A DNA stretch of 62,862 nucleotides from an uncultured Bacteroidales bacterium. Lineage in GTDB: Bacteria; Bacteroidota; Bacteroidia; Bacteroidales; P3. Shown piece by piece: positions 1 to 62,862 of the stretch (the first letter of the stretch is position 1; each line of letters starts with the position of its first letter). Where the stretch lies: NCBI GenBank assembly GCA_900319865.1, contig ONQD01000012.1, positions 1 to 62,862 of the forward strand. The letters are read 5' to 3'. The translations under genes and the position numbers were made by a program. Below the pieces are notes generated by a model, which saw only the letters and a program-made list of their open reading frames with translations, ran no database searches and had not been told where the DNA came from.

Positions 1-915
1 AAGATGGGCTCCGTCATCGACGACAGCGACACCCTCTACCTCCGTCCTGAAACCGCTCAGGGCATCTTCGTCAACTTCCTCAACGTCCAGAAGTCTGGCC
101 GCATGAAGATTCCTTTCGGCATTGCCCAGATTGGCAAGGCCTTCCGCAACGAGATTGTCGCCCGTCAGTTCATCTTCCGCATGCGCGAGTTCGAGCAGAT
201 GGAAATGCAGTTCTTCGTCCGTCCTGGCACCGAGATGGAGTGGTTCCGCTACTGGAAAGAGGAACGCCTCAAATGGCATCTCGCCCTGGGCATTCCCGCC
301 GAGAAATACCGCTACCACGACCACGAGAAACTGGCCCACTACGCCAACGCCGCCACCGACATCGAATTTGAGTTCCCCTTCGGATTCAAAGAGTTGGAAG
401 GCATACACTCCCGCACCGACTTCGACCTCAGCCGCCACAGCGAGTTCAGCGGCAAGAAACTCCAGTATTTCGACAGCGAGCTTAACGAGAGCTACACTCC
501 TTATGTTATCGAAACCTCTATCGGTGTCGACCGCACCTTCCTCGCCATTTTCAGCCATGCGCTGAAGGACGAGACCCTCCCCGACGGCTCCACCCGCACC
601 GTGCTCAACCTCCCCGCCATGCTCGCGCCCTACAAAGCCGCCGTGCTCCCCTTGGTCAAGAAAGACGGCCTGCCCGAGAAGGCTCGCGAAATCATGGATC
701 TCCTCAAGCATCACTACATGTTGCAGTACGACGAGAAGGATGCCATCGGCCGCCGCTATCGCCGTCAGGATGCCATCGGCACCCCCTTCTGCATCACCGT
801 GGACAACGACACCCTCAACGACAACACCGTCACCGTCCGCCACCGCGACACCATGCAGCAGGAGCGCGTAGCCATCGACAACCTCAGCAGCTACCTCCAT
901 TCAAAGCTGAAATAA
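1..915 (+). CDS. glyS: Glycyl-tRNA synthetase, C-terminal part (5' end outside window)
   Basis: Class II single-chain (alpha2-type) glycyl-tRNA synthetase, which charges tRNA-Gly in the cytoplasm. The open frame runs in from the window edge; the ATG at base 4 is internal. Class II motif 2 is visible near the start (LRPETAQGIF, then FRNEIVARQFIFRMREFEQ), and motif 3 lies in the GVDRTFLAIF segment. The last ~100 residues are the anticodon-binding domain (LAPYKAAVLPL, then RYRRQDAIGTPFCIT). About 300 residues are present, so a third or more of the N-terminus is missing. A strong hairpin terminator follows the stop, so this appears to be the last gene of its transcript. Codon choice is strongly C-ending, like the next two genes. 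The assignment is secure. Confidence 0.96.
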   Translation, partial: KMGSVIDDSDTLYLRPETAQGIFVNFLNVQKSGRMKIPFGIAQIGKAFRNEIVARQFIFRMREFEQMEMQFFVRPGTEMEWFRYWKEERLKWHLALGIPAEKYRYHDHEKLAHYANAATDIEFEFPFGFKELEGIHSRTDFDLSRHSEFSGKKLQYFDSELNESYTPYVIETSIGVDRTFLAIFSHALKDETLPDGSTRTVLNLPAMLAPYKAAVLPLVKKDGLPEKAREIMDLLKHHYMLQYDEKDAIGRRYRRQDAIGTPFCITVDNDTLNDNTVTVRHRDTMQQERVAIDNLSSYLHSKLK

Positions 916-923
916 AACAACAC

Positions 924-985
924 AGGCGAAAAGTGAAAAGTGGAAGGCCGAAAGTCCTTTTCAATTTTCACTTTTCGCCTTTTTA
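924..985 (+). terminator. Rho-independent terminator after glyS
   Basis: A perfect 16-bp inverted repeat (924-939 with 965-980, loop about 25 nt) is followed directly by a T run. It starts 9 bp after the glyS stop and ends 13 bp before the next gene, so it should separate the two. Confidence 0.85.
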
Positions 986-998
986 AATACTCATCTCC

Positions 999-1835
999 AT
1001 GCAAAACTCCCTGTCCCGTTATCTGGTGATATACACCGTTGCCCAACTGCCCATGTTGGTCATCGCAGCCTTTTTCCCCTATATTTTCAGCATGGACACC
1101 AGCCCCAACATGCGGGCACTGCTCCGCGCCCTCCTCGACTACGTCCCCTTCCTCATCCTCGCCGCCTTCCTGTGGCACGACATGTCGACCGCCCGTCGTG
1201 TTTCCCCCTTCGGTCTGGTGCTTACCGCCACTTGCGGATTTACCGGATACCTCATGCAGCGCACCGGGCTCCCCCTAGTGCGGAAATATGGATGTGTCAC
1301 CATTGTCTACACACTCCTGCTTCTGGTCTCAATCTATTTTTTCCCCACCTACACCAACCTCCTCACCATTGCCTTCCAGATTCTCACCCTCATCCTCGTC
1401 CTCAGCGACCTCAACCGTCTTCCCCTTTCCCGCAACCCAGCCACCGCCTGGCTCTTTGCCCTGCTCATCATCACCTGCTTTGCCCAACCTTTTGTCGCCA
1501 TTCTGGCACTGCTCCTGCTCCATCATGCAGAGCATCCCGACAACGCCGTTGCCGCTCTCAAATCCTACCTCCTCCCCATTGCCCTTATCTCCTTGGCCAA
1601 ACGTATCTGTGCCGCACTTCCTGTCTCATTCACCCTCTTTGGCTTCCCCGCCTCGGTCATCCTCTCCACACTCCTCGGGCTTGTCCTCTTGGTCATCATT
1701 ATTGTGATGCTCTACCGCGATGCCCCCAAGGCCCGCCTGCCGCGCTTCTGGCTCTGCGCCTCCGCCATCGGCTCCGCACCGGTCTCAGCCCTGTGCTGCC
1801 TTTTTGCCCAGCAAGAAAACAAAGAAGAAGAATAA
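999..1835 (+). CDS. Polytopic inner-membrane protein, function unknown
   Basis: A 278-residue, very hydrophobic protein. I count about seven to nine membrane segments, starting near residue 8 and ending near residue 265, joined by short loops, with an acidic tail (QQENKEEE). I recognise no family motif, enzyme signature or conserved charged residue inside the membrane spans that would suggest a transport mechanism. It lies between the glyS terminator and the M16 peptidase gene (21 bp to the peptidase ATG), so it may be co-transcribed with the peptidase. C-ending codons predominate, as in both neighbours, so nothing suggests recent transfer. It could be a small transporter or assembly factor, but the sequence does not decide. 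Confidence 0.75.
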   Translation: MQNSLSRYLVIYTVAQLPMLVIAAFFPYIFSMDTSPNMRALLRALLDYVPFLILAAFLWHDMSTARRVSPFGLVLTATCGFTGYLMQRTGLPLVRKYGCVTIVYTLLLLVSIYFFPTYTNLLTIAFQILTLILVLSDLNRLPLSRNPATAWLFALLIITCFAQPFVAILALLLLHHAEHPDNAVAALKSYLLPIALISLAKRICAALPVSFTLFGFPASVILSTLLGLVLLVIIIVMLYRDAPKARLPRFWLCASAIGSAPVSALCCLFAQQENKEEE

Positions 1836-1856
1836 CAATCAATTAATATTTTTATC

Positions 1857-4772
1857 ATGAAAAAGTTCCTTATCCTTGGCATAGCACTTGCCGCCGCCTT
1901 CACCCTTTCAGCGCAAGTCAACCTGCCAGTCGAGACCTTCCACCTCAAAAACGGTCTCAAAGTCATCCTCTGCGAAGAGCACAGCCAGCCGCAAATCTAC
2001 GGCTGCGTGGTGGTGCACGCAGGCAGCAAGAACGAAAACCCCAACGCAACCGGTGTGGCCCACTATTTTGAGCACATCATGTTCAAAGGCACCGACCTCA
2101 TCGGCACCACCAACTGGGCCAAAGAGAAACCCTATCTCGACAGCATCAGCGAGGCCTACGACCGTCTGCAAGCCGCCACCAACGACGAACAGCGTCACGA
2201 CATCCAACTCGAAATCAACCGTCTCAGCATCGCCGCCTCGCAATACGCCATCCCCAACGAGGTGGATGCCATCCTGCAGAATATGGGCTGCACCGGCCTC
2301 AATGCCGGCACCAACTACGACTACACCGTCTACTACAACACACTCCCCTCCAACCAGCTCACTAACTGGATGGATGTCTATGTGGAGCGTTTCCGCAACC
2401 CCGTCTTCCGCCTCTTCCAAAGCGAGCTCGAAGCCATCTACGAGGAGAAAAACATGTACGACAACCAGCAGATGCGTGCCTTTGCCCGCAACATCCTCAC
2501 CGAGTCGTTCGGCGAACATCCCTACACACGCGATGTCATCGGCCTTGCCCAGCACCTCAAGAATCCCCAGCCCAGCGAGATGCAGAAATTCTTCAACACC
2601 TACTATGTGGCCAACAACATGACCCTCCTGCTTGTAGGCGACTTCAACACCTCCGAGGTCAAGAAACTGGTGGACGACAAATTCTCCGTCTGGCCTTCCG
2701 GCAACGTGCCACAGCAGCCCACCTATTCCCTCCCCAAATTCGACAAGCAGAAAATCCTCAATGTGCGGCAAACACCCATCAAAGCCGGCATCATGATTTT
2801 CCCCGGTGTGCCGCAAAACCATCCCGACAAGCTGGCTCTCGACATGCTCAGCTCCATCCTCGGAGGCAACACCGGCCTCCTCAGCAAAGCCGCCACCGAA
2901 GGCCGTTTCCTCATGGCCCAACACATGCCCCTCTCGCTGCAAGATGCGGGTTCCAATGCCATCCTTTACATTCCCAACCTCCTGTTCCAGAGCCATGCCA
3001 AGGCTGAGCAGGTGGTGTGGGACTGCCTCGACAGCATCAAGCAGGGCAACTTCAGCGACGACCTCATCGAGGGCATCAAAGTCTCCTCCTACGCCGGCCG
3101 CCAACAATCCGTCGAGGGAATATCCCAAATCTCCAACCTCCTGTTGCAGCTCGAACTTGAAGGGAGCAACTACCAGGAATGGCAGAAAGACATCAACCGC
3201 TGGATGGGCCTCACCCGCGACGACATCATCGCCGTGGCCAACAAATACTTCGACCCCGACCACTGCACCCTTGTCCGCTCCAAGATGGGCTTCCCCGCAG
3301 GCCAGCCCGCCGTCAAGCCCGACTGGGAGCATCTCGAACCCGCCAACAAAGACGCCTCCTCGCCCTTTGCTCGCACCATTGCCGCCAACATCCCCGACCC
3401 CATCAAACCTCAAGAAATCGACTTCAAACGCGACATCGACATCATGCCCATCAACTCCCACTTCTCTCTCTACAGCGTCCCCAATCCCTACAACGACATC
3501 TTCAAAATAAACATCTACTTCAACTACGGCACCCTCGACAACCCCGACATCGACAACGCCATTGCCTATCTCGAACAGCTCGGAGCCGACTCCTTGGACC
3601 TCCAGCAACTCAACCAGCAGCTCAACCTCTACGGTGCCCATTTCTCTCTCAGCAGCGACAACGACAACTCCTACCTCTATATCCGTGGCCTCGAACAACA
3701 TCTGGACAGCATCCTCGCCCTCTGCCACCGATGGCTCACCAATCCCCGACACGACAAAAAACAACTCGAAATCCTTCTCGACGGCATAAAGAGCAACGAG
3801 AAAGCTGTCAAGAACGATGCCGACAGCTGGTATAGCGCCCTCAAATCCTACGTCAACTATGGCGACCAGTCTTACTATCTCCGCTCCACTCCCTACAAGC
3901 AATGGGGCAAACGCTCTGGCGAGCAGCTGCACCGCGAAGTGATGCAAATCTTCACCCGCAACGGCTATGTCACCTTCTCCGGCAACACACACCCCTCCGA
4001 CCTCGTCGAAAAACTGGTGCGCTACCATCTTGTGCCCGACAGCGTCACCGACATGCCCTCGCGCGACTACAAGAGAAAGCAATATACCTCGCCACAGCTC
4101 TTCTACTCCACCAACAAGAAGTTCCTCCAGTCTGACATCTACATCACTATCCCCAGCACCAAGTTCGACACCCTGCTGCACCGCCCCGACGGCGCACCCT
4201 CCGACCAAGCCTTGGTCGCTCTCTTCAACGAGTATTACGAGTATTTCGGCAGTGGCATGAACAGCGTCATCTTCCAGGAAATACGTGAATTCCGCTCACT
4301 TGGCTATAGCACCGGTGGCGCTTTCTCCTACTACATGCTCAACCTCAACCCTGCCTACACCTACACCTATCTCGGCACCCAGTGCGACAAAACCCTCGAA
4401 GGTGTAGAGGTCCTGCGCGACCTCATGATAACCTTCCCCGAACGTCCCGAAAAACTCCAACCCGCCATCCAGCATCTAATCGTCTCCCGCAACAGCAACT
4501 ACATCACCTTCCGCAACCTGCCCGGCATGGTACGCTATTGGGTTGAAAAACGGGGCTGGAATCGTGACCACCGCTACGAACTCACCGAGCAAATCAGCCG
4601 GCTCACCCTCAACGACCTACGTGCCTTCCATGCCAAGTACATCAAAGACCGTCCCCTCGTCGTCACCATCTCGGGCAACGCCAAGAAGTTCGACCCCGAT
4701 GCCGTTGCAAAGCTCCTTGGTCCCAACGTCAAACCCATCAAAGTCGACTTCGACCAAATGTTCCGTTTCTAA
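1857..4772 (+). CDS. Secreted/periplasmic M16 zinc metallopeptidase (pitrilysin/insulinase family)
   Basis: A 971-residue M16 peptidase with a signal peptide (MKKFLILGIALAAAFTLSAQ). The inverted zinc motif HxxEH is intact at about residues 69-73 (HYFEH). The downstream glutamate ligand probably lies in the EAIYEEK segment near residue 195, after a helical insertion of the kind seen in large bacterial M16 enzymes. The chain holds two M16 units: an active N-terminal half (to about 500) and a C-terminal half with no zinc motif, as expected for a single-chain two-lobe peptidase that degrades peptides in a closed chamber. The length is usual for Bacteroidota members. It probably works in the periplasm or at the outer membrane. 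The stop codon is duplicated by a 24-bp tandem repeat, and a terminator follows. Confidence 0.95.
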   Translation: MKKFLILGIALAAAFTLSAQVNLPVETFHLKNGLKVILCEEHSQPQIYGCVVVHAGSKNENPNATGVAHYFEHIMFKGTDLIGTTNWAKEKPYLDSISEAYDRLQAATNDEQRHDIQLEINRLSIAASQYAIPNEVDAILQNMGCTGLNAGTNYDYTVYYNTLPSNQLTNWMDVYVERFRNPVFRLFQSELEAIYEEKNMYDNQQMRAFARNILTESFGEHPYTRDVIGLAQHLKNPQPSEMQKFFNTYYVANNMTLLLVGDFNTSEVKKLVDDKFSVWPSGNVPQQPTYSLPKFDKQKILNVRQTPIKAGIMIFPGVPQNHPDKLALDMLSSILGGNTGLLSKAATEGRFLMAQHMPLSLQDAGSNAILYIPNLLFQSHAKAEQVVWDCLDSIKQGNFSDDLIEGIKVSSYAGRQQSVEGISQISNLLLQLELEGSNYQEWQKDINRWMGLTRDDIIAVANKYFDPDHCTLVRSKMGFPAGQPAVKPDWEHLEPANKDASSPFARTIAANIPDPIKPQEIDFKRDIDIMPINSHFSLYSVPNPYNDIFKINIYFNYGTLDNPDIDNAIAYLEQLGADSLDLQQLNQQLNLYGAHFSLSSDNDNSYLYIRGLEQHLDSILALCHRWLTNPRHDKKQLEILLDGIKSNEKAVKNDADSWYSALKSYVNYGDQSYYLRSTPYKQWGKRSGEQLHREVMQIFTRNGYVTFSGNTHPSDLVEKLVRYHLVPDSVTDMPSRDYKRKQYTSPQLFYSTNKKFLQSDIYITIPSTKFDTLLHRPDGAPSDQALVALFNEYYEYFGSGMNSVIFQEIREFRSLGYSTGGAFSYYMLNLNPAYTYTYLGTQCDKTLEGVEVLRDLMITFPERPEKLQPAIQHLIVSRNSNYITFRNLPGMVRYWVEKRGWNRDHRYELTEQISRLTLNDLRAFHAKYIKDRPLVVTISGNAKKFDPDAVAKLLGPNVKPIKVDFDQMFRF

Positions 4773-4773
4773 C

Positions 4774-4845
4774 CCAAATCGGTCATCAGGGTTTAACACA
4801 AACCGGTCACCAGGGTTTAACCCAAATTGGTCATTAGAGTTTAAC
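4774..4845 (+). repeat. Three imperfect 24-bp tandem repeats just after the M16 stop
   Basis: Three 24-nt units (4774-4797, 4798-4821, 4822-4845) share the core GGTCAnnAGnGTTTAAC. In the frame of the peptidase each unit reads seven sense codons and then TAA, so the original stop is followed by three more in-frame TAA codons spaced exactly eight codons apart. Confidence 0.85.
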
Positions 4846-4865
4846 TCATAACATCTACAACCCAA

Positions 4866-4899
4866 ACATCCGACCCCTCAACCAGGTCGGATGTTTTTC
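4866..4899 (+). terminator. Rho-independent terminator after the M16 peptidase
   Basis: A 10-bp perfect stem (4866-4875 with 4885-4894) with a 9-nt loop, followed by a T-rich run. It ends the M16 transcript. The next ~100 bases are very G-poor and C/T-rich. Confidence 0.85.
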
Positions 4900-4998
4900 T
4901 TTGCCCCGCCCCAAATCCGCATCTCATCCCTAATCCTTCTGCCCAAAATCCACATCTCATCCCTCTCCCCTCCGCCTCTACTACCCTCTCACCTCCCA

Positions 4999-5083
4999 CC
5001 AACTCCATCCCAAGAAAATCATAACCTATGCGGTTAAGAAAACTTCAATAAGGACTCAATACAAGCTTAACTTGTAGCGAAGC
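4999..5083 (-). repeat. Degenerate, shortened copy of the ~110-bp palindromic element
   Basis: In reverse orientation the ends match the better copies at 58669-58781 and 38430-38541: one end reads CCAACTCC, the other carries AAGCTTAA followed by GTAGCGAAGC. It is about 85 bp instead of 110, so an internal part appears lost. It lies between two convergent genes, 38 bp before the structured element at 5122. Confidence 0.45.
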
Positions 5084-5121
5084 CACACCGGCCCGGGACA
5101 CAATCCGGAATAGGTAAAGAA

Positions 5122-5269
5122 GACTTCTAAAAATCACATCGAAGAGGTGTGACCATTAATAACACTGAGAGAAAGTCCAATGGAAGAACCATGTGCCGTG
5201 ACACTCAGTTATCCGAGAGGTGCGTCCTGAAAGGACGCTACATATATACAGAATTTACAGAACCCACCT
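5122..5269 (+). ncRNA. Structured intergenic element, copy A (candidate RNA motif)
   Basis: This stretch aligns at both ends with 18789-18961. Shared features in order are GACTTCTA, a first hairpin (5135-5140 with 5146-5151), the string AATAACAC, a variable middle, a hairpin of 7 bp with GAA loop (5222-5238), and the tail AGAACCC. In the variable part CTGAG (5165-5169) can pair with CTCAG (5204-5208). The second hairpin differs from copy B by a paired T/A for C/G exchange. Strand is assumed from the shared order of parts. It lies between the 3' ends of convergent genes, so it is not an obvious leader. Whether it is transcribed is unknown. Confidence 0.55.
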
Positions 5270-5299
5270 AAAGATAGAAACGGACGAGAAACAGGCTGA

Positions 5300-8200
5300 T
5301 TAATGCAGGAGGGTTACTGTGCCGACGGTGTTTTGATATTGGTCGGGGTTGGCGGCAACGGAGTAGCGGCATTTGTAGGCATAGCTGCCCTGCTGGCAGG
5401 GGAGGCCGTTGTAGGTACCATCCCACGGGGTTTGGATGTCGGAGGTGTGGAAAACGAGTGTTCCCCGACGGTCGTATATCCACAGCTCGAAGGAGGTTAT
5501 TTCATTGCCGTAGGCACGGAAGAGGTTATTGGTGGACTGGCCGGGGGTGAAGACATTGGGAAAATAGATTGCATCCTTGAATACGGCGATATTGACATGG
5601 GCGGTATCGGCGCAATAATCGCTGCTCACAGCGAGGTCCAAGCCGATGGAGTCGACATCGTAGGGCACATCCAGTTGGAGAACAGTCTGGCGGACCTCGT
5701 CGGAGACGAGCTCGTTGTTGTACCAGACAAACCACTGGTGGGAGCTGATACGGCCCTTGCTGCGGCTGAGTGCGGTGAGATTGTGCTGGTCGGAGGTGAT
5801 GACGGACGGGCTTGTGGAAATCACGGCTTTGACGTTATCGATAACCGTGAGGTTGACGGTGTCGTAGGATGGACAGGGCAGATGGCTGCCGTGGTCGGCG
5901 ACAAGTATACAGGTCTGCCCCAACGAGAGGAGCCGGACAATGGAATCGTTTTCGTGGCCGGAGAGGCCGTCGTTGGTGGCGGAGGAGTACCAGCGGGTGT
6001 AGGGGGCGGAGGTGTTGGATTTGAGGATATAATAGGGTGGATCCTCGCAGAAGCCTTCCATATCGATGCTTACGCCGAAATGGTAGACTTGGGCCACACG
6101 GATAACAAATACGGAATCGGGCACGGCACCGCGGCCGGGAATGCTGTCGGAGTAGAATCCCGCTTCGGTGATGAGCAGATTGCGCCAAAGGATGGTGTCG
6201 TCGCCACAGAGGGTGTCGCGCTTGGAAATCAACACATGGTCGCGGACAAAAAGATGCAGCAGGACAATGGAGTCGCAGCCGTGGACAGATGTGAAATGAT
6301 AGCGGTAGGTGCCCGACTGGGTGAGGGAATCGGGACCGATGAAGAGAGTGTCGGTGCAATTGAGCGTATCGTAGACGACAAGGTCGTAGGTGGGGTTGAT
6401 GTGGAGAGAGATGCGGAAGAGTGAATCGCAGCCACTGGGGTCGAGAGTTGTATAATAGCAGACCGTATCTTGTGTGATGCCATAGAATACCGTATCCCGC
6501 CAATGGTAGCCACCGGAGACGCTGGAGAGGCAAAGCGTGTCGGTTATCAGGGTGTCGAACACGGGCTCAAAGTGGAGATTGAGTGTCACAACACTGTCGC
6601 AGCCATAATGATTGGTAATGGTGTGAGTGTATGTGCCGCTGGTATAATATGTCTGCCCATTCAATGGCCAATAGTATTTGGAACAGGAGGTGACCGGGAA
6701 GGTGTAGGAGGTGTTTTGACGGGCATGGACAATGACATGGATGAGCCACTTTTGGCCATCGACGATACTGTCAAGCTGGTACTCGCCGCCCGAAGTGATG
6801 GTTAAGCCACAGATTTTGAGAGTATCGTCGGGACAGAGATTGTAATGGAGGGTGTCGCGGTTGCAATAGGAGAAAGCATTGATAAGCTGATGGCAGCTGT
6901 CGATGCAGGAGCCGTCGGCAAGCATGGCGTAGAGGGAGACAAGGTGAGTGCCGGGAGAAAAGACATGAATGGGATTTACGAGCGTGGAGGTGGTTCCGTC
7001 ATCGAATCGCCAGAGATAAGTCTCACAGCTGTTGCCAACAGAATCGAGGTGGGCAGAGTCGGAGGTGATAATGCTGCGATTGAGCATCTGGACCTGGGTA
7101 GGAAGACAATCGTTGGTATCGATTTGCCTGCTGCCGAATCGGGCATAGGGGATACGGATGCCGGCCACTGCCTTGAGAACAAACGAACAGTCGTTGTGGT
7201 CGTCATCGTCGGGTTGCCCAATAAACGAGAGTCGGCAACAATAGACACCGGAGGCATTTACATGGAGGGAGTTGGTTACAGAAAGTATGCGGTTAGGATT
7301 GTCTTCGGTATACCAACGATAGTTAAAGCCCTGAGGGGCAATGAAGGTGTTTTCGATGGTGTTGCAGCTGGTACTGGTAAGGGTCTTCATCGTTAGATCA
7401 AGAACAAAGTAGGCATAGGCGAAGTGCCCACCCTCCTTGCAGTCGTAAGTGCGAAACTCAATCTGGATGGTTTGACCGTGGAGAGGTGTGAGGTCGACAC
7501 CGACAGTGGTCCAGTCTTTCCATAATGCTTGACCACCCCGGAATGATGATTCATTCCAACCCAAACTGCTACTGGCAACAAAATCGGCATTATAACAGGT
7601 GCTTATAGTCCTCCCATCGCTGTCTGTGACACGGAAAGTGAACCGGGGTTGTGCATCTGGATCATGGCCTGGATTCTGCATGACAGCAGCATACTTGAGC
7701 AACATCAAGTCGGACACTGTGGTATCGACAGTGTAGGAATAAGTGATGCTTTCCCATTGAGCACCAACCAGTTTATTTCCCAATCGAACAGAACTACAAT
7801 AGCCATCGGGAATAACATGCAACCGATTGCCGGTTATTGAATCTAATTCGTGTATCGTGGTATGAACCGTATGACGGGACTTGGCATCGAAAGGGCCGAA
7901 GTCAATAATTCCTAATGATGAATCAGTAGATGAGCCATAACGACAAGTAACGTATGGGGCATTCAAATTGTCATATTCAAAGCCGATAGTTTCGTTGCAG
8001 CGTGTACGGGCAGAGGTGCAGGCATACGATTCGCTGGATTCGCAGAGTGCTGTTACTTTAAACTCGTATTTCTGAGCCGGGCGCAGACCCGAAATGGTAA
8101 TGTATCGTGAGAGATACCTGTCGTTCACCACCGTCCAGGATGTCTCACCTTGCATGCGGTAACTGACACGCCATGCCGTTTCGTCCGACCCTGGCAGCCA

Positions 8201-10273
8201 AGACAACTCGACCGATTCGTTGGTCACATTCTCCAGCATAACAACCGGAGGCTGACAAAGAACAGAATCCACGCACTCAGAGAATGAGACATTGGGGCGG
8301 AATGAACGTGGATAGAAGTCGAAAGAGGGAAGGTTATAGCGATTAAATTGCAGAGCAGTGCCTGAAGTGGCAGAATTGATGGTGCGCATCGAAGATGTCA
8401 AGCTTGCCGCAATACTGCAGCTGCTACCATCTTGATAGGTAGCCACGGGTTGAAGAAGAATGATGGTTAAAACGAGATTGTTGACCCCATCCCATAAATA
8501 GGGGCTGTCGAACATGTATTCGGTGGGGCCTCCTATTCCTACCGGAAGTTCGCCTTGGTGGACAAGGACAAGATTGTCCATGATAGGCTCATCGGTCATA
8601 TAAGATGTATTTGTTGTTTGATTTAGAAATATATAAAGCAGCTTTCTATACCGTCCATTCGGGGACCAAGTCAGGTTGATGCTACGAAGAGGACCGGCAA
8701 CAAGTCCCATGGTGGACAATTCGTCAGCGGTATAAATAGATTGGATAACATTGTTGGTATAGGCCTGTTGAATCAGGCTATTATATATCCCACCACCACC
8801 GGAGGAGTCGCACGTGATTCGGTTGCAGATTGTAGAGAAGTGGATAGAGTCGAACAGGCCATAATCGAGACTGTCGCAATAGGAACGGATTTTAAGCCAG
8901 TAGCCAGAAATGCTATAGAGTCCAGAAATGGTGACAGGGCTATGGGTGGCGGTAATTGTTATGGCGGAATCTCCCCCCTCGGGCTGGACGACGATTTCGT
9001 AGTATGAAGGCACGGGCAGAGTGTCAGGCGGATTGTCCCATGCCACGATTATGGAACTGGTGGACACGGCCTCCAAATGCAAATTCAGTACACGAGGGCA
9101 CAAACTCTTCTTTCTCAGCCTCACATTGTCTATATAAAGATTGGGGGGTAACGGAAATACTGTCCGGAATGCAATAAAATGCCTGTCATCTACCGACATC
9201 ATTGGTACAACAACTTCATGAATGGATTCTGAGTTCTCATTGATTGTAGTAAGCAGAACGAATGAATCGGTATCGACAGGGGATTCCATCAGTCCTATCT
9301 GCACACCATTTACTGCTAAATCCAATAAATCGAAGACAAGCTCAACGCTATCCATCGACCCCATATATTCAGGCATGACAAGATAGTTTACTTCATCGGG
9401 ATAATTACATGAGAATACCATACCCTTGGAATTACTGATGGGGAGATAGATAGGTTTAGGATAGTTTCGATTTTCTGAGTTGATGCGTGTCCAGCACGAA
9501 TCGATGCTTCCCGAACCATCCAATTGGGCGTTTTCGAAATCATAGACATAGGACAAATCCTCTTCGGTAATCACTCCACATTTGGTACGGAGAGGGACTG
9601 ACAGCCGACAGCAGAAGAAGGGAGTATCGATTACGGCCTCAACTTCGATATTGTGGATTTCGCCAGGGCTTAATGCAGTAATACGATAACTGTTTCCTAC
9701 AACACTGATGGGTGCCCGGGAGTCCACCCTCAAGCGGAAATGACTGGTGGTGTCGGGGGCATCCCAATGTGCAATAGCCGTAAAACTAGTGATACTGTCG
9801 AACCAAATAGCTGTAGGCTTGTTGTGACATGAGGTATTGCAAAAATCTGACGAAAGACAATGGAACGAAAGGACAAATCCGCTGGCATTAACCGAATTGT
9901 CCGACTCAAAGTGGATTTCAACAAAACCGTTGACTGCTATATACTGAATCTGGCGTCTGCCGGATACCGGTCCAACCACTATCTGACCCAAAGAATTGCG
10001 GATAGTGAGCTTGTCGCAACAGGATTCGGTATTGATGTTTCCTGAAAGAACAATTGCCGACCCATCAGTGGTCTCGAGAATCACCGACCCCCGGAAGCCG
10101 TCGGAATAGTTGTCTGCCAACCCGCCATCATCAAAAACAGTGCCCGTCGAAAATGCTGATAATTCCCTTCTAACCGTTGTATTGTTGGCCATCTGAACAT
10201 TCTGGCCCCGTAACTCCAATCCCGTCAGGACAAGAGATACAAGAATCAAAATCTTATATACTTTGGCAAACAT
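5300..10273 (-). CDS. Giant secreted adhesin-like protein with CHU_C (gliding motility-associated) C-terminal domain
   Basis: A 1657-residue exported protein with a signal peptide ending near LELRGQ. The first ~140 residues form a CUB-like beta domain with a Cys pair (ESCCDKL). Then come a fibronectin-III-like domain (about 150-235), a jelly-roll/anchor-J-like domain (about 240-400), further fibronectin-III-like domains (about 400-480 and 690-775), a second jelly-roll-like part and a PKD-like domain with the RFDDG signature. After these are three repeats of about 65 residues, each with GCDSxxxLxLxx. The last ~85 residues (IYFPNVFTPG, then FELWIYDRRG and WDGTYNG) are the CHU_C domain used for type IX secretion and surface attachment. 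Its probable job is cell-surface binding; no catalytic domain is visible. It lies downstream of a small outer-membrane barrel gene. Confidence 0.9.
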   Translation of the reverse strand: MFAKVYKILILVSLVLTGLELRGQNVQMANNTTVRRELSAFSTGTVFDDGGLADNYSDGFRGSVILETTDGSAIVLSGNINTESCCDKLTIRNSLGQIVVGPVSGRRQIQYIAVNGFVEIHFESDNSVNASGFVLSFHCLSSDFCNTSCHNKPTAIWFDSITSFTAIAHWDAPDTTSHFRLRVDSRAPISVVGNSYRITALSPGEIHNIEVEAVIDTPFFCCRLSVPLRTKCGVITEEDLSYVYDFENAQLDGSGSIDSCWTRINSENRNYPKPIYLPISNSKGMVFSCNYPDEVNYLVMPEYMGSMDSVELVFDLLDLAVNGVQIGLMESPVDTDSFVLLTTINENSESIHEVVVPMMSVDDRHFIAFRTVFPLPPNLYIDNVRLRKKSLCPRVLNLHLEAVSTSSIIVAWDNPPDTLPVPSYYEIVVQPEGGDSAITITATHSPVTISGLYSISGYWLKIRSYCDSLDYGLFDSIHFSTICNRITCDSSGGGGIYNSLIQQAYTNNVIQSIYTADELSTMGLVAGPLRSINLTWSPNGRYRKLLYIFLNQTTNTSYMTDEPIMDNLVLVHQGELPVGIGGPTEYMFDSPYLWDGVNNLVLTIILLQPVATYQDGSSCSIAASLTSSMRTINSATSGTALQFNRYNLPSFDFYPRSFRPNVSFSECVDSVLCQPPVVMLENVTNESVELSWLPGSDETAWRVSYRMQGETSWTVVNDRYLSRYITISGLRPAQKYEFKVTALCESSESYACTSARTRCNETIGFEYDNLNAPYVTCRYGSSTDSSLGIIDFGPFDAKSRHTVHTTIHELDSITGNRLHVIPDGYCSSVRLGNKLVGAQWESITYSYTVDTTVSDLMLLKYAAVMQNPGHDPDAQPRFTFRVTDSDGRTISTCYNADFVASSSLGWNESSFRGGQALWKDWTTVGVDLTPLHGQTIQIEFRTYDCKEGGHFAYAYFVLDLTMKTLTSTSCNTIENTFIAPQGFNYRWYTEDNPNRILSVTNSLHVNASGVYCCRLSFIGQPDDDDHNDCSFVLKAVAGIRIPYARFGSRQIDTNDCLPTQVQMLNRSIITSDSAHLDSVGNSCETYLWRFDDGTTSTLVNPIHVFSPGTHLVSLYAMLADGSCIDSCHQLINAFSYCNRDTLHYNLCPDDTLKICGLTITSGGEYQLDSIVDGQKWLIHVIVHARQNTSYTFPVTSCSKYYWPLNGQTYYTSGTYTHTITNHYGCDSVVTLNLHFEPVFDTLITDTLCLSSVSGGYHWRDTVFYGITQDTVCYYTTLDPSGCDSLFRISLHINPTYDLVVYDTLNCTDTLFIGPDSLTQSGTYRYHFTSVHGCDSIVLLHLFVRDHVLISKRDTLCGDDTILWRNLLITEAGFYSDSIPGRGAVPDSVFVIRVAQVYHFGVSIDMEGFCEDPPYYILKSNTSAPYTRWYSSATNDGLSGHENDSIVRLLSLGQTCILVADHGSHLPCPSYDTVNLTVIDNVKAVISTSPSVITSDQHNLTALSRSKGRISSHQWFVWYNNELVSDEVRQTVLQLDVPYDVDSIGLDLAVSSDYCADTAHVNIAVFKDAIYFPNVFTPGQSTNNLFRAYGNEITSFELWIYDRRGTLVFHTSDIQTPWDGTYNGLPCQQGSYAYKCRYSVAANPDQYQNTVGTVTLLH

Positions 10274-10366
10274 GACTACACAACGTTAGTGGCAGATACT
10301 CATTTGATTATATTATAATATTTTTTAGACTATTCAGTCATTCTAGTATTATTGGTTCATTTTGTA

Positions 10367-10404
10367 TGATTCATCTGTATCGTTCGTCGACAACAGATGA
10401 ATCA
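10367..10404 (-). other. Perfect 12-bp inverted repeat between the barrel gene and the CHU_C gene
   Basis: Positions 10367-10378 pair with 10393-10404 around a 14-nt loop. The hairpin starts 4 bp after the barrel-protein stop on the minus strand and has no T run after it. It is therefore more likely an mRNA-stabilising or attenuating hairpin than a full terminator. Confidence 0.6.
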
Positions 10405-10408
10405 GACA

Positions 10409-11143
10409 CTAAAAGGTATAGCAGAGTCCTACCGACACAAGACTGCCTTTCAGATGTTTGTACTCTAAGTCAAAACTCTTCTCAGTTGTACGGTAATCCT
10501 CAACAATACCATTACTGTATCCTTTCTCCTGGCCTTTCCCCACAATCGTGGTAACACGCCTATATGAAAGAGTGAGAATGTCCACATATATGTCCATGCT
10601 CCAGTGGGGTGTAAATGCATAGTTGAGCACTGGAACCATCTGGGCAGCAAAGATACGGGTGTTTGTAGGATAATTAATGGTCACATCCTCATAGAACGCA
10701 TCTGCAGTTCTCTCAACCCGTTCCTTCAAACCATGCCCTGATGCAAAACCCAGCGAGAACTCCAAATGGAAGGAGAGGTTGCCCACATTGGCAATCCTGG
10801 TACGCAAAAAGGCACTACCCGAAAAAGTCAAATTATCTTCGTTAATAATAGCTATTGTATCTTGACGATAGATAGATGGATTGTAAAAACCATTGTAGTA
10901 ATGGTAATTATCATAGCCAACCCCAAAACAGATTCCTGCACGCACAGCTTCGCTAAACGCGTAGCCAAGTTGGAGAGTGGCATCGGTTCTGAATCCCGAA
11001 GGCTGCGACACATCAAATCCCAGACTTCGGCTAAAATTCTTGTAATTATACCCCACATTGCCCGATAGAAACACCTGTGCCGACACACTGAAGGTCATCA
11101 CTACCAGCATAATCGCTACAAATAATTTCTTTTCTATCTTCAT
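10409..11143 (-). CDS. Small outer-membrane beta-barrel protein
   Basis: A 244-residue protein with a signal peptide (ending TFSVSAQ). Alternating hydrophobic residues follow in strand-length blocks (VGYNYKNF, TLQLGYAF, GICFGVGYD, FSLGFASGHG), and the last strand ends in an aromatic residue (GLCYTF), the usual signal for barrel assembly. The size suits an 8- to 10-stranded barrel. It does not show the sequence pattern I associate with PorP/SprF, although those are the usual partners of CHU_C proteins. It lies between the GH25-like gene (80 bp upstream) and the CHU_C gene (135 bp downstream), all on the minus strand, so the three may be one unit. An exact role cannot be read from the sequence. 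Confidence 0.8.
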   Translation of the reverse strand: MKIEKKLFVAIMLVVMTFSVSAQVFLSGNVGYNYKNFSRSLGFDVSQPSGFRTDATLQLGYAFSEAVRAGICFGVGYDNYHYYNGFYNPSIYRQDTIAIINEDNLTFSGSAFLRTRIANVGNLSFHLEFSLGFASGHGLKERVERTADAFYEDVTINYPTNTRIFAAQMVPVLNYAFTPHWSMDIYVDILTLSYRRVTTIVGKGQEKGYSNGIVEDYRTTEKSFDLEYKHLKGSLVSVGLCYTF

Positions 11144-11223
11144 ATTCTTTGGTGTATTGAACCATTGTTCGAGGTCAGTTACCCTGTGGAGGGTGGAACA
11201 ATTACAAGACTAGAAATGTATTA

Positions 11224-11868
11224 CTACTTCAATTTAATGTTGTTAAGTGAGTATGTGGGATGAAGTTTCAAACCAGGCACATATTCCATGATGCCAGCCA
11301 CCTTCTCCTTGCTGGTATACTGCCAGAAAGTGTAACGGGTGACAGGAAATTTGAGACCTTCATTCACAATAATCACATGATAGGAGGCGTAACGCTCAAG
11401 GTTGAAAAGTTTATAGTAGGTGTCAACGGTAGTCATAATAAGAGGCTTCACGCCATATTCTGATTCGAACAGGGCCAGGAGAGCGTCGATACGTTTAACG
11501 TTGAGGTCATAAGGGCCATCGGAAAAAACACACACTGCCGGTGCCAAATCCATGTGGAAACCCTTGACTGCGGCCTTGAAATTGTCGAACTGACCTTGGG
11601 CCGAATAGTGGCGGTCATAGCGATGCACACAACCAATAGGCATAGCCACCTTGTGGGCCTGCTCCATATTGATTCCACAGCGGGAGTCTATTATTGCGGC
11701 TCCAACCGAAGCCATGATAAATGCATAATCCAAGTCGTTTTCTTCCACCACCTTGGGCCAATCAATGGTACCTTGCGTTTGGGAAACTAATATACCCATC
11801 GGGGCAGTGGTTTGAGCGGCTGCAATAAAAGGCACAGCCAACAACAGAGTGAATAATATTTTACGCAT
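11224..11868 (-). CDS. Exported GH25 (lysozyme-fold) protein lacking the catalytic acids
   Basis: A 214-residue protein with a signal peptide (MRKILFTLLLAVPFIAAAQT). The ATG at 11868 is preferred to the in-frame GTG nine bases upstream because it gives a normal signal peptide. The GH25 framework is clear: GILVSQTQGTIDWPKV at the N-terminus, a YxxIM strand, a GVKPLIMTT block and TFWQYTS near the C-terminus. Active GH25 muramidases have GIDVS and a D-x-E pair at the end of a later strand. Here these read GILVS (Asp to Leu) and AVCVF (both acids lost). It is therefore probably a wall- or glycan-binding pseudoenzyme. It heads a minus-strand set with an outer-membrane barrel and a CHU_C giant. Confidence 0.8.
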   Translation of the reverse strand: MRKILFTLLLAVPFIAAAQTTAPMGILVSQTQGTIDWPKVVEENDLDYAFIMASVGAAIIDSRCGINMEQAHKVAMPIGCVHRYDRHYSAQGQFDNFKAAVKGFHMDLAPAVCVFSDGPYDLNVKRIDALLALFESEYGVKPLIMTTVDTYYKLFNLERYASYHVIIVNEGLKFPVTRYTFWQYTSKEKVAGIMEYVPGLKLHPTYSLNNIKLK

Positions 11869-11898
11869 AGTTGTCACTTTTTACAAATATTTAATTTG

Positions 11899-11906
11899 CA
11901 AATATA
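11899..11906 (-). promoter_or_regulatory. Bacteroidota-type -7 box upstream of the GH25-like gene
   Basis: On the minus strand the sequence reads TATATTTG, matching TAnnTTTG, about 30 bases before the ATG at 11868. No clear -33 box was identified. Confidence 0.6.
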
Positions 11907-12157
11907 CATATATTTTTCGAATTGATGACAAAGAATATGATATTTTTTCCTTTATTCTATGCACAAAGCAATATCTTTCAGCCAATTGTCGCAATAATCA
12001 ATTCTCGCATCACAGCAATTTCCAAACAACCTTTATGCCTCTTACTGGCACAAAGAATCCATTATTTTAAACCCTGAGTAGCTATTATTTCAGCACCCAG
12101 ACAACATTGTGTCGCCCCGACTCTACCACAACAGCATCCATTGGGCAGAATGGCGGA

Positions 12158-14356
<2,199 letters not shown>

Positions 14357-14407
14357 TCAAAATAGAAACTGCATCTAATTGGTCTTGAGCGGAATCATCT
14401 GCTCCGT

Positions 14408-15232
14408 TCAGTTGTGTACCTCATAGGTTCCTGCGAAGTTGAGCGAAACAGGACCGGTAAGGCGCACATCGGTGATAAGTTGCTGGCCATACTTATAGTC
14501 GACCCTGAAATCCCCGCCCTTTGTGCACACGCGGTTGAGTTTGGTAACTATGGCACTTGCCGTCACGCCAGTGCCGCAGGCCCAGGTCTCGTCCTCTACA
14601 CCCCTTTCGTAGGTCCGCACCATCAGCCTCCCGTCGTCCAGCTGATGAACAAAATTCACATTGGCGCCTTCCGGCCCCAGTTCCGGGAGGTGTCGGATGC
14701 GACGCCCCTCGTTCACAACATCATAGTGTTCTATGTCGTCCACCGTCTGCACATAGTGTGGCACTCCCGTATTGAGCAGCCACCCGTCCAACACATTTCG
14801 CACACCTTCGCACTCCACATCCCGCATACTCAACTGCACCTGTCCCGAGTTGCTGTCCTTGTCCCACTGCAAGATAACCGCATCGTGGGGACCGTCGGAA
14901 GCCAGAAAATGATACCAGGCCACAACTTCACCGTCACTTTGTCCACGCCCCTTTACGCCTTGCATCCATGCAAAAACTGCAATGCACCTCCCTCCGTTGC
15001 CGCACATGTCCGCCTCCCGTCCATCCGAGTTATAATAGTGCATCACAAAATCGTAGTCTTCCACTCCTCCCGACAATGTCATCAAACCATCTGCCCCAAC
15101 CCCTCGGCGCCGATGGCATATCTGTGCTATCAGCTCTTCAGTCAGGTCGAATGGTTGGTTACGGAGGTCAACAATTACAAAATCATTTGCCGCTCCATCG
15201 TATTTTTGGAATTCAAGTTGCTGCATATTCAT
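14408..15232 (-). CDS. dapF: Diaminopimelate epimerase
   Basis: Converts LL- to meso-diaminopimelate, the last step before lysine and the source of the peptidoglycan cross-linking residue. Both active-site cysteines are present: CGNGGRC near residue 76 and ACGTGVTAS near residue 220. The N-terminus FQKYDGAANDF matches the family start (usually K-x-H-G-x-G-N-D-F), with His replaced by Asp. ATG codons at 15232 and 15226 are both possible; the six-base difference is immaterial. About 274 residues, normal for the family. It lies between the antiporter gene (38 bp upstream) and ligA. Its link to wall synthesis does not by itself explain the neighbours. Confidence 0.96.
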   Translation of the reverse strand: MNMQQLEFQKYDGAANDFVIVDLRNQPFDLTEELIAQICHRRRGVGADGLMTLSGGVEDYDFVMHYYNSDGREADMCGNGGRCIAVFAWMQGVKGRGQSDGEVVAWYHFLASDGPHDAVILQWDKDSNSGQVQLSMRDVECEGVRNVLDGWLLNTGVPHYVQTVDDIEHYDVVNEGRRIRHLPELGPEGANVNFVHQLDDGRLMVRTYERGVEDETWACGTGVTASAIVTKLNRVCTKGGDFRVDYKYGQQLITDVRLTGPVSLNFAGTYEVHN

Positions 15233-15270
15233 AAGCAAAGTATACTGTTATTCTTTCCGTCCAATCGTTG

Positions 15271-16572
15271 TCACACACTTTCGGCCGGCACCGGGTCCTT
15301 CTCCTCTTCTCCCGACAGTATGTCTTCCGCGCCTTGCAGGACACCGGAGCCTTCTGTCAATTCTTCCGCCCCCTTGACGGTCTGCTTGCTGGTGAACAAC
15401 ACCAGTATCGAGCAGATAATTATGGAACAGAATATTATAGAATAAGTGACGTATTTGATTGTCACGGCACCGGGAATGACCGTATATCCCGCTGCATTAT
15501 TCACCTGCTCGGGCACCGATGCCAACACAGCCGACACCAACCCTTTGGGTATCATGATAGACACCGTGAGCCGGTCGACAGGGGTGTTGTTTTTGCCCAC
15601 AATGAGCACAAGGATAAAACGCACCACAAACAATGCCGCGGCTATGATGGCTCCATAGGCCAGGGCGGTGGTGTTGGTGAAAGGTATGCAGATGCCAATA
15701 TAGACAAAGAAGTAGGTTTTCAGTATGAACACAAACTCCTTGAAGAAACTCTTCTCTGTGCCCGCAAGCGGTGTCATGTCGTGCAGTTTCAGCTTTTTGA
15801 GAAACGACATCTCAAAATACTCCGGATTGCCCAGCACCAGGCCGAACGCCAATGCCGATATGGCTCCACTATATCCCAACGCCTCCGAAATGCCATAGAT
15901 GATGAATACGAATGCCGGAGTGAGGAACATGGAATTTTGCAGTTTGCGAACCCTCTCCATGAACGACGACCACACTATCCCAGCCACCAGTCCTATTATC
16001 AACGACATCAATATCGACGCAAACACCCTTCCAAGCATTGACCCAATGCTGACATTGCCCAGTTTATAACCCTCAATGAATGCAAGGGATATCACGATGC
16101 ACAACACGCCCGAAATAGCCGATTCCAGCACAAGCGTCACACGGGTCTTGTCGCTCACCTTCATCTGCCTCACCAACGGGATGACGATAGCGGCGGCGGT
16201 GCCTGCCACCATCCCGCCCAACAGCATGCAAGCCTTCAATTCGAGGTCGGTAAGATAGAAAGCGATAACTGTCACTGTAGCCATCGACAGCACAAACGAG
16301 AGAAAGGTCACCTGCACCACTCCCGTCCAGTAGCGCCGCACCACGTCCAGACGCATGTCGATGCCGCTGTCGAACAATATAAACAGCAATGTGAGCGATG
16401 CAAATACGGGTCCCACATCGTTGAGTTGCTCGGGCTTCACCCATCCCGACACCGGTCCCACCAGTATGCCAATCAGCATCAGCAACAGCACATCGGGAAT
16501 ACGCCGTTTGCTGAACCACGCATTGAACAGGTGGGCACAAAATATGAGCAGTCCAAGAAATATATAGGTCAT
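15271..16572 (-). CDS. Cation/proton antiporter of the CPA (NhaP-like) superfamily
   Basis: A 433-residue inner-membrane protein with about 12-13 hydrophobic spans (residues 3-400) and a charged tail (residues ~405-433, rich in Glu). It resembles Na+/H+ or K+/H+ exchangers: PDVLLLMLIGILVGP in the first spans, LFDSGIDM in the third, LLGGMVAGTAAAIVIPL and LVLESAISG in the core, and RFILVLIVG later. CPA members typically carry an ion-binding acidic residue in the E-S-x-x-x-D or N-D motif; here the motif reads ESAISG, so the second acid is replaced by Gly. The first Glu is kept. Substrate ions cannot be assigned. It lies between dnaX and dapF on the same strand. Confidence 0.85.
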   Translation of the reverse strand: MTYIFLGLLIFCAHLFNAWFSKRRIPDVLLLMLIGILVGPVSGWVKPEQLNDVGPVFASLTLLFILFDSGIDMRLDVVRRYWTGVVQVTFLSFVLSMATVTVIAFYLTDLELKACMLLGGMVAGTAAAIVIPLVRQMKVSDKTRVTLVLESAISGVLCIVISLAFIEGYKLGNVSIGSMLGRVFASILMSLIIGLVAGIVWSSFMERVRKLQNSMFLTPAFVFIIYGISEALGYSGAISALAFGLVLGNPEYFEMSFLKKLKLHDMTPLAGTEKSFFKEFVFILKTYFFVYIGICIPFTNTTALAYGAIIAAALFVVRFILVLIVGKNNTPVDRLTVSIMIPKGLVSAVLASVPEQVNNAAGYTVIPGAVTIKYVTYSIIFCSIIICSILVLFTSKQTVKGAEELTEGSGVLQGAEDILSGEEEKDPVPAESV

Positions 16573-16656
16573 AGACGGTGTTATTCTTTTGTTATCTTAT
16601 AGCCTTGCGGCAGTGTAGTTTACAGCTATAGCCCACAACAAGTCGATGCGACGGGG

Positions 16657-17352
16657 TCAGTAGTCGACATCGGGGAAAAGTACTCTGAAGTGTTCAAGTG
16701 CCGGGTTGGATTTCAACATAGTGTCGTACTTGTCGCGAGGATGGTATATCAATGCTTCGTGCTCCACTTGTTCAACCTCCACATGGCAGTTCAGCAGAGG
16801 CTGTCCCGAAACATTACGCAGGAATGTCAACATTTCTATCAGGTGGAGCTTTATTTCCGCCTCATAGAAACTGTTGTTCACCACCACGGCAAAGGTGTTG
16901 TCGCCCTGATAGCGAACAGCGCGGTTTTGCAGTGTCTCCCACAGGTCTGGATTATTCTCCTTCAAATGGTCCAGCAGTTGCGCCCATATCTTTTCCAAAC
17001 TCTCCTGGTTCATCTCCATTGCGGGCTTGGGTTCCTCTTTCTTGGCAGGCTTGTAGATGGGGTCTATTTTCAACGAAATGCCCGACACACGCCGCAGTCC
17101 GCCTTTTACCGCCTCGGCTGCCGTCAGCGATTGGGGCTGCTGCTGGGCTGGCATTCCTGTGTCTTGTTGCGGGGCAACCGCGGGTGCCTGTTCAGCCGCA
17201 TTGGCCGCAGGCTGCGGTTCTCTATCGACAGCCACAGGCTGTTGTGCCGATGCTACCGGTGGGGCTTGAGGATTGGGCGTAGGTGTCTGAGCGGGTGTCA
17301 CCGTTCCGGCCTGGGGTTGGGGTGCGGTAGGCTTGGGTGCCGCCTGAGGCAT
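16657..17352 (-). CDS. dnaX: C-terminal (tau-specific) part of DNA polymerase III gamma/tau, separated by an in-frame TAG
   Basis: This frame is exactly in phase with the upstream dnaX part: the TAG at 17422-17424 is followed by 254 sense codons in the same frame. The listed start is the first ATG (17352); the 23 codons before it are also open. Residues to about 110 form a Pro/Gln/Ala-rich linker. The last ~125 (starting MNQESLEKIWAQLL and ending HFRVLFPDVDY) form a compact alpha/beta domain of the kind found at the end of Bacteroidota DnaX, expected to contact polymerase or helicase. Without readthrough or internal initiation this part would not be joined to the ATPase. The antiporter gene follows after 84 bp. 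Confidence 0.85.
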   Translation of the reverse strand: MPQAAPKPTAPQPQAGTVTPAQTPTPNPQAPPVASAQQPVAVDREPQPAANAAEQAPAVAPQQDTGMPAQQQPQSLTAAEAVKGGLRRVSGISLKIDPIYKPAKKEEPKPAMEMNQESLEKIWAQLLDHLKENNPDLWETLQNRAVRYQGDNTFAVVVNNSFYEAEIKLHLIEMLTFLRNVSGQPLLNCHVEVEQVEHEALIYHPRDKYDTMLKSNPALEHFRVLFPDVDY

Positions 17353-17421
17353 AGCCGGGGCAGGCGCAGTGGGTTGCGCCGTGGGTTGTTTGCCGTGCTC
17401 CGCCTGAGGCGACCTTGCAAT

Positions 17422-18522
17422 CTATGGGTTGTTTACTACCGCGGCCAGTTTCATGAGTGCCACCTCAATAAAGAGCCGTTTGTTCACGGCATCCTTGTAT
17501 CGGTACTCATAGTCGTTGGATATATCAAGATAGCGCAGTAGGAGCGCCAATCCGCACGAAAGTGCCTGTTCGCCAAAACGGCCTTGCTCCTCGGTGCTCA
17601 CTTCCAAAAGTTTATGAGTAGAAGCGTCGAGCGACACAATCAGGTTGCGTAGGTGTTCGCTGAGCCCGGTAATAAAGTGCTGCCCGTCAAAACCTTTGGC
17701 AATCACATCCTGGTACATCAGCAAAGCTTGGGAAATATTACCTTGACGGAAGTAGTCCACCAAAGTGAAATAGTAGTCGGAGTCGAGTTGGTTGAGGTTC
17801 TGGTTGCAGAGCTGGCGGGTCAGGTTGCCCTGCGTGAAACTCACCAGCATGTCAAACATAGAGAGGGCATCGCGCAATCCGCCTTCGGCCTTGCGTGCTA
17901 TGATGAGCAATGCGTCTTCGTCATAGTTCACCCCCTCCCTGTCGGCTATCTTGCGCAGATGATTCACAATGTCCTGAGTCTGTATGCGCTTGAAGTCGAA
18001 CACTTGGCAGCGGGAAAGGATGGTGGGAATTATCTTGTGTTTCTCCGTAGTGGCAAGAATGAACTTGGCATATTCGGGCGGTTCCTCAAGGGTTTTGAGG
18101 AAAGCATTGAATGCGTTGGTCGAGAGCATGTGCACCTCATCGATGATATACACCTTGTAGCGGCCAGTTTGTGGGGGGAAGTAAACCTGCTTCACCAACT
18201 CGCGGATGTCGTCAACACTGTTGTTCGACGCTGCATCGAGCTCGAAAAAGTTCATCGATGTTCCTTGAGCGAAACTGCGACAACTCTCACATTCATTGCA
18301 TGCCTCGGTTTCGGGGGTGAGGTGCTCACAATTGATGGTCTTGGCCAAGATGCGGGCACAAGTGGTCTTGCCCACTCCTCGGGGTCCGCAAAAAAGAAAG
18401 GCCTGTGCCAGTTGATTGGTGCGGATTGCATTCTTGAGTGTGGTGGTGATATGCTCCTGTCCCACCACGCTGTCGAAAGAGAGGGGGCGATACTTACGTG
18501 CTGATACTATGAAGTTTTCCAT
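17422..18522 (-). CDS. dnaX: DNA polymerase III gamma/tau subunit, N-terminal clamp-loader part ending at an in-frame amber codon
   Basis: The clamp-loader ATPase that opens the beta clamp. Start is the ATG at 18522 (MENFIVSARKYRP), the family start, rather than the ATG 27 bases upstream. Walker A GPRGVGKTT is at residues 46-53, followed by a zinc module with four cysteines (about 65-80), the DEVH Walker B, and the SRC sensor/arginine-finger motif. Domains I-III are complete. Translation stops at TAG (17422-17424) after 366 residues, at the end of the collar domain. The reading frame then continues for 254 codons with the expected tau linker and C-terminal domain, giving about 621 residues in all, a normal DnaX length. 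It could be a point mutation, a sequencing or assembly error, or a natural way of making a gamma-like product. Confidence 0.93.
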   Translation of the reverse strand: MENFIVSARKYRPLSFDSVVGQEHITTTLKNAIRTNQLAQAFLFCGPRGVGKTTCARILAKTINCEHLTPETEACNECESCRSFAQGTSMNFFELDAASNNSVDDIRELVKQVYFPPQTGRYKVYIIDEVHMLSTNAFNAFLKTLEEPPEYAKFILATTEKHKIIPTILSRCQVFDFKRIQTQDIVNHLRKIADREGVNYDEDALLIIARKAEGGLRDALSMFDMLVSFTQGNLTRQLCNQNLNQLDSDYYFTLVDYFRQGNISQALLMYQDVIAKGFDGQHFITGLSEHLRNLIVSLDASTHKLLEVSTEEQGRFGEQALSCGLALLLRYLDISNDYEYRYKDAVNKRLFIEVALMKLAAVVNNP

Positions 18523-18546
18523 TTTAAAGGGAACAATATTACTTTG

Positions 18547-18554
18547 CAAAGATA
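18547..18554 (-). promoter_or_regulatory. Bacteroidota-type -7 box upstream of dnaX
   Basis: On the minus strand the sequence is TATCTTTG, an exact TAnnTTTG match, 25 bases before the dnaX ATG at 18522. This supports dnaX as the first gene of its transcript. Confidence 0.7.
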
Positions 18555-18788
18555 CGATTATTTTTTCATTCCGACAGAGATTTTTTCACACCTCCCCTAC
18601 CCCACTTCCCAAACCAAGCCGCTCATTTCCCTACCCTCCAACACATTACGTCAAATCCACAGCTCCGCTGTCCCGTCGTTCCCACTGCCTGTCCGACTCT
18701 CACCAATCCGACACCAAACCCCATTGGCTTTGGTTCCGAATTTTCCACATCAATCCTATGCACCCAAACTTCCCCAATTATATAAAGG

Positions 18789-18961
18789 GACTTCTATAAT
18801 CACCCCAAAGGGGTGAGATATGAATAACACCGAACAAGCCATGAACGGTGTCGCGACCGAACGGGAGCCACATCATTCATGGTGTAGTGCGGTGATTATC
18901 AAAAGCTGACTGATGCGTCCCGAAGGGACGCTACACACTAACAAAATTAATAGAACCCGCT
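18789..18961 (+). ncRNA. Structured intergenic element, copy B (candidate RNA motif)
   Basis: Aligned with 5122-5269 at both ends: GACTTCTA, hairpin CACCCC/GGGGTG with AAA loop (18801-18815), AATAACACCG, a longer variable middle, hairpin of 7 bp with GAA loop (18915-18931), and tail AGAACCC. In the variable part CCATGAA (18839-18845) pairs with TTCATGG (18876-18882). ATAATCACC (18797-18805) can alternatively pair with GGTGATTAT (18891-18899), which would compete with the first hairpin. It lies between divergent genes (dnaX and the glucan synthase), about 850 bp from the glucan synthase start, so a simple leader role is unlikely. No open frame of interest overlaps it. Confidence 0.6.
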
Positions 18962-18992
18962 ATTATTATCTCATTACCCGTATCATTCCAAC

Positions 18993-19102
18993 ATCGCCAA
19001 CTATTCACCTCTTCTTCAGCTATTCCTTAGTTCATATTAAGCAAGCAGGTTACGAGATTATCATTAAATAATTAAAACAGTGTGAAATAGTAACGGAGTT
19101 GG
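18993..19102 (+). repeat. Degenerate copy of the ~110-bp palindromic element
   Basis: The left end (ATCGCCAACTATTCACCTCTTC) resembles 38433-38455, and the right end (GTGAAATAGTAACGGAGTTGG) resembles the reverse strand of 58669-58695. The length is about 110 bp, the same as the clear copies. It begins about 30 bp after the structured element. The region to the left (18585-18790) is G-poor; the next ~600 bp to the right is C-poor and purine-rich, with no convincing gene. Confidence 0.5.
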
Positions 19103-19770
19103 ATTATAGAGGAGCATAACTGAAAGGGAGTTTGGGTTGTTTATGCTTCTCTCTGGAAAAGAATAGATGAAGAGGCGATTGTTTCTATGCTTACTATTTG
19201 AATGGAGTGGAGTAATTTGAGGGGATTGGGGTTGAAGTTCGAACCCTTTGACATCAATACAGAGAAGAAACGACGAGACATGAACAATACAATAAAGGCA
19301 GGATAACTGAGGACAAAAATGCGGGAAACGGGCTGATGAAGGAAAGTGAGTAAATAAAAGAAAAGCGGTGATGGTATTTGCATATTTTAATAAACCTTGT
19401 TAATTATTGCTAAATATCCGGGGTGAATGTGTCCATTTTGGGCAGGAAAGACACATATAAGCGAACCAGGGGCAAAGACAGGCAATAATGGGATAATCTA
19501 AAATGTGTTTTTCAAAAAATGCCCTGCCTGAAGCCAAATAAATGTGAGCCGCACTGTGAAGGGAATCGACGATGTGCGGAAACGGGGGTAAAGGAACGGT
19601 GACGTAAGAATGACAACATTTACTATGAAAAAAATCCGGAGCCGTTCCATATACCCTGAAATGAAATAATAGCTTGTTTTCCAAAGATTCTGCTGACCTT
19701 TTTAACAACCAAAGTTGATAAAAAATTACTTGATTTCTTAATTAAATTTAAAGTAGTCAAGTTTTTTTTG

Positions 19771-19778
19771 TATCTTTG
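19771..19778 (+). promoter_or_regulatory. Bacteroidota-type -7 box upstream of the glucan synthase-like gene
   Basis: TATCTTTG matches TAnnTTTG and lies 28 bases before the ATG at 19807. A short inverted repeat (19728-19733 with 19757-19762) followed by eight T residues sits immediately upstream and may limit transcription entering from the intergenic region. Confidence 0.7.
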
Positions 19779-19806
19779 TAAAATGAACTATTAATTAAAA
19801 ATACTC

Positions 19807-22800
19807 ATGAAAAGCACGTATAAAACTTTCAAAGAGAGTGTTAAAGAGATAACCAGCTACTACCTGCTGTTGGTCGAAGAAACGAAATCGCAACGGCTGG
19901 TAGGCAGTACTAACGAATGGGTGCTGGACAATTATTACATGATAAGCGAGCAGGAGAAGGTACTGAAAGTGGATTTGAACAGCCGTGAATTCCGTAAAAT
20001 AGACAACAATAGAAAAGAACGTATCATCACGTTGCTGAGGGAGTTTCTGGAGAAGAACCACTTCAATGTGGACAAATCTCTGCTTTTCGGCTATCTGCAG
20101 CAAGAGCAAACGAGAACCAACGACTACTTCACCTATCCGGAGGTGTGCGCTCTGTTGCCTTTGATAAAATGCGTGCTTATAGAAGAGCTGGCGGGACTAT
20201 GCCACTTGCTGACAGAGCAGCATGCCTATCACTACTCCCTGACCGACAAGTCGATGGCCGATATGGGGAAGCTGGAGCAGGCGGCCCAGTATAACTTGAA
20301 GATGATGAATATCTTCAACGCGCTGAAGAAGATGACCAAACTGCCCATTTCGGAATTGATAGACAGTGTGAGTTTTTCGGAGCAGATGCTGAAAAACGAG
20401 AAGGCCGGTATGTACGACCAAATGTACGACAAGACCAAGGACGACTACCGGAGCAAGATAGTGCTGCTGAGCAAGAGAAGGAAGATGAAGGAGCACGACT
20501 TTGTGAAGGAGTTGGTGGAGAAAGCCGACGAGGCCAACGAGCATGTAGGGTGGCAGCTGTTCCCGGCCAAACGATGGGATGCCCGCGCCCACTGGTACAT
20601 CTGGATTGTGGCTCTCGGATCGCTGGGGCTGAGCATACTGTTTGCCTACTGGGCTTCGTGGGAGGAAATTATTTCGTGGCACACAGCACTGCTGGCCTTG
20701 CTGATGTGGGTGCCGATGAGCCAAATAGTGATAGACCTGTTCAACCAACTGCTATACCGCATACACAGACCGCAGAACACCTTCAAGATTAAGTTCAAAG
20801 ACGGGCTGATACCGGAGGAATACGCCACTATGGTGATTATGCCAACCATTCTGAAAAACAAGGCCAAGACTATAGAGCTGTTGGAGCAGTTGGAGGTGTA
20901 CTACCTTTCGAACATAAACCGCGCCAGCGAAGGACAGCGGATGGAAAGCCGTCCACAAAACCTCTACTACACACTGATAGGCGATGCCGCCGCAGGCCCC
21001 AACGAGGACATGCCCTGGGACAACGAGGTGGTGGAAGCCGGATTGCAGAAGGTGAAGGAACTGAACGAAAAATACGGTGCCCATATCTTCAATTTCGTGT
21101 ATCGTAAACGCGCATGGAGCGACGGCGAGAACTGCTGGTTGGGTTATGAACGCAAACGTGGTGCAATATTGCACTTCAACGACCTGGTGCTGGGACAGAC
21201 CACCGAGGAGGAGAAAGAGAAGCGTTTCCGCTGCGAAACCATCAGCGAATGGTTGCAGGGACCTGTGCCGGCCATCCAGTTTATCATCACATTGGACACC
21301 GACACCGAGCTGGTTCTCTATTCAGCGCAGAAGCTGATTGGCTCGATGGCCCACCCGCTGAACCGCGCACGCCTTTCGAACGACGGGCGGAGAGTGGATG
21401 CCGGATACGGCATCATGCAGCCGAGGGTGAATGTGGACGTGGAAGTGACCAACAAAAGCCGCTACGCACAGCTTTTTGCCGGGTTGGGCGGTCTGGACGT
21501 GTACACTACCGCTTCGTTCGAGCTGTATCAAGACATTTTCAACGAGGGGTCGTTCTGCGGCAAGGGAATATACGATTTAAAGATATTCCAGAAGGTGCTG
21601 AAAGGAACATTCCCCGAAAACCTGATATTGAGCCACGACTTGATAGAGGGCTGCCATATACGCTGCGGATTGATAAACGATATAGAGCTGTTTGACGACA
21701 ACCCATCCAACTATATTGATGACGCCAAACGCCACCACCGTTGGACTCGCGGCGACTGGCAGATTATAGGCTGGCTGAGGAACAAGGTGCGCAACGAACG
21801 CGGAGAGGTAGTGAAAAACCAAGTGAACACCATAGGCCGATGGAAGATATTCGACAATCTGCGCCGCTCGGTTCTGAGCTTGTCGCTTATGGTGGTGTTG
21901 CTGTTTGGATTCAGCGGTGTGACATCGGTGCATTCATCTTGGTTCCTGCTGGTGGCACTGGTAACGGTGGCCAGCCCCATAGTGTTCTTCATCCTGGGAC
22001 AGATAACCCGTTTGCCGAGTTTCGGGAAACGGTATCACTACTATGCCACACTGATGCGGGGATTCTCGGTGATAGTGTACCGTTCGCTGGTGCAGTTCGC
22101 CTTGCTGCCGAAAGAGGCTTGGATGTATACCGACGCGGCTGTGCGTGCCTGCTACCGCATGAGGGTAAGCCACAAAAACCTGCTGAACTGGATAACCAGC
22201 GACGAGGCCGCCAAGAGCACCAAAGGCACATTGGGCGACTATATCAGCAAATTCTGGGTGAACTATGTGGCCTCACTGGTGATAATAGTGTTGTTCCTGT
22301 TCAGTGAACGGTATGTGATTGACTGCGTGTCGGCCATATTCTGTGTGGTCATTTGGTGCGGTGCTCCGTTCCTGATGTTCTGGCTGGGCAAGAAATTCCC
22401 GCAGGACAAGAAAAGCCTGAACGCCAAACAAACCGAGGAGGTGACGCAACTGGCCAAAGACACATGGAACTACTTCGATAAACTGATGACGGAAGAGAAC
22501 AACTACCTGATTCCCGACAACTATCAGCTGAACCGAGAGAAGAAGACCGACTACAAGACCTCACCCACCAACATAGGATTCTCGATGACGGCCATTATCA
22601 GTGCCGCCGAACTGGGATTCATCTCACACAGCAGTGCCGTGAACCGACTGAAGCACGTAATCGGCACCATCATGAAGCTGGAAAAGTGGAACGGACATCT
22701 TTTCAACTGGTACCATATAGGCACATTGAAAGCACTGCCCAATTTCTTTATTTCCACATGCGACAGCGGTAACTTTGTGGCATGCCTGTATGTTGTGAAG

Positions 22801-25800
22801 GGGTATCTCTCGCACTTCGAAGAGCGGGTGACCGAGACCGAAGGCAACAGCGACGAGCTGTCAGGCTCGCACAGCATAGAAGTGGCCCACGACCTGATAA
22901 ACAAAGTGGACAGGCTGATAGAGCGGACAGACTTCTCGAAACTGTATAACAACGACCTGGATGTGTTCAGCATTGGATACGACTATGGTTCGATGACGCT
23001 ACTGCCCTACCACTACAACAATTTCGCCTCGGAAGCACGACTGACCAGTTTCCTCACCATTGCACAGGGCGACGCTCCATACAAGCATTGGTTCTGTCTG
23101 GACAAGACATTGGTGCAGTATAGAGGATATAAGGGTGTGGCTTCGTGGTATGGTACATTGTTTGAATATTTCATGCCGCTGATATTCCTGCCCACCTACA
23201 AGCACACGCTGATGGACGAGACATACAGTTTCGCCATCCGGGCTCAGAAAGCCTTTATACGCAACAACAAGTACGGGCTGCGCAACTCAGAACTGCCTTG
23301 GGGCATATCGGAAACGGCCTATAACGAGCTGGACGACGCACAGAACTACAAGTACCACGCCTTCGGTGTGCCTTATCTGAAGTTCCAGAACACCACACCG
23401 GACCGCATTGTGATATCGCCATACAGCTCGCTGATGACAATAAGCGTGGACGACGATGCAGTGTACGACAATCTGCAACGGTTCAAGGAACTGAAGATGT
23501 ATGACGGCAATATGGGACTGTTCGAGAGCTACGACGAGGAGGACCATGTGCCTGTCCGCGCCCACTACGCCCACCATCAGGGCATGATACTGGCCAGCCT
23601 GGCCAACTATCTGGGCAACCACTGCCTGCAAAACTACTTTATGCAAGAGCCTACCATGCGTTCGATGGAGACCCTGTTGAAAGAAAAAGCACAGGTGAGA
23701 CCCTACATTGATTTGAAGGTGACTCAATATAAACGTTACCAGTACTCGAAAGTGCAGACCGAAAGCGACGCACGAGATTTCGACAGTCTGGCCACAGTGC
23801 CCGAAATAGGAGTGCTGAGCAATGGGCAGTATACCGTACTGCTCAACGACCGCGGGTCGGGATTCTCGCGCTACCGCAATGTGATGCTGAACCGATATCG
23901 CAAAATCAGCGCAGACCACTATGGCATATACCTCTTTGTGCGCAACCTGAAGAGCGACAAGCTGTGGAGCAGCAGCTATGCCCCCTTCGATGTTATGCCC
24001 GAGGGCTACAGGGTGAGCTTCGCCAGCGACAAGGTGAGTTATCAGCGTATTGACGAAGGAGTGGAGACCAAGACCGAAATCACGGTGCTGAAAGACCGCT
24101 CGGCCGAAATACGCCGCTACACTTTCACCAACCACACAGACCAAGATGTGGATTTGGAGATTACAAGCTACGGAGAGTTGGTGATGTCGCCTGGCGAAGA
24201 GGATGAAAACCACCGCGTATTCAACGGTATGAAGATACTGAGCGAATACGATGCAGAGCACGAGTCACTGCTGTTCAGCCGCCCGGTGCAGGGAGTGCAG
24301 GAAAGCCACCAGTTTGTGCTGCACAAACTATGGGTGGAAAAGAAGTCGGATGCCGAGGACAGCAAGAAGTCAGACTGGTCGAAACTAGTGGAATTCGAGA
24401 CTTCGAGACTGAAATTCATAGGACGCGGTGGCAGCCTGCGTCACGCCGACATATTGGAAAGCCGTCGCACATTGACGGGCACAGTGGGCACCACCCTCGA
24501 CCCCATCATGAGCATGAGACGCCGACTGCATGTGCCTGCCGGCGAACAGGTGAACGCCTTTGTGATTGTGGGGTTTGCCAAGTCGCGCGAACAGCTGCTG
24601 CAAATCACAGAGCAGTATCAAAACAACATCGACGTGGAGCATGCTTTCAAGACCACTACGGTGTTTAACAACATGCGGACCAGCATGTCGCTGCTGAAAG
24701 GGTCGCAGATGAGGCTGTACAACAGTATCTCGAAATACATGGCACAGACCGCCACATTGGGCAATGCCCGCCAGAACACATTGGCCAAGAACACACTTTC
24801 GCAGAGCGGACTGTGGCGATACGGCATAAGCGGTGACCTGGCCATCCTGCTGATGGAGATAGACAGCACCAAGCGCTCCGGACACGCCAAAGAGTTGTTG
24901 CGTGCATTCGAGTACTTCAAGGTGCATGGTCTACGCCTCGACCTTGTGTTTATCAACGATGAGAAGGGTTCGGAGCATGAAGGTTTGACACATTTCATTC
25001 GCAATATGGCCAACAGCGAGCACCTGTGGGCAACCCACTCGGATGCCGGAAGAGTGTATGTGCTGGACGGCAACGAAGTGACCGAACAGGAGCGCATATT
25101 GCTGCGCACTGTGGCACGCTTGAGCTTCAACACGAGCTCGGGCAAGAGCATTGAGCAACAGCTGCACGATTTGGAAATGGAGAACCAGCAGTATCAGGAC
25201 ATGGTGGAATATCCACAACTGAAACCCAGCAATAAGTTCCGCCTATGGAGCAGCCTGGAGTTCTACAACCAATATGGCGGATTCGACAACGACGGACGCG
25301 ACTATGTGGTTACCAACACCAACACGCCCATGCCCTGGATCAATGTGATAGCCAACCCCAACTTCGGCTGCATAGTGAGCTCGACAATGGCGGGATTCAC
25401 ATTTGCATATAATGCCCAGCAGTTTAAACTGACCGGATGGAGCAACGACATGGTGCGCGACAATGCCTCTGAGATGCTGTTGATAAACAAACAACAGTTT
25501 GTTCCTGCCACAGCACGTCACGGCCAGGGTTACTCGGCATTCGACGCCGAATACGACGACATGATTGTGAAGGTGCGCCTGTTTGTGGCAACAGACCGTA
25601 TGGAGAAATACTATCAAATCAAGATAGAGAACAAACTGGAGACACCGCAGAAGGTTGAGCTGGACATGGTGTACAAACTGGTGTTGGGCGTGACCGAAGA
25701 GAAGACAGCCCGATACCTCTTCTCCGAATGGGACGAGAAGAACAACAGCGTGTATGTGCGCAATGTCTATCACGAGATATACGGCAACAAGGAGGTGCAG

Positions 25801-27531
25801 CTCACCTGTTCAGAACCAATGACAGATGTTTCGCTGAACTACCCCAACCGCAAACAATTGGGATTTTCAATGGAAATACCCGCCAAGAGCGAAAAGGAAG
25901 TTGCTTTTGTGATTGCCGTACACGACAAGAACGAGCCTGCCGAGAGTTGCAAGCCGAATATCTCGATAAGCGATATCAACCAAGAGTTTGACCGCGTGGT
26001 CAAATTCTGGGACGAGAAACTGTCGCTCATACAAGTGGAAACACCCGACAAATCGTTCAACTACATGCTGAACCGCTGGTATCTGTACCAAGTATATGCT
26101 GCACGTCTGTTTGCCCGTGCCGGATTCTACCAAGTGGGCGGAGCCACCGGATTCCGCGACCAGCTGCAAGACGTGATGAGCGTGCTTTACAGCAATCCCG
26201 GATATGCCCGAAAACAGATTCTCGAGCATGCCGCGCACCAATTTGCTGAAGGCGATGTGCTGCACTGGTGGCACGAGAGCATGATGCTGGGAGCCCGCAC
26301 TACATTTAGCGACGATTATCTGTGGCTTGTGTTTGTAACTTACCAATATATCCAAGTGACGGGCGATGACAGCATACTGAGCGAGCAGGTGTCCTTCTGC
26401 CAAGCCGACCAACTGAATCCCGGAGAGGCTGAACGTTGCGTCCGCTACGCAGTGCCCGAACGCCAGGCCGATGGCACATTTATCATCGATAAATCGAAAT
26501 TCGAATACGTCACATTGTTCGATCACTTGAAACGCTCTATCAACCGTTCCATCAACCGCATGGGCAAACATGGTCTACCCCTTATGGGTTGCGGCGACTG
26601 GAACGACGGCATGAACAGAGTGGGCGTTGAAGGCAAAGGCGAAAGCGTATGGGTGGCCTTCTTCCTGGCCGACCTGTTGCCCAAGATGGAAAAACTCACA
26701 CAGATGATGCCCGGTGCCGACCTCTCCTACTGTGAGGAACTGGAAAGCGCTTACAAACAACTGGTGGAATCGGTGCAGGAGAATGCATGGGACGGTTCGT
26801 GGTTCCTGCGCGCTTACTTCGACAACGGCGACCCCATGGGTTCAAGAAACAACACCGAATGTCAAATAGACCTCATTTCGCAGGCTTGGAGCATACTCAC
26901 CGATGTGGCCACTCCCGAACAGAAAGTATCCATCATGAGAGAGACCGATGCAAGACTTGTGAACCGCGAGCATGAAATTATCCAACTGCTCACCCCTGCA
27001 TTCCACAATTCACAGCCGTCACCGGGATATATCATGAACTATCCTGTAGGCGTTCGCGAAAACGGAGGTCAGTATACTCACGGAGCCATGTGGTATATCA
27101 TGGCCCAACTGAAGGAAGGCCGCCACGACATGGCCTATTTCCTCTACTCACTCATCAACCCAATTCATCGTACCCAGTCGCTGGCCGATGTCTTAAAGTA
27201 CAAAGTAGAGCCCTATTGTATTGCCGCCGACATATACAGCAACCCGCAGCATCCCGGACGCGGTGGCTGGACTTGGTACACCGGGTCGGCTTCGTGGGCT
27301 TACAAGACAGGTATCGAGAATATACTTGGACTCCACAAGATGGGCGACCAACTCACTATCGAACCACGTGTCCCCACCGAGTGGCAGGAATTCACCATCC
27401 GCTACCGACACGGCAACAGCACCTACATTATCAAGTACCAACGCCCCGAGACACCAGAAGCCACAAATGGACAGAACCCCACCACTATCACGCTGGTGGA
27501 CGATGGTCAGGAGCACGAAGTACTGATATAA
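19807..27531 (+). CDS. Cyclic beta-1,2-glucan synthase-like protein (NdvB/Cgs type: GT84, glycoamylase-like and GH94 domains)
   Basis: A 2574-residue multidomain inner-membrane enzyme. Two spans lie at about residues 255-315. A GT84 glycosyltransferase domain follows, with the DTDTE nucleotide-sugar motif near residue 497, SHDLIEG near 610 and RHHRWTRGDWQ near 640. More spans lie at about 690-760 and 815-880. A glycoamylase-like domain (SIGYDYGSM near 1054, ELPWGISETAY) and a GH94 phosphorylase-like region (WHESMMLGAR near 2154, GDWNDGMN near 2262, whose Asp is the family's general acid) follow. This order is that of cyclic glucan synthases, which prime, elongate, trim and cyclise beta-1,2-glucan from UDP-glucose for the periplasm; those proteins are ~2800 residues. 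No NdvA-like exporter is adjacent. It has its own promoter and terminator. Product linkage and cyclisation are inferred. Confidence 0.88.
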   Translation: MKSTYKTFKESVKEITSYYLLLVEETKSQRLVGSTNEWVLDNYYMISEQEKVLKVDLNSREFRKIDNNRKERIITLLREFLEKNHFNVDKSLLFGYLQQEQTRTNDYFTYPEVCALLPLIKCVLIEELAGLCHLLTEQHAYHYSLTDKSMADMGKLEQAAQYNLKMMNIFNALKKMTKLPISELIDSVSFSEQMLKNEKAGMYDQMYDKTKDDYRSKIVLLSKRRKMKEHDFVKELVEKADEANEHVGWQLFPAKRWDARAHWYIWIVALGSLGLSILFAYWASWEEIISWHTALLALLMWVPMSQIVIDLFNQLLYRIHRPQNTFKIKFKDGLIPEEYATMVIMPTILKNKAKTIELLEQLEVYYLSNINRASEGQRMESRPQNLYYTLIGDAAAGPNEDMPWDNEVVEAGLQKVKELNEKYGAHIFNFVYRKRAWSDGENCWLGYERKRGAILHFNDLVLGQTTEEEKEKRFRCETISEWLQGPVPAIQFIITLDTDTELVLYSAQKLIGSMAHPLNRARLSNDGRRVDAGYGIMQPRVNVDVEVTNKSRYAQLFAGLGGLDVYTTASFELYQDIFNEGSFCGKGIYDLKIFQKVLKGTFPENLILSHDLIEGCHIRCGLINDIELFDDNPSNYIDDAKRHHRWTRGDWQIIGWLRNKVRNERGEVVKNQVNTIGRWKIFDNLRRSVLSLSLMVVLLFGFSGVTSVHSSWFLLVALVTVASPIVFFILGQITRLPSFGKRYHYYATLMRGFSVIVYRSLVQFALLPKEAWMYTDAAVRACYRMRVSHKNLLNWITSDEAAKSTKGTLGDYISKFWVNYVASLVIIVLFLFSERYVIDCVSAIFCVVIWCGAPFLMFWLGKKFPQDKKSLNAKQTEEVTQLAKDTWNYFDKLMTEENNYLIPDNYQLNREKKTDYKTSPTNIGFSMTAIISAAELGFISHSSAVNRLKHVIGTIMKLEKWNGHLFNWYHIGTLKALPNFFISTCDSGNFVACLYVVKGYLSHFEERVTETEGNSDELSGSHSIEVAHDLINKVDRLIERTDFSKLYNNDLDVFSIGYDYGSMTLLPYHYNNFASEARLTSFLTIAQGDAPYKHWFCLDKTLVQYRGYKGVASWYGTLFEYFMPLIFLPTYKHTLMDETYSFAIRAQKAFIRNNKYGLRNSELPWGISETAYNELDDAQNYKYHAFGVPYLKFQNTTPDRIVISPYSSLMTISVDDDAVYDNLQRFKELKMYDGNMGLFESYDEEDHVPVRAHYAHHQGMILASLANYLGNHCLQNYFMQEPTMRSMETLLKEKAQVRPYIDLKVTQYKRYQYSKVQTESDARDFDSLATVPEIGVLSNGQYTVLLNDRGSGFSRYRNVMLNRYRKISADHYGIYLFVRNLKSDKLWSSSYAPFDVMPEGYRVSFASDKVSYQRIDEGVETKTEITVLKDRSAEIRRYTFTNHTDQDVDLEITSYGELVMSPGEEDENHRVFNGMKILSEYDAEHESLLFSRPVQGVQESHQFVLHKLWVEKKSDAEDSKKSDWSKLVEFETSRLKFIGRGGSLRHADILESRRTLTGTVGTTLDPIMSMRRRLHVPAGEQVNAFVIVGFAKSREQLLQITEQYQNNIDVEHAFKTTTVFNNMRTSMSLLKGSQMRLYNSISKYMAQTATLGNARQNTLAKNTLSQSGLWRYGISGDLAILLMEIDSTKRSGHAKELLRAFEYFKVHGLRLDLVFINDEKGSEHEGLTHFIRNMANSEHLWATHSDAGRVYVLDGNEVTEQERILLRTVARLSFNTSSGKSIEQQLHDLEMENQQYQDMVEYPQLKPSNKFRLWSSLEFYNQYGGFDNDGRDYVVTNTNTPMPWINVIANPNFGCIVSSTMAGFTFAYNAQQFKLTGWSNDMVRDNASEMLLINKQQFVPATARHGQGYSAFDAEYDDMIVKVRLFVATDRMEKYYQIKIENKLETPQKVELDMVYKLVLGVTEEKTARYLFSEWDEKNNSVYVRNVYHEIYGNKEVQLTCSEPMTDVSLNYPNRKQLGFSMEIPAKSEKEVAFVIAVHDKNEPAESCKPNISISDINQEFDRVVKFWDEKLSLIQVETPDKSFNYMLNRWYLYQVYAARLFARAGFYQVGGATGFRDQLQDVMSVLYSNPGYARKQILEHAAHQFAEGDVLHWWHESMMLGARTTFSDDYLWLVFVTYQYIQVTGDDSILSEQVSFCQADQLNPGEAERCVRYAVPERQADGTFIIDKSKFEYVTLFDHLKRSINRSINRMGKHGLPLMGCGDWNDGMNRVGVEGKGESVWVAFFLADLLPKMEKLTQMMPGADLSYCEELESAYKQLVESVQENAWDGSWFLRAYFDNGDPMGSRNNTECQIDLISQAWSILTDVATPEQKVSIMRETDARLVNREHEIIQLLTPAFHNSQPSPGYIMNYPVGVRENGGQYTHGAMWYIMAQLKEGRHDMAYFLYSLINPIHRTQSLADVLKYKVEPYCIAADIYSNPQHPGRGGWTWYTGSASWAYKTGIENILGLHKMGDQLTIEPRVPTEWQEFTIRYRHGNSTYIIKYQRPETPEATNGQNPTTITLVDDGQEHEVLI

Positions 27532-27589
27532 TAACGCTACGATTTTAAGCTAATAAAGTTGGCCTTTGGCAGCAAGGCCATAATATGAA

Positions 27590-27635
27590 AGCCACGGCAA
27601 GTATGGAAAATGCTTGCCGTGGCTGTTTTTTTTTT
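27590..27635 (+). terminator. Rho-independent terminator after the glucan synthase-like gene
   Basis: A perfect 12-bp GC-rich stem (27590-27601 with 27613-27624, loop 11 nt) followed by G and a run of T. It ends the plus-strand transcript just before the convergent gene ending at 27655. Confidence 0.9.
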
Positions 27636-27654
27636 GTATTGGAGGTGATGTGCA

Positions 27655-30600
27655 CTATCTGATTATCAGTTTTCTTATGGTGGAGGATGTGGAGAGTCGG
27701 ACGAAGTAGACACCGGCGGGGAGGGTGCTGATGTCGAGGGTGGTCTTGCCGCATTCCACTTTCCATTGTCCGCACTCACGACCGGTGGCATCGGTCAAGC
27801 TCAATGTGGAGGGCTGGTCGGTCTCGACGGTCACCGTCATGCTGGCGGGATTGGGGAAAATTGAAAAATGTGAATCGTAAATTGAAAGTTCGTTGATACC
27901 TTCGGTGCTGTCTGCTACCCATTCGAAGAGAGCGACGATAGCTGTGTCGGAGGTGACGACGATGCTGCGGGGATTGGTGGTCGCGCCGTCGCTCCAGCCG
28001 AGGAACTGCCAATGCCCTCCCACTGTGTTCGTGTCTATCATCATATAGCCTATCGCCACCATGCTGCTGTCGGCATAGATGCCGCTGCCATATGTCTCGC
28101 AGACACCATCGACATTGACCGTCACCGTGACGGTGCGCCAAAGGGTATCTTGTGTGATAGGCGTGGTATCGGGGACGAAGAAGGCGATGAAGGTAGTGTC
28201 GCTGACGAGGAAGAGGGTGCGCACGGCGTTGGTGTCACCGTCATTCCACGAGCCGAAACGGTTTCCCTCATAGGGCGTCGCGCTGATGGTGACAACACTG
28301 CTATCGGGGTAGGTGCCGCCGCCAGTGACATACCCCATTGACTCGTTGTCCGAAACAACGAGCACAGTGCGCCACACCGTGTCTGGCATCGGTGCCGGAA
28401 AGGTAGTGTCGATGATGCGAATATTATCAATCTCAAGCGCGCCAGGAAACTGTCCGTTGGGCTCCCAACCTTCGGTAGTGTAGCGGAAGGCCAGTCGGAC
28501 GGTCTGTCCGGAATAGGCACTGAGAGACGCACGCATGGCAACCCAACCGACAGTGATATCCGGATGCACTGTATCGATAACTATCAAAGTGTCGTACACG
28601 CTCAAGTCGCGGTAGTCGTCCGCCGTGGTAATCATGACGCAATAGGAATGCGTGTCATTAATCTGGGAGGTGGCATCCCAGCATAGCAGCAGTTCGTCGT
28701 TGCCGTCTATCGGCAGGTCGGGCAGCGTGATAGCACGTGAAATGAGCCAATTGTCGGTAGGCTGCCATACGTTCACAACCACTGCCATGGTATAGTTGTA
28801 TCCATCGTACACTATCCACTGGCTGCCTTCGGGTTGCCACCAGCAGTCTAAGTGCCCGTTGAAGTCTTCCACCCATGTCAGTGCGTCCACTGTGTCGCAT
28901 GGCTTGACATTCACTACAGCCCAAGCGCTGTCAGTGCCATAAGAGTTTGTGACCCACACGGTGACAGTGTCGGGGCCGCCGGTGTAGCAAGTCAACATGG
29001 CTTGTGCGCTACTGTCCTGTATCAGCGTAGCCTCGCCACGTTGGGTCTTGGTAGTGGTGAATCTGTAGAAAATGCCGTTGGTATCGCCCTCTACCAGGTT
29101 AGCGGTGAGAGTCATCGGCGTGCCGGGGAAATAGTCATCATCAACCGTCAACGTCACCACAGGCTCGAGGGCATAGTGCACGCTCATGTTAGTCAGATAG
29201 AATTGCAAATAATCCCCAGTCACTTTGAAAACCACATGGATATGTTGGCCAGCGTAGGTGTTGAGGGGTATGCGTGTCGGGTAATGATATCCGTCGACAA
29301 AGGGATATACTCCCAAAGTGTCGAAGGTGGTCATATCGGTTGTGACCATCACTATCAGGCTACCATAAAAGAAACTGTATGCATCATCAAACTCAAGTAC
29401 CACATTGCCGTCGTTGGGCACATAGACCAAAGGGGAGACCACCATTGTGGTGGGCCAGTCGATGAAGCACAGGTATCCGTAGCTGGGGTGAATTTCGCAC
29501 GTCCCCTCCAGCACCTGCCAGCAAAGGAAGTCGTCGGCGAAATTGGCCACCCACGGCAACGTGTCTTGAACTGGGCATACCGTCAGCGTCACCGTGTCGT
29601 CGCTTTGGCCATAGACGTTGACAGTATGCACCGCCACTGTGTCTTGGCCTGAAGTAAGGTAGACAAGGTACACGCTGTCGTCACTAGCTGTAGTGTACAG
29701 CATGGCTTCGCAACGACTGGCCATAGCCGACCACCAGGTGTGCTGCAACCCATCGGTCGAACCGCCTGTCAACGTCACCTTAAATCCGACGGTATCAAGG
29801 ACAGAGACCCTCATGGCATCGGCTGCAAGAATGGTATGTGGTACAACGTAACGCAAAGGGTCGGGTACCCAGATGGTTGCTGTCGCACTGCGGTTGCCAT
29901 ACTGACCGATGGCCGTAACCGTGATGGTGTCGATGCCTTCGGTGTTGTATACTATCGTAGCCTGCAGGCTATCGCTCACCAACGAGGCCTCGCCGTGCGC
30001 CTCCATAGTAGAGTGCCATTCCACAGTCATGCCAGTAGTGTAGCCCTCTATCACTGTAGCCATCAGCTGCAAGGTGTCGCCCACCTCGACGCTGTCGGGC
30101 GCCGTGAACGTAATATCAGGCCTGAAAGTGGGCACCACATCCACATCGTCGATAAATAATTTGCACCATCCAGTGTTGTCGTTGTCGATGAAAGCTATCC
30201 TTATCGTCTGCCCGCCGTATTGCGCAAGGCTCACCTGGTGACTCTCGTAGCCCGAGGTGCTGCCGGTCTTGGTGTAGAGTACGGTGGAATAGGCACTTGT
30301 CGGTGCACCGTTGGCTATCGTGTCAGCCGACGCTGCAATACGCACCTCTATGGTAGGATAGATGCTATAATTATTGACCAACCGCTGTTTCCAACGCAGA
30401 TAGTAACCGTTAGCGTCGGTAGGCAGGGTGATGTTTGGCGTAATCAACCAAGTATTGGTCGGATTGAGCGAACCGGATTGACATCGTGCCGTCTGGCGCT
30501 TTCCGGTAGGGCGTGTGTTGTCCGACACTCGCGACCACGTACCGCCGCCGGACCTAACCCAGCGCTGCTCCCATACACTCATGGCGTCGACTGCCTCGAA

Positions 30601-31617
30601 GTCGCAACTGAACAACGGCGTATGTGTCGGGTTGATAGCGGTAATAAAACTGAAGGTGACAGAATGCGAGGTGTCGTTGGGGCATACCGTTTGAATGGTG
30701 CCATTGTAGGTAGTGGTGTCATACAATCCCGACAAGGTGATGGTAGTGTCGCCGACAATGGTATCAATGCCAGCATCGGGGATATACAGGCGGTATTGGC
30801 TACCGTCTCCGCTCCACACGAGGGTGAGGCTATCGGGATTGCTGTTCATAATATTGACAGAACCGGGCCGCGGACAGTAGTCGGGGTTGATAGTAAAGGA
30901 ATATACGCGTCCTTCTTCTGGCCACATACCCGTCGGGTTGGTTTGCGACACGCCACCCTCCGAGAACAGAGCCTCGTTGGCAACCATATCGATGAAGACC
31001 ACATCGCTTGCGCAGGCGGCAATGCCGTTCTGCATGGCCATGGGGAGGGTGTCGCCCGTCTTCGGGCCGTATACAAGCCTCACCTCACCCGTGGCTTCAA
31101 AGAGTTGCACTTGCGCACTCAGCGTGGCGCGGGGAGTGTTATAGGTGGCAAGCCTCATCTCCACCACCAATACGCGGCTTCCATTATCGCCGAAGGTGGC
31201 ATAGCGCATACTACTTGATGAGTCCATACACATTCGCCCACCAAAAGGCTCTATTTTCGGAATATTTTGTCCCACCATATTCAGCGGTGTGACGCCACTG
31301 TTTGAGGCCAAAACCTGGGTGTTGCCCAACCGCAGCGTACCATAGACATTCACCGAGAACTTGGTACTCTCCTCGCCTGCCAAGATGAACGGGAACCCGA
31401 TATTGGTCACCGAGGAACGCCCGGTATTGCGTATACGGTTAGGTAGTGGCATTATCAGTGATACAGCGTTGCTGTCGAGCGTTATCCATGCATTTGTGTC
31501 GACCCATGTGTCGAAAAGGTACGCATCATACAGCGTCTGCGCACACAGGGAGCCAGTGCCAACGCACAACAAGGCAATCAAGACAATGGATTTGCTAAAT
31601 AATGAAAGTCTTTTCAT
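27655..31617 (-). CDS. Large secreted protein with type IX secretion (Por) C-terminal sorting domain
   Basis: A 1320-residue exported protein with a signal peptide (ends TGSLCAQ). The first ~245 residues form a beta-rich domain. Then come a fibronectin-III-like domain (about 255-330), an anchor-J/jelly-roll domain (about 335-500; SCDFEAVDAM, then NTWLITPNITLP), several PKD- or Ig-like stretches, two more jelly-roll-like parts (near 690-810 and 930-1070), and two repeats of the Listeria-Bacteroides (InlB B-repeat) type (about 1075-1240; GSWNDG and LGWSDG). The last ~70 residues (FSIFPNPASMTVTV, then LDISTLPAGVYFVRL) are a type-A sorting domain. A surface-anchored or released adhesin or matrix protein is likely; no enzyme motif is seen. 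It is transcribed alone. Confidence 0.9.
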   Translation of the reverse strand: MKRLSLFSKSIVLIALLCVGTGSLCAQTLYDAYLFDTWVDTNAWITLDSNAVSLIMPLPNRIRNTGRSSVTNIGFPFILAGEESTKFSVNVYGTLRLGNTQVLASNSGVTPLNMVGQNIPKIEPFGGRMCMDSSSSMRYATFGDNGSRVLVVEMRLATYNTPRATLSAQVQLFEATGEVRLVYGPKTGDTLPMAMQNGIAACASDVVFIDMVANEALFSEGGVSQTNPTGMWPEEGRVYSFTINPDYCPRPGSVNIMNSNPDSLTLVWSGDGSQYRLYIPDAGIDTIVGDTTITLSGLYDTTTYNGTIQTVCPNDTSHSVTFSFITAINPTHTPLFSCDFEAVDAMSVWEQRWVRSGGGTWSRVSDNTRPTGKRQTARCQSGSLNPTNTWLITPNITLPTDANGYYLRWKQRLVNNYSIYPTIEVRIAASADTIANGAPTSAYSTVLYTKTGSTSGYESHQVSLAQYGGQTIRIAFIDNDNTGWCKLFIDDVDVVPTFRPDITFTAPDSVEVGDTLQLMATVIEGYTTGMTVEWHSTMEAHGEASLVSDSLQATIVYNTEGIDTITVTAIGQYGNRSATATIWVPDPLRYVVPHTILAADAMRVSVLDTVGFKVTLTGGSTDGLQHTWWSAMASRCEAMLYTTASDDSVYLVYLTSGQDTVAVHTVNVYGQSDDTVTLTVCPVQDTLPWVANFADDFLCWQVLEGTCEIHPSYGYLCFIDWPTTMVVSPLVYVPNDGNVVLEFDDAYSFFYGSLIVMVTTDMTTFDTLGVYPFVDGYHYPTRIPLNTYAGQHIHVVFKVTGDYLQFYLTNMSVHYALEPVVTLTVDDDYFPGTPMTLTANLVEGDTNGIFYRFTTTKTQRGEATLIQDSSAQAMLTCYTGGPDTVTVWVTNSYGTDSAWAVVNVKPCDTVDALTWVEDFNGHLDCWWQPEGSQWIVYDGYNYTMAVVVNVWQPTDNWLISRAITLPDLPIDGNDELLLCWDATSQINDTHSYCVMITTADDYRDLSVYDTLIVIDTVHPDITVGWVAMRASLSAYSGQTVRLAFRYTTEGWEPNGQFPGALEIDNIRIIDTTFPAPMPDTVWRTVLVVSDNESMGYVTGGGTYPDSSVVTISATPYEGNRFGSWNDGDTNAVRTLFLVSDTTFIAFFVPDTTPITQDTLWRTVTVTVNVDGVCETYGSGIYADSSMVAIGYMMIDTNTVGGHWQFLGWSDGATTNPRSIVVTSDTAIVALFEWVADSTEGINELSIYDSHFSIFPNPASMTVTVETDQPSTLSLTDATGRECGQWKVECGKTTLDISTLPAGVYFVRLSTSSTIRKLIIR

Positions 31618-31703
31618 AACAATGTTGTTTAATGAATCACTTTGTGTAACTTGAATGTGTTAAAATAATATGTCTTTGGGTTCTGTAATTATACTTAGGG
31701 CAC

Positions 31704-31738
31704 CTCCCTGCATACAAAACCCATTAACCTGCAGGGGA
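31704..31738. other. Hairpin in the 344-bp region upstream of the 1320-residue protein gene
   Basis: CCCTGCA (31706-31712) pairs with TGCAGGG (31730-31736) around a 17-nt loop. The rest of 31618-31961 is AT-rich with no gene. On the minus strand a leader role for the gene starting at 31617 is possible, but I saw no convincing promoter box. Confidence 0.4.
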
Positions 31739-31961
31739 ACTCCGTTAGACTATTGACCGCTATTCAGCGATTGAACTCTGCCTATATAACACAGAAAGTG
31801 CAAAAACGTGACAAAAGTTTAACGTTTTTTATGATTAAACGGTATTAATATCAAAAAATTTACTTTTTTATTGTATAAGAGCGACTATTAATATGTAGAA
31901 ACAAATACTAAGGCTGGAAAATATACTATATCTGATATCCAGATACGTTCAGTCTCGAATG

Positions 31962-32552
31962 TCAATCACACATATCCACCAGCTTGTTGTGGACAAATGC
32001 CACCTGCCGTTTTCGCGGATTGCCTTCATAATTGAGTATCACGAAGTCGGCACGCATCATCTTCTCCTCAGCTTTCCACTGATTGCGCATACGTGCCTCC
32101 AGTTCTGTGCGCGACACCTTATCCCGCAACTCCAAACGGCGCAAACGTTCTTCCTTTTCAAGGTACACACAAATCACCTTATCTACCATCTTGTCGAACC
32201 CATACTCGTACGTGATGGCGCTTTCAAAAATGACGTATGGTCTATCGGTATGGCTTTCTGCAAACAACTTAAAGTCATCCCACACCCTGGGATGTATCAA
32301 AGCATTGAGTTTTTTCAGCGCATGGGCATCATTGAATACAATGCGCGCTATTGCCCGTTTGTCAGCGCTACCGTCTTTCTGCAGCACATCCTTGCCGAAC
32401 AGATTCACCACCTCGGCCACAAATGCCGGGTCGTCATAATATCTTCCGGCCACTTGGTCCGCCACAAAACAAGGCACTCCCAATTTCTGAAACTCCTCCA
32501 ACACAGTGGTCTTGCCGCAACCTATCCCACCCGTCAAAGCAACTAGTTTCAT
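31962..32552 (-). CDS. coaE: Dephospho-CoA kinase
   Basis: Phosphorylates the ribose 3'-OH of dephospho-CoA, the last step of CoA synthesis. The P-loop is GGIGCGKT at residues 8-15, followed by the substrate-binding VADQVAGRYY segment and the lid/NMP region with RIVFNDAHALKKLNALIHPRVW, a family hallmark. It is 196 residues, normal for the family. The gene starts 9 bp after the ybbR-like stop, so it is the last gene of the leuS-nusB-DUF1573-yajC-ybbR-coaE run. No clear terminator follows; only a weak inverted repeat near 31930-31945 is visible. Confidence 0.96.
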   Translation of the reverse strand: MKLVALTGGIGCGKTTVLEEFQKLGVPCFVADQVAGRYYDDPAFVAEVVNLFGKDVLQKDGSADKRAIARIVFNDAHALKKLNALIHPRVWDDFKLFAESHTDRPYVIFESAITYEYGFDKMVDKVICVYLEKEERLRRLELRDKVSRTELEARMRNQWKAEEKMMRADFVILNYEGNPRKRQVAFVHNKLVDMCD

Positions 32553-32561
32553 GACATTGGT

Positions 32562-33482
32562 TTATTTGATAATAACATATTGAACAGACGCGGGCGAAAC
32601 CTGTTTCACTCGGGTATTCTCCGGAAACTTAATAATCCTCACCGGCAACTCCTGTGAAACATCGCTGCTGCGATATATGACCTCTGCCCCAATCATCTCT
32701 TCGGTCACATCATTATATGCCGAATCGGGCACCCAAAGCGTAACGCTCACCTGCTCGGTCATCAAACGCCAGCGGACACTCTCTTTGGTGTTGAACGACA
32801 CGGGAACCACAAAAGTCTTTTCTATAAAACGGCCCGCCGGTACATATATCCGCACACTGTCGTGCGACGACTTCACATCGCCGTATTGTTTCCACACCGG
32901 ATTGAGAGGCAGGCTGTAATACCCGCTTTTGGCTATATTGTTCACTTTACAGGACTTTGTCTCCAACTGGTCAATCTTGTTGAGCGACGCGATATTGCCG
33001 TACAGCCATACAGTATCGGGCTCCACTCGCGGCTCCCCGGCAAGTCCTATCTGGTCTTTGAATCGGAATTCCACATCCCGCAATTGGGGCACAAATCCCT
33101 TGCGGTTCACATCGGTCAGTTTCAACTTCAAGGTCTCCACCGGTGAGCTGATACCGTGCGTGCCGCCAAAATCCATCTGGTCGATTATCTCCTGAAACAG
33201 ATGATTGTTCACGCTCAACACCGTGTCTCCCGACACATTAATTACAAACGGCTTTTGCTTCACCACTATATAGCGGCTCTGTGCCAAAAAGCAGTTGGAG
33301 TTGATAGTGAGGGGCAGAACCGAATCGGCATACGTCACCACATGACGTGTAGAATCAAATCCTGTCCACTGCACACGCAGTTGGACAGGATAATCGTTAT
33401 GCTCCGACATCGTCACGACCCACCATACAATGGCGGTCAACAAAAGAATAATCCAAAAAGACCTACGGCGGAACAGGCTCAT
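32562..33482 (-). CDS. YbbR-domain protein (CdaR-like)
   Basis: A 306-residue protein with one N-terminal membrane span (residues 9-25; FWIILLLTAIVWWVVTM) and an extracytoplasmic part made of repeated ~80-residue beta-rich YbbR-like domains (LRVQWTGFDSTRHVVTY; DSVRIYVPAGRFIEKTF). In Firmicutes YbbR proteins regulate the diadenylate cyclase CdaA; no cyclase gene is seen here. In Bacteroidota the gene is commonly found between yajC and coaE, as here, and its role is not established. It begins 36 bp after yajC and is followed by coaE after 9 bp, so translation of the three is probably linked. Confidence 0.85.
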   Translation of the reverse strand: MSLFRRRSFWIILLLTAIVWWVVTMSEHNDYPVQLRVQWTGFDSTRHVVTYADSVLPLTINSNCFLAQSRYIVVKQKPFVINVSGDTVLSVNNHLFQEIIDQMDFGGTHGISSPVETLKLKLTDVNRKGFVPQLRDVEFRFKDQIGLAGEPRVEPDTVWLYGNIASLNKIDQLETKSCKVNNIAKSGYYSLPLNPVWKQYGDVKSSHDSVRIYVPAGRFIEKTFVVPVSFNTKESVRWRLMTEQVSVTLWVPDSAYNDVTEEMIGAEVIYRSSDVSQELPVRIIKFPENTRVKQVSPASVQYVIIK

Positions 33483-33518
33483 TTACCTCTCCATTCAATG
33501 GTTCTATACTTTCGGATA

Positions 33519-33839
33519 TTATTTCTTGGTCTGAGTATTCTGCTCGGGCACAGGCTGTATCATGGATTTCTCAACAGTCACCACAACGCCGTTGGCTATC
33601 TCCACGTCAATGGTGTGCTCTGCCACTTCGTGCACCTTACCGTAGATGCCACCGCTAAAGCTAACGCGGTCGCCTTTCTTCAAAGCCGAACGGAACTCAC
33701 GCTCTTTCTTGGCCTGTTTCTGTTGCGGGCGCACCATCAGCAGCCACATCACAACAAAAATCAGAACAAGCCATAAAAGCATACTTCCACCGCCCTGGCC
33801 TCCCTGGGCTTCAAGCAAAACAAACATTGTATTCATCAT
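33519..33839 (-). CDS. yajC: Preprotein translocase accessory subunit YajC
   Basis: A small single-span membrane protein that associates with SecDF-YidC at the Sec translocon. The span is at about residues 20-36 (LLWLVLIFVVMWLLM), followed by the highly conserved VRPQQKQAKKEREF and a small cytoplasmic domain with GDRVSFSGGIYGKVHEV. The ATG at 33839 was chosen over the in-frame TTG three bases upstream. About 106 residues, normal. It sits between the DUF1573 lipoprotein and the ybbR-like gene in the usual Bacteroidota order. Confidence 0.93.
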   Translation of the reverse strand: MMNTMFVLLEAQGGQGGGSMLLWLVLIFVVMWLLMVRPQQKQAKKEREFRSALKKGDRVSFSGGIYGKVHEVAEHTIDVEIANGVVVTVEKSMIQPVPEQNTQTKK

Positions 33840-33919
33840 CAAATTAATATTTAATTGTTAATTATTAATACTCGTGTAAATCTAAACATTCTGTCGTTCA
33901 AACACGCCACACCTCAACA

Positions 33920-34369
33920 CTATTTCACCTGTGCTGTGATTTTCAGCACATAGCGCGAGGGCTGGGCATTGGAACTTACCGTAATCTCCTGATACTGCTG
34001 TCCCACCTTGCCTTGCGAATTAAACGACACGCTGATATATCCATCCTCGCCTGGGGCAATACGTTTGCGCGGATAGTCGGCAACGGTGCAACCGCATGTG
34101 GCCGAGCAACTGCTGATAATCAAATCGGCATTACCCGAATTGCGGAAGTGGAAACTATAGGTAAGACTCTCCCCTTGGGTGATGCGTCCGAAATCGTGAA
34201 GGTCCTTGTCGAACATGATGCTTGGCATCGGCTGCGTAGCATCGTAGCCTGATGCAGAATTGGGATTCTGTATCAAGTCGACATCAAATTCTTCAGTATT
34301 TCCTCCCCCATTGCAGGCAACAAAACCAAATGTGAGGCACACCAGTGCCAAAAGCATCATTTTTCTCAT
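33920..34369 (-). CDS. DUF1573 lipoprotein
   Basis: A 149-residue exported protein. The signal sequence ends in FGFVAC, a lipobox-like site with the Cys at about residue 19, so it is probably lipid-anchored. The rest is one DUF1573 (Ig-like/ASH-type beta) domain: FDKDLHDFGRITQGE, HFRNSGNADLIISS and the SCSATCGCT cysteine cluster typical of the family. The function of DUF1573 proteins is unknown. The gene starts 2 bp after the nusB stop and yajC follows after 80 bp, so it belongs to the same transcript. Confidence 0.88.
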   Translation of the reverse strand: MRKMMLLALVCLTFGFVACNGGGNTEEFDVDLIQNPNSASGYDATQPMPSIMFDKDLHDFGRITQGESLTYSFHFRNSGNADLIISSCSATCGCTVADYPRKRIAPGEDGYISVSFNSQGKVGQQYQEITVSSNAQPSRYVLKITAQVK

Positions 34370-34371
34370 TC

Positions 34372-35352
34372 TTATTCCTCCGTATCTGTCATTGTGGGGT
34401 CCATCAATCCGCGACCCGACTTGTTAATGCGTCCGGCCGAGCGAAGTTCTATTATGAATTTATCAAGTATACCGTTAATAAACAAACGGCTGCGGTCTGT
34501 GCTAAACTCCTTCGAGAGTTCTATATACTCGTCCACAGTCACCCGCTCTGGAATAGAGGGGAACTCCGTAAGCTCGGCCACCGCCATATTCAGCAACAGC
34601 ACATCCATGCTTGCCACACGCTCATATTCCCATCCTTTCAGATGACTGCGTATCATGCCTTCCACCTCTTTGCTGTGACGGAGGGTTACAAGCAGCAGCT
34701 GTCTCGCAAACTGGTAGTCGTCCACATCCTTCTCAATGCGGTCGTCATACATCAGCGGTATCATTGTGGAGATGTCGAACGACTCGTTCATTGCCTTCAG
34801 CATCATGAAATTATACTGGGCTATCTGGTCATAATCATCCTCCCACAGCAGGCTCTGTGAGTAAATCTGGTCACACAGATGCTCATAGTTCATCAAGTAG
34901 CGGAACACCTTGATTGCAAAATCATGGTCCGACTCGAACGATGGCTCACTCTCAAGATAATCCTTATATTCCTGCTGTTTGGTCAGTCCGATGAAAGCTT
35001 GCCGGAAAGTCTCGTCATAGTCCACTCCGCCCCAATTCACATTGCTGTCCTTGCAATGGTGGCGATAGTCGTAGTTTTCCGAAAGCCGCTGTATAAACTC
35101 GTTGTTGGGAAACCGGCGATTGGGATTCAACTCCTCCTCTGTCGGCAGGAACTTATGCTGAGCTTCGTCTATCATCGTGCCTGCCACTTCGGCAAAATGC
35201 ACCAACGCCGACACCTGAAGGGTTCCAAGGTCGTTAAGACGCTGAATATTATGTTTGAAGTTATTCTCCGACACTGCCAAATCAACAGGGTCCAGCCGGG
35301 CGGCATACACCACCTGCAGTACTTTAGAACGTAGAAAGTGACGACTTAACAT
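34372..35352 (-). CDS. nusB: Transcription antitermination factor NusB (long Bacteroidota form)
   Basis: NusB with NusE binds boxA RNA and supports antitermination of rRNA transcripts. The N-terminus MLSRHFLRSKVLQVVYA matches the family start. The core helical domain is at about residues 170-305, with LLLNMAVAELTEFPSIPERVTVDEYIELSKEF as the typical C-terminal signature region. At 326 residues it is about twice the length of E. coli NusB, because Bacteroidota proteins carry a long helical middle insertion. It begins 56 bp after leuS and leads the DUF1573-yajC-ybbR-coaE run. Confidence 0.93.
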   Translation of the reverse strand: MLSRHFLRSKVLQVVYAARLDPVDLAVSENNFKHNIQRLNDLGTLQVSALVHFAEVAGTMIDEAQHKFLPTEEELNPNRRFPNNEFIQRLSENYDYRHHCKDSNVNWGGVDYDETFRQAFIGLTKQQEYKDYLESEPSFESDHDFAIKVFRYLMNYEHLCDQIYSQSLLWEDDYDQIAQYNFMMLKAMNESFDISTMIPLMYDDRIEKDVDDYQFARQLLLVTLRHSKEVEGMIRSHLKGWEYERVASMDVLLLNMAVAELTEFPSIPERVTVDEYIELSKEFSTDRSRLFINGILDKFIIELRSAGRINKSGRGLMDPTMTDTEE

Positions 35353-35408
35353 AGTATCTTTTCTCTAAAGGTTGTCAAAAATTGTTTTGCGAGTCTTGCG
35401 TTTAACCA

Positions 35409-38246
35409 TCAAATTACCACATTGATAATCTTGTTGGGAACAAAAATCACACGCTTGGGTTCCTTGCCGTCCAGCCACTTCTGGCCCACTCGGTCGGCCT
35501 TCACGGCAGCTACGGCTTCCTCCTGGCTTATGCCCACGGGCAGCTCGAGGGTGAAACGCATCTTGCCGTTGAACGAAACAGGGTATGTGAAACTGTCCTG
35601 AACCAGCATTTGGGGGTCGTATTCCGGCCATTCGGCCACACACACGCTCTCTTCGTGACCCAACTGGTGATACAGCTCTTCGGCAATATGGGGTGCAAAC
35701 GGGGCAATCAATACCGCCAGTTTTTCCAACACCTCCACCGACACCGACTCCATTCCCGAAAGGTCGTTCACACATATCATAAACGTGCTCACTGCCGTGT
35801 TGAACGAGAAGCGCTCGATATCATCTGTAATCTTCTTGATAGTTTGGTGCAGCACCTTCATCGCAGCCTTGTCGGCGGCACCCTCGGTGCGGTTCTCAAA
35901 CAGTTTCCAGAACTTCTTCAAGAAGCGGAACACCCCCTCAATGCCGTTGGTGTCCCACGGTTTGGCCTGTTCCACAGGGCCGAGGAACATCTCGTACAAA
36001 CGCAGTGTGTCGGCCCCGTATCGCGACACAAGGTCGTCCGGGTTCTGCACATTGTACATCGACTTCGACATCTTCTCAATCTCCCATCCGCACACATACT
36101 TGCCATCCTCCAGCTCAAACTGCGCGTTGGCAAACTCCGGCCGCCACTGTCTGAACTTCTCAATATCGAGAATGTCGTTATTTACAATATTAATATCCAC
36201 ATGGATGGGCACCGTACGCTCGGCACGCCCCTCAATATTCTTCGACACAAAGAGATTGGTGTTCTCCTTGTCGCGATACACAAAGTTCGAACGGCCCTGT
36301 ATCATGCCCTGGTTCACCAGCTTCTGGAAAGGCTCTTCCTTCACGCTCAATCCCAAGTCGAACAGGAATTTATTCCAGAAACGGGCATAGATAAGGTGAC
36401 CCGTACCGTGCTCGGCACCACCTACATAGAGGTCAACATTCTGCCAATAATTTACAGCCTGGCTGCTGAAATAGGCCTCGTTGTTATGTGGATCCATATA
36501 GCGCAGATAATATCCGCTCGACCCGGCAAAACCAGGCATCGTGCTCAGCTCCAGCGGGAAAACGGTCTTATTGTCAATACGGCTGTTCTCTACCACGCGG
36601 CGTCCCACTTCGTCCCAAGCCCAAACGGTGGCATGACCCAGAGGGGGCTCGCCTGTGGCGGTGGGTTTAAACTCCTTCACATCGGGCAGCAGCAGGGGCA
36701 GACATTCCTCCGGAATGGTGCAGGGACGGCCATCCTTATAATACACAGGGAATGGCTCTCCCCAATAGCGCTGGCGGCTGAAAATAGCGTCGCGCAAACG
36801 GTAGTTCACCGTCTTGTATCCGATGCCCATCTCCTCTATCTTGTTGATAACGGCCTTCATGGCATCCTTCACCTTCATTCCGGTAATGAAACCGCTGTTC
36901 ACACACACACCCGTCTTGCTGTCGAGGCTCTCCTCCCAAGTCGAGGGGTCGGTGAGCTGCGAGGGATCCATAGCCACCACCTGACGTATGGGCAAATGGA
37001 AATGGCGTGCAAAGGCAAAGTCGCGGCTGTCGTGGGCCGGCACAGCCATAATGGCACCCGTTCCATAGCCAGCCAACACATAGTCCGACACCCAAATAGG
37101 TATATGCTCACCGGTGAGGGGATTGATGGCATAGGCACCGGTGAACACACCGCTCACCTTCTTCACCTCGGCCTGACGCTCGCGCTCGGAGCGGTTTTTG
37201 GCCCAAGTGACATATTCCTCCACAGCTGCGCGCTGTTCGGGAGTGGTGATTTGGTCTATCATCTCGTGTTCGGGGCACAACACCATAAACGTAACACCGA
37301 AAATGGTGTCGGGACGTGTGGTGAAAATCTCGAACGAAGTCTCCTCCTTGGTATTAATCTGACCCATTAAAATCTCTTCCGGAGGGGTAGGCTTGCTGCC
37401 GGCCAGGGGGAACCACAGGGCTGCGCCCTCGCTGCGGCCTATCCAGTTGCGCTGAATCTCCTTGAGCGAGTCGGTCCAGTCCACCTGTTCCAACCCGTCC
37501 ACAAGCCGCTGGGCATAGGCTGTGATGCGCAGACTCCACTGCCGCATCAGCTTACGCTCCACCGGATAACCGCCACGCACACTCAATCCGTTCACCACCT
37601 CATCGTTGGCCAGCACCGTGCCCAACTCGGGACACCAGTTCACCGGTATGTCGGCCAGATAGGCCAGACGGAAATGCATCAGATATTCCTCGCGCTCGGC
37701 TTCCGAAAGGTCTTTCCACTCCTTGTCGCCAGCCACGGTCTCCTCACCGCTTTCCAGTTTTTCAACCAGGCGGCTGATGGGCATAGCCTTGTTGAGTTCT
37801 GTGTCGTAATAATGATTGAAGAGCTGAATGAAAGTCCACTGGGTCCACTTGTAGTAGTCGGGGTCACAGGTACGCACCTCGCGTTCCCAGTCGAAACTGA
37901 AGCCTATCTTGTCCAGCTGCTCACGGTAGCGGGCGATGTTGCGCTCGGTGGTGATAGCGGGATGCTGCCCCGTCTGGATGGCATACTGCTCGGCGGGCAG
38001 GCCGTAAGCGTCGTATCCCATGGGGTGCAGCACGTTGAACCCCCTGAGACGCTTGTAGCGGGCATAGATGTCGCTGGCTATATAGCCCAGCGGATGACCC
38101 ACATGCAACCCTGCTCCCGATGGGTAGGGAAACATATCCAGAACATAATAGTGGGGCTTCACAGAGTCGTTCGAACAGCGGTAAGTATGGTGCTCACGCC
38201 AATACTCCTGCCATTTAGCCTCGATTTCATTAAAGTTGTAATCCAT
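35409..38246 (-). CDS. leuS: Leucyl-tRNA synthetase
   Basis: A class I synthetase that charges tRNA-Leu. The HIGH motif appears as HVGH near residue 47 ([16 protein letters not shown]), and the KMSKS motif is exact near residue 725 (EKMSKSMYN). The CP1 editing domain between them includes the threonine-rich FTTRPDT segment and the [15 protein letters not shown] region that recognises mischarged amino acids. The C-terminus ends in an anticodon/CTD region. At 945 residues it is slightly longer than the E. coli enzyme. A Bacteroidota promoter box lies 65 bp upstream, and nusB follows after 56 bp. Confidence 0.97.
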
Positions 38247-38311
38247 CAGTCTCTTCGTTTACAATTGTAAAATAATATCTTACGTACCTATCCGGTTTTT
38301 TGTGTAAATTG

Positions 38312-38319
38312 CAAATATA
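38312..38319 (-). promoter_or_regulatory. Bacteroidota-type -7 box upstream of leuS
   Basis: On the minus strand TATATTTG matches TAnnTTTG, about 65 bases before the leuS ATG at 38246. Confidence 0.6.
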
Positions 38320-38429
38320 CGATTTTTTCCTTAATCATAGTAAAATAATTGTCATTTCAACCACATTTGAGTAAAAAAAACGTTGCACCTCCACTCGCCG
38401 TTCTCCCCTGCCCCGCTCTAGGTTCTCCC

Positions 38430-38541
38430 CAGCTTCGCTAACTGTTCACCTCTCACTAAGCTCCTACAAAGCTTCTCTTAAGCTTTAAGGTGAATTTCAA
38501 GCAAAGCAGGAGTTAAAAGGGGGTGAATGGTGAGCGAAGCT
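38430..38541. repeat. ~110-bp imperfect palindromic element
   Basis: AGCTTCGCT (38431-38439) is the perfect complement of AGCGAAGCT (38533-38541). Inside, TTCACC pairs with GGTGAA, and CTCCT with AGGAG, so the whole element can fold into one long interrupted hairpin. Related copies are at 50515-50627 and 58669-58781. It sits between divergent genes. Left of it the plus strand is C-rich; to the right, 38560-38950 is purine-rich and C-poor and holds no convincing gene. Confidence 0.7.
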
Positions 38542-38559
38542 ACAGCGAACGATGAGCGA

Positions 38560-38950
38560 AGGAATGGTGCAGACGAAGGGAGCTGGAATTGGAAGGCCAA
38601 AAACCGGGAAAAAAGGACACAACGAAAGGACCATTGGGACCGATAGGAAACGGAATGTTGACTCTGAATGTGGGGATAGAGAATATGGCTAAGTTGAGGC
38701 GTTTTAAAAGAGGGACAATAGAGGTTGGGAAAGGGGGAAAAAGTGATTGGAGCGCAAAAGAATGGAGTTCGGTGAGAAAAACAATGGCGGTCTAGGAGAA
38801 AAGCAATGGATCAATGGATTTGGGTCGTGGGAAAAAAGATGAGAAAAGGGCGGCAAGGACGGGGTGAATGGTAGAGAAGTGGAGGACGGGGATAGGAATA
38901 ATGATGGGAAATGGCAGTAGGGACGGGTAATTAAGATTTGGCGGAATGAA
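38560..38950. other. Purine-rich non-coding stretch between leuS and the DUF349 gene
   Basis: About 390 bases with very few C residues on the plus strand and many GGA/GAA/GGG blocks. Short open frames here are low-complexity and unconvincing. It lies upstream of the DUF349 promoter. The opposite bias (C-rich plus strand) is found on the other side of the palindrome at 38430-38541. Confidence 0.6.
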
Positions 38951-38974
38951 AAAAGAAGAAAAATGAAATAAAAA

Positions 38975-39004
38975 TTTGCGTATTGTTTTTTTTGTGTATC
39001 TTTG
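38975..39004 (+). promoter_or_regulatory. Bacteroidota promoter upstream of the DUF349 gene
   Basis: A -33-like TTTG at 38975-38978 and a -7 box TATCTTTG at 38997-39004 are separated by 18 bases, close to the described consensus. The ATG at 39089 lies 84 bases downstream, giving a leader of about 75 nt. Confidence 0.75.
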
Positions 39005-39088
39005 CAATTCATCAACATGGACAGTTAACCCAATTTAACGTCTGCAACTATTTGATGCAGAACTAATTCTAAACAATTTGACCACACA

Positions 39089-41098
39089 ATGGAAGAACTG
39101 AATGAAATGCAGCCGACCAACGTTAACCCCGAGGAAAACGTGAGCAACGAAGAGCTGCAGCCCGTTGCCGAGCAGACCCCTGCCGCCAATGACGCCAACA
39201 CAATCAACACGAACGAGAACGCCGGTGAGACAACCCCGGCAGCCGAAGCCGAGAGCAAGGCCGAGGTGACCCCAGCTGAGGATGCCCCCGCAGCATCCGA
39301 ACCCAAAACGGAAGAGGCCCCCGCTGTGGAGGCTCAAGCTGAAACCGAAGAGCCTGCAGCAGAGCCCGTGGTGGACTATAGCGCCATGACCCGCGAGGAA
39401 CTGCTGGCAGCACTGGAGGAACTGATGCAGGAAGCGGATGTATCGAAAATCCGCAACCGCGCCAGCGCTATCCGCAACCAGTTCAACATCTTGAACAAGG
39501 ATGTTGAGAAACAGGCATTCGACGCTTTCCTGGCCGAGGGCGGCAACAAGGATGACTACAAGGCACAGGCCGACTCTGTGGCCGAGGCTTTTTTCAAACT
39601 GTACGACACCTTCCGTGCCCGCCGCCAGAAGATGCAGGAAGAGCTGGAAGCCCAAAAGCAGCACAACCTGGAAGCCAAGCAACAGATTTTGGAAGAGTTG
39701 CGCGTTTTGATCGACAAGGACGAGGAGACACTGAAACAGACCTACGACGAATTTAACGCCATTCAAGAAAAATGGAAAGCCATAGGCGAGGTGCCACGCG
39801 AACAGATGAACGACCTTTGGCAGAACTATCATTTTCTTATCGAGCAGTTCTTCAATAAAGTGAAAATCAACAAAGAATTGCGCATGCTTGACCTCAAGCG
39901 CAATTTGGAACAGAAGATACAGCTCTGCGAGCGTGCCGAGGAGTTGATTGTGGAGACTTCGGTGGTGAAAGCATTCAAGGCCCTGCAGGACCTCAGAGCC
40001 CAGTGGCGCGAAATAGGACCTGTGCCCGCCGAGCAGAACGAAGAGACCTGGCAGCGTTTTAACAATGCTGCAAACCAGATTGACGAGCGCCGCCGCGAAT
40101 ACTACGACCAACGCAAGGAAGAGTTGGACCAGAACCTCCTGGCCAAACAGGCCTTGATAGAGAAGGCCGAAGAGCTTACGGCCACTCCCCCAAGTTCGAC
40201 CAAGCAGTGGAACGACACCACCACCGGACTGGACGACCTGTTGAAGCTGTGGAAGAGCATCGGCCCCGTGCCGCGCGAGCATAACGAGGAGGTTTGGAAC
40301 AAGTTTAAAGGCATTATCGACCAGTTCTATGCCGACAAGAAGGTGTTTTTCAGCCAGCGCCGCGACGAGCATGCCGAGAACTACCACAAGAAGGTGGACA
40401 TCTGCCTGCGAGCCGAAGCCATTGCCAAGCGTGAGGACTGGAAAAACGCGACCGAAGAGCTGCTGCAGCTGCAGGAGGAATGGAAGACAGTGGGACCCAC
40501 AAACTACAAACTGGGCGACAAACTGTGGCACCGTTTCCGCAAAGCCTGCGACGAGTTCTTTGCCAAGAAGGCCGAGTTCTACAAGGATATCCGCACCAGC
40601 GAAAGCGAGAACCTGACAAAGAAACAGGCCATTATCGAGGAGCTTAAGGCTCACACATTCGGTGACGACAGAAACGAGAACCTTGAAGCCATAAAGAGTT
40701 TCCAGCGCCGTTGGTCGGAGATTGGGCACGTGCCGCGGCAGGATAAAGAGCGTCTGCAGCAGGAGTTCCGCTCACTGATTAACAGCATATTCGAGAAGCT
40801 GAAGATTTCTGCCCGCGAGGCCGAAGAGAATTCGTTCCGCGAGCGTGTGCGGAGTCACGGCGAGTCGAGAGGATTTGTAAACTCGGAGAAGAATACCCTT
40901 CTGAACAAGATAGACCACCTGCGTGCCGACCTGAGCCTTTGGGAGAACAACCTGGGATTTCTGGCAAACAGCAAGCAGGCCGACCTGCTGAAAGCCGAGT
41001 TCGAGAAAAAGATGCAGGCCGCCCGCCAGCAGATAGCCCTGCTGGAAGCCAAGGTCCGCATACTCGACGAAGCCGAAAAGAACAAAGAAAACGAATAG
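39089..41098 (+). CDS. DUF349 coiled-coil protein
   Basis: A 669-residue cytoplasmic protein. The first ~105 residues are a disordered, acidic Ala/Glu/Pro-rich region. The rest is almost entirely helical and contains five or so DUF349 repeats recognised by W-(K/R)-x-I/V-G-x-V-P-(R/A)-E followed by W-x-x-F: near residues 229-250, 308-330, 385-405, 464-485 and 545-565. The C-terminal ~80 residues form a long coiled coil. DUF349 proteins are common in Bacteroidota and Actinobacteria and their role is not established. It has its own promoter. The GldB-like gene starts 120 bp downstream after a GC-rich hairpin. Confidence 0.9.
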   Translation: MEELNEMQPTNVNPEENVSNEELQPVAEQTPAANDANTINTNENAGETTPAAEAESKAEVTPAEDAPAASEPKTEEAPAVEAQAETEEPAAEPVVDYSAMTREELLAALEELMQEADVSKIRNRASAIRNQFNILNKDVEKQAFDAFLAEGGNKDDYKAQADSVAEAFFKLYDTFRARRQKMQEELEAQKQHNLEAKQQILEELRVLIDKDEETLKQTYDEFNAIQEKWKAIGEVPREQMNDLWQNYHFLIEQFFNKVKINKELRMLDLKRNLEQKIQLCERAEELIVETSVVKAFKALQDLRAQWREIGPVPAEQNEETWQRFNNAANQIDERRREYYDQRKEELDQNLLAKQALIEKAEELTATPPSSTKQWNDTTTGLDDLLKLWKSIGPVPREHNEEVWNKFKGIIDQFYADKKVFFSQRRDEHAENYHKKVDICLRAEAIAKREDWKNATEELLQLQEEWKTVGPTNYKLGDKLWHRFRKACDEFFAKKAEFYKDIRTSESENLTKKQAIIEELKAHTFGDDRNENLEAIKSFQRRWSEIGHVPRQDKERLQQEFRSLINSIFEKLKISAREAEENSFRERVRSHGESRGFVNSEKNTLLNKIDHLRADLSLWENNLGFLANSKQADLLKAEFEKKMQAARQQIALLEAKVRILDEAEKNKENE

Positions 41099-41156
41099 AA
41101 CCTCCCGTCAGCAGAGGCGTGATGCCCCTGATAATGACGGAATAGCGAATGGCAAA

Positions 41157-41183
41157 ATGCCGCGGCAAAGGTTGTCGCGGCAT
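41157..41183. other. GC-rich hairpin between the DUF349 and GldB-like genes
   Basis: ATGCCGCG (41157-41164) pairs with CGCGGCAT (41176-41183), loop 11 nt. There is no T run after it, so it may be an mRNA-stability or partial-termination hairpin. It ends 35 bp before the probable TTG start of the next gene. Confidence 0.5.
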
Positions 41184-41218
41184 TCAGCCGTAAATAATGG
41201 AAAGTAAAAAATAAGAAT

Positions 41219-42199
41219 TTGAGAAGAAAGAAGTATTTATTATATTGGACAATTGCAGCACTGGTGGTGTGTACATTTTGGGGGTGCCGACAAAAAACGG
41301 CTACGCCTGTGGAAATACACCGCTTTGACAAGGTGCTGTTCACTACCCCACCGGCCTCATTGACCGAGAAACTGGCCTCGGTGAGGAACGAGTATAACAC
41401 TGAACTGCTGAACATCCAGCCCGACAATCCGGAGTATATGCAGATGCTGACCGGATTTGTGGAAGACGAGACCATGCGCGATGTGTACCGCATTGTGGAC
41501 AGCACGTTCGGCGACATGCAGAAGGAGGCTGAACAGCTGGGAGCGGCGTTGAAACGAGCCAACGAGATGTGCCCCACTCTGCGATACGACAAGATTTACA
41601 CCTTTGTGTCGGGAATGTTCGACTACAACATGCGTGTGGGGTGCAACAGCCACGAGCTGGTTATCAGCCTGGACCAGTATGTGCTGCCATACACCAAGAA
41701 GTACAATTATTTCAACAGCCCGCTGTTTTTGGTGAACCAGAGCCGGCCAGAATATCTGCTGACCGACTGCATGACAGCCATAGCGCGTCAGCATATAGCC
41801 ATACCGCAGGACCGCGAGATGAGCCTGCTGGACTATATGGTGTCGGAAGGCAAAGCCATATATTTTGCTCAGCAGACACTGGGCAAGGTGGCCGACAGTT
41901 TGCTGATGCGGTACACAGCTGAACAGATGGACTGGATGCAGAAGAACGAGGAGCATGTGTGGTCGTATTTCCTGCAGAGCAAACTGCTGTATGAGACTGA
42001 CTATATGCGTTTCCACAACTTTATTGACGATGCGCCCAAGACCAACGCCTTCCGCGATTCGTCGCCCCGAACCACCGACTATATAGGCTGGCACATAGTG
42101 AGCCAATATGTGGAACGGACGGGGGTCAGCCTGCAGGAGCTGTTTGAAGAGACTGACGCGCAGAAGATACTGTCGCAATCGAACTACCGTCCCAAATGA
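41219..42199 (+). CDS. gldB: GldB-like gliding motility lipoprotein
   Basis: A 326-residue protein resembling GldB of the gliding/type IX secretion set. It has an N-terminal hydrophobic segment ending in FWGC (lipoprotein-type Cys near residue 22), then VEIHRFDKVLF, the family's first conserved block, followed by an all-helical domain. The only possible start before the signal is TTG at 41219; an in-frame TAA lies 24 bases upstream and the next ATG is past the signal region. In gliding bacteria GldB is needed for motility. In non-gliding Bacteroidales homologues are widespread and the role is unclear. It is followed by the LtaS-like gene after ~100 bp. Confidence 0.82.
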   Translation: MRRKKYLLYWTIAALVVCTFWGCRQKTATPVEIHRFDKVLFTTPPASLTEKLASVRNEYNTELLNIQPDNPEYMQMLTGFVEDETMRDVYRIVDSTFGDMQKEAEQLGAALKRANEMCPTLRYDKIYTFVSGMFDYNMRVGCNSHELVISLDQYVLPYTKKYNYFNSPLFLVNQSRPEYLLTDCMTAIARQHIAIPQDREMSLLDYMVSEGKAIYFAQQTLGKVADSLLMRYTAEQMDWMQKNEEHVWSYFLQSKLLYETDYMRFHNFIDDAPKTNAFRDSSPRTTDYIGWHIVSQYVERTGVSLQELFEETDAQKILSQSNYRPK

Positions 42200-42301
42200 C
42201 GGAGAGGGCTACAAGTCCGGAACAAATAAATGACAAGGCAAAAATAGAAAACAAACAACAATACGAGGCAGCGGAAAGGGCTGCCGCATGAATGAAAGAA
42301 C

Positions 42302-44290
42302 ATGAAGAGTCGTCAAAAAAGAAAATGCTGGGTGAGTACCAGCAACATATATGTCTACCTACTACTGAAAGCATTGCTGGCATTTGTGATATTGCTGGCA
42401 TCGCAGGCTTTCTTCTACTTGGCCAACACTAGAATATTCCACGTAGACGGGTTCTCTGAGTGGTGCGGCATTTTGTGGGGCAACATGACGTTCGGCATAG
42501 CCACAATAGGATGCGTGTTGCTGCCCTATTTTGTGGCCAACCTGCTGCCGTTCAAATTCCGTTGGAACAAACACTACCATACGCTCACGGAGATATTGCT
42601 GTATTATGTGCCGGTGCTTTTCATCCTGGTGAGCAATATATGCGATGCGGCATACTATCAATACACCTACCGCCGATTGAGCGGGGAGATATTCCGTTAT
42701 CTGGGCATCAGTGGCAACATGACAAGTTTGTGGCCGCATTTTCTTGTGGACTACTGGCATGCCACCGTGGTGGGTATAGCCTTGATAATATTCACCATCT
42801 GGATGGGCAACCGATTCCAACTCTCGGCACGCAACAAGTACCGTAAACACGGGTTGAACGATGTGGTGGGGCTGATAGTGGGCTCGGCATGCGTGCTGTT
42901 TCTGCTGCGTGGAGGTTTCGGCAAGAACATAGAGTGGCAGGATGCCGCCAAATATTGCCAGGCGAAGAACAGCGCGCTGGTGACCAACAGCGGATATAAC
43001 GTGGTGCGTACCTTTAACGGGGGAACACTTGAGGAAGTGAATTATATGGACGAGGCCGCTGCCCGGAAGTTGTTCAACCCACAGTTTGCACCCGACGAAA
43101 CGATAATGCAGGCAATGTCCGAAGGTCGGACAGGATGGGCACCGGGAGGCGGAAGGCTGACACTTGGAGCTGGAACCGACTCGGTACGCCAGTCGTACAG
43201 CAATGTGGTGATAATAGTTCTTGAAAGCTTCTCACAGGAATATATGGGATGTTATAACAAGGGTATCATGAAGAGTTTTACTCCCTTCCTGGACTCGCTG
43301 GCGGAGCATTCGGTGGTGTATCAGGGAAGGGCCAACGGCAAGAAGTCGATTGAAGGCATACCTGCCATATTTGCATCACTGCCCACATTGATGAATTTCC
43401 CAATCACGATGAGCGACTATTCGGACGACAGCCTGTATGCCCTGCCCGCCGTGCTGAGAGACCACGGATTCCACACCGCTTTCTTCCACGGCAGCTACAA
43501 TGGAGTGCTGTCGTTCGACAAGCTGTGCGAGAAGATGGGATTCATGCAATACTATGGCCAGAACGAATACATGGCCGACCCGATGTCGCGCACATCGGAC
43601 TATGACGGATGCTGGGGCATCTACGACGAACTTTTCCTGCAATATATGGTGAGAAGGCTGGGCACATTCCCAGAGCCGTTCATGTCGGGAGTTTTCACAT
43701 TGTCGTCGCACCACCCCTACACCATGCAGCCAGAGCATGAAGGTGATTTCGAGGAAGGGCCGCACCCGTTGTGCCGCGTGGTGTCGTATACCGACAACGC
43801 ACTTCGCAAATTCTTCGACCAAGCCAGAAAGACCGATTGGTACAAGAACACTACATTCATCATCACCGCCGACCACAGCGGCCAGGGGCTGCACCGCGAA
43901 TACAATGACTATAACGGATGGTACACCATCCCGATGCTGATATACCGCCCCATGAACGAAGAGGTGCTGGCACAGGAAAACGGGGCTGAACAAAGCTTCC
44001 ACAAAGTATATCCCCGACTGATGCAGCAAACAGACATTATGCCCACACTGCTAGACTATCTGGGCATTGAGACCCGGACGACATGTTTCGGCACCAGCGC
44101 GTTCCGCAATCCCGACAACGGGTGGCAGATAGCGTTTGGCAACGGCTACTATCAGCTGGAGTCGCCGAAGGGAATTGCAGTACTGAGCCAGGACAAAGAT
44201 GAGGGCAACGGCAACATGGAATTGCTCAAAGCCATCATACAGCAATACAACCACAGACTCATCTCCAACCAGTTGGGGAGAAACAACTAA
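42302..44290 (+). CDS. LtaS-like phosphoglycerol transferase / sulfatase-fold membrane protein
   Basis: A 662-residue inner-membrane protein with five N-terminal spans (about residues 20-215) and a periplasmic alkaline-phosphatase-superfamily domain from about residue 300. Metal and nucleophile positions fit the LTA synthase group: VLESFSQEYMG near 304 (Glu ligand), KKSIEGIPA near 347 (the nucleophile position, Ser here and usually Thr in LtaS), SSHHPY near 465 and TADHSGQG near 522. Such enzymes move phosphoglycerol from phosphatidylglycerol onto an acceptor and release diacylglycerol. In a Gram-negative the acceptor is more likely a periplasmic or surface glycan than lipoteichoic acid. A diacylglycerol kinase-like gene follows 32 bp later. 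Confidence 0.88.
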   Translation: MKSRQKRKCWVSTSNIYVYLLLKALLAFVILLASQAFFYLANTRIFHVDGFSEWCGILWGNMTFGIATIGCVLLPYFVANLLPFKFRWNKHYHTLTEILLYYVPVLFILVSNICDAAYYQYTYRRLSGEIFRYLGISGNMTSLWPHFLVDYWHATVVGIALIIFTIWMGNRFQLSARNKYRKHGLNDVVGLIVGSACVLFLLRGGFGKNIEWQDAAKYCQAKNSALVTNSGYNVVRTFNGGTLEEVNYMDEAAARKLFNPQFAPDETIMQAMSEGRTGWAPGGGRLTLGAGTDSVRQSYSNVVIIVLESFSQEYMGCYNKGIMKSFTPFLDSLAEHSVVYQGRANGKKSIEGIPAIFASLPTLMNFPITMSDYSDDSLYALPAVLRDHGFHTAFFHGSYNGVLSFDKLCEKMGFMQYYGQNEYMADPMSRTSDYDGCWGIYDELFLQYMVRRLGTFPEPFMSGVFTLSSHHPYTMQPEHEGDFEEGPHPLCRVVSYTDNALRKFFDQARKTDWYKNTTFIITADHSGQGLHREYNDYNGWYTIPMLIYRPMNEEVLAQENGAEQSFHKVYPRLMQQTDIMPTLLDYLGIETRTTCFGTSAFRNPDNGWQIAFGNGYYQLESPKGIAVLSQDKDEGNGNMELLKAIIQQYNHRLISNQLGRNN

Positions 44291-44322
44291 CTTGCAACAA
44301 AGAACAATAATCCCGATAGAGA

Positions 44323-45303
44323 ATGAAAAAGAAAATGCTTGTTATCGTCAACCCGAGGTCGGGTGTTGGAAGGCAGAAAAGAATAGAACAGCTGCTTGCC
44401 ACAAACTTGAACCTCGACATGTATGACTATACTATTCAATATACCGAACATATACATCATGGCACCGACCTGGCACGCGAGGGAGCCATGAAGGGATACG
44501 ATATCATTACGGCCGTAGGCGGCGACGGAAGCGTGAACGATGTGATAACAGGCATGCACGGCAGCGACGCCACGTTGGGCATTATACCCTGCGGCAGCGG
44601 AAACGGGCTGGCACGATGCATGAAGATACCGACCACTCCGGCTTTGGCCATACGAGTGCTGAACCAGAATAATCCCGGAACAATCGACACCATTATACTG
44701 AACGACAAGTTCTACATCGCAAGCATTGCCGGAGTAGGATTTGATGCCTATATAGCACGACTGATGAAGGCAGCAAAGATGCGTGGTTTTTCGGCCTACC
44801 TCAACCTAATACTGCGTGAATATCCCACCTACGAGTCAAAAGATTACAAACTGGTTATCGACGGAAAAGAGATTTCACGTAAGGCTTGGTTCACCACCTT
44901 CGCCAATAGCAACCAGTTCGGCTATAACGCCGCCATAGCTCCACAGGCCAAACTTGACGACGGACTTATAGACATAAGCATAGTGGACAAAATACCCATC
45001 GAGCATCTGCCTGTTACAGGCCCGCTGGTATATGCCAACCACTTTGAACTGAGCCAACATGTTGAGATGTTCAAAGCTCACGAGGTTTGGGTGTCAGGCA
45101 ATGTCGACAAATGGGTGAACATTGACGGCGAAGGAGAGAATGTGGGAAATGAATTGCACTTTGTAAACCATCAGAACAGCCTCAAAATCATGAAACGCGA
45201 CATGAAGAGGGCTCTGATTTCCCGCAAAACCTCAGAACAGCTGTCACTGGTGCGCGACCAAATACAGATGACCCGGGACCAGCTCATACCCAAAAAGAAA
45301 TAG
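44323..45303 (+). CDS. Diacylglycerol kinase-family lipid kinase (DagK/YegS/LCB5 type)
   Basis: A 326-residue soluble lipid kinase. The catalytic domain has VNPRSGVGR near residue 6, the nucleotide-binding TAVGGDGSVNDV near residue 64 and PCGSGNGLARC near 88. The C-terminal half has the beta-sandwich with SNQFGYNAAIAPQAKLDDGLIDI. It probably phosphorylates diacylglycerol to phosphatidic acid, although sphingoid-base or phosphatidylglycerol kinases share the fold. The gene lies 32 bp after the LtaS-like gene, whose reaction would yield diacylglycerol, and 2 bp before the SUI1-family gene. It thus appears part of a three-gene unit. Confidence 0.92.
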   Translation: MKKKMLVIVNPRSGVGRQKRIEQLLATNLNLDMYDYTIQYTEHIHHGTDLAREGAMKGYDIITAVGGDGSVNDVITGMHGSDATLGIIPCGSGNGLARCMKIPTTPALAIRVLNQNNPGTIDTIILNDKFYIASIAGVGFDAYIARLMKAAKMRGFSAYLNLILREYPTYESKDYKLVIDGKEISRKAWFTTFANSNQFGYNAAIAPQAKLDDGLIDISIVDKIPIEHLPVTGPLVYANHFELSQHVEMFKAHEVWVSGNVDKWVNIDGEGENVGNELHFVNHQNSLKIMKRDMKRALISRKTSEQLSLVRDQIQMTRDQLIPKKK

Positions 45304-45305
45304 CC

Positions 45306-45638
45306 ATGTCGAAAAGCAAGAACAACAAGGTAGGCGTTGTCTACTCCACCAATCCGGACTATCAATATCAATACGAGGACGAATTGGAGGAAGTCGAAAC
45401 CTTGCCGCCATCACAGCAACGACTGCACATCCGCATGGAGAGGAGCGGCCGAGGAGGTAAGACCGTCACAGTGGTGGACAACTTCGTGGGTACGGACGAC
45501 GACCTCAACACCTTGGGGCGTACATTGAAAAGCAAATGCGGAGTGGGTGGAAGTGTGAAAGATGGGCAAATCATCATTCAAGGAGATTTCCGCGACCGGG
45601 TGGCCGCCCTGCTCAAAGAAATGGGATACGGCAAATAG
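45306..45638 (+). CDS. SUI1/eIF1-family protein (YciH-like)
   Basis: A 110-residue protein whose C-terminal half is the SUI1 domain: IRMERSGRGGKTVTVVDNF, then LKSKCGVGGSVKDGQIIIQGDFRDRV. Bacterial YciH proteins are thought to influence start-codon fidelity at the ribosome, as eIF1 does. The N-terminal ~45 residues are charged and probably flexible. The gene begins 2 bp after the lipid-kinase stop, so the two are co-translated, though the functional link is not obvious. Confidence 0.93.
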   Translation: MSKSKNNKVGVVYSTNPDYQYQYEDELEEVETLPPSQQRLHIRMERSGRGGKTVTVVDNFVGTDDDLNTLGRTLKSKCGVGGSVKDGQIIIQGDFRDRVAALLKEMGYGK

Positions 45639-45714
45639 TGCTCCATTTCAAGACCATGCAAGGTTAGTTTCCACCTCTCCCAGCAAGAGTAGGATAATAA
45701 AAGGGGTTAATTGT

Positions 45715-46308
45715 ATGAAAAATCTGATTGCCCTCATACTTATGATGGCCATAATGCCAATGGTTTTTCCTCAAAGGACAATCAATGTAGGAGACATTAT
45801 CCATAATGAGTTTGAGAAGAGCCAAGAGAACGACCCCTTTATTAACCATCGAAAGGAACTGCCTTTCCTTGATAAATTTGCCGTAAACAACGGCTCCGAC
45901 ACTGTGTATGGGATTGAATTACTAAGCTATTCTGAGTATGAGACATATGTCAGTGTCTCTTACTGGACATCCCATTCCATCTTCTCTGCACGTCAAGAGC
46001 ATAATATTGATATAGTTTTTAAGATCAAGAATGAAAAATACTTCTTCCAATGGCTGATGGATAATGTGCAGGCTTGGAACACGGATAGTCTTACCTCTTT
46101 AGGGCCACCGGTCATCCCCCACAATGAGGAGATAGCAGGCACATACTTTGCCTATCGAATAATACTCAACAATGATGATACTTCCGTGAGTTCCATCAAA
46201 TTCTACCCTAGCAAAAGAGAAATACCCTCAAGCGAGGAAGAGAGTGACGATATATGGTTTCGTTGGATTGGCGAGGATTTAGATGAAGACGAGTATGAGG
46301 ACGAGTAG
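45715..46308 (+). CDS. Small exported protein, function unknown
   Basis: About 197 residues. The start at 45715 gives a good signal peptide (MKNLIALILMMAIMPMVF, then PQ); the open frame extends upstream into the preceding gene, but that part has no protein-like features. The mature protein is mixed alpha/beta and ends in a very acidic tail (DLDEDEYEDE). No recognised domain or motif. It is 76 bp after the SUI1-family gene and convergent with the NlpC/P60 gene. Codon use is more AT-rich than its neighbours, so it may be a lineage-specific or acquired gene. Confidence 0.7.
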   Translation: MKNLIALILMMAIMPMVFPQRTINVGDIIHNEFEKSQENDPFINHRKELPFLDKFAVNNGSDTVYGIELLSYSEYETYVSVSYWTSHSIFSARQEHNIDIVFKIKNEKYFFQWLMDNVQAWNTDSLTSLGPPVIPHNEEIAGTYFAYRIILNNDDTSVSSIKFYPSKREIPSSEEESDDIWFRWIGEDLDEDEYEDE

Positions 46309-46399
46309 AAATCGGCATACGGTAATATGTCAACCAGCCATTATCACTAGACAATGAAATCTGATAAACGTAAGAAAGTGGAAATAGTGTTCTTTGAGT

Positions 46400-47011
46400 T
46401 TATCTCACTCGTCCACCCTTGTAAAAATGCTTTCTCCAATAGCTGTCATCCAACCTGCTGATAATAACTCCGCGCGAAGTTGACGAGTGCGCAAACATGC
46501 CGTTCTTCAAATAGATGCCCACGTGCGACACTTTCCCCTTGCTATTGGTGAAGAAAACAATATCACCCTCCCGCAGTTCACTCTTTGATATCAAGTCAGC
46601 ATCCAGCTGCATATCGTTGGCCACGCGGTGCAATTTCTTCTTGTACACATCATTGTAAATATGTCCCACAAATGCTGAGCAGTCGACCCCTTTGCGGTCA
46701 TTACCCCCATATTTATAAGGCGTTCCTATCCAAGTCTGTATAGCATCGTATAGAGCCTCATTGTCGCCGGGTTCCCGTTCAATGCCCAATGCATTTACGC
46801 GACCTTCTCGCACGGCCTCTTCCGACGGAGTGGGGACATATGGCACCTCTTTCACATACTCGTCCACATACAATTCCCCGAGCGAAAAATCCTCTTCCTC
46901 CAAATCCTTGGCAAGAAAACGCTTCAGCGAATCGCACGACGTAACCATTACAGAACATGCAACAATTGCAAGACATGCCAGAATCTTCCAGCCTTTAATA
47001 TCAACACCCAT
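46400..47011 (-). CDS. NlpC/P60 cell-wall peptidase, lipoprotein
   Basis: A 203-residue probable lipoprotein with signal and lipobox ending VTSC (Cys near residue 26). The C-terminal ~115 residues are a NlpC/P60 domain. It cuts peptidoglycan peptides, usually between D-Glu and the diamino acid. Catalytic Cys is in GVDCSAFV, the His in SHVGIYL, and the third polar residue is in MFAHSSTS. The gene is last in a minus-strand set after the MltD-like and FtsB-like genes (16 bp gap), all of which concern the cell wall or division. Confidence 0.92.
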   Translation of the reverse strand: MGVDIKGWKILACLAIVACSVMVTSCDSLKRFLAKDLEEEDFSLGELYVDEYVKEVPYVPTPSEEAVREGRVNALGIEREPGDNEALYDAIQTWIGTPYKYGGNDRKGVDCSAFVGHIYNDVYKKKLHRVANDMQLDADLISKSELREGDIVFFTNSKGKVSHVGIYLKNGMFAHSSTSRGVIISRLDDSYWRKHFYKGGRVR

Positions 47012-47027
47012 TTATTCCTCCTTACAA

Positions 47028-47330
47028 TTACTCCTTGACAATATAAATGTCTTCGTTGGCGCGTTTCATGTAATACTGTTCACGACCATAGGTTTCAATT
47101 GCATCGCGGTTGCCGAGCAGACTCACCGCGGCAAGGCTATCCTGACGTATTTCGCCCTCAATGATTGCAGCCTCCTTATTCATTGCCGACACTTCCTTTC
47201 TCAACCGGTTCACAACCAGAAAGCTATTCTCGCTCAAGAAAAAGTATATAATCGCGAATATCAATGTGGCGGCCACATACTTATTCTTTACAATCTTCCA
47301 GATTCTAAGCAATACCTTTTTCATACCCAT
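47028..47330 (-). CDS. FtsB/DivIC-like septum formation protein
   Basis: A 100-residue bitopic membrane protein with one span at about residues 18-33 (YVAATLIFAIIYFFLS), then a coiled coil (VVNRLRKEVSAMNKEAAIIEGEI) and a short C-terminal segment containing IETYGREQYYMKRANEDIYIV, the family end. In the divisome FtsB/DivIC pairs with FtsL to activate septal wall synthesis. ATG codons at 47330 and 47324 are both possible. It is 20 bp after the MltD-like gene and 16 bp before the NlpC/P60 gene. Confidence 0.88.
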   Translation of the reverse strand: MGMKKVLLRIWKIVKNKYVAATLIFAIIYFFLSENSFLVVNRLRKEVSAMNKEAAIIEGEIRQDSLAAVSLLGNRDAIETYGREQYYMKRANEDIYIVKE

Positions 47331-47350
47331 TGAATATTATTACGAACCTA

Positions 47351-48619
47351 TTATCTCACCTTCAATCTAGTGCCGTGTTTAATCTTGTCCGAGCGCAGAT
47401 TGTTCAGTTTCTTCAACTTCTTAACTGTTGTACCGTTTTTCTTTGCAATGGAAGAAAGTGTTTCGCCCTTGCGTACCTTATGGTACATCGGCTTGCTTTC
47501 ACTACGATGCCTCTGCCGTTGCACCACAGGCTGCGGAGCCTGCTCCACCTCTACCGTCTGTGGTTTGCGGCTTAGCGAGTCCTCCGAATCCTTGAAAATG
47601 ACTTCGGCCTTTTTAATCAGGTCCGACATTTTGTCGGTGGGTATGCATAGGGGATATGATCCGCTTTCGCCCGGTATCAACCCCGTGCGGTACTGTGGGT
47701 TGAGCGTACGCAGCTCCTCCTCATCTATTTCAAGGTGCTTGCTCACATAGTGAAACAGCATGTTCCGTTCCACCATAATGGTATCTGTTCGCAACGGTAT
47801 TGTTACACGTTTGGGGTGTAACCCGTGCTCGGGATAGTAGTTCATTATATAAGTTGCTGCAATAAACGCAGGTATATATCCTCTGGTTTCGCGCGGGAGG
47901 TAGGGATAGATTTCCCAAAAGTTGCGTTTGCCACCCGAGCGGACTATAGCCTTGTTGATATTTCCCGGGCCACAATTGTAGGCCGCAATGGCCAATTGCC
48001 AGTCACCAAACACGTTGTAGAGGTCGCGCAAATAGTGAGCAGCCGCATCGGTCGACTTGTAGGCATCCCTGCGTTCATCAACCACCGAATTGACCTCCAG
48101 CCCATAATTCTTGCCCGTAGTGTACATAAACTGCCAAAGCCCTGCGGCACCGGCGCGCGAAGTGAGCGTGGGGTTCATGGCCGACTCCACAATAGTCAAG
48201 TATTTCAACTCCTCCGGAACATTGTATCTCGACAACGCCTCCTCAAACAAAGGATGGTAGTATTCACTCAGCGTCAGCATCACATCCAGACGGCTGCGCA
48301 TCTTATTGAGGTACATTCGGATATACGAGCGCACAATATTATTGTATGTCATAGGTATAACCGTATGCATACGGTACAACCTCTTGGCCAGCACCGAATC
48401 AGGAATCTGGTCAAACGCATAGTCGGTATTGATATTGGCCCTGTGGCGACGCGTCGAGGCCGCATACTTGCTCAGCACATAGCTATTCAACAAACTGTCA
48501 TAGTTCGACACAAAGATGTCGGCCAATTCCATTGCCTCCTCGTTTGTTTCATCATGCTGAGCCTCGGCTGCCGGCATAACCAACATTAGGGCCATTAATG
48601 TATAAAAAAATCGTTTCAT
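47351..48619 (-). CDS. mltD: Lytic murein transglycosylase with LysM domain (MltD-like)
   Basis: A 422-residue exported enzyme with a signal peptide (ending MPAAEAQ). The SLT/GH23 domain covers about residues 115-260, with the catalytic Glu in [25 protein letters not shown] and the [13 protein letters not shown] block typical of the family. A second, weaker LysM-like part may lie near residues 270-310. A clear LysM domain ends the protein ([19 protein letters not shown], then [14 protein letters not shown]). It cleaves glycan strands to form 1,6-anhydro ends. It is first of the set with FtsB-like and NlpC/P60 genes and has its own promoter box. Confidence 0.94.
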
Positions 48620-48768
48620 AACGTATTCTGTATATTACGCACTTTTTCCCCCTGCTGTCCTCGTTGCCCCGACCTGTCGGCACAACAATGCAATCTGTTG
48701 TGCACAAAAAACTTATTCAGCTACCGGAAGAACAATTAGTACGATTGATTACATATTGTTTTAAAATG

Positions 48769-48776
48769 CAAAGTTA
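48769..48776 (-). promoter_or_regulatory. Bacteroidota-type -7 box upstream of the MltD-like gene
   Basis: On the minus strand TAACTTTG matches TAnnTTTG, 150 bases before the ATG at 48619, implying a long leader. The intervening sequence has no gene. Confidence 0.5.
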
Positions 48777-48945
48777 CTCAAAAAATCCCTTTCGCAAAAA
48801 TAAAAAATACATAATTTTTCCACCTTTCTATCAACATACTAAGTTATGCACCCACAACCCACTGATGACAACATTATTAACCTTCCGCAAATTGTCAATA
48901 AAAAAAATTTATCTACTCATCGCTGTGCAATTCATTTTTTTTTCC

Positions 48946-48953
48946 TATTTTTG
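48946..48953 (+). promoter_or_regulatory. Bacteroidota-type -7 box upstream of trxA
   Basis: TATTTTTG matches TAnnTTTG and lies 36 bases before the trxA ATG. The 370-bp region 48620-48989 thus holds two divergent promoters and no gene. Confidence 0.65.
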
Positions 48954-48989
48954 CAAACTAATAATATAAACATTTAATCAACTTATACA

Positions 48990-49304
48990 ATGGAAATCAC
49001 CATCACAGAACAAAATTTCGACGAAGTTTTGCAGAACAATGCAGTAGTAATGGTCGACTTTGGAGCCACCTGGTGTGGCCCCTGCAAAGCCCTTGCTCCC
49101 GTAGTGGAAGAAATTGCCAACGAGTATGAAGGTCGCGCCGCCGTGTGCAAAGCCGACGTGGAAGAATGCTCGTCCATCGCCGCCCGCTTCCGCATCCGCA
49201 ATGTGCCCACCGTCCTCTTCTTCAAAAACGGTGAATTAAAAGACAAGAGTGTAGGAGCCGTTCAGAAAAGCACCCTCACCCAGAAAATCGACGCCCTTCT
49301 CTAA
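48990..49304 (+). CDS. trxA: Thioredoxin
   Basis: A 104-residue single-domain cytoplasmic thioredoxin that reduces protein disulfides. The active site is WCGPCK near residues 30-35 (DFGATWCGPCK), the cis-proline loop is NVPTVLFFKNG, and the length is typical. There is no signal peptide. It has its own promoter box, and the DUF58 gene follows after 78 bp. Confidence 0.97.
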   Translation: MEITITEQNFDEVLQNNAVVMVDFGATWCGPCKALAPVVEEIANEYEGRAAVCKADVEECSSIAARFRIRNVPTVLFFKNGELKDKSVGAVQKSTLTQKIDALL

Positions 49305-49382
49305 CCCTATCGTTTCCAGCATTCCGCAGCCCTGTCGCTGCCACTGCTGTAAACCAATCACACAAACCGAAGGCAGTCTCCC

Positions 49383-50321
49383 TTGTTCGAGGACCTAGAG
49401 AAATACAAGTCGCTGGACTTCTTTGCTCGCCAGATAGTGGAAGGATTCATTACCGGCCTGCACAGAAGTCCTTTTCATGGCTTTTCGGTAGAGTTTGCCG
49501 AGCATCGGCAATACACCACCGGTGAGTCAACCCGCAACATCGACTGGAAGCTCTACGGCCGCACCAACAAACTATTTGTCAAACGGTTTGAAGAAGAAAC
49601 AAACCTGCGCTGCCAACTCGTCATCGACCACAGCAGCTCCATGCTCCTTCCCCTCGAAGGCCACCGCGACCTGCAGCACCCAAACAAAATCACATTCGCC
49701 TGCTACGCTACCGCCGTGCTCACCGAGTTGCTGGTACGTCAACGCGACGCCTTCGGCCTCTCGCTTGTAAGCAACGGCATCGACCTGCAAACCGAATGCC
49801 GCAGCAGCCGTGTGCACCAGCAATATCTGCTCCAGCTGCTCGAAACAGAACTGAACCGCCCCCTACCCGACTCCTCTCGCCGCCAGTCCCAGCCCCAAAC
49901 CACACACATCACTGACGCACTCCATCTCACTGCCGAACAGCTTCACCGCCGCTCGCTGGTGGTCATCTTCACCGATGCTCTCGTCACCCCCGCCGACCAA
50001 GACCCCCTCATGGACGCCCTCAGGCACCTGAGACACTGCAAACACGAAGTGCTCCTTTTCCACACACTCCACCACGGCCAGGAACTCAACTTCGACTATC
50101 CCGACCGCCCCACCGAATTCATCGACCTCGAAAGCGGCCGGCACATTAAACTGCGGCCCTCCGACATCGCCCAGCACTACCGCCAGAACATCACCCAGCA
50201 AACCGAAAACCTAAAACGCCACGCCATCCAATACCGCATCGACTATCAACCCATCGACGTCAGCAAAGGCTTCGACCAAGTCATGCTCCCCTTCCTCCTC
50301 AAACGAGACAAACACCATTAA
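49383..50321 (+). CDS. DUF58 (vWA-like) protein
   Basis: A 312-residue soluble protein. The DUF58 core is clear: SPFHGFSVEFAEHRQYTTGESTRNIDWKLYGRT near residues 29-60, then LVIDHSSSML near residue 80, a MIDAS-like DxSxS site of the von Willebrand A fold, and later TDALVTPADQDPL. The only in-frame start before the conserved N-terminus is TTG at 49383; an in-frame TAA lies 33 bases upstream. DUF58 proteins usually sit beside a MoxR AAA+ ATPase and Bat proteins. None is adjacent here, so the partner must be elsewhere or absent. Codons are strongly C-ending, unlike the butyrate kinase gene downstream. Confidence 0.9.
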   Translation: MFEDLEKYKSLDFFARQIVEGFITGLHRSPFHGFSVEFAEHRQYTTGESTRNIDWKLYGRTNKLFVKRFEEETNLRCQLVIDHSSSMLLPLEGHRDLQHPNKITFACYATAVLTELLVRQRDAFGLSLVSNGIDLQTECRSSRVHQQYLLQLLETELNRPLPDSSRRQSQPQTTHITDALHLTAEQLHRRSLVVIFTDALVTPADQDPLMDALRHLRHCKHEVLLFHTLHHGQELNFDYPDRPTEFIDLESGRHIKLRPSDIAQHYRQNITQQTENLKRHAIQYRIDYQPIDVSKGFDQVMLPFLLKRDKHH

Positions 50322-50345
50322 TATCCCCCTCCCCCATTCCATTCC

Positions 50346-50372
50346 CTATCTTTTTCCTTCACAAAAAGATAG
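50346..50372. terminator. Hairpin 24 bp after the DUF58 gene
   Basis: A perfect 10-bp stem (50346-50355 with 50363-50372) with a 7-nt loop; the left arm ends in five T. There is no T run after the right arm, so terminator function is uncertain. A second nested hairpin follows at 50387-50419. Confidence 0.45.
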
Positions 50373-50386
50373 CAATCGTAAACAAA

Positions 50387-50419
50387 TATGACACTTGCTA
50401 ACTGCAAATAGGTGTCATA
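50387..50419. other. Nested hairpin in the DUF58-buk intergenic region
   Basis: TATGACAC (50387-50394) pairs with GTGTCATA (50412-50419), and TTGC with GCAA inside. Its right arm is where similarity to the element at 58.7-58.9 kb begins. Confidence 0.5.
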
Positions 50420-50627
50420 TACCATTCCAGTCTGTCTTGACAAGCTAATCAGTTTACCTAGCAAAAATCTGTCAAGCGATTACAGGAAAACACAAGTCCC
50501 ATTCATCAACAACTCAGCTTCGCTTTCTCTTCACCTCTTAGTCACACCTTATTAAGCTTTTATTCACCTTATGGGTGAATAGAAATTAAACATGGCGTGT
50601 TTAGGTACTTAACGGAAAGCGGAGCTA
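50410..50627 (+). repeat. Dispersed intergenic repeat, long form (copy at 50 kb)
   Basis: Two parts. The first (50429-50500) matches the reverse strand of 58787-58856 at roughly nine positions in ten by eye and contains CTTGACA (50436-50442) paired with TGTCAAG (50470-50476). The second (50515-50627) is the ~110-bp palindromic element, with AGCTTCGCTTTC at the left and the near-complement GAAAGCGGAGCT at the right. The remaining part of this 783-bp gap (50628-51040) is AT-rich with no gene visible. Confidence 0.75.
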
Positions 50628-51055
50628 GAATAATGCAGGAACAGTCATCGATATACCGTTTCACAATCATGTATCATACAGGATAATAGACCATTAAGGA
50701 TTCGAATAGTGATGCCGAATAGCAGTCATCAAAGAAGGATGGAATGCACATCTGCTCCAGTCTTATAATACTAATAAAAGACACTTTACATTATGGATAA
50801 AGGGAGTTTCTGCCGACTCTACCTATTACTGTAAAACAATCAAGAGCCAGCGAAAACGATATTTATTTACCAATTCTTCATTCCATACAACTACCCATTT
50901 TGCCCAAAAACTTAAACCATTCCGAAGTCAATGCTTGCATAAAGTATATAAATATTAAGTCATAAAACAAAGAAAAAGAGAGATATTATACATCCGTGTT
51001 GATATTTTTTTGTTAAAAAATGATATATCATTTACATTTATTCAATAATTATTCT

Positions 51056-51063
51056 TATCTTTG
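51056..51063 (+). promoter_or_regulatory. Bacteroidota-type -7 box upstream of butyrate kinase
   Basis: TATCTTTG matches TAnnTTTG, 41 bases before the ATG at 51105. The preceding 70 bases are very AT-rich. Confidence 0.7.
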
Positions 51064-51104
51064 CAAACTGAAAAATAAGAACAACATAATATATATATTA
51101 TCCA

Positions 51105-52196
51105 ATGAATACAAAAAAATACACCTTAGTCATTAATCCAGGCGCCACATCGACAAAGGCTGCCATATACGAAGGCGAGACCGAAGTATTCACCGAAAAT
51201 CTCTCACATCCTATTGAAGAGATTCAGAAATTCCACGAAGTGGCTGACCAATTCGACTATAGAAAAGGGGCCATACTCGATATGTTGAAACGCCACGGTG
51301 TCGGAACCGATGAAATTGCCATCGTGATGGGTCGCGGAGGCCTCACCCGCCCCTGCGAGAGCGGTGCCTACCGTGTTAACGACTTGATGAAGAAAGAGTG
51401 CCACGACGGTATTCAGGGCAAACATGCTTGCAACTTGGGTGCACTCATCAGTGATTCTATCGCCACCGAGATAGGTCTTGACTGCGCCTACATTGCCGAC
51501 CCCGGCATTGTGGACGAGCGTCCCGACTATGCCAAAATTAGCGGTCACCCCGTGTTTGACCTCGACCCGAGTCACGAAGGCGTGATTTGGCACTGCCTCA
51601 ACCAGAAAATGACCGCCAAGCTTTATGCCCGCGAGCTGGGTAAACACTATGAGGACCTGAACCTCATCATCGCACACATGGGCGGCGGCGTGAGCGTTGG
51701 CGTGCATCAGCATGGCCGTTGCGTCGAGGTGAACCGCGCTCTTTGTGGTTTAGGTGCTTTCTCCCCCACTCGTTGCGGAAGCATCAACGCCAGCAAGTTG
51801 ATCGAAGTGGCCTGCAGTGGCAAATACACCGAGGCTCAACTTAAGAAAATGGTCACCGCCGAAGGTGGCTTTGTGGCCTATCTGGGCACCAACGACGCAT
51901 ACGAGGTTGAGAAAAAGGCCTTGGCCGGTGACGCCAAATGCCAACTGCTTGTGGATGCCTTCTGCTATCAGGTATCTCTGGAGATAAGCCGTTTGGCAGC
52001 AGTGGTGAACGGCAAAGTGGATGCCATCCTTCTCACTGGTGGTATTGCCTACAGCAAACCCTGGATGCAGATGATCACCGACCGCGTCAGCTGGATTGCC
52101 CCTGTGAAAGTGTACAAGGGCGAAAACGAGATGCTCGCTTTGGCCATCTGCGGCAAGGAAATACTCGACGGTCAGCAACCCAAAGAATACAAATAG
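51105..52196 (+). CDS. buk: Butyrate kinase (or branched-chain fatty acid kinase)
   Basis: An ASKHA-fold acyl kinase of 363 residues that converts butyryl phosphate and ADP to butyrate and ATP. The N-terminal phosphate-binding block is INPGATSTKAAIYE near residue 10. Other family marks are GRGGLTRP, the ADPGIVDERPDYAKISGHP segment near 130-150, HMGGGVSVGVHQHGR near 195, and LTGGIAYSKPW near 305. Isobutyrate or isovalerate may be substrates. It has its own promoter and a strong terminator and stands alone: no phosphotransbutyrylase gene is adjacent. It suggests fermentation ending in butyrate or branched acids. Confidence 0.95.
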   Translation: MNTKKYTLVINPGATSTKAAIYEGETEVFTENLSHPIEEIQKFHEVADQFDYRKGAILDMLKRHGVGTDEIAIVMGRGGLTRPCESGAYRVNDLMKKECHDGIQGKHACNLGALISDSIATEIGLDCAYIADPGIVDERPDYAKISGHPVFDLDPSHEGVIWHCLNQKMTAKLYARELGKHYEDLNLIIAHMGGGVSVGVHQHGRCVEVNRALCGLGAFSPTRCGSINASKLIEVACSGKYTEAQLKKMVTAEGGFVAYLGTNDAYEVEKKALAGDAKCQLLVDAFCYQVSLEISRLAAVVNGKVDAILLTGGIAYSKPWMQMITDRVSWIAPVKVYKGENEMLALAICGKEILDGQQPKEYK

Positions 52197-52225
52197 CCCG
52201 TCACAAAGTATACCTATAAAGCAAA

Positions 52226-52264
52226 CAAAAGCTACTGCACTTTCTGGCAGTGGCTTTTGTTTAA
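52226..52264 (+). terminator. Rho-independent terminator after buk
   Basis: A 13-bp stem with one G-T pair (52226-52238 with 52247-52259), loop 8 nt, followed by a short T run. It separates buk from the FKBP gene. Confidence 0.85.
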
Positions 52265-52298
52265 TTAAATGAATACGAATAATAAACATTATAAACTG

Positions 52299-53180
52299 AT
52301 GAAAAAAGTATTTATTGTCATCGCTGCCCTCACCCTGGGTTTGGCTGCCACCGCCCAAGAGGTGACTATCAAACGCGGCAAAGTAACCATGAGCGAGGCC
52401 GACTACAACATGTTGAAGCAGAAAGCCGACGCCTACGAATCGACCAAGAAGGCTTTGAACGAGACGCTCACTGCCTATGAGAAACAGCAAAGCATGAACG
52501 ATATGTATCGTCCCATCGAGCTGAAGGACTTCAACGATTCGGCATCCTATGCCATAGGTAAGGACATATACCAAAGCTGGCTCCAACAAAATCTCGGCAT
52601 CAACGGTGAAGCCGCCGGACAATCGATGATCGACTGCTACAAAGGCCAGAATACATGGAACGAAGCCACTATGCGTCCTCTGCTCACTCGATTCCAACAA
52701 GAGTTTGAGAAACGCCAACGCGAAGAGCAGGAAAAGATGATGGCCAGCAAAGACGACAACATTGCCGCAGGAAAGAAATTCCTTGAAGAGAACGCCATGA
52801 ACAAGTCTGTCTATCAGACCAAGAGCGGACTCCAGTATAAGATTATCAAGAAAGGCACCGGCAAAAAGCCCAAAGCCACCGATAAGGTAAAAGTGCACTA
52901 TACCGGCAAACTGCTTGACGGCAGAGTATTCGACAGCAGCATTGAGCGTGGCGAGCCTATCGAATTCATGCTTAACCAGGTAATACCCGGTTGGACTGAA
53001 GGTCTCCAGCTGATGAATGAAGGTTCAAAGTATGAACTTTACATCCCCTACAACCTGGCCTACGGCGAGCAGACAATGGGAATTATTGCACCTGGCTCAA
53101 CCTTGATTTTCGAGGTGGAACTATTGGAAGTGCTTCCTGGCGACAAACAAAACAACGGTATTCAAGTCATCCGCAAATAA
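52299..53180 (+). CDS. FKBP-type peptidyl-prolyl isomerase, exported (FkpA-like)
   Basis: A periplasmic prolyl isomerase and likely chaperone. The start at 52299 ([20 protein letters not shown]) gives a clean signal peptide; an ATG 30 bases upstream would add a polar leader and is less likely. Residues ~20-170 are helical and resemble the dimerising N-terminal domain of FkpA/Mip. The FKBP domain follows ([59 protein letters not shown]), with most pocket aromatics present. About 293 residues. aroC starts 8 bp after its stop, so the two are probably co-transcribed. Confidence 0.93.
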
Positions 53181-53188
53181 TAAAAAGG

Positions 53189-54124
53189 ATGAATACTTTT
53201 GGCAACACCTTCCGGCTCACAACCTTCGGCGAGTCACACGGCCCGGCCATTGGTGGCATTATCGACGGTTGTCCGGCCGGAAGAGTGATTGACCAAGACT
53301 TTATACTCGTCCAATTGCGGCGCCGTCGCGAAGGTGACACACCATCGGAGGCTACCACTACCCGCCGCGAGTCCGACCATATCGAGTGGCTCAGCGGCCT
53401 GATGGACGGTGTAACGCTGGGCACACCGATTGCTTTCGTGGTTCGAAATAGCGATTGCCGTTCAAATGACTACGATGCCCTTCGCGATTGTTTCCGCCCT
53501 GGCCACGCCGACTACACCTACCAGCAGAAATACGGAATCAGAGACCACCGTGGCGGTGGACGTGCTTCGGGCAGGGAGACTGTGGCGCGCGTAGTTGCTG
53601 GCGCTGTTGCACAGCAACTCCTCATGGAACATAACATCTCCATCCATGCCACCAATCAAGACCGCGACATCACCTGCACAGTACTGGGAGTGCCTGCCGG
53701 GATAGGCGAACCCGTGTTTAACCGGCTCAACGCACGTCTCGCATTTGCCATGATGTCCATTCCTTCCGCCGCCTCGTTCGCAATGGGCGATTGGGACATC
53801 TGGAGACTCCCAAGTAATGAATTTGCCGATGCATGGCAGCAAGGCGGCACTGCCGACACACTCACTTCCACAAACCATTGTGGCGGCATACAGGGTGGCA
53901 TCAGCAACGGAATGCCCATTGTGTTTCATGTCGGGTTCCACCCCCCGCTCACCAATCCCGAAGGAATGATTTGCCGCTTGGGCGACGGAAGCCTCAAAAC
54001 CGTGTCACCTCATGGCCGTCACGACCATGACCATGGCACCCGGCTGCCTGTAATTGTTGAAAGCATGACGGCTCTCACATTGGCCGACTTCATTCCCTTC
54101 AGTCACAAAAGCCCAGCGCAATAG
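53189..54124 (+). CDS. aroC: Chorismate synthase, shortened form
   Basis: Chorismate synthase converts EPSP to chorismate with reduced FMN, the last step of the shikimate pathway. Recognised blocks are GNTFRLTTFGESHGPAIGG (His near residue 17), FRPGHADYTYQQKYGIRDHRGGGR, GEPVFNRLNARLAFAMMSI, GGIQGGISNG and GRHD near the end. The protein has 311 residues against about 350-390 in the family. The loss is between the HNISIHATNQD segment (about residue 155) and TVLGVPAGIGEPVF, where the usual stretch including the GDSxGG motif is missing. Substitutions at other usually fixed sites are also seen (ASGRET, GFHPP). It may be a divergent or impaired enzyme. It lies between the FKBP gene and a DUF4369 lipoprotein gene. 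Confidence 0.9.
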   Translation: MNTFGNTFRLTTFGESHGPAIGGIIDGCPAGRVIDQDFILVQLRRRREGDTPSEATTTRRESDHIEWLSGLMDGVTLGTPIAFVVRNSDCRSNDYDALRDCFRPGHADYTYQQKYGIRDHRGGGRASGRETVARVVAGAVAQQLLMEHNISIHATNQDRDITCTVLGVPAGIGEPVFNRLNARLAFAMMSIPSAASFAMGDWDIWRLPSNEFADAWQQGGTADTLTSTNHCGGIQGGISNGMPIVFHVGFHPPLTNPEGMICRLGDGSLKTVSPHGRHDHDHGTRLPVIVESMTALTLADFIPFSHKSPAQ

Positions 54125-54165
54125 CCACCCCTTTCCCCACAAACAACACGTAATTACACATCACA

Positions 54166-54906
54166 ATGAAAAACAAATATCTTATTCTGGTAGCCGTGCT
54201 CTTGCTTTCCGCATGCGGCAACCGAAACAATATCGTTATTGAAGGCACTCTGGCCAACGGAGCGGGCAAAACCATTTATATTGAAGAGATGACCCCAGAC
54301 ACACGGCTCTTTCTCGACTCAGTAAAGCTCGACAACAAAGGCCATTTCCGCTTCAAATACGAAATGCCTTACAAGACATTCTATAATGTCCACATCAATG
54401 AAGATGACTATATCGTGCTCTTGCCCGATTTTGGAGAAACCATTGAACTCAGCGGTGACTACAACAGCCTTTCCACTTCTTACACGCTCAAAGGAGGCCA
54501 CGACTCCCAACTGCTGTGGCAACTGCAGGACTACTCCAACCAAGGCAGCAATGTGCTGCGCGAAATCGTTGCCACCGACCGTCAAAATGTCGAACTACTC
54601 AACCAAGGCAAGATGACGCAGAAACAATATGACGAGGCACGTGCATTGACCGATTCCATATATCTCGCAGCCTTTGCCGAACAACAACAATATGTGGTCC
54701 ACTTCATCGAAGACAACCTTGGCAACCTTTCCACCCTCATAGCTCTCTACAAACCTTTCAACAACCGTCCTCTTGTCAATCCCGAAGACAGTTTTGAATT
54801 CTACGAAGCCGTTCTCGAAGGCCTTCAGGAAAGCTTGCCCGACAATCCCCACACCATCAGTTTCAAAAACCAAGTGGAACGCACACGATTCCAATATGCC
54901 CGGTAG
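54166..54906 (+). CDS. DUF4369 lipoprotein without a thioredoxin domain
   Basis: A 246-residue lipoprotein with lipobox LLSAC (Cys near residue 17). Residues ~22-120 form the DUF4369 beta domain (VIEGTLANGAGKTIYIEEM, LDSVKLDNKGHFRF, YIVLLPDFGETIELSGDY), followed by a helical region with EQQQYVVHFIEDNLGNLSTLIALY. In many Bacteroidota proteins these two parts precede a TlpA-like thioredoxin domain. Here the chain stops before it, and the last 11 bases overlap the start of the next gene. It may be a binding or sensing domain on its own or a shortened relative. The function is unknown. Confidence 0.82.
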   Translation: MKNKYLILVAVLLLSACGNRNNIVIEGTLANGAGKTIYIEEMTPDTRLFLDSVKLDNKGHFRFKYEMPYKTFYNVHINEDDYIVLLPDFGETIELSGDYNSLSTSYTLKGGHDSQLLWQLQDYSNQGSNVLREIVATDRQNVELLNQGKMTQKQYDEARALTDSIYLAAFAEQQQYVVHFIEDNLGNLSTLIALYKPFNNRPLVNPEDSFEFYEAVLEGLQESLPDNPHTISFKNQVERTRFQYAR

Positions 54907-55657
54907 CAAAATATACTTCATAACCGATGCACATCTCGGTGCCGGAGAGGACTCCAGACAACGGGAAATCGAGCTCTGTGCCCTGCTGGACCGCATCAAA
55001 AACGATGCGGCTATGATTGTGTTTCTGGGCGACATGTTCGACTTCTGGTTCTCCTACAAATACGTGGTCCCCAAAGGCTTTGTGCGGCTCATGGGCAAGA
55101 TGGCCGAACTCTCCGACTCAGGCATTACAATACATTTCTTTATCGGCAACCACGACATGTGGCTGTTCAACTACCTAAAGGATGAAATGAACATAGTGAT
55201 GCACGACGACCCCGACATTTTGGAATTCGACGGCAAGCGTTTCCTTGTGGGACACGGCGACGGACTAGGTCATCAGGACAAACGCTACGACTGCATACGG
55301 CGCATCTTCCGCTGCAGGCTGAACCAGCGCATGTTTGCCCTCCTGCCCCAGTGGATGACATTCGGAATTGCCAACAGTTGGAGCAGCCACAGCCGCAAAG
55401 GTCATATCAAAAAGAACCCAAAGATATTTGAATATCAAGGTGACGAGCGCGAGGGCATCGTAATCTATTGTCGCCAACGCCTACTCAACGAACAGTTCGA
55501 CTATTGTGTATTCGGCCACCGCCACACTCCGATTGTCCGCACCATTGAATCCCCTTCGGGTCACAGCGCTGTTTACGTCAATGTGGGCGACTGGCTGATG
55601 CACCGCAACTACGCTGTCTATGCCGACGGGCAAATCAACCTCTACGACAACGCTTAA
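54896..55657 (+). CDS. LpxH-like UDP-2,3-diacylglucosamine pyrophosphatase (metallophosphoesterase)
   Basis: About 253 residues. The calcineurin-like metal motifs are all present: TDAHLG near residue 10, GDMFDFWFS near 44, GNHDMW near 83, HGDGLG near 120 and FGHRHTP near 205. LpxH removes UMP from UDP-2,3-diacylglucosamine in lipid A synthesis, and this branch is the LpxH-like one common in Bacteroidota, here with a long middle region (HSRKGHIKKNPKIFEYQGD). The ATG at 54896 was chosen as it gives the family start and overlaps the previous gene by 11 bases. A bidirectional hairpin separates it from clpB. Confidence 0.9.
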   Translation: MPGSKIYFITDAHLGAGEDSRQREIELCALLDRIKNDAAMIVFLGDMFDFWFSYKYVVPKGFVRLMGKMAELSDSGITIHFFIGNHDMWLFNYLKDEMNIVMHDDPDILEFDGKRFLVGHGDGLGHQDKRYDCIRRIFRCRLNQRMFALLPQWMTFGIANSWSSHSRKGHIKKNPKIFEYQGDEREGIVIYCRQRLLNEQFDYCVFGHRHTPIVRTIESPSGHSAVYVNVGDWLMHRNYAVYADGQINLYDNA

Positions 55658-55681
55658 CCGCTGCCACAGCTACAATACAAC

Positions 55682-55714
55682 AAAGGGACGGCATCCTTAC
55701 GGAGTCGTCCCTTT
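55682..55714. terminator. Bidirectional terminator between the LpxH-like gene and clpB
   Basis: AAAGGGACG (55682-55690) pairs with CGTCCCTTT (55706-55714) around a 15-nt loop, with T-rich flank on the plus strand and A-rich on the other side. Convergent genes end at 55657 and 55739. Confidence 0.8.
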
Positions 55715-55738
55715 TCCCGTTTCTAATAGGACAGTAGT

Positions 55739-58345
55739 TTATTTCACTTGTCCTACATTCTGCGGATTGTAGAAAACAAACTGGTCGTCTATGACATCGA
55801 TAATGATTGTGTCGTTCGTCTTTATCTTTTCCTCCAGAATCTGACGAGACAGCTCATTCAATATCTCGCGCTGAATCACACGTTTCACAGGCCGTGCGCC
55901 CATTGCAGGATCATATCCTATGGTAGCCAGATGGTCTATAGCCTCGTCGGTGGCAGAAATAAGGATATCATTCTTCTCCAACATCTTGGCGGCATTCGCC
56001 AATTGTATTTTCACCACCTCGCGAATCTGTGTCTTGGTCAGCGGACGGAACATCACTATTTCGTCTATTCTGTTCAGAAACTCAGGACGTACATGTTGCT
56101 TCAAGAGCTCCAGCACAGCCTTCTTTGTCTCATCCAACTCATATTCGGTGAATGTACCTCCCTCCAAATGTTCACGAATCACATCGCTTCCCATGTTCGA
56201 AGTCATGATAATCACCGTGTTCTTGAAGTCGGCGGTACGGCCCTTGTTGTCTGTCAAACGGCCATCCTCCAGCACTTGCAGCAGCGTATTGAACACATCG
56301 GGATGCGCTTTCTCAATCTCATCGAAAAGCACTATGCTGTACGGTTTGCGGCGCACGGCCTCCGTCAATTGGCCGCTCTCGTCATAACCCACATATCCCG
56401 GAGGCGCACCGATCAGACGTGATATGCTGTGCCGTTCCTGATATTCACTCATATCAATACGGACCATCATATTCTCGTCGTCAAACATCACCTCGGCCAA
56501 AGCCCTTGCCAACTCGGTTTTGCCCACGCCCGTAGTACCCAAGAACAGGAAACTGCCTATGGGTCGACGTCCGTCGCTCAATCCCGTGCGGCTACGGCGT
56601 ATTGCGTTGGCAATGGTGCTGATAGCCTCATCCTGACCCACCACACGCTTGTGCAGCTCGTCCTCAAGATGCAGCAAACGCTCGCGCTCGCTCTGCAACA
56701 TCCGTGTCACGGGTATCCCCGTCCACTTCGACACAACCTCGGCTATCTGTTCCGAATCCACCTCCTCGTTTATCATGGCGTTGTCGGCCTGCATCTCCTT
56801 CAACTGCTGTTTCAAGTCGGCCACATGTTTCTCGGCTTCCTTGATGCGGCCATAGCGCAGCTCTGCCACCTTTCCATAGTCGCCCGAACGCTCAGCCTGC
56901 TCAGCCTCAAACTTGTAGCTTTCAATATTCTTCACCTCGGTCTGGATATTCTCCACAATGCTCTTCTCGTTCTGCCAACGGGCTTTCATTTGACTACGTT
57001 GCTCACTCAGCTCGCCAATCTCCTTACCCAGCTGCGCCAGCTTGTCCTGGTCGTTCTCGCGCTTAATGGCTTCGCGCTCAATCTCCAGCTGACGTATGCG
57101 GCGTTCTATCTCATCCAGTTCCTCAGGCACCGAATCAATCTCCAGTCTCAACTTGGCAGCTGCCTCGTCAATCAGGTCAATGGCCTTGTCGGGCAGGAAA
57201 CGGTCACTGATATACCTGTTGCTCAGCTCGGCGGCGGCAATAATGGCCTCATCCTTGATACGCACCTTGTGGTGCACCTCATAGCGCTCCTTCAGTCCAC
57301 GCAGTATACTGATAGTGTCGTTCACATCCGGCTCGTCAATCAGCACACTCTGGAAACGGCGTTCCAATGCCTTGTCCTTCTCGAAATACTTCTGATACTC
57401 GGCCAGCGTTGTGGCGCCGATAGCCCTCAGCTCTCCACGGGCCAAAGCAGGTTTCAGAATGTTTGCGGCATCCATTGCACCTTCGCCCCCACCGGCTCCG
57501 ACCAAAGTGTGAATCTCATCGATAAAGAGAATAATCTCACCATCAGCCTCGTTGATTTCACGAATCACACTCTTCAAACGCTCCTCGAACTCGCCTTTAT
57601 ACTTGGCACCTGCAATCAAGGCACCCATATCCAAGCTGTAAATAGTTTTACTCTTCAAGTTCTCGGGAACATCGCCACTCACAATCCTGTGGGCCAAACC
57701 TTCGGCTATGGCTGTCTTGCCCACGCCCGGTTCGCCTATCAATATAGGATTGTTCTTGGTACGGCGACTCAAAATCTGCAGCACACGGCGAATCTCCTCG
57801 TCACGTCCTATCACGGGGTCCAGCTTACCAGCCTGAGCCAACTGGTTCAGGTTCTTGGCATACTTGTTCAGGGCATTGTAGCTGTCCTCAGCGCTCTGGC
57901 TGCCCACTTTGCTGCCTTTCCGCAAATCGGTGATAGCGGCACGCAGACCCTTTTCGCTCACGCCGGCATCCTTCATCAGATGTGCCAGCTCGTCGCGTCC
58001 GCTCAGCAGTCCCAGCAGCAAATGCTCAATGCTCACAAAGTCGTCGCCCATCTCAGTGGCCAGCTGCGATGCTTTCACCAAAGCCTGGTTGGCATCGTTG
58101 CTCAGATACTGACTACCGCCACTCACACGGGGCAACTTGTCGAGCAGGGCATCCACCTGTTGTGTCAGCCGCGGAATGTTCACCTCCAGTTTCTTCAACA
58201 AGAATGGCGTCACATTCTCGTCCACGCTGAGCACACCCTTCATCAAATGGCCCGTCTCAATAGTCTGATGTTGACGGGCGGTTGCAATCTCCTGTGCCTT
58301 CTGCACAGCTTCTTGCGCTTTAATGGTAAAGTTGTTAATGTTCAT
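55739..58345 (-). CDS. clpB: ATP-dependent disaggregase ClpB
   Basis: An 868-residue Hsp100 protein that works with DnaK to dissolve aggregates after heat stress. The Clp N-domain is at residues 1-150 ([18 protein letters not shown]). The first AAA+ domain has Walker A GEPGVGKT near 205 and the [10 protein letters not shown] Walker B. A long coiled-coil middle domain (about 410-530) distinguishes ClpB from ClpA/C. The second AAA+ domain has GTTGVGKT near 605 and GPVKRVIQ-type sensor residues ([12 protein letters not shown]). Full length for the family. The ~340-bp region upstream is C-rich on the plus strand and includes a copy of the palindromic repeat. No certain promoter was found. Confidence 0.97.
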
Positions 58346-58668
58346 AATTCAATCGTTTTTATTGCTTATCACTACATCAACAATCGAGCCACCCCGCTCA
58401 AAAGGACATTTTGTCACAACACTCATTCAAACTGTCCCAACAACCAAGACAATTTGACACCCGGCGCAGTTACCCCCCACCGCCATCTGCCAATAACAAT
58501 CATCCCCCTTCATTCCCGACCAATCAATCATTCAAACCAAAATAGAACAATAAACAAAACAATTCAATCAACCAATTATTCCTCCACAAAGGCAGAAAAA
58601 ACTCCAACAAGCTGTAAACCACAACCTAAAACATTCCACCCTCAAGCCGAGTCCCATCCGTTTCAGTT

Positions 58669-58878
58669 CCAGCTCCGTTCCCCTTTCACCTCAAAGCAAT
58701 TCCAAAGTTACCAAAAATTCACTTCCAAGGTGAAGAAGAGCTTAATAAGAGGTGACTAGAAGCTTAAGAGAAAGCGAAGCGTGAACGGACTGTGTTTTCC
58801 TGAAATCGCTTGACAGATTTTTGCTGGTTAAACTGATTGGCTTGTCAAAACAGACCGATATATGGACACTGAAAAGGT
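58669..58878 (-). repeat. Dispersed intergenic repeat, long form (inverted copy at 58 kb)
   Basis: On the minus strand this stretch follows the same order as 50410-50627: a block matching 50429-50500, then the ~110-bp palindromic element (58669-58781). In the element, AGCGAAGCG (58773-58781) faces AGCTCCGTTCCCC (58671-58683) as imperfect inverted ends. TAACTTTG, a match to the -7 box, occurs on the minus strand at 58703-58710, so the repeat could carry a promoter pointing toward clpB. The remaining bases to galE hold no convincing gene. Confidence 0.72.
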
Positions 58879-58979
58879 CTTCTGCGAGGTGTATAAAAAA
58901 GTAAAAGAGAATTGCATCGATATTCAATCGACTAGCAATTCTCCGTATACTTATAATATTGTATACCGACGGGGGAAGG

Positions 58980-59993
58980 CTAAAATCCGTCGGGGTTTTG
59001 GCGTTGCCAGTTCCAGCTGTCGCGCACCATTTCGTCTATGCCGTAACGGGCTTTCCACCCCAATTCCTTCTCTGCCTTGGCGGGATTGCTATAGCAGGTG
59101 GCTATGTCGCCTGCGCGACGGGGTTTGATGCTGTATGGAACTTTCACGCCATTGACTTTTTCGAAAGCATGAACCATGTCGAGAACGCTGTAGCCATGGC
59201 CTGTGCCAAGATTGTAGATGTCAAGGCCGCAACGGCGTTCGATGGCTTTGAGGGCACAAACATGACCCGTGGCGAGGTCGCAGACATGGATAAAGTCGCG
59301 CACACCCGTGCCGTCGGGGGTAGGATAGTCGTTGCCAAAGACACCCAGTTCGGGGCGTTTGCCCACGGCAACCTGGGTGATGTAAGGCATCAGGTTGTTG
59401 GGTATGCCGTTGGGGTTCTCGCCTATACGTCCACTGGGATGAGCACCCACAGGGTTGAAGTAGCGAAGCAGCACCACGTTCCATTCGGGGTCAGCTTTCT
59501 GAATGTCGGCAAGCACCTGCTCGAGCATGCTCTTGGTCCACCCGTATGGGTTGGTGCATTGCCCCTTGGGGCACTGCTCGGTAATGGGTATTTCCACCGG
59601 GTCGCCATATACGGTGGCACTGGACGAGAAGATAATGTTTTTGCATCCATTGCGGCGCATAACATCCACCAGGGTAAGGGTTCCGCTTATGTTGTTCTCG
59701 TAGTATTCCCACGGCTTTTCCACGCTCTCGCCAACAGCCTTGAGGCCCGCAAAATGGATACAGGCATCGAACTTGTTGTTGGCAAAAACCTGCTCCAACG
59801 CTTTGCGGTCGCGGATGTCCACATTGTAGAAAGGCACTTCCTGAATCCCAATAATTTGGGCCACACGTCGAAGCCCTTCGGGATTGGAATTGCTCAAATT
59901 GTCCACTACCACAGCAGTGTGGCCGGCATTATAAAGCTCTATCAAAGTGTGGGAGCCGATATATCCCGCGCCCCCGGTAACAAGTATGTTCAT
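58980..59993 (-). CDS. galE: UDP-glucose 4-epimerase
   Basis: A 337-residue short-chain dehydrogenase/reductase-family enzyme that interconverts UDP-glucose and UDP-galactose, giving galactose for surface glycans or feeding UDP-glucose to synthases. The NAD-binding motif is GGAGYIGS at residues 7-14, and the catalytic Tyr-x-x-x-Lys is YGWTK near residue 149, preceded by the FSSSATVYG serine-rich block. The length and C-terminus (RPGDIA-type motif seen as RRAGDIATCYSNP) fit GalE. It has its own promoter. No other sugar-nucleotide gene is adjacent, although the glucan synthase in this window would use UDP-glucose. Confidence 0.96.
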   Translation of the reverse strand: MNILVTGGAGYIGSHTLIELYNAGHTAVVVDNLSNSNPEGLRRVAQIIGIQEVPFYNVDIRDRKALEQVFANNKFDACIHFAGLKAVGESVEKPWEYYENNISGTLTLVDVMRRNGCKNIIFSSSATVYGDPVEIPITEQCPKGQCTNPYGWTKSMLEQVLADIQKADPEWNVVLLRYFNPVGAHPSGRIGENPNGIPNNLMPYITQVAVGKRPELGVFGNDYPTPDGTGVRDFIHVCDLATGHVCALKAIERRCGLDIYNLGTGHGYSVLDMVHAFEKVNGVKVPYSIKPRRAGDIATCYSNPAKAEKELGWKARYGIDEMVRDSWNWQRQNPDGF

Positions 59994-60087
59994 CTTCTGC
60001 GATTAATTATAACTAATAGTCTATACCCTCACACAAAGTGATATAAGACAAAGAATAATACAAAGATGACAAACGTCATCTTGATTG

Positions 60088-60095
60088 CAAAAATA
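60088..60095 (-). promoter_or_regulatory. Bacteroidota-type -7 box upstream of galE
   Basis: On the minus strand TATTTTTG matches TAnnTTTG, 94 bases before the galE ATG. Confidence 0.6.
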
Positions 60096-60118
60096 CAAAA
60101 AGTTTTTCATAATACAGA

Positions 60119-60158
60119 AAAAAACAAAGCCGAAGTGTAATAAAACACTCCGGCTTTG
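60119..60158 (-). terminator. Rho-independent terminator after the acyl-CoA synthetase gene
   Basis: A 14-bp stem with one G-T pair (60125-60138 with 60145-60158), 6-nt loop, followed on the minus strand by a run of T. It lies 20 bp after the stop at 60178. Confidence 0.88.
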
Positions 60159-60177
60159 CGACAATAGTAATAGATAA

Positions 60178-62250
60178 TTACTTTTCGAGACGGATACGCG
60201 CGTCGACAGCAGTGACGTAGCGAGGATTGCCCAAGAGGGGATTGAGGTCCATCTCGGCAATTTCGGGAGCTGCCTGAACAAGTGCGCTGACGCGGGCAAT
60301 CTGGTCGGCATAGAGGTCAAGATTGACGGCCTCCTGGCCACGAACGCCTTGGAGAATCTTATATCCACGCAGTTTGGTGAGGGCCTCCTTGGCTTCGGCT
60401 GCACTGATGGGTGCGAGGGCACTCTGAACATCTTTCAACACCTCTATGAAGATGCCACCGAGGCCGAAGAAGATTTGATGGCCGAATTTGGGGTCACGGA
60501 TGGCGCCAATGTAGACATCGGTACCGTCCAGCATGGGATACATTTCGACAGCGTAGGTCTCGGGGATGACGATGAGACGGTTGAACTCCTTCTCGACAGT
60601 GGCGAGGTCTTTCACACCGAGGGTGACACCGCCCACATCGCTTTTGTGGAGGGGTCCGACCACCTTCATGACCAAAGGCACATCCTTGCTGCAGCCCACC
60701 TCTTTGGCAAAAGCAAGGGCGTCTTCCACTTTGGAGACCTCAACGCTCTTTTTGCGGCTTATGCCGGCGGCATCGAGCAGTTCGTTGTAGTCGGCAATTT
60801 CCATATAGCCGTCCTTGCAGCGGTCAACGGTGGCACGAATGCGGGCCACGTCGATGGCAGGCTGTTCCACGTTTTCGGGCTGGGGCTTGGGTGTGTTGTA
60901 GACTTTGCAGATGGCATTGCCAAGCACGCACTCCTCGGGGAAGTTGATGTTGCCCATATCAATAAATTCCTGAATTTCGTCCTTCACATTGATAATGGAA
61001 GGCAGCACGGGGAAGATGGGCTTCTTGCAGGTCTTCATCTTCTCGTTGAGAAGGGCGTACACCTCGCGGTTCGAGAAGAGTCCGGGAGAGCCGAAGATGA
61101 CGACCGAGAAGTCGATGTCGGTGTATTCGTTCTCGACAGTGTCGATGATGTAGCCAAGCTGCTCGGCAGTTCCGGTGGCGAGGAAGTCGATGGGGTTGCC
61201 CACCGATGAGCCGCCGAACAGTTTCTCGAGCAGTGCGGGGCTGGCGGGGTGTTCCTTCAGGCTGGGCACCTCGATACCGTTGTTGCTCAGCACGTCGGTC
61301 AGCATGACAGCGGGGCCGCCGGCATGGGTGATAACGGCACAGCGATTGCCCTTAATCTCGGGATACATGAACACACCGCACACGGTGGTCAGCTCCTGAC
61401 GGTTCTGGCAACGGACAATACCTGCCTTGCGGAACAGAGCGTCCACGGCGGCGTCGTTCGTGGCCAGAGCACCCGTGTGGCTGGAAGCGGCACGGCTACC
61501 GGCGGCACTGCCACCGCTCTTGATGGCAGCGATGTGGCATCCCTTGTTGATAAGGCTGCGGCTGTGTTTGAGCAGACGCTGGGGGTCGCCAACTTTCTCC
61601 ATATAGAGCATGATGACATGGCTCGACTTCTCCGGGTCGAAGGTCTCGTCCAGATGTTCCAGTACATCCTCGATACCCAGCTGGGCACTGTTACCCACTG
61701 CCCAAACGCTGTTGAATTTAAGACCGTTGGTCATGCCGTATTCCTTGATAAACACGGCCGTGGCGCCACTGCCGGTGATAAAGTCCACACCCTTGGGGTC
61801 AAGCTTGGGGATGGGCGTGTCGAAACAGCCACTATAGTTGGTGTTGAGGAATCCGGTGCAGTTGGGGCCGATGAGGGAACCGCCCACCGCATTGATGCTA
61901 TCAACAATGTGCTTTTCGATGGCAGCACCTTCGGCATTCTCTTCAGAGAAACCGGCACTGACAATGATAAAGCCTTTGGTGCCTTTCTGCTGGGTGAGGA
62001 CATCGACGGTCTGGGCACAGAATTTGGCAGCGATGCAGAGAATGGCGCAGTCGACCTGGGGAAGGTCTTCCACCTTGGCATAGCACTTGATGCCCTGCAC
62101 CTCGGTCTCTTTGGGGTTGACAGCGTAGACGGGACCCTTGAAATTGCTTTCGAGCAAATTCTTGAGGGCTTTTCCGCCGGGCTTGTGTATATCGCTGGAA
62201 GCACCGCAAATGACGATGCTACGGGGATTTAAAAGTTCTTTTGCAATCAT
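60178..62250 (-). CDS. ADP-forming acetyl/acyl-CoA synthetase (fused alpha-beta)
   Basis: A 690-residue single-chain nucleoside-diphosphate-forming acyl-CoA synthetase: acyl-CoA + ADP + Pi give acid + CoA + ATP. The N-terminal CoA-binding domain has SIVICGASSDIHKPGG near residue 15. The ligase domains follow with ASSHTGALA, whose His (near 257) is the phosphorylated residue of the family. The C-terminal ATP-grasp (beta) part runs from about residue 470 (VPLVMKVVGPLHKSDVGGV, GGIFIEV, DLNPLL). The alpha-then-beta order is the fused type found in anaerobes that ferment amino acids. Substrate range cannot be told. It is 51 bp after pepD on the same strand and has a strong terminator. Confidence 0.94.
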   Translation of the reverse strand: MIAKELLNPRSIVICGASSDIHKPGGKALKNLLESNFKGPVYAVNPKETEVQGIKCYAKVEDLPQVDCAILCIAAKFCAQTVDVLTQQKGTKGFIIVSAGFSEENAEGAAIEKHIVDSINAVGGSLIGPNCTGFLNTNYSGCFDTPIPKLDPKGVDFITGSGATAVFIKEYGMTNGLKFNSVWAVGNSAQLGIEDVLEHLDETFDPEKSSHVIMLYMEKVGDPQRLLKHSRSLINKGCHIAAIKSGGSAAGSRAASSHTGALATNDAAVDALFRKAGIVRCQNRQELTTVCGVFMYPEIKGNRCAVITHAGGPAVMLTDVLSNNGIEVPSLKEHPASPALLEKLFGGSSVGNPIDFLATGTAEQLGYIIDTVENEYTDIDFSVVIFGSPGLFSNREVYALLNEKMKTCKKPIFPVLPSIINVKDEIQEFIDMGNINFPEECVLGNAICKVYNTPKPQPENVEQPAIDVARIRATVDRCKDGYMEIADYNELLDAAGISRKKSVEVSKVEDALAFAKEVGCSKDVPLVMKVVGPLHKSDVGGVTLGVKDLATVEKEFNRLIVIPETYAVEMYPMLDGTDVYIGAIRDPKFGHQIFFGLGGIFIEVLKDVQSALAPISAAEAKEALTKLRGYKILQGVRGQEAVNLDLYADQIARVSALVQAAPEIAEMDLNPLLGNPRYVTAVDARIRLEK

Positions 62251-62301
62251 GTTGTGTATTTTAGTTTATATTGTGAACTGAGTAGGCCTGAAAGCATACT
62301 G

Positions 62302-62862
62302 TTATTTATCTTTAGGCATAGCAGCGAGAGCGGCAACCAGATAGTCGAAGAATTTCTTGCTGCTCTCGATGTTGGCGCGCTCGTCGGGGCTGTGGGGGCT
62401 GTTGAGCGTGGGACCGAAGGAGATCATCTCCATGTCGGGGTACTTGCCGCCCAGCAAGCCGCACTCGAGACCGGCGTGGATGGCCACCACGGCGGGTTCC
62501 TTGCCGTACATCTTCTTGTAGGTCTGCTTCATGGTCTTGAGCAGGCCGCTCTCCATGTTGGGCTTCCATCCGGGATAGGCACCCGTGAGCTGGCATTTGC
62601 CGCCCGCCAGTTCGGCCAGGCAGACCAGCCGCTCGGCGAGGGCCTCCTTGGCGGAGTCGACAGAGCTGCGGAGCAGGGCCTTGATGGTGAAGCTCTTGCC
62701 GTTGGTGTACATGATGGCGAGGTTGAGGGATGTCTCCACCAGACCTTCCATGTCCTTGCTCATGCGGATGACGCCATTGGGGGCAATCATGACGGTGTTG
62801 ATAATCTTCTGGGTGTCGGCCTCGGTCATGACCTTGGGGTACATGCGGACAGGCTCCAGCTT
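62302..62862 (-). CDS. pepD: Aminoacyl-histidine dipeptidase (PepD, M20), C-terminal part (5' end outside window)
   Basis: The last ~186 codons of a metallo-dipeptidase of the M20C family that cleaves beta-alanyl-His and other dipeptides in the cytoplasm. The frame is open to the window edge; the ATG at 62844 is internal. Seen are the end of the dimerisation domain (GVIRMSKDMEGLVETSLNLA) and the C-terminal catalytic part with the metal-binding VVAIHAGLECGLL and the final GPTLNSPHSPDERANIESS, both typical of PepD. The gene precedes the ADP-forming acyl-CoA synthetase, a pairing that fits peptide fermentation. Confidence 0.94.
   Translation of the reverse strand, partial: KLEPVRMYPKVMTEADTQKIINTVMIAPNGVIRMSKDMEGLVETSLNLAIMYTNGKSFTIKALLRSSVDSAKEALAERLVCLAELAGGKCQLTGAYPGWKPNMESGLLKTMKQTYKKMYGKEPAVVAIHAGLECGLLGGKYPDMEMISFGPTLNSPHSPDERANIESSKKFFDYLVAALAAMPKDK

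Follow-up and report, generated by a model that had tools for sequence, protein, structure and literature searches.

A conserved in-frame UAG and a downstream RNA element suggest programmed readthrough in dnaX of an uncultured Bacteroidales genus

Among examples of recoding, dnaX is a classic: a single gene gives both gamma and tau. In the window, by which we mean the whole 62,862-nucleotide stretch of DNA analysed here, dnaX is interrupted by an in-frame amber codon, which raises the question of whether the gene is damaged or makes a short and a long product by some other route. The gene lies on the minus strand from 18522 to 16657 and comprises 366 residues, a TAG at 17424-17422, 254 further residues and a terminal TGA; the earlier note that drew attention to this split was exact to the base in its position and in the lengths on both sides. 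The features discussed below are listed here in window coordinates, where main-type loci are those matching UAGAUWGCNAG (107/113 TAG loci of the genus).

17422..18522, minus strand: dnaX N-terminal frame, 366 codons plus UAG, encoding a gamma-like product (ATPase, lid, collar)
17425..17427, minus strand: codon before the stop, CCA (Pro), with A or T as last letter in 104/107 main-type loci
17422..17424, minus strand: in-frame UAG, putative recoding site, TAG in 113/114 genus loci
17413..17421, minus strand: conserved spacer AUUGCAAGG, AUWGCNAG in 107/113 TAG loci
17401..17411, minus strand: hairpin, stem CGC 17411-17409, loop CUCAG 17408-17404, stem GCG 17403-17401
17395..17400, minus strand: 3' flank RRRCAY (here GAGCAC), in 103/107 main-type loci
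16657..17421, minus strand: tau-specific tail in frame 0, 254 codons plus UGA, with a variable linker and a conserved C-terminal domain

The in-frame stop and the tail that follows it

The part upstream of the stop contains the delta'-type ATPase domain, DNAX_ATPase_lid and DNA_pol3_gamma3 (residues 247-363) of Pfam. On the NCBIfam dnaX model PRK14971 (614 positions) it matched positions 1-364 (E = 3.4e-196) and the downstream part matched positions 374-607 (E = 4.3e-17), either half by itself scoring under the whole-protein cut-off. Because the two parts occupy successive positions on a single model, they represent one DnaX, in order. Pfam domains and model order both agree with the earlier reading that complete clamp-loader domains precede the stop and a dnaX tail follows it. 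TAG is an ordinary stop in the window, where it ends 9 of 33 ORFs of at least 150 aa (chosen by length, non-overlapping, dnaX site included). On the opposite strand a 283-codon open frame runs across the UAG site (window 16690-17541, plus strand) and is probably a by-product of base composition.

Used as a query against 120 genomes of the genus, which is uncultured and belongs to Bacteroidales, the 366-residue part gave a match at E <= 1e-60 in 113; among the 7/120 without one at this threshold is G029, rated 97% complete, with a best match of 1.7e-4. Comparison of the codon in close relatives, a check that the earlier note had suggested, found the N-terminal, gamma-like frame ending at TAG in 113/114 loci (113 genomes), and UAA or UGA was the junction stop in 0/113. 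Where the contig end did not cut them, the open frames measured 367-439 aa, except for one of 621 (G031:C222). This exception, L037, is an uninterrupted, divergent second dnaX copy of 621 residues; its genome, G031, also carries a copy of the genus type with UAG (L028) and is rated 5% contaminated, and L037 is probably contamination.

The same TAG is present in two public records, L174 (CAMZFW010000113.1, uncultured Bacteroidales bacterium) and L175 (CADAWR010000007.1, uncultured Bacteroidetes bacterium isolate RUG13693). Among the best 80 of at least 592 loci, these two are the ones that belong to the genus; they are metagenome-assembled or come from uncultured bacteria. Since they have the same junctions as G143 and G123, they are not independent evidence. 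Nor do the locus counts represent independent events, since the species are related. From this comparison we conclude that the dnaX TAG is real, neither chance nor local error, because the N-terminal frame ends there in all loci except one.

Beyond the stop, the tail of main-type loci was placed in frame 0 by tblastn in 104/107. Two of the remaining three reach the contig end (L091, L112), and the frame-0 tail of the third (L100) is open over 202 codons but had no tblastn match. Frames 1 and 2 stop within about 120 codons in 101/107 and 99/107 loci, respectively. Median dN/dS was 0.116 for the last 100 tail codons (20/26 pairs usable) and 0.329 for the linker (25/26 pairs usable). Judged by these ratios, the tau-like tail is a protein under purifying selection, and the main-type loci share a conserved same-frame coding extension after an in-frame stop, as in programmed readthrough. 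An AlphaFold model of the last 120 tail residues had a pLDDT of 87.5. Structure comparison gave no match at E <= 0.001, the nearest being SirA/DnaA domain I chains, an E. coli polymerase III complex chain and DciA, and the E. coli tau C-terminal domain stood at rank 28; the likeness of the modelled fold to solved tau is for these reasons weak, as is the support that it gives. When the tail alignment was searched against the sequences of solved structures, the single match was weak and irrelevant.

A conserved RNA element downstream of the stop

The stop context and the 3' RNA element are conserved beyond what the protein level would need. Codon +1 is ATT in 62 and ATA in 45 main-type loci; ATC is unused there, yet it is the commonest Ile codon of the same tails (385/919). 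At codon +2, GCA occupies 100/107 loci, compared with 496/2202 Ala codons in the tails. Codon +3 is AGA or AGG in 106/107, compared with 190/1046 Arg codons of the tails, most of which are CGN; the spacer end of the one other locus is AGU. An A or T stands immediately before UAG in 104/107, compared with 206/749 third positions of codons -2 to -8, and A directly follows the stop in 107/107, as the main-type definition requires. The codon biases at the junction are partly built into this definition, although only 6/113 loci lie outside the main type.

In 103/107 main-type loci one nucleotide separates the spacer from a hairpin whose stem has 3-5 bp, and RRRCAY follows. In the window a single unpaired U (17412) precedes the stem, and C17408 and G17404 can pair too. 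When the 3' side was anchored on RRRCAY without use of pairing, three pairs formed in 103/103 placed loci, built from the stem combinations CGC/GCG (62), GCC/GGC (24), GUC/GGC (12), GCU/GGC (3), GUU/GGC (1) and GUC/GAC (1). Sliding one stem strand by one base left 0/103 pairing; sliding both along the helix left 40 or 55 still paired, in line with a longer stem in such loci. CAY starts 24, 23 or 26 nt after UAG (62, 26 and 15 loci), and since its reading frame changes while its place after the stem stays, the RRRCAY flank is conserved as RNA. Comparison among the loci thus shows an RNA element that is conserved and covarying in sequence.

A parser for the full architecture, pairing included and written after the sequences had been looked at, accepted 103/107 junctions, 4/10700 shuffles and 237/203272 other offsets of the same loci. 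Outside it fell 4/107 loci (L013, L028, L066, L126); by eye, L013 has the stem with GCA replacing RRR, and L028 and L126 look degenerate, without a clear hairpin. Minimum-energy folding gives the hairpin for some relatives but not for the segment from the window itself.

The 12-base motif has a single occurrence in the window's genome. We built an RNA model, R1, on 55 sequences belonging to a single hairpin class; it matched 101/119 genus genomes at E <= 0.1. Its strong matches sit at dnaX; elsewhere, the best site was G034:C19 (E 1.7e-4), and C40 (0.004) was that of the window's genome. The 18 genomes that R1 missed include several carriers of the UAG element with another hairpin class (e.g. 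G036, G108, G118, G128, G134). Four genomes of the +1 type described below matched (E 1e-9 to 1.7e-5), and G011 and G078, also of that type, did not. Because element-bearing genomes were missed, R1 is an insensitive test for the element in other genes. Across 344 genomes of the order, it gave strong matches in two genus members only and weak ones in one other genus (E 5e-4 and 7e-4). A known RNA family was rejected as a candidate, the three matches at E <= 10 all lying far under gathering scores.

Read in the sense direction, the element (window 17395-17418, minus strand) has an apparent likeness to the 3' end of 16S rRNA (AACAAGGUAGCC), seen in L351 (GCAAGGUCGCC versus ACAAGGUAGCC). L351 is a 3703-base G115 locus with a 16S gene, from the 1/9 genomes searched that gave a 16S match. 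Pairing of the spacer with 16S was considered and discarded, the complementary runs in this locus being no longer than those of shuffled motifs.

Readthrough and its alternatives

We propose, with a probability of roughly 0.8, that dnaX of this genus undergoes programmed recoding, in which termination would yield gamma and readthrough of the UAG would yield tau, stimulated by a cis RNA element. The earlier note had raised the stop as another route to short and long DnaX; the relatives support this idea, with readthrough favoured. The proposal builds on what comparison across the genus has established in sequence, namely a conserved UAG, a frame-0 tail under selection and the covarying element downstream; we infer the occurrence and rate of readthrough, the residue inserted at UAG and the way in which the element acts. 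In-frame readthrough would not be universal in the genus, because 6/113 TAG loci have their tail in +1.

Part of the ribosomes would stop at UAG and give a gamma-like clamp-loader subunit. Others would insert an amino acid, perhaps Gln, via a near-cognate tRNA, and go on in frame through the linker and the C-terminal domain to complete tau. Such a tRNA is the likely decoder because RF1 is present in the window's genome and no CUA-anticodon tRNA was found among its 41 tRNA matches; the genome is 92% complete and this tRNA set incomplete, tRNA-Ile GAT being one of those missing. As stimulator we envisage a weak stop context (UAG preceded by A or U and followed by A), the nine-nucleotide spacer, the small hairpin and RRRCAY. 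According to passages of PMC5289835, readthrough is lower where the stop is followed by U, and in E. coli UAG is misread by tRNA-Gln. The element probably slows RF1 or the decoding step, the hairpin sitting near the ribosome's mRNA entry; with UAG in the A site it begins 16 nt downstream of the first P-site codon base. Passages of PMC7282821 describe two cases: dnaX and HIV hairpins at 11-12 nt from that base obstruct the A site, and T4 gene 60 has a short hairpin that blocks RF1. A similar A-site block can only be inferred by analogy here, because the genus hairpin is further from the UAG than the dnaX and HIV hairpins.

Other readings account for parts of these observations. Ribosomes might terminate at UAG and re-initiate at the AUU or AUA that directly follows it in the 107 main-type loci, the tail then being a separate protein whose frame this adjacency would fix too. 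AUU is a rare start codon, as in infC, but AUW is a poor start, and an ATG would be expected under selection for one. AUC, ACC or GCC follows the stop in the six +1-type loci, and in the main type the constraint reaches on to GCNAGR, the hairpin and RRRCAY. No ATG, GTG or TTG is widely common in the tails, the commonest first position, codon 19, being found in 10/107. The internal start that the earlier note had considered loses ground on similar figures, with 60/107 tails lacking ATG in the first 80 codons and the commonest ATG/GTG/TTG position common to 10/107. A separate tail would also lose the link between clamp loader and polymerase by which tau is defined. We regard restart as unlikely. 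Decoding of UAG by a special tRNA, or its reassignment in a pyrrolysine-like manner, would suit an invariant UAG followed by a hairpin, and 3' hairpins have been proposed for some special amino acid insertions. It sits poorly with the presence of RF1, with the lack of a CUA anticodon among the tRNAs found (an incomplete set) and with TAG ending other window ORFs, on which grounds the earlier judgement that reassignment is unlikely stands; the element, moreover, was seen at dnaX only. We consider this reading very unlikely.

Bypassing of the T4 gene 60 type, in which the peptidyl-tRNA would detach ahead of UAG and land in frame further on, is slightly less probable again. GGA, the gene 60 take-off codon, is the most frequent codon before UAG (38/107), and a short hairpin follows. 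That the gene 60 hairpin blocks RF1 (passages of PMC7282821) also speaks for it. Identical landing codons within 60 nt, however, lie in frame 0 in 25/107 loci, compared with 26 in frame 1 and 50 in frame 2, so that matched take-off and landing codons of this type show no frame-0 enrichment and were rejected; the commonest frame-0 landing position occurs in 5 loci, and the codon before UAG is variable. Least probable of all is that only gamma is made, with the tail a relic, or that the stop is a mutation or sequencing error. TAG is one base from CAG, and the earlier note had held a sequencing error or a single CAG-to-TAG change equally possible. That estimate did not survive, since TAG is found in 113/114 genus loci, inside a conserved RNA element, and the sole uninterrupted copy is contamination-like; open tails under purifying selection contradict the relic as well.

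Related dnaX junctions and known recoding systems

Six loci (L034, L035, L092, L096, L116, L127) read NNY AGG CNU AGC UAG and, by eye, carry the same hairpin and RRRCAY. Their tails of 180-217 codons lie in +1, five placed by tblastn and that of L096 by open frame. In family f2 of the same order (55/59 genomes matched), 24 of the best 30 loci have AGGCAA just before the stop and a tail open in +1, the other 6 having a long frame of 534-634 residues. At the conserved AGGCAA junctions of this +1 type among L288-L317, L038 and L321, the stop codons are variable. AGGCAA of f2 may be an undescribed +1 frameshift signal; because f2 too has AGG-C before the stop and a tail in +1, a shift at AGG-C is suggested for the six loci, where the UAG two codons on would end gamma. 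Both f2 and the six loci share gene and place with the main type, and the six also the hairpin and RRRCAY; unlike the main type, their tail is in +1 and the junction is NNN AGG C instead of NNW UAG A. On a tree of 139 rows and 136 columns with many unresolved forks, the six +1 loci correspond to four changes inside the genus, two of them forced by starred (well-supported) branches and some on long branches, so that the figure of four is not firm.

A wider survey covered 95 loci, 15 from order genomes (including L037) and 80 from a named collection (the best 80 of at least 592, with two genus members). One long frame was found in 65, a short frame in 28, and 2 ran to the locus end. The short-frame loci consist of 23 with an A-run of at least 8 at the junction, two with AGG-C (L038 and L192, the latter with a junction identical to that of L302 of f2), the two genus members and L228. 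In the 23/95 A-run loci, which come from Bacteroidota outside the genus and have the slippage-type junction of two-ORF poly-A dnaX (L039-L044, L200, L203, L205, L211, L216, L218, L220, L224, L229, L231, L236, L237, L243-L245, L251, L253), a stop follows the run, and wherever the contig extended far enough the tail was seen to lie in a different frame. Another genus of the same family has an A10 run at the junction in 6/6 loci. If these readings hold, the same place in dnaX would be recoded in at least three ways in the phylum. In L228 (JADILW010000088.1, a metagenome genome of Candidatus Cryptobacteroides avistercoris) the contig end, which has the look of a Nextera adapter sequence, truncates dnaX.

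One RNA element of fixed spacer, tiny hairpin and RRRCAY may thus be a general stimulator of dnaX recoding, mostly of UAG readthrough and, in a few species (perhaps two or more lineages), of a +1 frameshift, the gamma/tau pair being kept while the type of recoding switches. If true, it would amount to programmed readthrough of a stop codon, kept across species, in a bacterial chromosomal gene that is essential. We give this broader reading even odds.

Passages of PMC5009743 name frameshifting, transcriptional slippage and proteolysis as routes to gamma and tau, and those of PMC5009743 and PMC3711429 together describe -1 frameshifting, slippage, proteolysis and a two-ORF poly-A type. We found no report of readthrough in dnaX in the literature searched by full text, a body that most subscription papers lie outside. 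Genus-wide UAG readthrough, if true, would add a further route to gamma and tau and a conserved readthrough signal in a bacterial chromosome. The natural series of readthrough, +1 shift, A-run slippage and no recoding would lend itself to asking why cells keep gamma. Gene callers are likely to annotate such genes as a truncated dnaX and a separate protein.

In E. coli dnaX, a -1 programmed frameshift at A_AAA_AAG yields gamma and standard decoding yields tau. The genus gene is like it in gene and end-of-collar place, in the short gamma and long tau from one mRNA (here predicted) and in the 3' hairpin. It differs in that recoding would give the long form and would take place at a UAG; the reading frame would stay the same, and no slippery run precedes the stop. 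AAAAAAG occurs within -60..+40 of the stop in 1/113 loci (L014, after UAG), and the gamma stop is in frame 0, not -1; an E. coli-type -1 frameshift was rejected, as no slippery A_AAA_AAG with a -1 gamma stop was found.

Thermus dnaX uses transcriptional slippage. With two-ORF poly-A dnaX the genus gene would share tau through recoding and a gamma stop in frame 0. Unlike Thermus and poly-A dnaX, it has no A-run of at least 8 within 60 nt before the stop (113 loci), and the main-type tail is in the same frame. An A8 run within -60..+40 occurs in 1/113 loci (L014, located after UAG), and poly-A slippage was rejected for the genus, where no junction A8 run with the tail in another frame was seen. 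Passages of Antonov et al. 2013 (PMC3711429) describe two-ORF poly-A dnaX, in which tau needs recoding and the gamma stop is in frame 0, among 17 two-ORF genes of slippage type, 12 with A-runs; this reversed arrangement, with tau by recoding, also appears in passages of the review PMC5009743.

In MuLV gag-pol, as passages of PMC5009743 describe it, UAG readthrough with a 3' pseudoknot gives the long product. The genus dnaX resembles this system in its in-frame UAG, its 3' structure and a long product by readthrough, which here is predicted. The MuLV spacer is 8 nt. MuLV is a retrovirus that uses eukaryotic ribosomes and a pseudoknot, whereas the genus dnaX lies on a bacterial chromosome, its hairpin is very small and its spacer differs.
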